In this document: piece by piece, positions 1 to 34,828 of the stretch
How the letters are laid out: every line of letters begins with the position of its first letter
Position numbering within the stretch: position 1 is the first letter of the stretch
Assembly: GCF_001700515.1 (NCBI RefSeq)
Contig: NZ_MAUD01000291.1
Location: forward strand, 1-34,828
Origin: Streptomyces lushanensis
Lineage (GTDB): Bacteria; Actinomycetota; Actinomycetes; Streptomycetales; Streptomycetaceae
Direction: 5' to 3'
DNA length: 34,828 nt
Program-made: the position numbers and the translations under genes
The notes under the pieces: generated by a model
The model's database searches: none
Seen by the model: the letters and a program-made list of their open reading frames with translations, nothing else
Told to the model about the DNA's origin: nothing

Positions 1-2563
1 TCACCGGACCGGAGGAGGACGGGGCGGGGATGGGCCGGGGCGTGGTGCCGGTGAGGCTCCGGGTGAGCACCCCGAAGGAGACGCCGGTGGCGCCGCCGAC
101 GGCCTGGGTGGAGGCACGTATGTCCGAGCCGCGCTGGCCTTCCTTCGCGACGTTGAAGCCGCCGTCGGTGTTCTGCTGGGAGGCGAGGAACCCGAGGGCC
201 TTGGCGATCCGCGCGCTGTACCTGGGCGCGTCCAGGGAGAGCCCCTGGACCGCGAGCGCCGCGGAGTTCACCGAGTTGCCGGCCGCGCCGGGGAAGCCGC
301 CGTCCGGCAACTGCTCGCCCGCGATCCAGGCCAGAGCCTTGTCCACCCCGGTCCGGGCCTTCTCGTCCGCCACCAGGTCCAGGGTCATCGCGGCCATGGC
401 GGTGGAGTCGACGTCGGAGTCGCCCGTCGCCGGGATCAGGCTGGGCCAGGCGCCGGAGGGATGCTGGAGGCTCTCCAGGAACGCGACGGGCTCCCGGGCC
501 GCGTCCTTCTCCCCGGCCCTCAACTGGGCCAGCACGCCCAGGGACTGGGCGAAGACGGACGGGGCATAGGTGTAGGCGCCCTTGGCCGGGCAGCTCCGGT
601 CCGGTGCCCGGGACGGTGTCCGGCACACCGCGGTGCCGAGAGCGGCGATCAGGTCCCGGCCGCCGAAGTCGCGGGGGTCCCGGCCGACGGTCTCGGCGAG
701 GAGGGCGGTCTTGCCGATCGACCCGCCCGCGGCGTACTTGGTGCCGACGCTCGTCCAGTCGTGCACCGTACGGCCCTCGGGGTCCTCGCCGCCCTTGTCG
801 AGGAAGTCGACGACGGCGCGCAGGGCGTTGTTGTCGTGGCCGGTCGCGGCCAGGGCGAAGGCGCCGTCGATGGTGAGACCGAAGTCCGCCCGGCCGCCGC
901 CGGCCGTGTAGTACCGCCCCTGCTCGAGGTTCGCCGGGCTGGTCAGGTACGCGACGCCCTTCTTCAGGTCGGGGCCCGCGCCGGGCGCGGTGGGGGAAGG
1001 GGATGCCGGCGGGGACGTCGGCGGCTCGCTCGGTCCGGGCCGCTCGGTGGTCAGGTCGACCAGGCTGGTGTCCGCGCCGGCGAGTACGGCGGGGGCGGTC
1101 GGATAGAGGGCCGCGTCCGAGGCCCCTTCCTCGAATCCGAAGCCCCCGTCCGGGAGTTGCTGTGTGGAGAGCCAGGAGACGGCGGCGTCCGCCTGGGCCG
1201 TGTCGCCGAGGACGCGCAGCGCCTGGGCCGCGTAGGCCGTGGCGGTCACGCCGGCGGTGGCGGAGCCCGTGTAGCCGGGGAAACCGCCGTCCTGGCGCTG
1301 GGTCTTCTTCAGATACGCGCGGGCCTTGGCGACGGCGTCGGCCTGGCCGCCCGCCTTGTTCAGGACGAGAGCGACAAGACCGGTGGTGGCCGGATCGCCG
1401 TCGCAGTACTCGCCGGGACGGATCAGGATGCTGGTGATTCCGCCGTCCCGGCACTGGAGCTGGGTCAGCCGCTCCACGGTCCCGGCCGGGGGCCGGACAC
1501 CGCCGCGCACCACAGCCAGTACGGCCAGTGCCTGCCCGTCGGCGTACGAGGCGCCGACGAAGTCGCCCTTGGCCGTGCAGCCCGGTGTCGGACCGCCGGA
1601 CTCGGGGCCGGCCGCGCAGACGTTCTTCACCAGATCGCCGAGCAGGTCATGGCCTCCGAAGGCACGCGGGTCGCCTTCGGTGATCTCGGCGAGCAGGGCC
1701 AGGCGGGCGGCGGCGGGCGCGTCCGGCGGGGCGTCCGCGCCGCCGGGGTAGGCGTAGACGTCGGTATGGGCCGTGAGGAACGCCGTGATCTTGTCGAGGG
1801 TCGCGCTCCTGCCGCCGGACGCGGCGAGGGCGTAGGCGGCCTCGGTCGTCAGCGGATGGTTCGGGCTGTCGGCGCCCTCGTCGACGATCCGCTCGCCGTC
1901 CGTGAGCCGGCCCGTCAGCCACCGGGCGGCGGCGGGGACATCCACCTCTCCCGCGGGAAGTGTCGGGGGGCCGCTGGGCTCGGGCGTGCCGCCGCCGGCG
2001 GCACGCACCTGGTCGGGAGTGAAGGTGGGCCTGCCGGTGGTGCCGCCGACGTCCGTGCCGCCGAACACCCACGCGTCGACATCGCCCGCCCCGGGCCTGC
2101 GGTCCATGGCCCCGAGCGGGCTGTAGGACCACTCGTCCTGTCCGGGCGAGGCGATCCAGTACGACCAGTAGGCGGTGGCCTGGGGGGTCAGTACGCAGTC
2201 CTCCTTGTCCGGAGTCGGGTACTCCGTACCGGAGTTGAAGGATCCGGAACCGATGCGGCAGATGAAGGCGGGACCGTCGTGCTCGGTGCCCGCCGTGGTG
2301 AACCCGCCCTCGTGGAGGAGTTCGTAGCCGGTGGTGGGGGTGGTGTCGCAGCCCCGCTGGACCGTGCCGCCGAAGGGCCCGAAGTCGACGGCGACGATCG
2401 CGCCCCTGGTGGCCGTGCAGTCCCCGACGGGGTCCGCCGACGCGGGGGTTGTTCCCGTGACGAACGCCACGGCGGCGCCGAGGACGAGAAGGGCCGCCGA
2501 TATCAGCGACAGCAGTCTTCGGTGTCCCGTACGCCGGTCTGCTTGCTGTGCGGTCCCCACCAC
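1..2563 (-). CDS. Secreted DUF4430-like / terpenoid-cyclase-fold repeat protein, B12-riboswitch controlled (3' end missing)
   Basis: The frame is open from GTG at 2563 (or the adjacent GTG at 2560, both behind a GAGGGG ribosome site) to the window edge, 854 codons without a stop. A Sec signal is visible: an RRTGHRRLLSL basic end, a hydrophobic stretch near residues 20-38, and cleavage about ASA-DP at 44. Residues about 50-160 form a beta domain of the DUF4430/transcobalamin-C type (AFICRIG, YWSYWIASPG, WSYSPLGA, GDVDAWVFG). Two barrel-like repeat blocks follow (about 186-490 and 520-830), with DGGF/DGGI repeat motifs (QDGGFPGY, PDGGFGFE, PDGGFPGA, TDGGFNVA), separated by a Pro/Ser linker. A second Pro/Ser stretch at the edge suggests a linker to a wall or membrane anchor. 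The cobalamin riboswitch upstream suggests a surface or extracellular role in B12 capture, which is inference. The fold resembles squalene cyclases but I see no cyclase DxDD motif. Confidence 0.8.
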   Translation of the reverse strand, partial: MVGTAQQADRRTGHRRLLSLISAALLVLGAAVAFVTGTTPASADPVGDCTATRGAIVAVDFGPFGGTVQRGCDTTPTTGYELLHEGGFTTAGTEHDGPAFICRIGSGSFNSGTEYPTPDKEDCVLTPQATAYWSYWIASPGQDEWSYSPLGAMDRRPGAGDVDAWVFGGTDVGGTTGRPTFTPDQVRAAGGGTPEPSGPPTLPAGEVDVPAAARWLTGRLTDGERIVDEGADSPNHPLTTEAAYALAASGGRSATLDKITAFLTAHTDVYAYPGGADAPPDAPAAARLALLAEITEGDPRAFGGHDLLGDLVKNVCAAGPESGGPTPGCTAKGDFVGASYADGQALAVLAVVRGGVRPPAGTVERLTQLQCRDGGITSILIRPGEYCDGDPATTGLVALVLNKAGGQADAVAKARAYLKKTQRQDGGFPGYTGSATAGVTATAYAAQALRVLGDTAQADAAVSWLSTQQLPDGGFGFEEGASDAALYPTAPAVLAGADTSLVDLTTERPGPSEPPTSPPASPSPTAPGAGPDLKKGVAYLTSPANLEQGRYYTAGGGRADFGLTIDGAFALAATGHDNNALRAVVDFLDKGGEDPEGRTVHDWTSVGTKYAAGGSIGKTALLAETVGRDPRDFGGRDLIAALGTAVCRTPSRAPDRSCPAKGAYTYAPSVFAQSLGVLAQLRAGEKDAAREPVAFLESLQHPSGAWPSLIPATGDSDVDSTAMAAMTLDLVADEKARTGVDKALAWIAGEQLPDGGFPGAAGNSVNSAALAVQGLSLDAPRYSARIAKALGFLASQQNTDGGFNVAKEGQRGSDIRASTQAVGGATGVSFGVLTRSLTGTTPRPIPAPSSSGPV

Positions 2564-2599
2564 GGCCCCTCGTGTCGTCCGGGCGGCTCGCGCGTGGCG

Positions 2600-2668
2600 A
2601 AAAGACCCCGCCGCACGGCGTGTTCCGTGGGGAGGCCGATCGAACCACGCCGTAGTCCGCGACGGCGT
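2600..2668 (-). promoter_or_regulatory. Expression platform: terminator with competing antiterminator hairpins
   Basis: On the minus strand, downstream of the riboswitch, three mutually exclusive pairings can be drawn. 2662-2668 pairs with 2647-2653 (7 bp, 9-nt loop). 2646-2653 pairs with 2615-2622 (8 bp). A terminator stem pairs 2614-2618 with 2625-2629, plus outer C/G pairs (2606-2609 with 2630-2632), and is followed by the transcript run TCTTTT (2605-2600). A U-run is uncommon in Streptomyces terminators. This fits B12-dependent premature termination before the GTG start at 2563. The pairings are seen in the sequence; the mechanism is inferred. Confidence 0.6.
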
Positions 2669-2673
2669 CTCTC

Positions 2674-2784
2674 GCTGATCCACTGCTCCAGGCATTCCGG
2701 CTCGCCCGGGCTGCGCCGGGCCTACGGTTGCGGGTCAGCGCCGGATTCCGACCGGCTTCCCCTGGGGCTGTTTGCTTATCAGCC
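2674..2784 (-). promoter_or_regulatory. Cobalamin riboswitch (short form) for the gene at 1-2563
   Basis: Read on the minus strand it contains the B12-box landmarks in order: GGGGAAGCCGGTCGGAATCC, then GCTGACCCGCAACCGT, then GAGCCGGAATGCCTGG. The ends pair as P1: GCTGAT (2783-2778) with ATCAGC (2679-2674). At about 110 nt it belongs to the short (class II-like) cobalamin aptamers. It lies 111 nt upstream of the GTG start and feeds into the terminator/antiterminator at 2600-2668. Confidence 0.9.
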
Positions 2785-2902
2785 GGATTGGAACACGCCT
2801 GTGAAGACAGCGTCAAGGAGGCATGAACCGCGTCAGCCCCTCCTGCGGCCGGCGGCGGCCGTGGCGTCTGGCGGACCGGTGATCCCTCGGGTAGCGTCCG
2901 GG

Positions 2903-2999
2903 GCTGCCATGTGGGGGAACCCGGTGCGAATCCGGGGCTGACGCGCAGCGGTATGGGACGGCAGGGGGCCGTTCCGAGCCCGAATGCCCATACGGCAGC
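2903..2999 (+). promoter_or_regulatory. Cobalamin riboswitch (short form) for the gene at 3110
   Basis: The plus strand shows GGGGGAACCCGGTGCGAATC, GGCTGACGCGCAGCGGTATG and CGAGCCCGAATGCCCATAC in the order expected of a cobalamin aptamer. P1 closes between GCTGCC (2903-2908) and GGCAGC (2994-2999). Downstream, TGCTCC (3053-3058) can pair with GGAGCA (3100-3105), which covers the Shine-Dalgarno AGGAG of the gene at 3110. That suggests translational control here rather than termination. Confidence 0.88.
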
Positions 3000-3109
3000 G
3001 AGTCCCAGGAAGCCGTACCACGCGTTCGGACGGCGGCCCCGCCCGTCTCCGGTGCTCCGGCCGCGAGGACGGCGTGCCCGGCCGGCGTCCCTCATCCCAG
3101 GAGCAGGCC

Positions 3110-4522
3110 ATGTCCCGTTCTCTCACCTCCCGCCGCATCGCTCTCGCCGTCCCCGCGGCGCTGGGGGCTCTCGCGCTGACGGTGCTGCCCGCCGCCGCGA
3201 CCTCCACTCCCGCGCAGATCGCCACCTCGAAGACCAACGGTGTCGCCTACCTCAAGTCGCTCCAGGCCGCCGACGGTTCTTACGCGGGCGCCGGTCTGTC
3301 CAACGAGTGGGCGTTCAGCGCCCTCGCCGCCGCCGGCACGGCCGCCGTGGACGTCACCCCGGGCGCAGACGTCACCAAGAACGCCCGTACCGTCTACCGC
3401 AATCTCCTGTCCACGGCCGGCTGGCCGTCCGCCTCACCCGTGGTCACCGACTACGAACGCGGCACGCTCAACGCCTACGCGGCCGGGATCGACCCCGCGC
3501 GCGTGTCCGCCTCCCGCAATCTCATCGCGAACATCTACGGCTACTGGCAGACGGCGGAGGCCGGTTACTTCGGGCCGTCGGCCAACTACAACGGCACGGT
3601 CTTCGCCGCGCTCGCCCTCGGCGGGGCCAGAACGCAGTCGGGCGCCCAGCGGGTGCCCCAGGCCCTCCTGGACGCTATGGTCACCCGGATACGGGCCAAC
3701 CAGCACAACGACGGCGGGTGGAACTACAGCAAGGCCGAGGGCAACCCGGCCCAGCTGGCCGCCGTGAGCGACATCGACATGACCGGCGCGTCCATGGCCG
3801 CCCTCTGCGCCTCCGGAGTGCCCAACACCGACTCGGACATCACCCAGGCCAAGGCATTCCTCAAGAGCAAACTCGTCAACAACTCCGGCGCCTTCAACGC
3901 CGTGTTCGGTGCCAACACCGATTCCAACGGCTGGGCCGTCTCCGGGCTCAACGCCTGCGGCATCAACCCGCAGACCGGCGACTTCCTCACTCCCCTGGGC
4001 AGGACCCCGGTGAACTTCCTGATCGCCCAGCAGTTCAACCCCGGCGGCGGCTTCCGCTACCTCCCCGGTGACACCTCCCCCTCCGCCTACGCGTCCATCG
4101 ACGGACTGCGCGCGGTGGCGGGCGGCGGCTTCACCTCCGCCCCTCCCGTCCCCGTCACCGCCGGCGCCCCGCAGTGGGCCGCCCAGAGCACCTTCACCGC
4201 CGGTACGGCGACCACGCTGGGCGTCACGGTCGACGACGGCGCGGGCGGACTCAAGGTCTGCTCCGTGGCCTTCACCCCCACGGGCACCACGGCCACCCTC
4301 GGCGACATCCTGACGGCCGCCACCACCGCCGCCACCCCGGCCGGCTGCGTGACAAGCGTCACCCCGTCGTCCGGGACGGGCACCATCACCGCGATCAACG
4401 GCAAGGCCAACAGCGGAACTTCGACCTGGAAGGTCGGCGTCGACGGCTCCGCCTTCGCGGGCGCGGCCCGCGACAAGGTGATCAACACGGGCGACACGAT
4501 CGCCCTGCGCTGGGGCGCCTGA
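3110..4522 (+). CDS. Secreted transcobalamin/intrinsic-factor-like protein (alpha-barrel + DUF4430)
   Basis: This is a 470-residue secreted protein. The ATG at 3110 is chosen because AGGAG lies 8 nt upstream and the N-terminus is a signal peptide (SRRIALAVPAALGALALTVL, cleavage near AAA-TS at about 31). Residues about 35-345 are alpha-hairpin repeats of the prenyltransferase/squalene-oxidase-like barrel (YLKSLQAADGSY, NQHNDGGWNYS, FNPGGGFRYL). Residues about 375-470 form a DUF4430/transcobalamin-C beta domain (TLGVTVDDGAGG, ATLGDILTAA, GTITAINGKA, STWKVGVDG, GDTIALRWG). Barrel followed by beta domain is the layout of intrinsic factor and transcobalamin, which hold B12 between the two. The cobalamin riboswitch just upstream supports B12 binding or capture. 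The domains and riboswitch are seen; ligand binding is inferred. No anchor is visible, so it is probably released or cell-associated through a partner. Confidence 0.85.
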   Translation: MSRSLTSRRIALAVPAALGALALTVLPAAATSTPAQIATSKTNGVAYLKSLQAADGSYAGAGLSNEWAFSALAAAGTAAVDVTPGADVTKNARTVYRNLLSTAGWPSASPVVTDYERGTLNAYAAGIDPARVSASRNLIANIYGYWQTAEAGYFGPSANYNGTVFAALALGGARTQSGAQRVPQALLDAMVTRIRANQHNDGGWNYSKAEGNPAQLAAVSDIDMTGASMAALCASGVPNTDSDITQAKAFLKSKLVNNSGAFNAVFGANTDSNGWAVSGLNACGINPQTGDFLTPLGRTPVNFLIAQQFNPGGGFRYLPGDTSPSAYASIDGLRAVAGGGFTSAPPVPVTAGAPQWAAQSTFTAGTATTLGVTVDDGAGGLKVCSVAFTPTGTTATLGDILTAATTAATPAGCVTSVTPSSGTGTITAINGKANSGTSTWKVGVDGSAFAGAARDKVINTGDTIALRWGA

Positions 4523-4532
4523 CCCTCCCGGG

Positions 4533-4567
4533 TGCGGGTCCGCGCCGTACGACGGCACGGACCCGCA
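4533..4567. terminator. Bidirectional hairpin terminator between convergent genes
   Basis: An interrupted inverted repeat: arms TGCGGGTCCG (4533-4542) and CGGACCCGCA (4558-4567), one mismatch, then GCCGT/ACGGC with a 3-nt loop. It lies 10 nt after the stop at 4522 and before the convergent stop at 4619, so it probably serves both genes. Confidence 0.75.
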
Positions 4568-4618
4568 TCCGCGGCTTCTCAGTGGAGCGCGGACCCGGCG
4601 CTCCTCCCCCGGCAGTCC

Positions 4619-5107
4619 CTAGAAGGCGGTCCAGGTGAACGCCACCCGGTCACCGGCGTTCAGCTTGAACTGGCAGCCGCCCACCGGTGTGGGCGTGCCG
4701 TTCACGGAGATGTTCCAGTAGGCCACTCCCCCACCGCTGACCTGCTTGATGGTGTCGACGGAGAAGTCGTCGAAGGACGCGTACCAGGTGCCGTCCCAGG
4801 TGAAGCCCCGCTCGCGGGCGGCGTCGTCGAGCGCGGCGGTCGGGGTGGGCACCGCGGTCGCGTTCGCGCCACCGTTGGTCCCGTCGCAGGTGTGCGTACC
4901 GCCGGTGGCGGTGGTGACGTCGTGTCCCTTCGTCCTGATCTTCCCCTTGAACAGCAGCCCGTCGGGGCCCTGGACCGTGAGAGAGACCTTGACGGGCGCG
5001 CTCGTCCCGGGGACGGGCTGGGCCTGGGCGACAGCGGGCGCGCCGACGAGGGCGAGACCGAGGGCTGCCGTGGTGAGCACGGTGCGAAGGGCAAAGGGCT
5101 GGCGCAT
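4619..5107 (-). CDS. Secreted single-domain DUF4430 protein
   Basis: A 162-residue secreted protein with ATG at 5107 behind AGGAAGG. The signal peptide runs to about residue 30 (TVLTTAALGLALVGAPAVAQAQ). The rest is one transcobalamin-C/DUF4430-type beta domain: VKVSLTVQGPDGLLFKG, then TTATGGTHTCDGTNGG, GFTWDGTWYASFDDF, GVAYWNISVNGT and LNAGDRVAFTW. Three cysteines remain in the mature part as printed here (THTCDG, GGCQF and none elsewhere that is obvious), so one disulfide is possible. It faces the barrel-DUF4430 gene at 3110 tail to tail and resembles that protein's C-terminal domain without the barrel. A role alongside it in B12 binding is inferred from context only; I found no convincing riboswitch upstream of this gene. 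Confidence 0.8.
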   Translation of the reverse strand: MRQPFALRTVLTTAALGLALVGAPAVAQAQPVPGTSAPVKVSLTVQGPDGLLFKGKIRTKGHDVTTATGGTHTCDGTNGGANATAVPTPTAALDDAARERGFTWDGTWYASFDDFSVDTIKQVSGGGVAYWNISVNGTPTPVGGCQFKLNAGDRVAFTWTAF

Positions 5108-5357
5108 GGACGGCCTTCCTGGGCGAAGCGGGTTGCGGTCAGTCGCGCGCCTTCAATTGTCACTGCGGTTTCAGTCCGAAGCAGGGGGATCCTAGGGCGC
5201 GACGGAGAAGGTCCGCCAGGGGGCACACGCGCTGCCCCGCCCGGCCGGGCCACACGGCGGTCCGGCCACCGCGGCGGTCCGGCGTCGGCGTGGCGGCGTG
5301 GCGTTGCGCGACAGGGGGGCCGTGGCGTGGCACGCGTGGCGTACGGCCGGGTGGCTG

Positions 5358-6041
5358 TCACGCTCCCGTGCGGTACGCCTCCAGCCGGTCGGCCAGTTCT
5401 GTGGGGTGACCGAGCATGGGGCAGTGGTCGCCGGGCAGTTCGTCGGGGGTGATCCCGAGGCGTTCCCGCACGATCCGGCGCATGTACGCGGCGGGGAAGA
5501 AGCGGTCGTCCCGGGACAGGAGGAACCTCGTGGGCACATTCGGCCAGGCGGCCAGTGGCCATGGCTTCATGAACGGGGTGGCCGACTGCGCGCGCGTGTG
5601 GTTCTTGACCTCGGCGGCCAGCGCGGGCGGGGTGTCATGGTGGAACAGGGCGGTGTCGTCGGCGTCGTCGGGACCCCGGCAGTCGCGTTCGTCCTGTTCG
5701 CGCCTGGCCTGCTCGTAGCCCGTGTTGGCCCACCACTGGCCCGGGCTCTCGCCCGGGGCCGGGATCTGTGCCTGCACCATCACCAGCAGGTCCACTGGCA
5801 CCCGGTCGCACACCAGCGGGGCGGTGAACCCACCGAAGGAATGCGCCACCACGATCAGGTCGGCGCGATCACCGACGGCGCCGACCACGGTGTCGGCGTA
5901 CTCGGCCAGCCCGGCCGAGTCGTCGTCGCACGGCAGGTCCACCGCCACCACGTCATGGCCGCGCCCGCGCAGCTCGCCCTCCAGCAGGTGCCAGTACCAC
6001 GGGCCTGACGCGGCACCGGGAATCAGCACATACGTAGCCAT
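5358..6041 (-). CDS. Alpha/beta hydrolase (esterase-like)
   Basis: A 227-residue cytoplasmic alpha/beta hydrolase. The ATG at 6041 (MATYVLIPGA) is preceded by GAAGGGG; longer in-frame starts upstream would run through the neighbouring PRC-barrel gene. The nucleophile elbow VVAHSFGGF gives Ser68. LLSRDDRFFP supplies the acid (Asp178/179) and PGDHCPMLGHP the likely catalytic His206. The oxyanion region is the HG-type loop IPGAASGPWYW. The family resembles the EstC/salicylate-esterase-like hydrolases (ADGKP-type end, HCPMLGHP), which act on small esters. The substrate is unknown. It lies 83 nt downstream of the PRC-barrel gene on the same strand and may share its transcript. Confidence 0.85.
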   Translation of the reverse strand: MATYVLIPGAASGPWYWHLLEGELRGRGHDVVAVDLPCDDDSAGLAEYADTVVGAVGDRADLIVVAHSFGGFTAPLVCDRVPVDLLVMVQAQIPAPGESPGQWWANTGYEQARREQDERDCRGPDDADDTALFHHDTPPALAAEVKNHTRAQSATPFMKPWPLAAWPNVPTRFLLSRDDRFFPAAYMRRIVRERLGITPDELPGDHCPMLGHPTELADRLEAYRTGA

Positions 6042-6124
6042 CGTCAGTGACCCCTTCGGTAGCGAACCGCGCACTCTACCTCCCCGGCACCCTGCGGATC
6101 TCTCGGCCCCGCAGTGCGGTTCGG

Positions 6125-6487
6125 TCAGCGCTGGTGGCTTCCGTAGTAGCCGCTGATCTTGTCGTGATAGCCCGCGTCCCCGTTGTGCTTGTCCTTGTCG
6201 TACTCGGGAGCGTTCTTGATCTGTTCCATGGTCCGGTCGATGTAGATCCTCTCCTCGGCCGTGTCGATGCCGCTGACAAGACCGGCGGGCAGCAGGACAT
6301 GCTTGCCGAAGATCCATACACCGGTGTCGACCACGATGTGCGCGGCGCCGACGTCGTCGGAGTGCTTGTCGACCTTGCCGATGCTCCCGTCGGTCGCCTC
6401 GACCTTGTAACCGACCAGGCTGCTCCCGGCGGTGTGACCGGTCGTCGGCTGGTAGCCCCACATGGCCGCGCTCATATCCGCACTCAT
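6125..6487 (-). CDS. PRC-barrel domain protein
   Basis: A 120-residue protein with ATG at 6487 and a strong AAGGAGG site. Residues about 20-95 form a PRC-barrel (SLVGYKVEATDGSIGKVD, AHIVVDTGVWIFGKHVLLPA, VSGIDTAEERIYID), a small beta fold found in photosynthetic reaction centre H subunits, RimM and many stress-linked actinobacterial proteins. The C-terminal part is hydrophilic and Tyr/Gly/His-rich (GDAGYHDKISGYYGSHQR). There is no signal or membrane segment. Stand-alone PRC-barrel proteins are common near stress genes in Streptomyces, but their molecular role is not known. A GGGTAC hexamer at 6599-6594 upstream could be part of a SigB-type promoter, though no well spaced -35 was found. Confidence 0.85.
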   Translation of the reverse strand: MSADMSAAMWGYQPTTGHTAGSSLVGYKVEATDGSIGKVDKHSDDVGAAHIVVDTGVWIFGKHVLLPAGLVSGIDTAEERIYIDRTMEQIKNAPEYDKDKHNGDAGYHDKISGYYGSHQR

Positions 6488-6639
6488 GAAATACCTCCTT
6501 CAGTAGCGATTCCAGGCCGGAATACATCTTCACGGCCGGGCTTCTCCGAACTGTTCACAGGCTTCGTGTGCCCGCCGTCCCCGGCCGTATTCAGTACCCG
6601 GTGCGGGCGTCGCCCGAATGCCCTCGCGCCGGAACGTAC

Positions 6640-6689
6640 AGAAGGGTGGGGTGGGCCCGGACGGTCGTCCGGGCCCACCCCACCCTTCT
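6640..6689. terminator. Perfect 24-bp inverted repeat, probable strong terminator
   Basis: The arms 6640-6663 and 6666-6689 are perfectly complementary over 24 bp, with only GT between them. The arm begins AGAAGGGTGGGGTGGGCCCG. It lies 19 nt beyond the stop of the small hydrophobic-protein gene (6708) and before the promoter region of the PRC-barrel gene, so it most likely terminates the former. Confidence 0.85.
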
Positions 6690-6707
6690 CACGGTCGGAC
6701 AGTGCGT

Positions 6708-6878
6708 CTACCAGCGGTACCAGCGGCTTCGCCGGCCACCGGTGGCTGCGGGGCGAATCACGAATCCGAGCAGCCAGACGACAAGAATAATGACCGCGAT
6801 CCACCACAGGGCCTTGAGCGCGAAGCCCGCGCCGAAAAGGATCAGGGCGAGCAGAAGAACGAGAAGCAGGGGAACCAT
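6708..6878 (-). CDS. Small hydrophobic membrane protein
   Basis: A 56-residue membrane protein. The ATG at 6878 is preferred over a start at 6935 because GGAGG lies about 9 nt upstream and the protein then starts directly with the first membrane helix. Two hydrophobic segments are separated by a short turn: PLLLVLLLALILFGAGFAL and LWWIAVIILVVWLLGFVI. The C-terminus is basic and aromatic (GGRRSRWYRW), probably cytoplasmic. Proteins of this size and sequence type are widespread in Streptomyces, annotated only as hydrophobic protein. The function is unknown. Confidence 0.8.
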   Translation of the reverse strand: MVPLLLVLLLALILFGAGFALKALWWIAVIILVVWLLGFVIRPAATGGRRSRWYRW

Positions 6879-7004
6879 GGTTATCAACCTCCAGGAGACC
6901 GTGTGCCCTGAAGTTCCCCCGCCATGCGTTCGCATCTCATGCCGGCGCTTCCTGTTTCCGGATACGCGATTACCGGGAAACCGGCGACGGGCGCGGGCCC
7001 GGGG

Positions 7005-7053
7005 TGCGGATGCGGATGCGGCCTGCGGGTGTGGATGTGGATGTGGATGTGGA
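7005..7053 (+). repeat. Hexamer-type simple repeat
   Basis: TGCGGA occurs in tandem from 7005, then GTGGAT is repeated three times plus a partial unit (7031-7053). The tract is just outside the 3' end of the response regulator gene (stop at 7059) and upstream of the small hydrophobic-protein gene. It is probably replication slippage; no function is evident. Confidence 0.7.
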
Positions 7054-7058
7054 GATCG

Positions 7059-7550
7059 TCAGTGAGGCGGTCGTGTGCGCCCGGGAAGCCGGACGACGGT
7101 GACGAAGAACTCGTCGATCTGGCGGACCGCCGAGATGAACTGCTCCAGATCGACGGGCTTGGTCACATAGGCGTTGGCGTGCAGCTTGTAGCTGCGCAGG
7201 ATGTCCTCCTCCGCGGAGGACGTGGTCAGTACGACGACCGGGATCGGCGCGAGATCGGGATCGGTCTTGATCCGTTCGAGCACCTGGCGTCCGTCGTACT
7301 TCGGCAGGTTGAGATCCAGCAGGATGAGGTCCGGCCGGGGTGCGTCCTGGTGGGCGCCCCGCCGGTACAGGAAGTCGAGGGCCTCCTCACCGTCGCGCGC
7401 CACATGGAGGGTGTTGCGGATCTTGTTGTCCTCGAACGCCTCGCGGGTCATCAGCTCATCACCCGCGTCGTCCTCGACGAGTAGGACCTCGATCGGCTGC
7501 ATGACGAGGTGCGCGCCGGAGGAGCTGTTCGGGGCGGTCGAGGGGTTCAT
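7059..7550 (-). CDS. Stand-alone response regulator (Rcp1-type receiver)
   Basis: A 163-residue protein that is a single receiver domain without an output domain. It shows the acidic pair in LLVEDDAGD, phospho-acceptor Asp79 in LILLDLNLP, the TTS signalling Thr and the conserved Lys in YVTKPVD. The extended insert (DGEEALDFLYRRGA) is typical of Rcp1-like regulators that partner phytochrome-type or soluble histidine kinases. The ATG at 7550 overlaps the stop of the kinase gene by 4 nt (ATGA), so translation is coupled and the kinase is its likely partner. With no DNA-binding domain it probably acts through protein contacts or as a phosphate sink. Confidence 0.92.
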   Translation of the reverse strand: MNPSTAPNSSSGAHLVMQPIEVLLVEDDAGDELMTREAFEDNKIRNTLHVARDGEEALDFLYRRGAHQDAPRPDLILLDLNLPKYDGRQVLERIKTDPDLAPIPVVVLTTSSAEEDILRSYKLHANAYVTKPVDLEQFISAVRQIDEFFVTVVRLPGRTRPPH

Positions 7551-9343
7551 GAGGGTGCTCCCGGTGGGGTCGTGGCCGATACGCCGTCCTCGCCGGTCCG
7601 CCCGGCCGCGTACGGCGCGGGGGCTCCCGATGGGGCCGATGTACCGGATGGTTCGGGTTTTTCGGATGCCAGGGGCGGCCGAGCCGCTTCGGAGGGCCGA
7701 GTGGCTTCATAGGGCCGGCGGACTGCTTCGGAGGACCGGAGGACCGCTTCGGAGGGCTGAGCCGCTTCGGAGGCTTCCGGTCCGCCCGCGGTGACGGGCA
7801 GGGTGAAGAGAATGCTGGTGCCGCCCTCCGGGCCCGGCTCCAGCCGGATCCGGCCACCGTGGAACTCGACGATCTTCCGCGACAGCGCGAGGCCGATCCC
7901 GGTTCCCCCGTACTCGTCCCTGCCGTGCAGTCGCTGGAAGATGACGAAGACCTTCTCGGCGAACTCGGGCGCGACACCGATGCCGTTGTCCGCGACGGTC
8001 AGCCGCCACTCGTCGTCCTGCCGTACGCAGTCGACGGTGATCCGGCAGGGGACGTCGTGTCTGCGGAACTTGACGGCGTTGCCGATGAGGTTCTGCCAGA
8101 GCATGGTGAGGGTGGTCGGATCACCGTTCACCTCGGGCAGCGGGTTCTCCCGTACGACCGTGGCTCCCGCTTCCTGGATCACCAGGCCCAGATTGTGCAG
8201 CGCGCGGTCCAGGGCCTTGTCCAGCCGCACGGTCTGCCAGGCGTCGTGCACCCGCCCCACCCGGGAGAAGGTGAGCAGGTCGTTGATCAGGGTCTGCATC
8301 CGCTTGGCGCCGTCGACGGCGAAGTCGATGTACTGCTTGCCGCGTTCGTCCAGTACCGCCCCGTACCGCTTCTCCAGCAGCTGGCAGAACGAGGCGATCT
8401 TGCGCAGTGGTTCCTGGAGGTCGTGCGAGGCGACATAGGCGAACTGCTCGAGTTCCGAGTTCGAGCGGCGCAGTTCCTCGGTCTGCTGCGCGAGCACGGC
8501 TTCGCGCGAGCGTCCCGCGGCGATCTCGTCGGCGAGGCGTCCGCGCATGTCCTCGACCGCCGCGGCCACGGCCCGGAGGTCGGCGGGCCCCCCGACCTCG
8601 ATGCGCCGGTCGAACGCCCCGGCGCGCACGCCGTCGGAGGCGGCCCGCAGGGTGTTGAGCGGACGGCCGACCATCTGCCGCAGAAGCAGGGCCAGGCCCA
8701 CCACGGCGAGGACGAAGACGACCAGGATCACGACGAGTACGGTGTCGCGCAGCGACCGCGCGGCGTTCAGCTCCGTCCGTGCCCGGTCCCTGGCCGTGTC
8801 GAGATGGTCCTGCTGCACGGCGAAGAGACGGCGCAGTTCGTCGAAGCCTTCCTTGCTGCCGTCCAGCCGCGCCGCCGAGGCCGCCTCCGGGCCCCCGGTG
8901 CGTACGGACGCGATCAGCGGCTCCGCCCATTCGCCCCGCCATGTCCGCGCCGCGCGTGTGATGCGTTCGAGATCCGCGGTGAACAGGGGGTTGGACGCCA
9001 CGACGGCATCGACGCGTGCGGCGAACCGCCGCTCGTCCTCACGGCCGCGGTCGTACGGTGCGAGGAACGAGGCGTCGGCGGTCAGTACGAAGCCCCGTAC
9101 TCCGGTCTCCTGGTCGAGCAGGGACTTCTGGAACTGGAACACCGTGGAACGGGCGGGCTGGATGTGGTCGACCAGCTCATTGGTACGGTCGTTGGTCCGC
9201 GACAGCAGCACACCGCCGGCGACGGTGCAGCCGCACACCACCAGCACCAGGGCCACCAGGATCAGCTGGACCCAGCCCTGCACCGAGAGCCGGGCCGATG
9301 TGGCGTGCCGGGCCGTACGGGGGCGCGGCGTCTCGCTCACCAT
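7547..9343 (-). CDS. Membrane sensor histidine kinase, CHASE3-HAMP-HisKA-HATPase
   Basis: A 598-residue kinase with ATG at 9343, 7 nt after the stop of the upstream phosphatase gene. The first membrane segment is at about 24-46. An extracytoplasmic CHASE3-like domain follows at about 50-195 (SLLDQETGVRGFVLT), a second membrane segment at 201-222 and HAMP at about 223-275. HisKA has His307 in FAYVASHDLQEPLRK, the phytochrome-like SHDLQEPLR variant. HATPase has its N box in LWQNLIGNAVKF (415-426), with DNGIG and GGTGIGLALS. Residues 520-598 are a low-complexity tail with repeated SEA motifs rich in Pro and Ala. It sits in a three-gene operon between two receiver proteins. The signal it senses is unknown. 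Confidence 0.93.
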   Translation of the reverse strand: MVSETPRPRTARHATSARLSVQGWVQLILVALVLVVCGCTVAGGVLLSRTNDRTNELVDHIQPARSTVFQFQKSLLDQETGVRGFVLTADASFLAPYDRGREDERRFAARVDAVVASNPLFTADLERITRAARTWRGEWAEPLIASVRTGGPEAASAARLDGSKEGFDELRRLFAVQQDHLDTARDRARTELNAARSLRDTVLVVILVVFVLAVVGLALLLRQMVGRPLNTLRAASDGVRAGAFDRRIEVGGPADLRAVAAAVEDMRGRLADEIAAGRSREAVLAQQTEELRRSNSELEQFAYVASHDLQEPLRKIASFCQLLEKRYGAVLDERGKQYIDFAVDGAKRMQTLINDLLTFSRVGRVHDAWQTVRLDKALDRALHNLGLVIQEAGATVVRENPLPEVNGDPTTLTMLWQNLIGNAVKFRRHDVPCRITVDCVRQDDEWRLTVADNGIGVAPEFAEKVFVIFQRLHGRDEYGGTGIGLALSRKIVEFHGGRIRLEPGPEGGTSILFTLPVTAGGPEASEAAQPSEAVLRSSEAVRRPYEATRPSEAARPPLASEKPEPSGTSAPSGAPAPYAAGRTGEDGVSATTPPGAPS

Positions 9344-9350
9344 GTCTCGC

Positions 9351-10682
9351 TCACCGGTCCGTACGCTGTCGTCCCATTTTCTCCGTGCTGCCGCTCGGCC
9401 CCGCCCAGCCGAGGTGCAGCACCGCGACATCGTCCGCGAGTCCGCCGTACGGAGCCGCTCGCTCGGCGGCCCCGTCGACCAGCGCGTCGACGAAGGCCCT
9501 CGGCGGGAGCGTGCTGTGCTCGCCGGCCAGGCCGAGCAGTCCCTCCTCACCGAGCCGGGCGGACGGTCCCGTGCGCCCTTCGAAGAGGCCGTCGGTGAAC
9601 ACCACCACATGCCCTCCTGGCGGCAGCGGCAGGGTGGTCTCGGTCCACCGGCCCGTACCCGGCAGCAGCCCCAGGGCCATGCCGGCCCCCGGCTCCTCCC
9701 AGCGGACCGTGGCCCGGTCGCGTACGAGCAGTCCCGGGTGGCCCGCGCGCAGGACCCGGACCTCGTGCCCCCCGGGCGGGAAGACGAGGGAGCTGACCGT
9801 GGCGAAGACATGCTGGTCGAAGCGTTCCGCGACGAGGATCTCCTCCAGGAGGGGGACCAGGTCCCGTACCTCCGTCCCGCAGAGCACGGCCGTGCGCCAG
9901 GCGACCCGCAGGCAGACGCCGAGGGCGGCCTCCGCCGCACCGTGGCCGGAGACATCCCCTATGACCGCGTGGACCGTGCCGTCCGCGGTCTGGACGACAT
10001 CGTAGAAGTCGCCGCTCAGCAGGCCGTGGGCGCGGCCCGGTTCGTACCGCGCGGTCGCCTCGAAATCGTCGCCGCGCAGCAGCGGGACCGGCAGCAGACC
10101 GCGTTCCAGCCGGGCGTTCTCCTTGGCCATCAGCTCGTTGGCGCGGAGCGCCGCCGCCGTCCGTTCGACCTGCTTGCGCTGGAGGGCGTAGCGGACCGCT
10201 CTGCCCAGCGCCTCCGGGTCGATCCGTCCCTTGACCAGATAGTCCTGCGCGCCGGTCGCCACGGCCGCGAGCCCCGCCTCGCCCTCGGCCAGACCGGTGA
10301 GGACGACGATGGCGGCGTCCGGCGCCGTGGCGAGGATCTGGGTGACCGCGTCGACGCCACGGGCGTCCGGAAGGTGGAGATCGAGCAGCACACAGACCGG
10401 GGTGGTGCGGCCGACGAGAAAACGCTGTCCCTCGGCCAGTGACCGGCACCAGGTGAGCGAGGAGTCCAGATCGCTGTCGGCGAGCATCTCCTCCACCAGC
10501 AGCGCGTCACCCGCGTCGTCCTCGACGAGCAGGATCACCCCGTCGAGGGACCACAGGGAGCCGCGGGTATCCGGTGCGGCATCCCGGGGCGCCTCCCTCG
10601 GCGGTGCGAGCAGCGACGCGGTACCGCCGTCGTCGGCACTTCGTGCGGGACGCGACGAGGTACGGACGGGCAGGTCGGCCAT
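9351..10682 (-). CDS. Response regulator fused to PP2C (SpoIIE/RsbU-type) phosphatase
   Basis: A 443-residue protein. An N-terminal tail of about 47 residues leads into a receiver domain (about 48-165) with acidic residues in LLVEDDAGD, Asp101 in VLLDLHLPD and Lys151 in YLVKGR. A short helical linker follows. The PP2C-type phosphatase (about 200-430) has metal-binding signatures GDFYDV, IGDVSGHGAAEA and ADDVAVLHLGW, plus VVFTDGLFEG. Such proteins dephosphorylate anti-sigma antagonists when their receiver is phosphorylated. It is the first gene of the operon with the kinase and the stand-alone regulator, suggesting that the kinase phosphorylates both receivers. The target is unknown; the stressosome operon at 21-27 kb has similar phosphatases. 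Confidence 0.92.
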   Translation of the reverse strand: MADLPVRTSSRPARSADDGGTASLLAPPREAPRDAAPDTRGSLWSLDGVILLVEDDAGDALLVEEMLADSDLDSSLTWCRSLAEGQRFLVGRTTPVCVLLDLHLPDARGVDAVTQILATAPDAAIVVLTGLAEGEAGLAAVATGAQDYLVKGRIDPEALGRAVRYALQRKQVERTAAALRANELMAKENARLERGLLPVPLLRGDDFEATARYEPGRAHGLLSGDFYDVVQTADGTVHAVIGDVSGHGAAEAALGVCLRVAWRTAVLCGTEVRDLVPLLEEILVAERFDQHVFATVSSLVFPPGGHEVRVLRAGHPGLLVRDRATVRWEEPGAGMALGLLPGTGRWTETTLPLPPGGHVVVFTDGLFEGRTGPSARLGEEGLLGLAGEHSTLPPRAFVDALVDGAAERAAPYGGLADDVAVLHLGWAGPSGSTEKMGRQRTDR

Positions 10683-10847
10683 ACTTCCCCCTCACCGGCG
10701 GCACCGACGGCTCGGCCCCGTTCCAGCGGGCAGCATAGGCGACGGCGGGGACGTCGTTGTGCTCGCGGTACCCGGCAGCGGGGGAACGCTCCCCGAGGCG
10801 CGCCGCCCGTGCCGGGGCCGGCGGGGACCGACGACGGAGACGTCGGA

Positions 10848-11783
10848 TCAGCCGAGTTGCCGCGCCGGGCCCGTCGACAGAAACGTCGTGGTCCCCCGGG
10901 CGTCCCTCAAGGCGCCGTGGCCCTTCTCCCTGTGCTCCAGGACGGTGCTGCCGGCCGGATCCACGATGAGGACGTGGTGCATGGACGGGCCCTGCCACTC
11001 CACGGCGGTGCCCCGCCGTCCCTCGCTGTCCTTCACCGGTCCGAGAAGCCGTACGCCGTCCATGCCCGCGAGGATCTCGAAGAGGGCCGCGCGCAGGTGC
11101 GGTCCCGACGGTGCGGTGGTGAGGAGGCTCACGATGCCGTTGTAGAGGGCGCGGTCGCCGTCGGTGGAACCGCTGAGGAGCCTGGTCCTCAAGGCCTGCG
11201 GGTCGGTGGGCAGTTCGGCGAGTTCGTCCCAGGTGACCCGCTCGCGCCCGACCGACCAGGTCGTCTGTCCGGCCGACCGGAAGGTGCAGAAATCGCCGTG
11301 GCAGACGCTCGACTCCCTGCCTCCGGGGTTGAGGAGAGTGACGGAGGTGCGGCTGTACCAGTTCGTCTGCTCCTGGCCCGGCCGCGTGCTCATGGTGTAG
11401 CGCGCGCGCACCTTCCAGTACCGGGCGTGGGAGGCGGGCTTCTGCGCCGCCGTGACGGCGACGTCCCGCAGGAAGGTCGCCGCGTTCGCACCGGCGGCCG
11501 GCGGCGCGCCGTCCGTCCCGGTCACCGGCAGGACGAAGACCCCCGCGGCCACCGCGGCCACGGCGACCGCCGACACCGCGAACCGGCGCCGGCGCCTGCC
11601 CCGCCCACCGGTCGTATCGGCCCTGTCCCGGGCCACGGCTTCCCGTACGACCCTCCGGGCGGCGTCGACAGCCGCCCCCTGCGCCGGATCCACCCGCCCG
11701 GCCGCGCACAGCGCCCCGGCACCGGCGAAGTCCAGGAAATCCGGCTCCAGGTCGCGTGTGTCATCGTCAGTGATCGTGGTCAT
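10848..11783 (-). CDS. CU044_5270-like membrane protein, putative partner of the ECF sigma factor
   Basis: A 311-residue protein. The N-terminal cytoplasmic part (1-65) ends in a very basic run ([10 protein letters not shown]), followed by one membrane helix at about 68-88 ([19 protein letters not shown]) and an extracytoplasmic domain. The outer domain resembles the CU044_5270 family ([59 protein letters not shown]). The ATG at 11783 overlaps the sigma gene stop by 4 nt. Actinobacterial genes of this kind routinely follow an ECF sigma gene and may act as a membrane-bound regulator, but no classical zinc-binding anti-sigma HxxxCxxC motif is seen. Confidence 0.8.
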
Positions 11784-12361
11784 GCGGAGTCTCCTGTCCG
11801 GGGAAGTACGGTGGCCGGTTCAAGCGCCTGGCGCAGCCGTGCGCGGGCGCGGTGCAGTCGGGACCGCGCGGTGCCCGGCGGGATGCCGATCACGGCCGCG
11901 GCCTCGGTCGGGGTGAGCTGCTCCCAGGCGATGAGCAGCAGCAATTCCCGCTCCACGTGCGGAAGCCGGTCCAAGGTACGGCGTATCGAGGGCGCGACCG
12001 CGGCGGCGTCCAGCCGTTCGTCCACCGCCTGCCACGGGTCGCTGACGGCGTGGTCGTCGCCACCGGCCGCCCCTGGCCGTTCCGGCGCACCGCGCCGCCA
12101 GTGCGCGGCCAGTACGTTCCTGGCCACTCCGAAGAGCCAGGTGCGAGCCGTGCCACGGGTGGCGTCGAAGGTGGTGCGGCTGGTGTACGCCTGCAGCCAG
12201 ACCTCCGCCAGCAGGTCGTCCGCGACGGCGGGCGCCCGGCGGGCCAGATAGCCGTGCAGGACGTGGGCATGGCGCTCGACCAGCGGCTCGAAGGCCACGG
12301 GGTCACGCGCCGAGCGCACCAGCAGATCGTCGTCGTCCGGTTCCACAAGGTCCCCTCCCAC
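11780..12361 (-). CDS. ECF-type RNA polymerase sigma factor
   Basis: A 193-residue group IV sigma factor. Region 2 is at about 18-85 ([51 protein letters not shown]). Region 4 is at about 125-180 ([40 protein letters not shown]). The ATG at 12361 gives [12 protein letters not shown]; the in-frame GTG at 12346 is an alternative. The gene is coupled by ATGA overlap to the membrane protein at 10848-11783, which probably controls it. There is no C-terminal extension. The regulon is unknown; the promoter must lie in the 220 nt between this gene and the metE terminator. Confidence 0.92.
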
Positions 12362-12577
12362 GGCCGCGCGGTCGCGGCCTCACCCCGTACTTGTCGAGGA
12401 AGGCCCTCAGCGTTCGGGCCGGGCCCAGCGGCCGGGGCCGGCGCACCACTTCCCCCGGCACCACCGGCGTCCGCGTCCGCAACAGCGACGAGACCCGCCG
12501 CCGGCGAATGCCTCCCGGGCCCGGGAGAGAGGAGAGACCTGACTCGTGGCAGGGGCGCGACGCGGGGGACCACGCGG

Positions 12578-12618
12578 GACGGCCGGGACGGACACCGTTC
12601 GTGTCCGTCCCGGCCGTC
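12578..12618 (-). terminator. metE terminator
   Basis: A perfect 18-bp inverted repeat (12578-12595 with 12601-12618) with loop CGTTC, 7 nt beyond the metE stop. Confidence 0.88.
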
Positions 12619-12624
12619 GGGGAA

Positions 12625-14943
12625 TCAGGAGGCGGGCAGTTCCTCGCGTACGGTGCGGGCCGCCGTGACCAGGTTCTCCAGGGAGGCTCGGGTCTCGGGC
12701 CAGCCGCGGGTCTTCAGCCCGCAGTCGGGGTTGACCCACAGGCGCTCGGCCGGAATGGCCTCCAGTCCCTTGCGGAGCAGGGCCGCCGCCTCGTCCGTGC
12801 CGGGCACGCGCGGGGAGTGGATGTCGTAGACACCGGGGCCGGCCTCGCGCGGGTAGCCGTGCTCGGCGAGTTCGCGCGCGACCTGCATGTGGGAGCGGGC
12901 GGCCTCCAGGCTGATGACGTCGGCGTCGAGGTCGTCGATGGCCTGGACGATGTCGCCGAACTCGGCGTAGCACATATGGGTGTGGATCTGGGTGTCCGGG
13001 CGTACGCCACTGGTGGTGAGGCGGAACGACTCGGTGGCCCAGTCCAGATAGGCGCCGTGGTCCGCGGCGCGCAGGGGAAGGGTCTCACGCAGGGCGGGCT
13101 CGTCGACCTGGATGACGGACGTGCCCGCCGCCTCGAGGTCGTCGACCTCGTCGCGCAGCGCGACGGCGACCTGGCGGGCGGTGTCACCGAGCGGCTGGTC
13201 GTCGCGGACGAAGGACCAGGCCAGCATGGTGACGGGCCCGGTGAGCATGCCCTTGACGGGGCGCTCGGTGAGCGACTGGGCGTAGGAGGTCCAGCGCACC
13301 GTCATCGGCTCGGGACGGGAGATGTCACCGGCGAGGACGGGCGGGCGGACGTAGCGGGTTCCGTAGGACTGGACCCAGCCGTGCTGGGTGGCCAGACAGC
13401 CGGTGAGCTGTTCGGCGAAGTACTGCACCATGTCGTTGCGTTCGGGCTCGCCGTGCACCAGGACATCGATGCCCGTCTTCTCCTGGAAGGAGATGACCTC
13501 GCCGATCTCGGCCCTGATGCGCTCCTCGTATCCGGCGGTGTCGATACGTCCGGTACGCAGGTCGGCGCGGGCCGTACGCAGCTCGTCGGTCTGCGGGAAC
13601 GAGCCGATGGTGGTCGTCGGCAGCAGCGGCAGTCCGAGGTGGGCGCGCTGGGCGGTCGCCCGCTCGGGGTAGGGGTGGGAGCGGCGGCCGTCGGCGTCGG
13701 TGACGGCGGCGGTCCTGGCCCGTACGGCCGGGTCGCGGGTGATCGGGGAGTTCGCCCGGGAGGCGAGGTCGGCGCGGTTGGCGGCGATCTCCGCGGCGAT
13801 GGTGTCGGTGCCCTGCGCCAGTCCCCTGGCCAGAGTGACGATCTCGGTGGTCTTCTGCTGGGCGAAGGCGAGCCAGCGGAGGATCTGCGGGTCGATGTCC
13901 CGTTCGGCGGCCGTGTCGATCGGGACGTGCAGCAGGGAGCACGAGGCGGCCACGTCGACCCGGCCGGCCAGGCCGAGGAGCGTCCCGAGGACGGACAGCG
14001 ACTTCTCGTAGTCGTTGATCCAGATGTTGCGGCCGTTGACCACACCGGCGACGAGGCGCTTGCCGGGCAGTCCGCCCACCGAGGCCAGGGCGTCGAGGTT
14101 GGCCGCCGCGGCGCCGGTGAAGTCGAGTGCCAGGCCCTCGATCGGTGCCTTCGCCAGGATGGGCAGGGCTTCACCGAGGCGGTCGAAGTACGAGGCCGCG
14201 AGCAGCTTGGGGCGGTCGGTGAGGCCACCGAGGTCGCGGTAGGCGCGGGCGGCGGCGTTCAGCTCGGCCGGTGTGCGGTCCTGGACGAGGGCGGGCTCGT
14301 CGAGCTGGGCCCACTCCGCGCCGGCGGCGCGCAGGTCGGCGAGCACCTCGGCGTAGACCGGCAGCAGCCGGTCCAGCAGGGTCAGCGGTTCGAAGTCGGC
14401 GGCCACCCCGGGCGCGGGCTTGGCGAGCAGGAGATAGGTGACGGGGCCGACGAGCACCGGCCGGGCGGTGAGACCGAGCGCGAGGGCTTCCTTCAGCTCG
14501 GCGACCTGCTTGGAGGAGTCGGCGGTGAAGACGGTGTCGGGGCCGAGCTCGGGGACGAGGTAGTGGTAGTTGGTGTCGAACCACTTGGTCATCTCCAGCG
14601 GCGCCACGTCCTGGGTGCCGCGGGCCATCGCGAAGTAGCCGTCGAGCGCGTCGGCCGTGACGGCGTCCCGGTGCCGCTCGGGCACGGCACCGACCATGAC
14701 GCTGGTGTCCAGGACATGGTCGTAGTACGAGAAATCGCCGGTCGGCACCTCGTGGACACCGGCGTCCGCCAGCCGGCGCCAGTTGGACCGGCGCAGGCCG
14801 GCCGCCGTTTCGCGGAGGGCGTCGGCGCCGACGCGGCCCTTCCAGTACCCCTCGACGGCCTTCTTCAGTTCCCGGTTGCGGCCTTGGCGGGGGTAGCCGT
14901 ACACGGTGGCCTGTGCCGCCGCGGCTGCGGACTTCGCTGTCAC
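12625..14943 (-). CDS. metE: 5-methyltetrahydropteroyltriglutamate-homocysteine S-methyltransferase (B12-independent methionine synthase)
   Basis: A 772-residue enzyme that transfers the methyl group of methyltetrahydrofolate-polyglutamate to homocysteine in the last step of methionine synthesis, without B12. Its length matches full MetE, with two TIM-barrel halves. The N-terminal half begins [20 protein letters not shown]. The C-terminal catalytic half has [16 protein letters not shown], the zinc-ligand segment [10 protein letters not shown] (about residue 655), ISLEAARS and a third ligand in [11 protein letters not shown] (about 740). The GTG at 14943 is chosen over a longer ATG start because AAGGAG lies just upstream and the extra N-terminal residues do not resemble MetE. 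The cobalamin riboswitch at 15121-15295 should repress it when B12 lets MetH work. Confidence 0.97.
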
Positions 14944-15120
14944 GGAAATCTCCTTCGCGAGATGTCTCCTTGAATCCCGGGGACGGGACGCGAGCGCGAA
15001 GAGGTGACGAACCGGACGGCCCAGTTCCACGCCATGGCGCGCCTGTCCGTCCGGTATGTACGCCGACCCGCCCACGAGGTCACCGGGATGGCCGCACGCG
15101 ATCGTTCGCGTACGGGCAAC

Positions 15121-15295
15121 GGGCAGGTCTTCGGACTCGTGGGCACATCTGCCGGAACAGATTCCTACTGGCCGTCGCTTCCCAGACCCGGCCGGGCCCA
15201 GTGCTCATGACGGCGGTCGTTCCCACTCACCGCTGCGGGGCAGTCCCGGATTCCCACCGGGTTCCCTCTTACGACACCTCTGCCTGGCGGGCAGG
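15121..15295 (-). promoter_or_regulatory. Cobalamin riboswitch (long form) upstream of metE
   Basis: On the minus strand the order is GGCAGAGGT, AGAGGGAACCCGGTGGGAAT, GGGACTGCCCCGCAGCGGTG, a GC-rich variable stem region, then CACGAGTCCGAAGACCTGCC. Ends GGCAGaGGT and ACCTGCC pair as P1. About 170 nt, the large (class I) cobalamin aptamer form. Its 3' end is 178 nt before the metE GTG. Confidence 0.95.
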
Positions 15296-15524
15296 GCGAA
15301 CCAGCTGCGTCAGCCAGGCTAGAACGCGGGCCACCTCCGGGTCACCTCTGTTCACATTCCGGAATGTGACATGAGACACGTGACTGATCACGGCAGCGAC
15401 GCATGGCGCGGCGAGGAGTGGTTCGGGTTCGGGCACCGCCCGGAGCCCCGTCCGAACGGCCGGAGGCCCCGGCGGGGCCGCGACCGCGCAGCTCGACGGA
15501 GCGCGTGTGCCGGACACATCGCTG

Positions 15525-16589
15525 TCAGGTTGCCCAGCGCCCGGCGCCTTGTCCCGCACTGTCGCCGGCCGCTCGCAGCGGGAGGCGCAGTGCCGACCGT
15601 CCCCGCCGCCACTCACGCAGCACATGCGCGCCGAGCCGGTCCTCCAGCAGGCCCGTGGCCTCGATACCGAGAACCACGTCCGGCTCCAGTTGAGGTTCGT
15701 CCGCCAGCAGAGGGGTGATGATCTCGTGGCGGACGACCTGTTCGTGGACGGCGTCGGCCTCCACGTGTTCGTCGTAGAAGTGTTGCGCGGCGGGTCCGGC
15801 GTCCGTGCGGCGCATCGCCTCGGCCAGCCGGCGCGAACCGGGTGAGGAGGTCACCTCGACGGCCGCGAAGTGCCCGACCAGGGCGCCCCGCAGGGCTCGG
15901 TGCAGTCCGAGCAGGGACATCATCGTCACCGGAGCCAGCGCCTCGGCCGGAGCCTCGTCCACATAGCGGCCGTAGCGGTGCTCCAGGCCGAGATCATCCA
16001 TCAGGTCGGCGAACAGGCGCGCGTGGATGTGCTCGGCGCGCCCGGCGCCGAACTCGTCGAACTCGACCGCCACCATGGCCGCCTTGGCCCGCCCGTGGAG
16101 TCGCGGGATCACCCAGGCGTGCGGGTCGGCCTCCTTGAGGTGGTAGAGGGAACGCAGCGCCGCGTACTCGCGCAGTTCTTCCGGCCGACCCTCACGCCGC
16201 AGATAGTGGCTGACGCCTGTGCCGTCGTCGACGGGCTCGACCAGGATCCGCGCCAGGGCCGCCTCGGCGGTGTCGGCGCCCGGTGTGTCCGCCCGCAGGG
16301 CGTCCAGATAGCGTCGCTCCAGGTCGGCGCGGAGCCGCAGCAGGTCCGGGTCCCACTCCCGGTCGTCGCCGACGCCGTCGAACCCCTGGTAGTGCAGCTC
16401 GTACAGTACGTACAGCGCGAGCTGGACATCCCCGCCGTACGGATCGGCCGTGGGCGCCATCGCCTCCGGGCCGGGTGGCGTGCGCTCCCGGTCGCGCAGG
16501 GACGCCAGTACCGCCGCGGACAGGTCGCCGCGCGGTGTCGGCAGTCCTGGGCGGGTGAGCCGGGATTCGATGTACGGCGCGGCGGTCAT
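15525..16589 (-). CDS. Iron-containing haem-oxygenase-fold redox enzyme (HDO family)
   Basis: A 354-residue protein with ATG at 16589, overlapping the CDGSH gene by 4 nt. It resembles the 'iron-containing redox enzyme family' in the haem-oxygenase-like diiron oxidase superfamily. Candidate metal-ligand helices are AVEFDEFGAGRAEHIHARLF (Glu176, Glu179, His187/189), the helix with HFAAVEVTSSP (Glu245) and FYDEHVEADAVHEQVV (Asp273, His275, Asp279, His282). This family uses a non-haem diiron site for oxidations rather than haem degradation; known members include UndA- and SznF-type enzymes. The substrate is unknown. It is the last gene of an overlapping operon with a CDGSH iron-sulfur protein, a possible electron donor, and a methyltransferase. 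The C-terminus after residue 330 is Gly/Arg-rich and probably disordered. Confidence 0.85.
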   Translation of the reverse strand: MTAAPYIESRLTRPGLPTPRGDLSAAVLASLRDRERTPPGPEAMAPTADPYGGDVQLALYVLYELHYQGFDGVGDDREWDPDLLRLRADLERRYLDALRADTPGADTAEAALARILVEPVDDGTGVSHYLRREGRPEELREYAALRSLYHLKEADPHAWVIPRLHGRAKAAMVAVEFDEFGAGRAEHIHARLFADLMDDLGLEHRYGRYVDEAPAEALAPVTMMSLLGLHRALRGALVGHFAAVEVTSSPGSRRLAEAMRRTDAGPAAQHFYDEHVEADAVHEQVVRHEIITPLLADEPQLEPDVVLGIEATGLLEDRLGAHVLREWRRGRSALRLPLRAAGDSAGQGAGRWAT

Positions 16590-16879
16590 TCCGGGCCTCC
16601 GGCCTTGTCGTCGCCGCGGCCGGGGTGGGCGCCGTCGGCGCGAAGGGCGGTGGCAGGCCGGCCGGTGGAGGGTACGGGAGGCTCGGACGCCCTGCGGCGG
16701 TGGCTGGTGTCGCACCATGGATAGGCGCGGCTGCGGCGGCAGGTGCACACCGCCACCATGAAGCGTTCCGAGGTGACGGTCACACCGTCGTCGCCCGTGA
16801 CGGTGACCGGCCCTTCCACCAGCATCGGACCGTTGCGTTCGAGGTGAATCCGGCGGGGACGTTCAGGGTTGTTCGGCAC
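16586..16879 (-). CDS. CDGSH iron-sulfur domain protein
   Basis: A 97-residue protein with the 2Fe-2S signature C-x-C-x2-S-x3-P-x-C-D-x-x-H at Cys45, Cys47, Cys56 and His60 (CTCRRSRAYPWCDTSH, with Thr in place of the usual Gly). A beta segment precedes it (GPMLVEGPVTVTGDDGV). Three Cys and one His is the distinctive mitoNEET-type cluster, which transfers electrons or clusters. Its start overlaps the methyltransferase gene by 17 nt and its stop overlaps the next gene by 4 nt, so the three products should be made together. Residues 61-97 are a disordered, charged tail. It may serve the iron enzyme encoded next, which is inference. Confidence 0.93.
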   Translation of the reverse strand: MPNNPERPRRIHLERNGPMLVEGPVTVTGDDGVTVTSERFMVAVCTCRRSRAYPWCDTSHRRRASEPPVPSTGRPATALRADGAHPGRGDDKAGGPE

Positions 16880-17546
16880 GGATGACCACCAGTTCCTCTT
16901 TGTCCTGTCCTTCGTCCATCAGGCCTCGTCCACGCAGCCATGCCAGTCGGGAACGCATGACCGGCCCGAAGGGGATCAGCACGCGGTCGCTGACCCGCGC
17001 GCGCAGGCCGGCCCGCGTCAGCCGGTCAATCGTGATCTCGGTCCCGCACAGCCCGGAGTGGACCATGAGCAGCACACCCCGGGGCCGAAGCGCCTTCGCG
17101 GCGCAGGCGCAGACCTGGTCCACCAGGGCCCGCCCGTCGTGTCCGCCGTCCCAGGCACGAGCGGCTCCGTGCCGCAGCGGTCCGGCCGGGGGTGTCGGGA
17201 CATAGGGCGGGTTGCTGAGCACGACGTCGTAGCGCCCGCCGTTCGACACCGCGACCTCGGACACATCGCAGCGGCGCACCGTGACCCGCTGACGGGACAG
17301 TGTGGCGTTGACACGGGCACAGAGCACCGCCCGCCGCGAGATGTCAACGGCTGTCACCCGCGCCCCGAGCCGGGCCGCGCACAGGGCCAGCACCCCGGTG
17401 CCGGTACCGAGGTCGAGAACGTCCATGCCCGCCCCGACGCCCTCCCGGTGAATGGCCCGCACCAGCAGGCGGGAGTCGTGCTGCGGAGCGTAGACACCGG
17501 GAATCGCCAGCGTGCACCGCGGTCTGTCCGTTCGTGGTACGGCCAT
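16863..17546 (-). CDS. HemK2/PrmC-like SAM-dependent methyltransferase
   Basis: A 227-residue class I methyltransferase. The ATG at 17546 (MAVPRTDRPR) has GAGGTGG upstream and is preferred to a start at 17636, whose extra residues match no known N-terminus. Motif I is VLDLGTGTGVLAL (44-56), followed by VTAVDIS and the catalytic-type NPPYVP (112-117). NPPY is typical of enzymes that methylate planar nitrogens, such as PrmC/HemK on release factors or exocyclic amines. The short form lacks PrmC's N-terminal helical domain and resembles HemK2/TrmN6-like proteins. The protein or small-molecule target is unknown. First gene of the operon with the CDGSH protein and the HDO-type enzyme. Confidence 0.9.
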   Translation of the reverse strand: MAVPRTDRPRCTLAIPGVYAPQHDSRLLVRAIHREGVGAGMDVLDLGTGTGVLALCAARLGARVTAVDISRRAVLCARVNATLSRQRVTVRRCDVSEVAVSNGGRYDVVLSNPPYVPTPPAGPLRHGAARAWDGGHDGRALVDQVCACAAKALRPRGVLLMVHSGLCGTEITIDRLTRAGLRARVSDRVLIPFGPVMRSRLAWLRGRGLMDEGQDKEELVVIRAEQP

Positions 17547-17709
17547 GGAACCACCTCGTCGTGGGACGAAATCGCGCCCGCCCTCCTCTTCCACGATCGG
17601 TGTGACGAGGACCCGGGACCACTCGGGGACGGTCACCGAACGTACGCCGATGGCCGGACCGGGCTCTCGTCCGGCCGTGTACGCGGCGACGGCCCTGCGC
17701 CGAAAGACC

Positions 17710-18363
17710 CTAACGCCATGAGGACATCTCCCTCGTCAGGGTGCGCCGCGCCCGGAAGAGCCTGCCGCGTACGGTCTGTTCGCTCTCGCCCAGGACCTGT
17801 GCGACCTCCTCGTACGACAGTCCGTGCAGCTCCCGCAGGATCCAGCAGACGCGCTGGCCGGGCCGGAGGTCATGGAGCGCTTGAGCCAACGCCGCGGTGG
17901 CAGCGGCGCTTTCGGCGGCACGGGCGGGCTCGCCACCGGCGTCACGAGCCGTCGGTTCGGGAACGGCGGTCAAGGACACCGTGGGCGCCTGCCCGCGCAG
18001 GACGTTGAGGCACCGGTTGGTGACAATGCGGTACATCCACGTGCGGAACGCGGCGTCCCCGCGGAACTCCGGGAGGCGCCGCCACGCGCTGATGAAGGCA
18101 TCCTGCACGGCCTCCTCGGCGTCGGAGGGGTTTCCCAGCAGGTGGTGGGCAAGGGCCAGCAGCGGCGCGCTGTGGCGGTGGACCAGGACGGCGAACGCGT
18201 CGTCGTCGCCTTCGGCGGCACGGGCGGCCAACAACCCGCTGTCCAGGAATCCGAGGTCGTCGCCGGGATCACCGATCCGCTCGGCCGCACGCTGGTCAGA
18301 CCTGGCGGCAGGGCCCGGGGCCGCACGCCGGGGTGATGAAAGTCTTCCCTGCTTCGCATCCAC
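17710..18363 (-). CDS. ECF-type RNA polymerase sigma factor
   Basis: A 217-residue group IV sigma factor. The GTG at 18363 (VDAKQGRLSS) has GGAAG upstream; a longer ATG start at 18465 would cross the divergent gene's leader. Region 2 is FAVLVHRHSAPLLALAHHLL, DAEEAVQDAFISAWRRLPEF and TWMYRIVTNRCLNVLR. Region 4 is LHDLRPGQRVCWILRELHG, SYEEVAQVLGESEQTVRGRL. An Ala-rich linker joins them. It is divergent from the small membrane protein at 18458, as is often seen where ECF sigma factors sit beside Asp23/DUF2273 genes. No anti-sigma gene is adjacent. The methyltransferase operon starts 163 nt downstream and may be read through or be a target. Confidence 0.92.
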   Translation of the reverse strand: MDAKQGRLSSPRRAAPGPAARSDQRAAERIGDPGDDLGFLDSGLLAARAAEGDDDAFAVLVHRHSAPLLALAHHLLGNPSDAEEAVQDAFISAWRRLPEFRGDAAFRTWMYRIVTNRCLNVLRGQAPTVSLTAVPEPTARDAGGEPARAAESAAATAALAQALHDLRPGQRVCWILRELHGLSYEEVAQVLGESEQTVRGRLFRARRTLTREMSSWR

Positions 18364-18457
18364 TGTCCGCTTCCAGAACAAAAAATGTGACTCTTTCCGA
18401 ATTTCCGTGTCCAACCTTGCGACGGGCAGAAACACGACAACAGGAAAGGTGCCTGCG
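18364..18457. promoter_or_regulatory. Divergent promoter region between ECF sigma and small membrane protein
   Basis: A 94-nt region holding promoters for both neighbours. It is AT-rich relative to the surroundings (CAAAAAATGTGAC near 18379). No confident -35/-10 pair could be assigned. Confidence 0.5.
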
Positions 18458-18745
18458 ATGAACACGACTGTGGCGGGGCTCGTGACCGGCCTGGCACTGG
18501 GTTTCGCCGGCTATTTCGGCGGCTTCGGGGCTTTCCTCGTGGTGGCGGTCCTGGGCCTGGTGGGCCTGATCGCCGGCTACCTGGCACGAGGCGATGTGCG
18601 TGTCTCCGACTACATACCCACCCGAAACGGCGAAGGACGCCAGGCGACGTTCCGCAACGGCGGGGGACGCCGGGAAACACTCGGACATCGTGGGAGCACT
18701 TACGGGACCGCCCCCCACAGCGAGTACAGGACGCGCGTGCGGTGA
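18458..18745 (+). CDS. Small membrane protein, DUF2273-like
   Basis: A 95-residue protein with ATG at 18458 behind AGGAAAGG. Two short glycine-rich membrane segments (VAGLVTGLALGFAGYFGGFG and FLVVAVLGLVGLIAGYLA) are followed by RGDVRVSDYI and a hydrophilic Arg/Gly-rich tail. The pattern matches the DUF2273-type small membrane proteins usually found with Asp23/Gls24 envelope-stress proteins. Here no Asp23 gene is present, only the divergent ECF sigma factor. The function is probably envelope-stress related, by context only. Confidence 0.7.
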   Translation: MNTTVAGLVTGLALGFAGYFGGFGAFLVVAVLGLVGLIAGYLARGDVRVSDYIPTRNGEGRQATFRNGGGRRETLGHRGSTYGTAPHSEYRTRVR

Positions 18746-18772
18746 GCAACCGACCACGTCACGCTCACACCT

Positions 18773-18825
18773 GGGCTTCCCGAAGAATCAGTCCCTCGCA
18801 CCCGGGCTTCCCGAAGAATCAGTCC
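18773..18825. repeat. 31-bp-period tandem duplication at the 3' end of the gene at 18819
   Basis: The 22-nt unit beginning GGGCTTCCCGAAGAATCAGT occurs at 18773-18794 and 18804-18825. The second copy contains the stop codon of the minus-strand gene at 18819-19208, so the duplication lies across and beyond that stop. Confidence 0.85.
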
Positions 18826-19208
18826 TGGGAGTCCTTGTGATCCCGCGGCTCCTGGGGGTCCACCCCGGTGTAGGCGGAAGCGTCCTTGCTGCCGCTGGGG
18901 CGCCGGGTGCGTCCCTTGGGGCCGGTGTCGTGCATGCCTTCGCTCTTGGACTTTCCGGCTTGCTCCTCGCCGCGCCGGGTACGGCTTTCGACCGGCGTGC
19001 CCGCCGTTGACCGCTTCTTGTCCTCGGGCGAGGGCTCGCGGCTCGCGTCGGGTTGCGGGGCGTACCGGTCCGGGTGGAAGGAGCGGTGCGCGCTGGGGTT
19101 GTCCTGCTGTGAGCTCTCGTCCACGTCCGGCGACCATCCGTGCTGATCACGTCCTCGGAACCGGCTCGGGCCTTCATCCTGCGGAGCGTGACCGCGCTTC
19201 TTCGACAT
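18819..19208 (-). CDS. Conserved hydrophilic actinobacterial protein
   Basis: A 129-residue protein with ATG at 19208 (MSKKRGHAPQDEG); an upstream in-frame ATG at 19268 adds only unconvincing residues. It is highly charged and polar throughout (SRFRGRDQHGW, DESSQQDNPSAHRS, PEDKKRSTAGT, PQEPRDHKDSQD), with no hydrophobic core, signal or membrane segment, and is probably intrinsically disordered. Similar hydrophilic proteins are widespread in Streptomyces without known function. Upstream on the minus strand a TATAAT (about 19275-19270) stands out in GC-rich DNA as a possible -10. Its 3' end is duplicated in the 31-bp repeat. Confidence 0.75.
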   Translation of the reverse strand: MSKKRGHAPQDEGPSRFRGRDQHGWSPDVDESSQQDNPSAHRSFHPDRYAPQPDASREPSPEDKKRSTAGTPVESRTRRGEEQAGKSKSEGMHDTGPKGRTRRPSGSKDASAYTGVDPQEPRDHKDSQD

Positions 19209-19504
19209 CAGAAGGGCCTTTCTGTCGAGTTCTCGCGCGCCCGGTTGCCCGTGCGGCGCACACCGCAATTATAGGCAAACCACCCTTGAAGGGTCTTTCG
19301 GGCAGGAATACCCTTCCGGGCCCGCACTCCCCGCATCCGTCAGGGGGCCGCTCGGCCATCCCGGGGAACTCTGTCCCGTTCCGCATGCTCTCTGTCGGAA
19401 CATCCTGTGGAACATCCTGCCGAGATGGGTGGGTCCCAGCAGACATGAAGGTGGCCAGGGCGGGCAGTCGGTGGTCGTCTGGCTTTCCGACCAAAGGCGA
19501 CACC

Positions 19505-20374
19505 GTGACGTTCTCCGCCAACGCTCCCGAAACGACTGCCACCCGCACGGGAAGAGCGGAGTTCACGGCTGACCTGCCGTGGATCGAGGACGCGGGCAAG
19601 GTCGCCCCCAGGGACGCGCGCACGCTCTCCAAGCTGTTCTTCGACCGGCTCCGGACGCTGGAGGAGGGCACCGGTGAGTACCAGTACGCCCGCAACACGC
19701 TGATCGAGATGAACCTGTCCCTGGTGACCTTCGCGGCCCGCCGGTTCCGCAACCGGGGCAGCGGCGACATGGAAGACATCATGCAGGTCGGCACGATCGG
19801 CCTGATCAAGGCCATCGACCGGTTCGACCTGTCGCGCGAGGTCGGGTTCACCTCGTTCGCGGTCCCGTACATCGTCGGCGAGATCAAACGCTTCTTCCGT
19901 GACACCACCTGGGCGGTGCACGTCCCACGGCGGCTGCAGGAACTGCGCGTCGAGCTCGCCAAGAGCAAGGAAGCCCTCGTCCCCGCCCTGGGCCGTACAC
20001 CCACGGTGAAAGAGCTCGCGGCTCACTTGGGGCTGACCGAGGACGAGATCGTCGAGGGCCTTGTCGCCGCGAACGGCTACGCGGCCGGCTCCACCGACAC
20101 CCCGGCCGGTGACGACGACGGCGACGACGGGCCGAAGTACGCGGACACCGTGGGTGATGTCGATCCGGCGCTGGAGCTGTTCGAAGACCTGTATGTGCTC
20201 GGCCCCCTGCTGAGACAGCTCGACGACCGGGAGCAGACCATCATTGAGATGCGCTTCGGCCGGGAGATGACCCAGGCGGAAATCGGCCGCGAACTGAGTC
20301 TGTCCCAGATGCATGTCTCTCGTCTGCTCACCCGCACTCTCACCAAGCTCCGCTCCGGCCTCCTTCCCTCGTGA
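19505..20374 (+). CDS. SigB/SigF-family RNA polymerase sigma factor
   Basis: A 289-residue group III sigma factor of the SigB/SigF/SigG family. The GTG at 19505 has AAAGGCGA just upstream; ATG at 19445 is an in-frame alternative with no clear ribosome site. Region 2 is at about 60-135 (YARNTLIEMNLSLVTFAARR, DIMQVGTIGLIKAIDRFD, FTSFAVPYIVGEIKRFFRD). Region 3 is at about 136-195 (WAVHVPRRLQELRVELAKS, RTPTVKELAAHLGL) with an acidic insert DDDGDDG. Region 4 is at about 235-285 (DDREQTIIEMRFGREMTQAE, LSLSQMHVSRLLTRTL). Such factors govern osmotic, oxidative and developmental stress responses and are held by RsbW-type anti-sigma factors. No anti-sigma gene is beside it, but the stressosome operon begins 874 nt downstream. 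Confidence 0.93.
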   Translation: MTFSANAPETTATRTGRAEFTADLPWIEDAGKVAPRDARTLSKLFFDRLRTLEEGTGEYQYARNTLIEMNLSLVTFAARRFRNRGSGDMEDIMQVGTIGLIKAIDRFDLSREVGFTSFAVPYIVGEIKRFFRDTTWAVHVPRRLQELRVELAKSKEALVPALGRTPTVKELAAHLGLTEDEIVEGLVAANGYAAGSTDTPAGDDDGDDGPKYADTVGDVDPALELFEDLYVLGPLLRQLDDREQTIIEMRFGREMTQAEIGRELSLSQMHVSRLLTRTLTKLRSGLLPS

Positions 20375-20428
20375 ATCCTTGTCACCCAGTCCGATTTCAC
20401 CAGTACGGCACCGAATGGGGTACCTGGC

Positions 20429-20857
20429 GTGAATGCTGAACAGAATCCACGTCGTCAGACGTCCGCACCGTTCGTGACCGAGCCGGTGCCGGATCTCCAG
20501 CTCCAGATGCTGGTACGGCTGATCGGGCAGGACGCACAGGCGGTGCTGCCGATCACGCTCCTCGTCGGCGGCGTTTTTCTCCACGGCGATCTGATCTCCC
20601 ACAAGGCATGGAAGAACGCCTGGGAACACAACCTGCGGGATGTCGACGGCCCAGGCGCGCAACTCCTGGAGAGTCTTCCCGAGCAGGTGGACCAAGCAGT
20701 CGTCGAGAAGCAGGGGCTGCAAACGGCGCAGCGGATGCCTGAGTGGATCCATCTGCGAAACGCCACCACCACCGGGGCCGGCAGGGCCGTAGTCATGCCC
20801 TTGTACCGGGGACGGCTCGCGGACGTATCGGGCTGGTCCCTCGGAAAGCCCGAGTAG
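20429..20857 (+). CDS. gvpU: GvpU-like (gas vesicle accessory protein family) protein
   Basis: A 142-residue protein, 54 nt after the sigma gene and possibly on its transcript. The start is GTG at 20429. It resembles the GvpU family: ITLLVGGVFLHGDLISHKAW near the N-terminal third, then a helical middle (LLESLPEQVDQAVVEKQGL) and a C-terminal beta part EWIHLRNATTTG with YRGRLADVSGWSLG, as in Bacillus GvpU (IHLKDA, WRGKLSAVDGFFLG). No other gas vesicle genes are in the window, so a gas vesicle role here is doubtful. A link to the stress sigma factor is more likely. There is no signal or membrane segment. Confidence 0.65.
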   Translation: MNAEQNPRRQTSAPFVTEPVPDLQLQMLVRLIGQDAQAVLPITLLVGGVFLHGDLISHKAWKNAWEHNLRDVDGPGAQLLESLPEQVDQAVVEKQGLQTAQRMPEWIHLRNATTTGAGRAVVMPLYRGRLADVSGWSLGKPE

Positions 20858-21247
20858 TCACCCGAAAACAACATGCTGATCAACAACGCGCGGCCCCACG
20901 ACCGGGATGCCGCCTGGAATCCCGGTGCGATGGACGGGCCCACGAGTCGGGTTCGGCGGACGGCGAACAGCCGACGTATTCGGTAGGCCGAGGCGCGGTA
21001 CGAAAACGCGGTGCGGCAGTCCCCGTACTGGCGATCACCTGGCATACCGGCCTGTTTGATCGGCGCCGCCGTCCAAGAGGGGCGCCTTGCCCCATCGGCT
21101 CCCGCCCGCGCCTCCCGCCCGCCGGGGCAGGCCTGCTCACAAGCGTCTTCAGCGGCTGCCATGACGCCGTGAATGTCCGCATGGCACGTGCCGTAGGCTT
21201 CGCGGGCTAGCCCTGCCATGAAATATGAATTTCGAAGGAGCGCCAGA
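20858..21247. other. 390-nt intergenic region with a terminator-like hairpin
   Basis: No supported gene. A hairpin with perfect 8-bp arms ACCGGGAT (20901-20908) and ATCCCGGT (20919-20926) probably terminates the gvpU-like transcript. A smaller GGGGC/GCCCC hairpin lies at 21079-21093. The promoter of the stressosome operon is expected in the last 200 nt. A long minus-strand reading frame here has no gene-like features. Confidence 0.6.
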
Positions 21248-22099
21248 GTGGTGAAGCGAGACAGCGCTGTTGATCTGGTGGGACTCCTGTCGGTCGAGGG
21301 CGAGGAGCTGGCCGCGTCATGGGTGCGCGAGGTGGCAACGTCGTTGGGCGGTCGAATCGGCGTGGCCGAGCTCGATCGTGAGCTCAGAGAGCTGCACGGA
21401 GCGTTGCGTGAGGCTTTGCGGGAGGGCGCCGTCGACGTCCACTCGGAGCAGATGTCCGAGGTTCGAGCGCTGCTGACGGAACTTTCGAGGAACAGGGCTC
21501 GTCAGGGATTCTCGCCGAGCGAGACCGCCATGAGTGTCTTCGCCCTGAAGCGAGTTCTCGAGCCCGTGCTGCAGAACGGCTCCGCCGAAACGATCCGGGC
21601 CTATCTGCAGCTCGGCCGCATACTTGACGGGCTGGGTCTCTTCGCGATCGAGACCTACACGCAGACGCGCGACGAACTCATCACCACGCAGGCGGAGCAG
21701 CTTCTCGAACTGTCCACCCCGGTGGTCCGGCTCTGGGACGGCGTCATCGCCGTGCCTCTGGTCGGCACACTGGACTCGGCGCGGACGCAGGTGGTGATGG
21801 AAAAACTCCTCCAGGCGCTCGTGGACACCGGTTCGGAGCAGGCGATCATCGACATCACCGGCGTTCCCGCGGTGGACACGCAGGTCGCCCAGCACCTCCT
21901 CAAGACCATTGTCGCCGCCAGGCTGATGGGCGCGGAGTGCACCGTGTCCGGCATCAGCCCGCAGATCGCGCAGACCATCGTCGCGCTGGGCATCGAGTTC
22001 GACGGCATCGTGACGAAGGCCAGCCTGGCCGACGCCCTCAAACTGGCCCTGCGCAGGTCCGGCGTGGACATGGTCGCCCACGAGGGCGTGCAGCGGTGA
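21248..22099 (+). CDS. rsbR: Stressosome scaffold/sensor RsbR paralogue
   Basis: A 283-residue protein with GTG at 21248, 7 nt after AAGGAG. The helical N-terminal domain (about 1-150; LASWVREVATSLGG-like start, FSPSETAMSVFALKRVLEPV, AIETYTQTRDELI) resembles RsbRD-type N-terminal domains, not the haem-free globin fold of B. subtilis RsbRA. The C-terminal STAS domain (about 155-275) has TPVVRLWDGVIAVPLVGTLD and IDITGVPAVDTQVAQHLL, with Thr211 at the RsbT-phosphorylated position. It forms the stressosome with RsbS and releases RsbT when stress is sensed. The stop overlaps the rsbS start by 4 nt. Confidence 0.92.
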   Translation: MVKRDSAVDLVGLLSVEGEELAASWVREVATSLGGRIGVAELDRELRELHGALREALREGAVDVHSEQMSEVRALLTELSRNRARQGFSPSETAMSVFALKRVLEPVLQNGSAETIRAYLQLGRILDGLGLFAIETYTQTRDELITTQAEQLLELSTPVVRLWDGVIAVPLVGTLDSARTQVVMEKLLQALVDTGSEQAIIDITGVPAVDTQVAQHLLKTIVAARLMGAECTVSGISPQIAQTIVALGIEFDGIVTKASLADALKLALRRSGVDMVAHEGVQR

Positions 22100-22467
22100 C
22101 AGAGCGCATCCCCATCCTGCGGATCGGAAAAACCCTGGTGGTGTCCGTCCAGTTCGATCTGGAGGACCAGACCGTCCTGAACCTCCAGGAGGATCTGGCC
22201 GAGCAGATCGTGGCCAAGTCGGCCCAGGGCGTCATCATCGACATCAGCGCTCTCGAGATCGTCGACTCCTTCGTGGGGCGCATGCTCGCCACGGTGGCCG
22301 CCATCTCACGCGTGCTCGACGCCAGGACCGTGGTCGTGGGAATGCGTCCAGCCGTGGCCATCACGCTGGTGGAGCTGGGCCTTTCACTCGGCGGGGTCAG
22401 TACGGCCCTGGATCTGGAGAAGGGGTTGGCCAAGCTGAGCCGGCCCACCAGTTCGGCCTTGCGGTGA
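22096..22467 (+). CDS. rsbS: Stressosome scaffold protein RsbS (STAS domain)
   Basis: A 123-residue single STAS domain protein with GTG at 22096 overlapping rsbR (GTGA). Motifs: IPILRIGKTLVVSVQFDLED, GVIIDISALEIVDSFVGRML with the phosphorylatable Ser58 of the DSF motif, and ARTVVVGMRPAVAITLVELG. It packs with RsbR in the stressosome core and holds RsbT until phosphorylated at Ser58 by RsbT. Its stop overlaps rsbT by 4 nt. Confidence 0.95.
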   Translation: MTERIPILRIGKTLVVSVQFDLEDQTVLNLQEDLAEQIVAKSAQGVIIDISALEIVDSFVGRMLATVAAISRVLDARTVVVGMRPAVAITLVELGLSLGGVSTALDLEKGLAKLSRPTSSALR

Positions 22468-22886
22468 CGGCGCCCTGGTCGGCGGGAGAAGAGCCACAGG
22501 TTTATCCCATCGCGCGCAGCGGCGACGTCGTTCACATCCGCCAGGCCATCCGCGCGCTTTCCCAGCAGTGCCGTCTGTCTTTGGTCGACCAGACAAAGAT
22601 GATCACGGCGGCGAGTGAGCTCGCACGCAACACCCTGACCTACGGCGGCGGGGGCACGGTCAGCGCCGGCATGGTCAGCGTGGACGGCAGGCGTGGCGTG
22701 GCCGCCGTCTTCGAGGACTCCGGCCCCGGTATCTCCGACGTCGAGCAGGCCATGACGGACGGCTGGACCTCGGGCGGCGGACTGGGGCTGGGCCTCAGCG
22801 GCGCCCGGCGCCTCGTCGACGACTTCCAGCTCCGCACCGCACCGGGCGAGGGCACTGCCGTGACCATCATCAAGTGGGTGCGGTGA
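22464..22886 (+). CDS. rsbT: Serine/threonine switch kinase RsbT
   Basis: A 140-residue GHKL-type kinase. Motifs: GDVVHIRQAIRALSQQCRLS, VDQTKMITAASELARNTLTY with the N-box Asn56, EDSGPGI (G1), and GGGLGLGLSGARRLVDDFQL (G2 and lid). RsbT phosphorylates RsbR and RsbS, leaves the stressosome and activates a PP2C phosphatase such as RsbU. All ATP-binding boxes are intact. The start is GTG at 22464, overlapping rsbS (GTGA). Confidence 0.95.
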   Translation: MTAPWSAGEEPQVYPIARSGDVVHIRQAIRALSQQCRLSLVDQTKMITAASELARNTLTYGGGGTVSAGMVSVDGRRGVAAVFEDSGPGISDVEQAMTDGWTSGGGLGLGLSGARRLVDDFQLRTAPGEGTAVTIIKWVR

Positions 22887-23935
22887 GTACCACCACCATC
22901 CTGGACGGTGAGGACGTGTCCTGGTTCCGGGACGGTCCGTCCCTGCCGGCGGCCGCCCGGGGCGCGGCTGCCGCGCTGGCCCGGCGCCTCGGGCTGAGCA
23001 GCCACCGGGCGGCCGAGGTCGCCCTCGCGGTCACCGAGGCCGCCACCAACGTGCAGCGGCACGCCGTGGACGGAGCGCTGCTGCTCCGAGTGGTGCGTGA
23101 CGCGGGCGAGGCCGGGGTGGAGTTCCTCACAGTCGACTCGGGACCCGGGATGAGGGATGTCCCCGCCTCCCTGGCCGACGGAACGTCCAGTGCCGGGACT
23201 CTCGGCATCGGCCTGGGTGCGGTCTCCCGCCTCGCGGACCACTTCGACCTGCACTCCGTTCCAGGCCGCGGAACGGTCATGACCGCGCAGTTCTGGCCAC
23301 GCGCCGTGGACGGCAGAGTCGTCGTCGCCACTCCGGGCGCGTCTCCTGCCGCAGGTGTGACCCGGCCCATCAGCGGTGAGAGTGTGTCCGGGGACGCGTG
23401 GGCGGTCCGTACCGCTGCCGACGGCGGACACCGCCCGGTGGTCCTGGTCATGCTGTGTGACGGTCTGGGCCACGGACCTCTCGCGGCGCGCGCGAGTCAG
23501 GCAGCGGTCAAGGCGTTCCACAGCACACTGGATCTCAGTCCGGCAGGCATCCTCAACGCCGTTCACCTCGCGCTGCGCGAGACGCGCGGCGGTGCGGTCG
23601 CCGTGGCACGGATCGAGCCCGACGCGGGACGGCTGCTGTACTGCGGCATTGGGAATGTCAGCGGATTCCTCGTCACCGGCGACGGCCGCAGGGCTCTGCT
23701 GTCAGCCCCCGGAATCGTCGGCGCTCACATGCGGCGGCTACGGACGTTCGAGGAACAACTCCCCGATCACGGCGCCTTGGTGATGCACTCCGACGGGCTG
23801 ACCGAACGCTGGGACCCGCGATCGCTGCCGGGTCTGCTGCACCACTCACCGCTCGTCATGGCCGGCCAGTTGCTCCGCGAAGCGGGTGTGCGGCGGGATG
23901 ACGCCAGTGTCGTCGTCGTCAAGGGGGCCTGGTGA
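22883..23935 (+). CDS. HATPase-PP2C fusion phosphatase (RsbX-like)
   Basis: A 350-residue protein with GTG at 22883 overlapping rsbT (GTGA). Residues about 10-150 are a second GHKL domain, RsbT/RsbW-like, with AVTEAATNVQRHA (Asn56), DSGPGM and GTLGIGLGAVSRLADHFDLH. Residues about 160-350 are a PP2C/SpoIIE phosphatase: VMLCDGLGHGPLAARAS, YCGIGNVSGFL, MHSDGLTERWD and DDASVVVVKGAW. The PP2C part resembles RsbX, which dephosphorylates RsbR/RsbS and resets the stressosome. The extra kinase-type domain may tether it or let it phosphorylate and dephosphorylate the same partners, which is inference. This fused form is common in actinobacteria. Confidence 0.9.
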   Translation: MSTTTILDGEDVSWFRDGPSLPAAARGAAAALARRLGLSSHRAAEVALAVTEAATNVQRHAVDGALLLRVVRDAGEAGVEFLTVDSGPGMRDVPASLADGTSSAGTLGIGLGAVSRLADHFDLHSVPGRGTVMTAQFWPRAVDGRVVVATPGASPAAGVTRPISGESVSGDAWAVRTAADGGHRPVVLVMLCDGLGHGPLAARASQAAVKAFHSTLDLSPAGILNAVHLALRETRGGAVAVARIEPDAGRLLYCGIGNVSGFLVTGDGRRALLSAPGIVGAHMRRLRTFEEQLPDHGALVMHSDGLTERWDPRSLPGLLHHSPLVMAGQLLREAGVRRDDASVVVVKGAW

Positions 23936-23938
23936 TCA

Positions 23939-25414
23939 GTGAGGAACGGGGTGACCGTGGCGACCGAGGCGTTTGAACCGAGGCTTCACGGCGACGGTCT
24001 CCACGACACCCACCCGTCCGCCACCGGGCCGGCCGGCCCGGTGGCGTCCTTCGCCCTGTCCTCGGCTCAGGACGTGTTCAGCCTGAGGCGTCGTGCTCAA
24101 GCGGCGGCGGCGGTGGTGGCTCTGGACCGGCAGGACCAGGTCCGACTGGCGACCGCGCTGAGCGAACTGGGCAGGGACCGGCTCGGATGCCGCGGGCTGG
24201 AGGTCCTCTTCGGCCTGGACACAACGGACCGAACCGCCTCCCTCGTGGTCACATTCGTCTGGGGCGGCGGGCCTCCGCCGGCCCAGGACACACTTGACCT
24301 GGTCGCGAAACTCGTGCGAGTCAGCCATCGGCCCGGCGCGACCGTCAGCCGCGTTGTCATCACCCAGCCACTTCCCACGGAGAGCGTGAAGGCGGACGAG
24401 CGGTACGGGCTGCTGAAGGCGGCACTCCATGACGGCACCGGATCGACCGAGGCGGACGACCTCCGTGCCCAGACACGCGACCTGATCGCGACATTGGAGG
24501 AGACGCGCGCGCAGCGGGAGGAACTGCGCCGGCTCAACGAGGAGCTGGAGGAGACCAACCAGGGGGTGGTCGCGCTGTACTCCGAGCTGACGCAGGAGCT
24601 GGAGACCACCAACAGCGGCGTGCTGGCGCTGCACTCGGAGCTGGAGGACAAGCGGCACCAACTGCAGGAGGCGAGCGAGGCGAAGACCCGGTTCTGGACG
24701 AACATCAGCCACGAACTGCGCGCCCCGGTCAACGCCGTCGTCGCGCTGTCCGAACTGCTGCGGGCCGCCGGCTCTCCGCCTCTCACCCCTGAGCAACAGC
24801 AACAGGTCGAACTCATCTCGTCCTCGGGGCATACGCTGCTGTCGCTCGTGAACGACCTTCTGGACGTCGCGAAGGCCGAGGCCGGCCACGTCGAGATCCA
24901 TCCGGTGCCCGTGGATCTGCGTCTGCTCGTCGCCCACCTCAGCAACCTGCTCCTGACCAGCCACGGCCACGACCGGATCACCCTCGTCACTCCCTCCCTC
25001 GAACAGCGAACCGTCCTGACGACCGACGAGACGCTGCTGGTCCGTGTCCTGCGCAACCTCCTCTCCAACGCCCTGAAGTTCACCGAGCGGGGCGAGGTGC
25101 GTCTGGACGTCGCCGCGGACCCCGAATCGTCCGTTCCCGCTGTGCTGTTCACCGTCACGGACACGGGGGTCGGTATCCCCGCCGAAGAACTCGGGCGGGT
25201 CTTCGAAGCGTTCTACCAGGTACGGGGCCCTCATCAGAGCGGACGGCCCGGCACCGGCCTGGGCCTGCCCTATGCCCGTACGCTCGCCGAACTCCTCGGC
25301 GGCTCGCTCACCCTCACCAGCACCGTCGGCGTCGGCACCCGCGTACAGGTACGCCTGCCGGATCTCGGTCATGAGTACGCGAAGGAACCGGAAGCCGAAA
25401 GGGGCGGGCCGTGA
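23939..25414 (+). CDS. Cytosolic hybrid sensor histidine kinase with degenerate RsbT-like N-domain
   Basis: A 491-residue protein. The start is GTG at 23939, or GTG at 23951 behind GAGGAACGG. Residues about 38-145 resemble an RsbT-type domain (SAQDVFSLRRRAQAAAAVVA, RQDQVRLATALSELGRDRL), but the N-box Asn is replaced by Asp (GRD for ARN) and the glycine boxes are absent, so it probably cannot bind ATP. Residues about 165-250 are a coiled coil with two 18-residue units (ELEETNQGVVALYSEL and ELETTNSGVLALHSEL). HisKA has His258 in TNISHELRAPVN. HATPase has LLSNALKF, DTGVGI and GTGLGLPYA. There is no membrane segment. It sits in the stressosome operon just before a receiver-PP2C protein, its likely target. 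Confidence 0.92.
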   Translation: MRNGVTVATEAFEPRLHGDGLHDTHPSATGPAGPVASFALSSAQDVFSLRRRAQAAAAVVALDRQDQVRLATALSELGRDRLGCRGLEVLFGLDTTDRTASLVVTFVWGGGPPPAQDTLDLVAKLVRVSHRPGATVSRVVITQPLPTESVKADERYGLLKAALHDGTGSTEADDLRAQTRDLIATLEETRAQREELRRLNEELEETNQGVVALYSELTQELETTNSGVLALHSELEDKRHQLQEASEAKTRFWTNISHELRAPVNAVVALSELLRAAGSPPLTPEQQQQVELISSSGHTLLSLVNDLLDVAKAEAGHVEIHPVPVDLRLLVAHLSNLLLTSHGHDRITLVTPSLEQRTVLTTDETLLVRVLRNLLSNALKFTERGEVRLDVAADPESSVPAVLFTVTDTGVGIPAEELGRVFEAFYQVRGPHQSGRPGTGLGLPYARTLAELLGGSLTLTSTVGVGTRVQVRLPDLGHEYAKEPEAERGGP

Positions 25415-27012
25415 CCGACACAGCCCAGGATCCACTGCCCGCGACAGTCCTGGTCGTCGACGACAGTGAAACGAACCGCTACATCCTCACCAGCTGGCTG
25501 GGGCGCGCGGGACACACGGTCATCGGTGCGCACACGGGCGAAATGGGGCTCACGCATCTGAACAACGCACCGCGGCTTCCGGACATCGCGATCATCGATG
25601 TCCGGCTTCCCGACATGAGCGGCTTCGAGGTCAGCGAACGCATCAAGGACAACCCGCGGACGTCTCATCTGCCGATCATCCAGATCTCCGCCGCCGCGAT
25701 CAGCCCGGACGATCACGCGGAAGGACTGAGACGGGGCGCGGACGCCTATCTCAACCAGCCCGTCGACCCGGGCGAGCTCCTCGCCACCGTCACCGCCACC
25801 CTGCGCTACGCCAGAGCCCGCCGGCGCGCCGAGAGTCTCGCACAACGCCTCATCGCGCTGAACAAAACGACCTTGGACGTCTACAGCGCTGTCGGCTTTC
25901 ACTCCTTCGCGTCGGCGGCCACCGGCGGCACCGCCGGCGTCCTGGCCAGTCCCGCCAGCGCGGTGTTCCTCTCTCCCCAGGCCCAAGCCGTCCACAGCAT
26001 GATCGACGGCCCGCAGAGCTCCGTACGCGCTCATCCCGCCCACCCTCGCCTCCTGGACCAGCTCGCCGCACACGGCCTGGCCCGGGACACCGGGGTCACG
26101 CTCGTCCGTGTCCCGCAGGGACAGTGGAAGGCTCTGCTGCCGGCCGACCATCTCGACGGAGACGTCGCACTCGCGATCTCCCGCACCAAGCGCGGCCGTC
26201 CCCCCGTCTGCCTGGCCGTCCCCGCGACCGCTCTCCGGAGCACCGACGACGAACAGCTCTTCCAGCAACTGGCCAACGCCAGCGCCCTGGCCCTTGAAGC
26301 CCTGCGGACCTACAACGAGGAGCACGCCCTCGGTCTGGCCCTGCAGCGTTCCTTCCTCCCCAAGGAACTGCCGGCTGTCCCGGGCATCGAGCTGGCCTTC
26401 CGCTACCTCCCGGCCTCCGAACACGCCGAAATCGGCGGGGATTTCTACGAAGCGGTCGAAACCGTCAACGGTTTGCTGCTCGCCATCGGCGACGTGGTGG
26501 GACACTCGCTGACCGCCGCGACCGTGATGGGCGAGGTACGCCACGCGCTGCGCGCCTACGCCATCGAAGGCCACCCTCCGCACCACATCCTGGAACGCCT
26601 GGAAACACTGCTGGGCCACTCCCAGCCCGGCATCACCGTCACCCTCTGCCTCGTCCTCGTCACCCCGGGCGAACGTCTCCTGCACATCGCCAACGCCGGT
26701 CACATCCCCCCACTCGTGATCGATCCGCGGAAAGGACCACGGTTCCACGAACCGCACGGCCCGCTCCTCGGTCTGGGACTCCCCCACCCGCCGCCCACCG
26801 TCCTGAGGGCCCCGCACGGCACACGTGTGGTCATGGTGACGGACGGCCTCGTCGAAGTACGGGCAACCCCACTCGACACCACCCTCGCCGAGTTCCGGGA
26901 AGCCGTGGCCGGCGGCCCGGACGACCTCGAAGAGATGTGCGATCTTCTCCTCGAACGTTTCGGACAGAACAAGGACGACGACATCGCCCTGATCACAGCC
27001 CTCTTCACCTAG
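25411..27012 (+). CDS. Response regulator-GAF-PP2C phosphatase (RsbU-like output)
   Basis: A 533-residue protein with GTG at 25411 overlapping the kinase gene (GTGA). The receiver domain (about 10-135) has LVVDDSETNRY, Asp63 in AIIDVRLPDMSG and a conserved position AYLNQPVDPG, where Asn replaces the usual Lys. The middle (about 150-315) is GAF-like (DTGVTLVRVPQGQW, LFQQLANASALALEAL). The PP2C/SpoIIE domain (about 330-533) has LQRSFLPKELPAVPG, EIGGDFYEAV, AIGDVVGHSLTAAT, VTDGLVEVR and DDDIALITALF. It is the likely phosphatase that dephosphorylates an RsbV-type anti-anti-sigma factor and so frees a SigB-type sigma factor. It is last in the operon, and its stop faces the TetR gene. Confidence 0.92.
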   Translation: MTDTAQDPLPATVLVVDDSETNRYILTSWLGRAGHTVIGAHTGEMGLTHLNNAPRLPDIAIIDVRLPDMSGFEVSERIKDNPRTSHLPIIQISAAAISPDDHAEGLRRGADAYLNQPVDPGELLATVTATLRYARARRRAESLAQRLIALNKTTLDVYSAVGFHSFASAATGGTAGVLASPASAVFLSPQAQAVHSMIDGPQSSVRAHPAHPRLLDQLAAHGLARDTGVTLVRVPQGQWKALLPADHLDGDVALAISRTKRGRPPVCLAVPATALRSTDDEQLFQQLANASALALEALRTYNEEHALGLALQRSFLPKELPAVPGIELAFRYLPASEHAEIGGDFYEAVETVNGLLLAIGDVVGHSLTAATVMGEVRHALRAYAIEGHPPHHILERLETLLGHSQPGITVTLCLVLVTPGERLLHIANAGHIPPLVIDPRKGPRFHEPHGPLLGLGLPHPPPTVLRAPHGTRVVMVTDGLVEVRATPLDTTLAEFREAVAGGPDDLEEMCDLLLERFGQNKDDDIALITALFT

Positions 27013-27131
27013 GAAGTCGCTCGGCTCGGGGCTTTCGTCCAGCGACCGGCCGGCGCTCCGGCGGGGGCGGCCGTGAGCTGTGCCGGCAATGCCCTGACCC
27101 GACGGGAGCAGCCCCACCGGTCCTCCCGCGG

Positions 27132-27707
27132 TCAGAGAGGGCGGAGCAGCGTCATGGCCATCCGCTGGACGGAACGGGTGAAGCGGCGAGGGTCCTCGGG
27201 CGGTGTCATCCGGCGGATCAGAGCGCCGTCGAAGAGGGCGAGTACGGCGTGGGCCAGGAAGTCGGCGTCCGCGTCGGGACGTCCGTCGGCGAACAGACCG
27301 GCGAGATGGCGGTGCCAGAGCTGGTAGCTGGGATCACCGTACTTGTCCTCGGCGCAGGCTTGTTCGTGCGCGGACAGCAACGTGGCGTTGCCTTCGGCGA
27401 TCCCGCCGAGCACGTCCAGGAAGGCGAGCAGCCGTTCCTGAGCGGGCGCTCCGGGCCCCAGCGGCGGGGCTCCGCTCCTGACCGCCTCGCGCAGGTCGCG
27501 TGACCGCTCCTCCAGCAGTGCCTGGAGCAGTCCGGCGCGGCTGCCGAAGCGCCGGAACACGGTGCCTTTCCCGACCCCGGCAAGGGCGGCGACCCGATCG
27601 AGCGACACATGGTCGCCGCCGCCCTCGTTCAAGAGCTGCTCAGTCGCGCGCAGTACCGCCCGACGGTTACGGACCGCGTCGGCGCGCTCGGTGTGCGGTG
27701 GGGCCAT
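27132..27707 (-). CDS. TetR-family transcriptional repressor
   Basis: A 191-residue repressor with ATG at 27707 (MAPPHTERAD). The helix-turn-helix is RRAVLRATEQLLNEGG, then DHVSLDRVAALAGVGKGTVF and RRFGSRAGLLQALLEERSR. The C-terminal ligand domain (about 75-185) has LLAFLDVLGGIAEGNATLLS and HAVLALFDGALIRRM. It is divergent from the MDR oxidoreductase at 27803 with two matching operators between them, so it should repress itself and that gene until an unknown small ligand binds. Confidence 0.92.
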   Translation of the reverse strand: MAPPHTERADAVRNRRAVLRATEQLLNEGGGDHVSLDRVAALAGVGKGTVFRRFGSRAGLLQALLEERSRDLREAVRSGAPPLGPGAPAQERLLAFLDVLGGIAEGNATLLSAHEQACAEDKYGDPSYQLWHRHLAGLFADGRPDADADFLAHAVLALFDGALIRRMTPPEDPRRFTRSVQRMAMTLLRPL

Positions 27708-27725
27708 CGGCGTCTCTCGGCTGGA

Positions 27726-27774
27726 CGGACTGACGGTCCGGATATTACCGTGCATCAAACGGACCGTCGGTCCG
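27726..27774. promoter_or_regulatory. Two TetR operators (CGGAC-N5-GTCCG) in the divergent promoter
   Basis: Two 15-bp palindromes of the same type: CGGACTGACGGTCCG at 27726-27740 and CGGACCGTCGGTCCG (a near-perfect self-complement) at 27760-27774, centres 34 bp apart. They lie between the TetR and MDR starts and would block both promoters. Binding is inferred from position and symmetry. Confidence 0.78.
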
Positions 27775-27802
27775 GATAACGCCCATCCGCGGAGGATGCT
27801 CG

Positions 27803-28729
27803 ATGGACATGCGCGCGCTCGTCGTTGATCCCGGCGCCCCTGGGTCTCTGCGGCTCGGGACGGTTCCACGGCCCCGGCCGGCGCCGCATCAGCTCGTACT
27901 CGACGTACGGCACATCTCCCTCAACCGCGGTGAGGTGGCGTTCGCCGGGCGACGTCCGGCCGGAACCGTTCACGGATACGACGCCTCCGGTGTCGTCGTA
28001 CATTCCGCGGCGGACGGCACCGGGCCGTCCGCCGGAGCCAGAGTCGCGGCCTTCGGCGCCGGCGCCTGGGCCCAGCGGATGGCCGTGGACACCACCGCGG
28101 TGGCGGAGGTTCCCGCCGGGGTCGATCTCGCGGACGCCGCCGCGCTGCCCATGGCCGGCGTCACCGCGCTGCGCACACTGCGCTCCCGCCCCGTCCTCGG
28201 CCGGCGGGTGCTGATCACCGGCGCGGCCGGCGGCGTGGGCCGCTACGCGGTCCAGCTGGCGGCCCTGGGCGGCGCCCATGTGATCGCCTCGGTGGGATCA
28301 CCGGCGCGCGCCGAGGGCCTGGCCGCACTGGGCGCCCGCGAGGTGGTGGTCGGACTGGAGGGCATCGACCGGCCGGTGGACCTCGTCCTCGACACCGTCG
28401 GCGGGCCGCAGCTGACCGCGGCATGGGAACTCCTCGCGCCCGGCGGGGACCTGCGGAGCATCGGCTGGGCTTCCGACGAACCGGCGGTCTTCGCACCCCT
28501 CTCGCTGTTCTCCGTCGGACCGTCCAAGACGATCAGCACGTTCGGCGACGTCCATGAGGTCGGCCCGGACCTGGCAGCGCTGCTGGAGTTCGTGGCGGCG
28601 GGGAGGCTCTCCCCGGAGTCCGACCGGCGCGGTTCCTGGGAGCGCGTCACCGAGGCCGCCCAAGCGCTGCTGAACCGGCGCATCGCGGGAAAGGTGGTCC
28701 TGGACGTGGAGCCGGCGGCGGCCGACTGA
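27803..28729 (+). CDS. Zinc-free MDR oxidoreductase (quinone oxidoreductase-like)
   Basis: A 308-residue NADPH-dependent medium-chain reductase/dehydrogenase. GGAGG precedes ATG at 27803; ATG at 27809 (MRALVV) is possible. The N-terminal GroES-like domain has HISLNRGEVAFA and GYDASGVVV; it lacks the Cys/His zinc ligands of alcohol dehydrogenases. The Rossmann domain starts at about residue 125 with VLITGAAGGVGRYAVQLA, and ALGAREVV, VLDTVGGPQL and GGDLRSIGWAS follow. The C-terminus is AGKVVLDVEP. The family reduces quinones or enones or detoxifies reactive carbonyls. Its substrate is unknown and probably related to the ligand of the divergent TetR. Confidence 0.92.
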   Translation: MDMRALVVDPGAPGSLRLGTVPRPRPAPHQLVLDVRHISLNRGEVAFAGRRPAGTVHGYDASGVVVHSAADGTGPSAGARVAAFGAGAWAQRMAVDTTAVAEVPAGVDLADAAALPMAGVTALRTLRSRPVLGRRVLITGAAGGVGRYAVQLAALGGAHVIASVGSPARAEGLAALGAREVVVGLEGIDRPVDLVLDTVGGPQLTAAWELLAPGGDLRSIGWASDEPAVFAPLSLFSVGPSKTISTFGDVHEVGPDLAALLEFVAAGRLSPESDRRGSWERVTEAAQALLNRRIAGKVVLDVEPAAAD

Positions 28730-28770
28730 CCCACTGGCCGCAGCCGGGCGGCGCACCCACGATCTCGGGC

Positions 28771-28811
28771 CGGGCTCCATCGTCCCGCCGTCACCGCGGC
28801 GATGGTGCCCG
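28771..28811 (+). terminator. Terminator-like hairpin after the MDR gene
   Basis: Arms CGGGCTCCATCG (28771-28782) and CGATGGTGCCCG (28800-28811) pair over 12 bp with one mismatch and a GC-rich 17-nt loop. It lies 42 nt past the stop. Confidence 0.65.
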
Positions 28812-28902
28812 GGATAACTGGGGTGACAGGGGTCGCTCGGTCCGCGCCGACGGTGCGCCCCTCGTTCCTCACACGTGCGCACGGAGCGTCAAGAGGCCGG
28901 TC

Positions 28903-28920
28903 ACTCAGCGCTGACTGAGT
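28903..28920. promoter_or_regulatory. Possible operator upstream of the membrane-protein gene
   Basis: The inverted repeat ACTCAG (28903-28908) / CTGAGT (28915-28920) encloses the palindrome CAGCGCTG. It lies 49 nt before the GTG at 28969, about where a repressor or -35 site would be. No regulator can be assigned. Confidence 0.4.
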
Positions 28921-28968
28921 ACGCGAACGGATAGGGAACCCGGCCGGCGGGACCCTAACCTCACGCCT

Positions 28969-29328
28969 GTGAACACGACTTCATACCGCTCCGGACGACG
29001 TGTCGCAGGGAAGGCCCTGGCCTGCACCGCGGCCTGGTACGGGCTGCTCATCCTCGGTTTGACCCTGAACGGGGTCGCCTCGGCCGTCGACCGGCGGTGC
29101 ACGGGCACAGATTGGACGTGCGGACTCAGTCCCTTCCGTACCTGGCTTATCTCCATGGCTGTTCTCAGTCCCTTCTTCGCCGCGGCACTCCTCACCTCGG
29201 CGGTGGTGCTCCGGTACTCCGTGCACCGGATCGGGAGTGAATCCGCTTGGCTCAACGGAACGATCGCGGCTTTCGGCGGCTTGCCCGTCGGACTCGCACT
29301 CTTCTTCGTCGCCGTCTGGGCGGGCTAG
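28969..29328 (+). CDS. Small integral membrane protein
   Basis: A 119-residue protein with three predicted membrane helices at about 17-36 (ALACTAAWYGLLILGLTLNG), 59-81 (TWLISMAVLSPFFAAALLTS) and 98-117 (IAAFGGLPVGLALFFVAVW). Two cysteines in CTGTDWTC could form a disulfide in the loop between the first two helices. GTG at 28969 has no clear ribosome site, but TAACCT (28956-28961) lies 7 nt before it, so a leaderless transcript is possible. I do not recognise the family. Confidence 0.7.
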   Translation: MNTTSYRSGRRVAGKALACTAAWYGLLILGLTLNGVASAVDRRCTGTDWTCGLSPFRTWLISMAVLSPFFAAALLTSAVVLRYSVHRIGSESAWLNGTIAAFGGLPVGLALFFVAVWAG

Positions 29329-29351
29329 GGCCTCTCCGAGCGGCCCGGACG

Positions 29352-29462
29352 TCAGCCGAGAGGGAACGCCGTCGCGGTGAGGTCTTCGGAGAGGGTCCAC
29401 AGCTTCCGGGCCAGGGCGGCGTCCTGGGCGGTGGCGCTTCGCACGGCCCGGGCGGGGTGGCC
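29352..29462 (-). pseudogene. SDR oxidoreductase 3'-terminal remnant
   Basis: The last 36 codons on the minus strand (PARAVRSATAQDAALARKLW, then TLSEDLTATAFPLG and stop) match the C-terminal signature of actinobacterial short-chain dehydrogenases (LW-LSE-LT-pattern). The Rossmann core, glycine motif and YxxxK are missing. It lies back to back with a TetR remnant, as expected after deletion of the middle of a divergent pair. Confidence 0.65.
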
Positions 29463-29469
29463 GCACCGG

Positions 29470-29752
29470 GCACTGCTGGGCCTGATGCACGCCTCGAAGG
29501 AGGGCTCACGCGGCGACCGGCCGCGGGCGGCGAACGACAGGGCGTTCGCCGCGCCCGTACGGCTTCTCGCGGAGGCGCGGGCCCGGGGCGGTATCGACCC
29601 CGACACCACGGGGGGGGGTCGATATGCCGGTACTGGCGGTGTTGCAGGGCCTCGCGGTGCTGGCCGCCACCGGTACGCACGGCGCCAAGCCGCTCGGTGT
29701 GCTGGTGTCGGAGACGGTCGAGACGCTGCTGGCGGGCCTGCGCCCACGATGA
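29470..29752 (+). pseudogene. TetR-family 3' remnant, frameshifted at a G9 tract
   Basis: The plus strand encodes LLGLMHASKEGSRGDRPRA, then NDRAFAAPVRLLAEARARGG, ending in one frame at the G run 29610-29618. After the run, the shifted frame gives VDMPVLAVLQGLAVLAATGT, then PLGVLVSETVETLLAGLRPR and TGA at 29750. Together they resemble a TetR ligand-domain C-terminus. The DNA-binding N-terminus is absent. One G fewer in the 9-G run would rejoin the frames. Confidence 0.65.
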
Positions 29753-29797
29753 TCCGGGGCTCGGTTTCCGGGGCCCGGACGACGACGAGATGCTTCC

Positions 29798-30394
29798 TCA
29801 CTCGTCCTGGCCGGGCCAAACCGCCGCGAGATCACAGTAGTTGGCGAAGCGGGGGCCGGGAACCGTGTCGTGGACCGGCTGACCGTTCAGCCAGCATATC
29901 TGGAAGATGTCACTCTCCGTGTCGAGGAGACAGCACACTCCGCCACTGGCCGCGGTGAGGCCGGTGAACACGGCCCTGACGCTCGCGGATCGCTCGAACA
30001 GCCGGCTCATCCCCGACGTGGCCGCGGTGAACTCCAGCGACGCGAAGCGAGGGTGTCGCTCGGGCGCGAAGCGCACCGTGAGATAGATGTACCCGATGCC
30101 AACTCTCCCGAACTCGTCAGGTTCGAAGTCATGTTCCCCGCAGAACTCGCGCACCGCGTCGTCGACGCCGGACATGACGGAGGTGTCGAGTTCAAGCCTG
30201 TCGCTGGTGGAGCAATCCACCGGGTCGCTCTTGAAGTTGGACGTGAACGGGACGACGACCCGGTCACCGCCGGGCATGGTGACCGCGAGTGGCGTCACTC
30301 GACGGGCCGTCGGCGCCAGCTTGTTGAGCTCCAGCAGCGCCCTGACGACGTTCCGCGCAGGCACGACGATCTCGTAGCTGTAGTCAAGCCCCAT
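29798..30394 (-). CDS. Conserved hypothetical protein
   Basis: A 198-residue protein with ATG at 30394 and GGGGAG upstream. It starts MGLDYSYEIVVPARNVVRAL and has VTPLAVTMPGGDRVVVPF, LDTSVMSGVDDAVREFCGEH, VGIGYIYLTVRFAPER and VRAVFTGLTAASGGVCCLLD. It is an alternating beta-rich soluble protein without signal or membrane segments. The sequence looks like a conserved Streptomyces family of unknown function. Its neighbours, the SDR/TetR scar and a sugar operon, give no clue. The C-terminal end (WLNGQPVHDTVPGPRFANY) contains a Pro-Gly turn. Confidence 0.75.
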   Translation of the reverse strand: MGLDYSYEIVVPARNVVRALLELNKLAPTARRVTPLAVTMPGGDRVVVPFTSNFKSDPVDCSTSDRLELDTSVMSGVDDAVREFCGEHDFEPDEFGRVGIGYIYLTVRFAPERHPRFASLEFTAATSGMSRLFERSASVRAVFTGLTAASGGVCCLLDTESDIFQICWLNGQPVHDTVPGPRFANYCDLAAVWPGQDE

Positions 30395-30779
30395 ACGCTC
30401 CCCTTTGTCCGTCGAACCGGATCTTCCCCTGACCTGCCCGCGCGCGTTCGGGACCTGGGCATTGTCCGGGAGGTACGCAGGGTCCGGCGAGCGATTTTCG
30501 GGCCTGCCGCTCAGTTGAGGCTGTTCAAGTGGACCCTCGAGCAGCAGCGGGCCTTTTCTCGGCCCTCCCCGGCCGACTCGTCGGCAAGAAAGAGGGAGGT
30601 TCGGCAGGCTGCCACGGCGCATATCACTGCCCGCGTGGTTGGTCAGCCTCCGAACCCCTCGAAACCCCGCGAGCGGCCCGTCCCTTCACCCGGCGGGCCG
30701 CTTTGCTGTGGCGGTCCGACGATGGTCGAGGTGCGTGGTCTCCCGTGGTCCACGGGTCCCGCGGTCCACGGGGTGGCCC
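30395..30779. other. 385-nt intergenic region with two hairpins
   Basis: A terminator hairpin pairs AGCGGCCCG (30672-30680) with CGGGCCGCT (30694-30702), 78 nt past the sugar-kinase stop. A 15-bp palindrome CCCGTGG-T-CCACGGG lies at 30741-30755, with a partial copy nearby. The stretch near 30395-30480 should carry the promoter for the hypothetical gene at 29798. No gene is supported. Confidence 0.65.
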
Positions 30780-31625
30780 CTACCGGCTGGACCGTGGTGT
30801 CCGGATGGCCTGGGCTGCCGCAAGGGTTGCCTGGTGCGCTGCTTCGACGAGGCCGGTGCCGTGGGCGAGGTGCGCCGCCGTGATGCCGGCGAACACATCT
30901 CCGGCCCCTGTGGTGTCGACCGGCGTCAGCCTCGCTGCGGGAAGGTGGGTGGTCCGCCCCTTCTCCACGACGAGGGAGCCGCCGGAACCGAGTGTGATGA
31001 TGACGGAAACACATCGCTCCGCAAGGAGGTTCGCGGAGTCCTCCGGCGTCTCGGCGAAGGTCAGATGGTGTGCCTCGGTGAGGTTGACGATGAGGGGATC
31101 CGCCGCGGCGAGGACGTGTTCGGGGAGGGTGGCGCTGGGGCTGGCGTTGAGCATCAGCCGTGCGCCATGAGTGACCGACCACCGTGCCGTGGCCTCGGTG
31201 GTCACCTGCGGGATCTCCAGCTGGGTGAGGACGAGTCGCGGGGCAAGGACGTCGAGTGCACGCGTGACGTCGGCGGGCAGCAGCAGGCGGTTGGCCTCAG
31301 GGAGCACGGTGATGCTGTTCTCACCGTCGGGCGTCACCGTGATGAGGGCGTGACCGCTGGGTCCTTCGAGGGCGAGGAAATGGGAGGTGTCGACCCCTCG
31401 CCGGATGAGCTCGGTCTCCAGCGCCCGGCCGGCGTCGTCGGATCCACGGCGGCCGACGAACGCCGTGCCGGTCACGGTCGCCGCAGCGGCGGCCTGATTG
31501 AGCCCCTTGCCGCCCGGGTGCTCCAGATAGTCGGTGCCCAGGACGGTCTCACCCGGCGCGGGGCGACGAGGAGTACGGGCGACGAGATCGAGGTTCGCGG
31601 ATCCGACCACGGCTACGCGGGTCAA
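30780..31625 (-). CDS. PfkB-family carbohydrate kinase (ribokinase-like)
   Basis: A 281-residue kinase with a TTG start at 31625, overlapping the permease stop by 4 nt (TTGA); TTG is chosen because it gives the family's N-terminus MTRVAVVGSANLDLVAR. Substrate-binding GGKGLNQAAAAA follows at about 38-50. The catalytic signature DTTGAGDVFAG near residue 240 supplies the anion hole and base Asp. FVGRRGSDDAG, ALITVTPDGENSI and IITLGSGGSLVV are ribokinase-like. It phosphorylates a sugar with ATP, presumably the sugar imported by the ABC transporter encoded just upstream. The precise substrate is unknown. It is last in the operon. Confidence 0.93.
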   Translation of the reverse strand: MTRVAVVGSANLDLVARTPRRPAPGETVLGTDYLEHPGGKGLNQAAAAATVTGTAFVGRRGSDDAGRALETELIRRGVDTSHFLALEGPSGHALITVTPDGENSITVLPEANRLLLPADVTRALDVLAPRLVLTQLEIPQVTTEATARWSVTHGARLMLNASPSATLPEHVLAAADPLIVNLTEAHHLTFAETPEDSANLLAERCVSVIITLGSGGSLVVEKGRTTHLPAARLTPVDTTGAGDVFAGITAAHLAHGTGLVEAAHQATLAAAQAIRTPRSSR

Positions 31626-32524
31626 TTCTTGCTCCCAGTGGTGGCGACTGATGCGACGAAGTAGCGCTGCAGGCCGAGCAGAATCACGGCGGGAATGACT
31701 GCCAGCACCGCTGTCTCGGCGAAGACGCGGCCGTAGTCGCTGCTGAACGCGTTGAAGGTCTTGGCGATGGCGACGGGTGCGAGGTCCTTTTCGTCACTGG
31801 TCGTGACAAGGATGGGCCACAGATACGCCTGCCACTGGAAGAGAAACAGGATCAGACCGGTACCGATCAGCGCTGGGCGGGTCAGCGGAAGGTAGATCCT
31901 GAGAAAGATCCGGGGCCATCCGGCACCGTCCACACGCGCGGCTTCGGCCAGTTCCGACGGGATGCCCAGGAAGAACTGGCGGAGCGTGAAGATTGCCAGT
32001 CCGTTCCCGAGTCCGGGCAGGACAAGGGCGGGAATGCTGTTGGTGAGGCCCCAGTCGCTGAATGTGTGTGCCAAGGGAATGGCGATGGCCTCGAAGGGCA
32101 CGAGGAAGCTCAGCACGACCACGCCGAAGACGAATTTACGGCCGGGGAAGTCGACCACCGCCAGCGCGAAGGCCGCCATCGCGGAGATCACCATGCCGAG
32201 AACGACCGTCAGAGCGGCGACGATCACGCTGTTGGAGAGATTGCGCAGGAAGCCGTTGTCGATCGCTGAGTGGATGTTGCCGAGGGTCCAGTGCTCGGGC
32301 CACAGCATGTGCCAGTTCAAGGAGGAGCTGTCGGCGAAGGTTTCGGTGGCGCTGCGGAACGTACTGGCGATGAGCCAGAGGACCGGCAGGAGGAAGGCGA
32401 TGCCTACGGCGACGGCGATGACGGCGAGCACGACACGGCCGGTACGGCCGGATGTCGAAGCCGTGGACAGGCCGGAGTTCGAGGCCGCGGACGGGCCAGG
32501 GGTCCGGAGTGAGGTGCGGTTCAT
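31622..32524 (-). CDS. Carbohydrate ABC transporter permease (MalG/UgpE type)
   Basis: A 300-residue permease with ATG at 32524 behind GGAGAA. About six membrane helices; the first is at about 28-50 (VVLAVIAVAVGIAFLLPVLW). The EAA loop EAARVDGAG is followed by FLRIYLPLTRPAL, which contacts the shared ATPase. A Ser/Ala/Gly-rich N-terminal tail of 25 residues precedes the first helix. It pairs with the permease at 32527 (2 nt apart). No ATPase is encoded in the operon, so a shared MsiK-type ATPase is expected, as in Streptomyces sugar importers. Confidence 0.94.
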   Translation of the reverse strand: MNRTSLRTPGPSAASNSGLSTASTSGRTGRVVLAVIAVAVGIAFLLPVLWLIASTFRSATETFADSSSLNWHMLWPEHWTLGNIHSAIDNGFLRNLSNSVIVAALTVVLGMVISAMAAFALAVVDFPGRKFVFGVVVLSFLVPFEAIAIPLAHTFSDWGLTNSIPALVLPGLGNGLAIFTLRQFFLGIPSELAEAARVDGAGWPRIFLRIYLPLTRPALIGTGLILFLFQWQAYLWPILVTTSDEKDLAPVAIAKTFNAFSSDYGRVFAETAVLAVIPAVILLGLQRYFVASVATTGSKN

Positions 32525-32526
32525 GA

Positions 32527-33474
32527 TCAGTTCTCCTCGGCGCTGCGCAGCAGCCGGAACTGGACCGCGACAATGACGATCATCAGGGCGAGCAGCACCA
32601 GGAGTTCCGCCGCGGCGGTGTGCGGATCGGCGAGCTCGAAGCTGTTGTGGAAGATGTCGTACATGAGGAAGTTCGACTTCTCCTGCGGCCCCCCGTCGGT
32701 GAGGATCTGCATGGGCGCGAACAGTACGAAGTTCGAGACGGTGTCGGCGACCAGGACGAACAGCAGTGGCCGGCGGAGCAGGGGAAGCGTCACCGACCAG
32801 AAGCGGCGCAGCGGCCCTGCTCCGTCGATCGCGGCGGCTTCGTAGTACACGGTCGGGATGTCGTTGAGACCCGCGATGAGGAAGATCATCCAGTAACCGA
32901 CGCCGATCCAGCTGGCGATGAGGATGAGGCTCGCGACGACCTGCCCCTGTCCGGTGAGGAAGGGCTGCTGGTGGATGCCGACCCCGGCGAGCGCCGCGTT
33001 GACGGGGCCGTCCGGGCGCAGTGCGATACCCCATACCACCGCGGAACCGGTCATGGGGACCGCGGCGGGCAGAAAGATCAGTGTGCGCCAGACGCCGGTG
33101 ACGGGCAGGTTCTGGGTGAGGAGCACCGCGAGGGCGAGCGCCAGCGCGATCTGCAGTGGGTTGACGACGACGTTGAAGATCAGGGTTTGCCGGACGGAGG
33201 ACCAGAAGGCGTCGGAGGAGAAGAGTGCCGTGAAGGTGTCCGGTCCCACGAAGCGTGGCGGCAGGGTGCTGCCGGGGAGGCTTGTGTGGGTGGCGTCGTT
33301 GACGGCCTGGACGACGGGGACGAGCCGCAGCACGACGATGAGCGCGAGAGCGGGCGTCAGGAAGATGGCCGCCGCGCTGAGGTTGCCCAGGAGCCTGCGC
33401 CGGTGAAGGCTGCCCTTGCGCTGTGTCGGCGGAGCTGTCTCTCCGGCTTCCGGAGGGTGCGTTGTGAGTGTCAT
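32527..33474 (-). CDS. Carbohydrate ABC transporter permease (MalF/UgpA type)
   Basis: A 315-residue permease with ATG at 33474. The basic N-terminal tail (QRKGSLHRRRLLGN) is followed by about six membrane helices, from AAIFLTPALALIVVLRLVPV on. The coupling loop reads YYEAAAIDGAG and RFWSVTLPLLRRPLL. It forms the channel with the permease at 31622-32524. The 187 nt upstream carry three hairpins that separate it from the binding-protein gene. Confidence 0.94.
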   Translation of the reverse strand: MTLTTHPPEAGETAPPTQRKGSLHRRRLLGNLSAAAIFLTPALALIVVLRLVPVVQAVNDATHTSLPGSTLPPRFVGPDTFTALFSSDAFWSSVRQTLIFNVVVNPLQIALALALAVLLTQNLPVTGVWRTLIFLPAAVPMTGSAVVWGIALRPDGPVNAALAGVGIHQQPFLTGQGQVVASLILIASWIGVGYWMIFLIAGLNDIPTVYYEAAAIDGAGPLRRFWSVTLPLLRRPLLFVLVADTVSNFVLFAPMQILTDGGPQEKSNFLMYDIFHNSFELADPHTAAAELLVLLALMIVIVAVQFRLLRSAEEN

Positions 33475-33661
33475 TGCGGGTGTCCCTCCCGTCGGCGGGG
33501 CCTGTCGGCTCGCCCCGGCCGGTCGGTTCGCGTGGGCTGGGGTCGTTCGTGTGGATCCGGCTGCGCCGCGAGCCGCGGCGCCAGGGCTCGCGAGGCAGAA
33601 TCCGGACGAGAGGCCCTGGGCCCCGCCCTTCGGGCGGACGGCGCTGCTTTCGGAACACGCC
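33475..33661 (-). other. Intercistronic region with three hairpins between binding protein and permease
   Basis: Hairpins: GCGCCGCG/CGCGGCGC (33563-33581, 3-nt loop), CCAGGGC/GCCCTGG with inner CTCG/CGAG (33581-33619), and CCGCCC/GGGCGG (33623-33637). Such structures can stabilise the upstream binding-protein mRNA or partly terminate it. No gene is present. Confidence 0.65.
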
Positions 33662-34828
33662 CTAGCGGTACTTGGCCCACGCCTGATTGATCGTGCTGGT
33701 GGCTGAGGACAGCGCGCTGTCTGGGGAGGCGCCGTTGCTGATGTCGTCGAAGGTCTTGGACAGTGTGTCCTCGAACTCGACGTAGCCGGCGGTCCTGGCC
33801 CGCAAAGTGGCTGTGTTCGCCAATTCGTACTTGGTCAGTTCGACGGCGCCCTCCATGCGGGGGTCCTTGAAGACCGTCTGGTTGTAGAAGGTCGCCGTGC
33901 CGGCCGTGCTGGAGGGTGGCACCGCGAGGCTGGACATGTGCTGGGCGAATCCACCGTTGTCGAGTGCCATGTACCTCATGAAGATCTCGGAGGCGACCGC
34001 GTGCTTGCTGGCGGGATTCAGCCCGAGGGACCATCCGCCGGTGGGAGTGACGGCCTTGCCGCCCTCGAAGTAGGGGTAGGCGGTGACGCCGAAGTCCAGC
34101 TTGGCGTCGGCGGTGAACTTGGTCGCCCACCACGGGCCGCCCGGGAAGAAGGCCACCTGACCGGAGGCGAAGAGGTCCGGGGTCTGGGCCACCGGTACCC
34201 CGCGTGGGGAGATCTTGTCCTTGTACAGGGAGCCGTACCAGGTCATGGCCTTCTTCCAGCCCGCGTTCCGGAGTGCGGGCGTGAGGTTTCCGGTACCGCC
34301 GGCGCCCGGGCCGCCGCCGAGGCTCTCGGCGAGGGGCTGCAACTGGTAGTAACGGTTCACCTGATCGAACAGCAGGCCCCACTTGGCACCCGCTTGCTGG
34401 GTCTTCTTGGCATCGGCGGTGACGGTTTCCCAGGTCAAGCGGTCGGCGGGCTTCGCCGAGGGGAAGGGAACGCCGGCCTTCTCGAGCAGCGCCTTGTTGT
34501 AGTAGAGGAGCTGGCTCGACGTCTGGTACGGCAGGGCGACAAGCTTTCCGTCGCTGGTCGCGGCCTGCTGTGACGCCTTGTCGACCTTGCCCGTCAGGTC
34601 GGGGAATGCCGAGGAGAGATCGGTGAGCCAGCCCCGTGCCTGGTAGGCGTCGGTACGGGGCATGTCGACATCGAAGATGTCGAGGGTCGAGTCCCGGCGA
34701 CTCAGGCGTGTGCTGAGCACGCTGTTGAACTGGTCGAACGGAACCGCCTGGTAGTCGACGGTGATGTTCGGGTGTTCCTTGTGGAAGGCCGCGAGTACGG
34801 GCTTGATGTCGTCGGCCGCGTACGCGGC
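33662..34828 (-). CDS. Extracellular sugar-binding protein of an ABC transporter (5' end missing)
   Basis: The C-terminal 388 codons of a family 1 solute-binding protein; the signal peptide and start lie beyond the window's right edge. Motifs: FHKEHPNITVDYQAVPFDQF, DVDMPRTDAYQARGW, LPYQTSSQLLYYNKALLEKA, GLLFDQVNRYYQL, ASGQVAFFPGGPWW and TPTGGWSLGLNP. It captures the sugar outside the membrane and delivers it to the two permeases. Binding proteins are usually lipoproteins but that part is not visible. It is the first of four genes, followed by the permeases and a PfkB sugar kinase. The substrate is not deducible. Confidence 0.92.
   Translation of the reverse strand, partial: AAYAADDIKPVLAAFHKEHPNITVDYQAVPFDQFNSVLSTRLSRRDSTLDIFDVDMPRTDAYQARGWLTDLSSAFPDLTGKVDKASQQAATSDGKLVALPYQTSSQLLYYNKALLEKAGVPFPSAKPADRLTWETVTADAKKTQQAGAKWGLLFDQVNRYYQLQPLAESLGGGPGAGGTGNLTPALRNAGWKKAMTWYGSLYKDKISPRGVPVAQTPDLFASGQVAFFPGGPWWATKFTADAKLDFGVTAYPYFEGGKAVTPTGGWSLGLNPASKHAVASEIFMRYMALDNGGFAQHMSSLAVPPSSTAGTATFYNQTVFKDPRMEGAVELTKYELANTATLRARTAGYVEFEDTLSKTFDDISNGASPDSALSSATSTINQAWAKYR

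Follow-up and report, generated by a model that had tools for sequence, protein, structure and literature searches.

Organization of the locus

The window, meaning the whole stretch of 34,828 nucleotides analysed from Streptomyces lushanensis, is the entire contig NZ_MAUD01000291.1. Three open reading frames for secreted proteins lie at its left end, where the original prediction had placed them: P2 (1..2563, minus strand), whose frame continues past position 1, where the contig ends; P1 (3110..4522, plus strand, 470 residues); and P3 (4619..5107, minus strand, 162 residues). Their signal peptides were judged by eye alone. Chance reading frames are ruled out, since 55 homologues of P1 align at 58-84% identity. 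Because P2 is cut by the contig end, the neighbourhood to its left was read in relatives. The sample comprises 70 loci, the window and 69 named relatives; these were identified by two P1 peptide patterns and are therefore close relatives. The tblastn query for P1 was an alignment row with gap signs, and its matches nevertheless span residues 1-470. The crude gene caller misses genes, and no count given here rests on it.

P1 and P2 are divergent, with two cobalamin riboswitches between them. The one upstream of P1 (2907..2997, plus strand) matches RF00174 at 2914-2989 with 37.4 bits. Its counterpart upstream of P2 (2667..2769, minus strand) matches at 2667-2760 with 31.5 bits, exactly the cut-off of 31.5 bits, and was missing from the Rfam scan of the whole window and found in two other scans. 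A covariance model built for this work, R1, gives 87.9 bits for the first and 89.6 bits (2682-2769) for the second, values that are partly circular because the 13 training riboswitches of R1 came from the window, both of these included, and from 7 of the 69 loci. A riboswitch precedes P1 in 68 of 70 loci. Upstream of P2 the script found one in 65 of 68, and the other three (L083, L086 and L097), missed owing to a displaced start in the best tblastn piece, were recognized by eye. With Rfam alone at its cut-off, the P1 riboswitch is detected in 12 of 17 loci, the P2 riboswitch also in 12 of 17, and at least one of the two in all 17. The predicted divergent pair, each gene with its own cobalamin riboswitch, is thus present in the window and recurrent in relatives.

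P3 is found in 27 of the 70 loci, window included. In 17 of the 20 loci where it adjoins P1 it is preceded by a riboswitch of its own, an element absent from the original prediction; an Rfam scan of 5080-5420, upstream of P3 in the window, found none.

The secreted proteins

AF2 predicts that P1 consists of an alpha/alpha toroid (about residues 34-339) followed by a beta domain (about 360-470), the barrel-beta order first proposed for it. The best model has a pLDDT of 89.1 and a pTM of 0.87; the mean pLDDT of the five models runs from 89.1 down to 66.4. P1 scores 18.5 bits against DUF4430, below the Pfam cut-off of 23.8, and its barrel matches no Pfam family above a cut-off. P3 is a DUF4430 beta domain alone, as had been supposed (26.7 bits, cut-off 23.8), and in profile comparison it matches the beta domain of P1 with an E of 3e-5. 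No wall anchor was seen in either P1 or P3.

The proposed likeness of P1 to transcobalamin is supported in part. When Foldseek matches to the P1 model are ordered by E-value, ranks 1-14 are all transcobalamin, haptocorrin or intrinsic factor. Aligned with transcobalamin over both domains, the model gives an rmsd of 19-20 Å and a TM of 0.35-0.39, so that this alignment does not show the closed transcobalamin clamp geometry. Nor is there a link at the level of sequence: searched against the PDB at E up to 10, the P1 profile matched no transcobalamin or other solved animal carrier, a single-sequence search with P1 gave no link to the animal carriers, and the Pfam family of eukaryotic cobalamin-binding proteins matched none of the three proteins at E up to 1. 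Cyclases and prenyltransferases have a worse E-value rank and fit the barrel more closely (TM up to 0.45, rmsd 6-9 Å). VIA-align likewise places a squalene-hopene cyclase (Z 24.1) above intrinsic factor (Z 18.9) for the P1 barrel; with 2pmv_B, residues 30..350 alone of the model were aligned.

P2 has an N-terminal module resembling the SCO2322 family, followed by two alpha/alpha toroids, and its frame is open to the contig end. It had been described as beta-barrel-barrel, built of the same two modules as P1 and P3. The two barrels are confirmed by Pfam (SQHop_cyclase_C 5.4e-15 and Prenyltrans 2.2e-14, two stretches each) and by AF2. The first module, where AF2 confidence is low, is not detectably DUF4430, so the shared-module claim is right in part only. 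Its profile matches that of the SCO2322-like protein encoded next to P2 in relatives with an E of 8e-83, as against 0.39 with the P1 beta domain and 0.22 with P3. A DUF4430 assignment was pursued with Pfam, where P2 has no match at E up to 1, and with hhalign in several modes, using merged alignments and a distant DUF4430 set; nothing convincing emerged. The lowest E-values between the two groups, 4e-4 and 0.0016 for P3 against the SCO2322-like set, both fall on signal peptides. When the merged set was aligned globally with P3, one alignment covered 136 columns (E 0.0056, probability 2.8), and the distant DUF4430 set aligns with the P2 first module over 96 columns (E 0.089, probability 0.6).

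The C-terminus of P2 in the window lies beyond the contig end, and the sortase signal was seen in relatives only. There, a LAXTG-type signal of motif, hydrophobic stretch and basic tail, the class E substrate type, is present in 61 of 62 full-length proteins; the original prediction held no such signal. The motifs are LASTG (43), LAATG (11), LAGTG (2), LAFTG (2), MPVTG (2) and MASTG (1), and L017 is the exception. The 62 remain from 73 loci with P2 after removal of the window (cut), three short proteins (L018, L060, L063) and seven that lack the start motif (L045, L050, L076, L079, L094, L095, L097). Six of these seven also show a LAXTG-type tail, and L094 is cut.

Both P2 barrels match squalene-hopene cyclase families in Pfam and profile searches. 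A fold search with the whole P2 model lists cyclases first and a transcobalamin no higher than rank 47, and no solved animal carrier matched the P2 profile at E up to 1. Type II terpene cyclases carry the acid motif DXDD. In a HMMER alignment of the first P2 barrel with drimenyl diphosphate synthase, D-P-A-T-T in the window stands opposite the cyclase D-V-(D303, mutated to E or A)-D-T, and positions 3 and 4 of this stretch are never D in any listed residue class (46 rows). At a similar stretch the second barrel keeps D/E-V/I-D-S-T in 46 of 46 rows, and P1 keeps D-I/V-D-M-T in 56 of 56; neither is DXDD, and the alignment to the cyclase motif covers the first P2 barrel.

The importer operon

The original prediction suggested looking for a B12 importer of ECF or BtuFCD type beyond the left edge of the window. 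In relatives, P2 heads an operon that continues with an SCO2322-like membrane protein, CbiQ (the T subunit), a double CbiO ATPase (A) and an ECF S component. The SCO2322-like protein is a fourth extracellular protein that the prediction did not include. An unrelated neighbourhood on the left is ruled out by this operon, and a BtuFCD-type importer within it by the families of its genes. In 55 of 70 loci tblastn detected P1, P2, the SCO2322-like protein, T, A and S together. Of the remaining 15 loci, 12 are truncated, and in cut loci the SCO2322-like matches may be cross-matches to the P2 first module. In most loci P1 and the importer operon are transcribed divergently. In L077 and L082 no ECF genes were found although the stretch extends that far; L082 has the order riboswitch-P3-P1 and no P2 in that stretch. 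L080 has pieces of T, A and S, and neither P2 nor a riboswitch.

The subunit assignments can be illustrated by L020, where T matches CbiQ (43.6 bits, cut-off 25) and A matches ABC_tran in two stretches and TIGR cbiO (231.4, cut-off 211.8). The same A subunit scores about 289 bits against the ECF_ATPase models, under their own cut-offs. The S component falls short of ECF_trnsprt in Pfam (28.7 bits, cut-off 30.7). Its matches at E up to 0.01 were confined to ECF_trnsprt and, weakly, a folate S model, with no CbiM match, and no chain of a solved structure matched it at E up to 1.

Linkage between P1 and the importer is also seen across the genus. A close S component (86% identity or more) occurs in 6 of 6 genomes with P1 and in 1 of 55 without it (61 genomes, Fisher p 1.3e-7), against a background of S relatives in 57 of the 61. 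In the genome of the window itself, contig C110 carries the S gene and the greater part of A, and would adjoin the window contig. T was not found in that genome, presumably owing to an assembly gap.

Related systems

A simpler paralogous system, also absent from the original prediction, is widespread in the genus. Its row of genes consists of a riboswitch, a toroid membrane protein, an SCO2322 protein, T, A and S (L101 by scan; L102 and L103 by tblastn and motif), and P1 and P3 were not found in L101-L103. At the Rfam cut-off none of the four riboswitches of L101-L104 is detected (on closer inspection of L101 alone, 30.0 bits, just under), and the R1 model finds all four with 27.8-72.6 bits. 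These SCO2321/SCO2322 systems (NF053823, NF040672) share with the present locus the combination of riboswitch, toroid, SCO2322 module, T, A and S. They differ in that the toroid and the SCO2322 module are on separate proteins with a single toroid. P2 scores 144.6 bits against NF053823, below its cut-off of 300, and the S components of these systems are mostly 44-51% identical to the one here. No paper assigning a role to the SCO2321 or SCO2322 families was found in the literature searched.

In more distant genomes, all five loci fetched have a riboswitch (88.8-115.7 bits) heading an operon with a DUF4430 protein, T, A, a gene in the S position and a toroid protein. The arrangement is that of a split transcobalamin. 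One survey sampled 396 genomes and scored no more than four candidates in those listed; its blanks carry little weight. The distant DUF4430 profile gave no sequence link to the animal carriers.

Like animal transcobalamin, intrinsic factor and haptocorrin, P1 is a secreted single chain with an N-terminal toroid and a C-terminal beta domain. It has no sequence match to them, and the structural alignment does not show the closed clamp; in P2 the toroids are two and come after the other module, not before it. Bacterial precedents exist. The passages considered here of Burroughs et al. 2007 (PMC1796856) describe secreted proteins with SLBB (DUF4430) and a toroid on either side of it, in operons with CbiO and CbiQ, and propose B12 scavenging. 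They assign the clade to low-GC Gram-positives, planctomycetes and euryarchaea and never mention Streptomyces. Secreted proteins that pair a toroid with an SLBB domain (putative in P1) and the CbiO and CbiQ operons are common to both; as far as those passages extend, that account has no riboswitches, no LAXTG protein with a double toroid, no SCO2322-like module and no divergent free carrier. Measured against them, the principle was predicted in 2007 for other bacteria, and the variant seen here, like its layered arrangement, looks new. ECF-CbrT of Lactobacillus delbrueckii (PMC5997447) is an ECF-type cobalamin importer in which CbrT works with the ECF module. The portions of that paper used here mention no toroid/beta or other extracellular carrier.

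A putative system for corrinoid capture and import

The locus is probably a B12 (corrinoid) capture and import system in which free, wall-anchored and membrane-anchored parts feed an ECF importer. Scarcity of corrinoid would switch on both transcription units through the two divergent riboswitches. P1 would act as a free secreted carrier, gripping the corrinoid between toroid and beta domain in the manner of transcobalamin. Sortase would attach P2, with its two toroids, to the cell wall, while a C-terminal helix would hold the SCO2322-like protein at the membrane, and P3 may be a small secreted beta-domain helper. Together these four would collect the ligand and hand it on to the S component, and the transporter (CbiQ, fused CbiO-CbiO and S) would import it using ATP.

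Cobalamin riboswitches control the uptake of cobalt and of precursors as well. The system might thus import a building block or cobalt (cobinamide only, the lower-ligand base or the metal) and not whole cobalamin, the riboswitch reporting B12 status alone. T and A of the CbiQ/CbiO type, an S component with no solved relative at the threshold used and the presence of CobM in the genome of the window, which may therefore make B12 itself, are in keeping with such a role. It is nonetheless unlikely, because several big extracellular toroid/beta proteins would hardly be sensible for a metal ion or a small base, S matched ECF_trnsprt and the folate model and not CbiM, and the top Foldseek matches of P1 carry cobalamin.

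P1 and P3 may instead be sponges or piracy carriers that keep B12 from competitors, or a form of storage, separate from import; P2 and the ECF transporter could still import corrinoid. The unanchored state of both proteins, the riboswitch of P1 and, in many loci, of P3, and the isolated riboswitch-P3-P1 group of L082 would fit such a function. The co-occurrence of P1 with a close S component and its position divergent from the importer operon argue against it, and it is regarded as quite improbable. That the toroid proteins are secreted enzymes of the terpene-cyclase or polysaccharide-processing type, merely regulated by B12, is very improbable, for the cyclase matches of the P2 barrels and the VIA-align order for P1 are countered by the residues opposite the acid motif in the first P2 barrel, by the similar stretches of the other two barrels, which are not DXDD, and by the linkage to an ECF importer and riboswitches.

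The capture-and-import reading can be extended, tentatively and with some doubt, to a three-tier B12 relay across the thick Gram-positive wall, comprising free P1 and P3, the anchored double-clamp P2, the SCO2322-like protein as a membrane-anchored lid, and the ECF importer, under up to three riboswitches. The ancestor might have been a split transcobalamin whose toroid and beta domain were distinct membrane proteins surrounding the ECF transporter, and fusion would have given P1 in parallel to the animal carriers. On this relay reading the split form survives in distant genomes of the phylum and, as the SCO2321 type, probably in most of the genus. Staphylococci operate a haem relay, whose logic is analogous.

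The extracellular gathering of the large and rare B12 molecule by Gram-positive bacteria is poorly known. The locus offers a testable set in a soluble, intrinsic-factor-like protein of 470 residues, a wall-anchored partner and an importer, and such a system would point to roles for the SCO2321 and SCO2322 families. It may also bear on the sharing and theft of B12 in soil and on how the animal B12 carriers arose.

Riboswitches of the Window and Its Relatives

Three open reading frames had been predicted at the left of the window, and all are present at their predicted coordinates: P2 (1-2563, minus strand), with an SCO2322-like first module and two toroids; P1 (3110-4522, plus strand), a secreted protein of 470 residues; and P3 (4619-5107, minus strand), a secreted DUF4430 protein (26.7 bits). 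The window is the whole of contig C214 (34,828 bases), so the assembly has no sequence to its left and the P2 gene is cut. As predicted, each divergent gene has its own cobalamin riboswitch: the P2-P1 intergenic region holds a back-to-back pair, one on the plus strand (37.4 bits) and one on the minus strand (31.5 bits, exactly the curated cut-off). A third riboswitch of the contig, full-length at 84.9 bits, is found upstream of metE, the B12-independent methionine synthase (12625-15075, minus strand; gene and riboswitch together 12625-15320).

Two P1 patterns, run once against a species genome collection, matched 69 named loci; most are from Streptomyces, with others from Actinacidiphila, Kitasatospora, Micromonospora, Dactylosporangium and one MAG. 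With our own covariance model, whose 13 training riboswitches came from the window and seven of these loci (those sources being partly circular), a riboswitch was detected upstream of P1 in 68 of 70 sources and, by script, upstream of P2 in 65 of 68; in the remaining three P2 loci (L083, L086, L097) one is listed between the genes on the correct strand. The Rfam model at its cut-off, applied to 17 loci, detected the P1 riboswitch in 12, the P2 riboswitch in 12, both in seven and at least one in all 17.

P3 is less widespread (27 of 70 loci). It adjoins P1 in 20 loci, 17 of them with a riboswitch of its own (the exceptions are the window, L047 and a fragment in L048); in six others it lies downstream of the S component on the transporter side, without its own riboswitch. 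In L082 (9061-11407) riboswitch, P3 and P1 are consecutive on one strand, and P2 and the ECF genes were not found in that stretch. Tandem Rfam cobalamin riboswitches (46.7 and 64.8 bits) precede P3 in L051 (9215-9687, minus strand).

The ECF Transporter Operon

An importer had been proposed beyond the left edge of the window, and in the relatives an ECF-type transporter is encoded there, beyond P2. The layout, read by tblastn with a reference gene set (L020), is constant: P1 is divergent from an operon of P2, an SCO2322-like protein (judged by eye to carry a membrane helix at its C-terminus), CbiQ (T), a fused CbiO-CbiO ATPase (A) and an ECF S component (S). All six genes occur in 55 of 70 loci, window counted; among the other 15, 12 are cut off within or close to the operon, which leaves L077, L080 and L082 as true exceptions. 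Family assignment is clear for T and A, and S scores under the cut-off. In the Streptomyces lushanensis genome itself, contig C110 opens with an S gene (89% identity to its L020 counterpart) and with sequence matching the 551-residue A across 531 columns; a search of the genome for T found none. The missing T would fit a separation of C110 from the window, presumably its neighbor, by a few kilobases of unassembled sequence.

Several loci differ or carry additional genes. Genome G012 has a split locus: L018, at 8.12 Mb, carries P1, the beginning of P2 and both riboswitches, and L106, at 5.49 Mb, carries what is left of the SCO2322-like gene together with T, A and S. A rearrangement may have divided the operon. 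L019 has a gene for CobF (precorrin-6A synthase) near P1 (11532-12314) and, farther away, a Peripla_BP_2 periplasmic-binding-protein gene (18250-19164). The sodF sRNA of Rfam occurs near the locus in L060 (10865-10953, 93.2 bits) and L088 (13151-13237, 59.3 bits), unrelated as far as can be seen.

P1 and this S component occur together. P1 is found in six of 61 genomes of the genus (two further matches are weak, E 2e-4 and 7e-4). All six have an S component of 86% identity or more, as does one of the 55 others (G056; Fisher p 1.3e-7). Counting S relatives of any kind, 57 of the 61 genomes have one; identity is mostly 44-51%, in a few cases 52-59%. Four loci of these wider relatives were examined. 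The order in L101 is riboswitch, SCO2321 toroid membrane protein (558.6 bits), SCO2322 protein (222 bits), T, A and S, an arrangement shared by L102 and L103 as judged by tblastn and motif. In L104 it is riboswitch, SCO2322-like protein, T, A, S, a toroid protein with an LARTG end, and P3. The S. lushanensis genome has a lone SCO2321-family toroid membrane protein on contig C403 (L031, 3817-5484), with no ECF genes adjoining. It has the close S component only, and each of the other six close-S genomes has a second S; a gap in the 732-contig assembly could explain this.

Separate Toroid and DUF4430 Proteins in Distant Relatives

Apart from the window, 12 matches were obtained from 396 sampled genomes of the phylum; the genomes concerned measure 1.7-3.2 Mb. 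All five loci examined (L120-L124) have a strong riboswitch (88.8-115.7 bits) at the operon head. The first gene behind it encodes a large protein, which in L122, where it was scanned, belongs to a beta-propeller family. Next come a DUF4430 protein, with E from 4e-12 to 1e-17, then T and A, then a gene placed where S would be, with recognizable S similarity in three of the five loci, and last a toroid protein. By eye the toroid proteins have a C-terminal hydrophobic stretch; their families were confirmed in the three scanned, and P1 shows 29-33% identity to four of the five. Here each half of a transcobalamin is a protein of its own, and the two flank an ECF transporter. No other observation argues as strongly that toroid and DUF4430 domains act jointly with corrinoid import. 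The SCO2322 module may be a diverged counterpart of the DUF4430 protein, whose place in the operon it takes; sequence comparison gave no convincing link between the two.

Domain Architecture and Predicted Structure

The original prediction had the three proteins sharing the same two modules. This holds for P1 and P3, whose beta domains are related by hhalign (E 3e-5, probability 73); DUF4430 in P1 is under the cut-off (18.5 bits). It does not extend convincingly to P2, where two toroids and no DUF4430 were detected. The P2 first module matches the SCO2322-like protein (E 8e-83); between this pair and that of P1 and P3 hhalign gave nothing convincing (E 0.04-0.39 in three of four pairs), and P3 against the SCO2322-like set reached E 4e-4 but across 19 signal-peptide residues. 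Possibly the P2 first module is nevertheless the same as the beta module, and the position of the SCO2322-like gene is the one point in favor.

The best of five AlphaFold2 models of P1 (alignment of 56 sequences; pLDDT 89.1, pTM 0.87) has helices to about residue 339 and a beta domain thereafter. In P2 both barrels are well predicted and the first module poorly (pLDDT blocks about 29-67). Foldseek of P1 against the PDB places transcobalamin, haptocorrin and intrinsic factor at ranks 1-14 (E 1.2e-8 to 4.1e-7), above cyclases and prenyltransferases, and the 465-490 aligned columns cover both domains. The superposition on these animal carriers, however, has an rmsd of 19-20 A and TM of 0.35-0.39. 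The lower-ranked cyclases and prenyltransferases fit the barrel alone better, with TM as high as 0.45 and an rmsd of about 6-9 A. Domain placement or repeat register in P1 is therefore probably unlike that in transcobalamin, and we do not claim a closed transcobalamin-type clamp. With VIA-align the barrel alone scores higher against squalene-hopene cyclase (Z 24.1, rmsd 2.6, 263 aligned) than against intrinsic factor (Z 18.9, rmsd 3.2, 242 aligned).

The first barrel of P2 reads D-P-A-T-T where a solved cyclase has its catalytic DXDD, which argues against a cyclase function. P1 (D-I/V-D-M-T, 56 of 56) and the second P2 barrel (D/E-V/I-D-S-T, 46 of 46) conserve a stretch that resembles this motif without being identical to it.

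Proposed Corrinoid Capture and Possible Salvage

A C-terminal sorting signal with hydrophobic stretch and basic tail is present in 61 of 62 full-length P2 relatives, the exception being L017 (LASTG 43, LAATG 11, LAGTG 2, LAFTG 2, MPVTG 2, MASTG 1). LAXTG is a class E sortase signal in S. coelicolor (PMC5148588). P1 and P3 sequences have no such tail. Regulation, gene order and architecture were observed directly or by prediction; we infer that corrinoid is bound, which corrinoid it is and in what order it is handed over. In the proposed mechanism P1 would bind extracellular corrinoid; P2 and the SCO2322-like protein would retain it and pass it across the wall, where the S component would import it.

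This kind of system is already known, as a prediction: Burroughs et al. (2007; PMC1796856) described bacterial SLBB domains of the transcobalamin C-terminal type with a toroid on either side, in CbiO/CbiQ operons, and proposed B12 scavenging. BtuFCD is treated as the sole known prokaryotic B12 importer at the date of another paper (PMC2667541). Our literature searches, to which subscription journals were mostly closed so that absence counts for little, gave nothing naming SCO2322-SCO2326, a single match for SCO2321 that is unrelated by title, six papers containing DUF4430 (two of them also mention cobalamin) and, beyond Burroughs et al., nothing on the P1/P2/ECF system by title or abstract start. 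CobM is present in the S. lushanensis genome, so the system may be one of salvage by a B12 producer.
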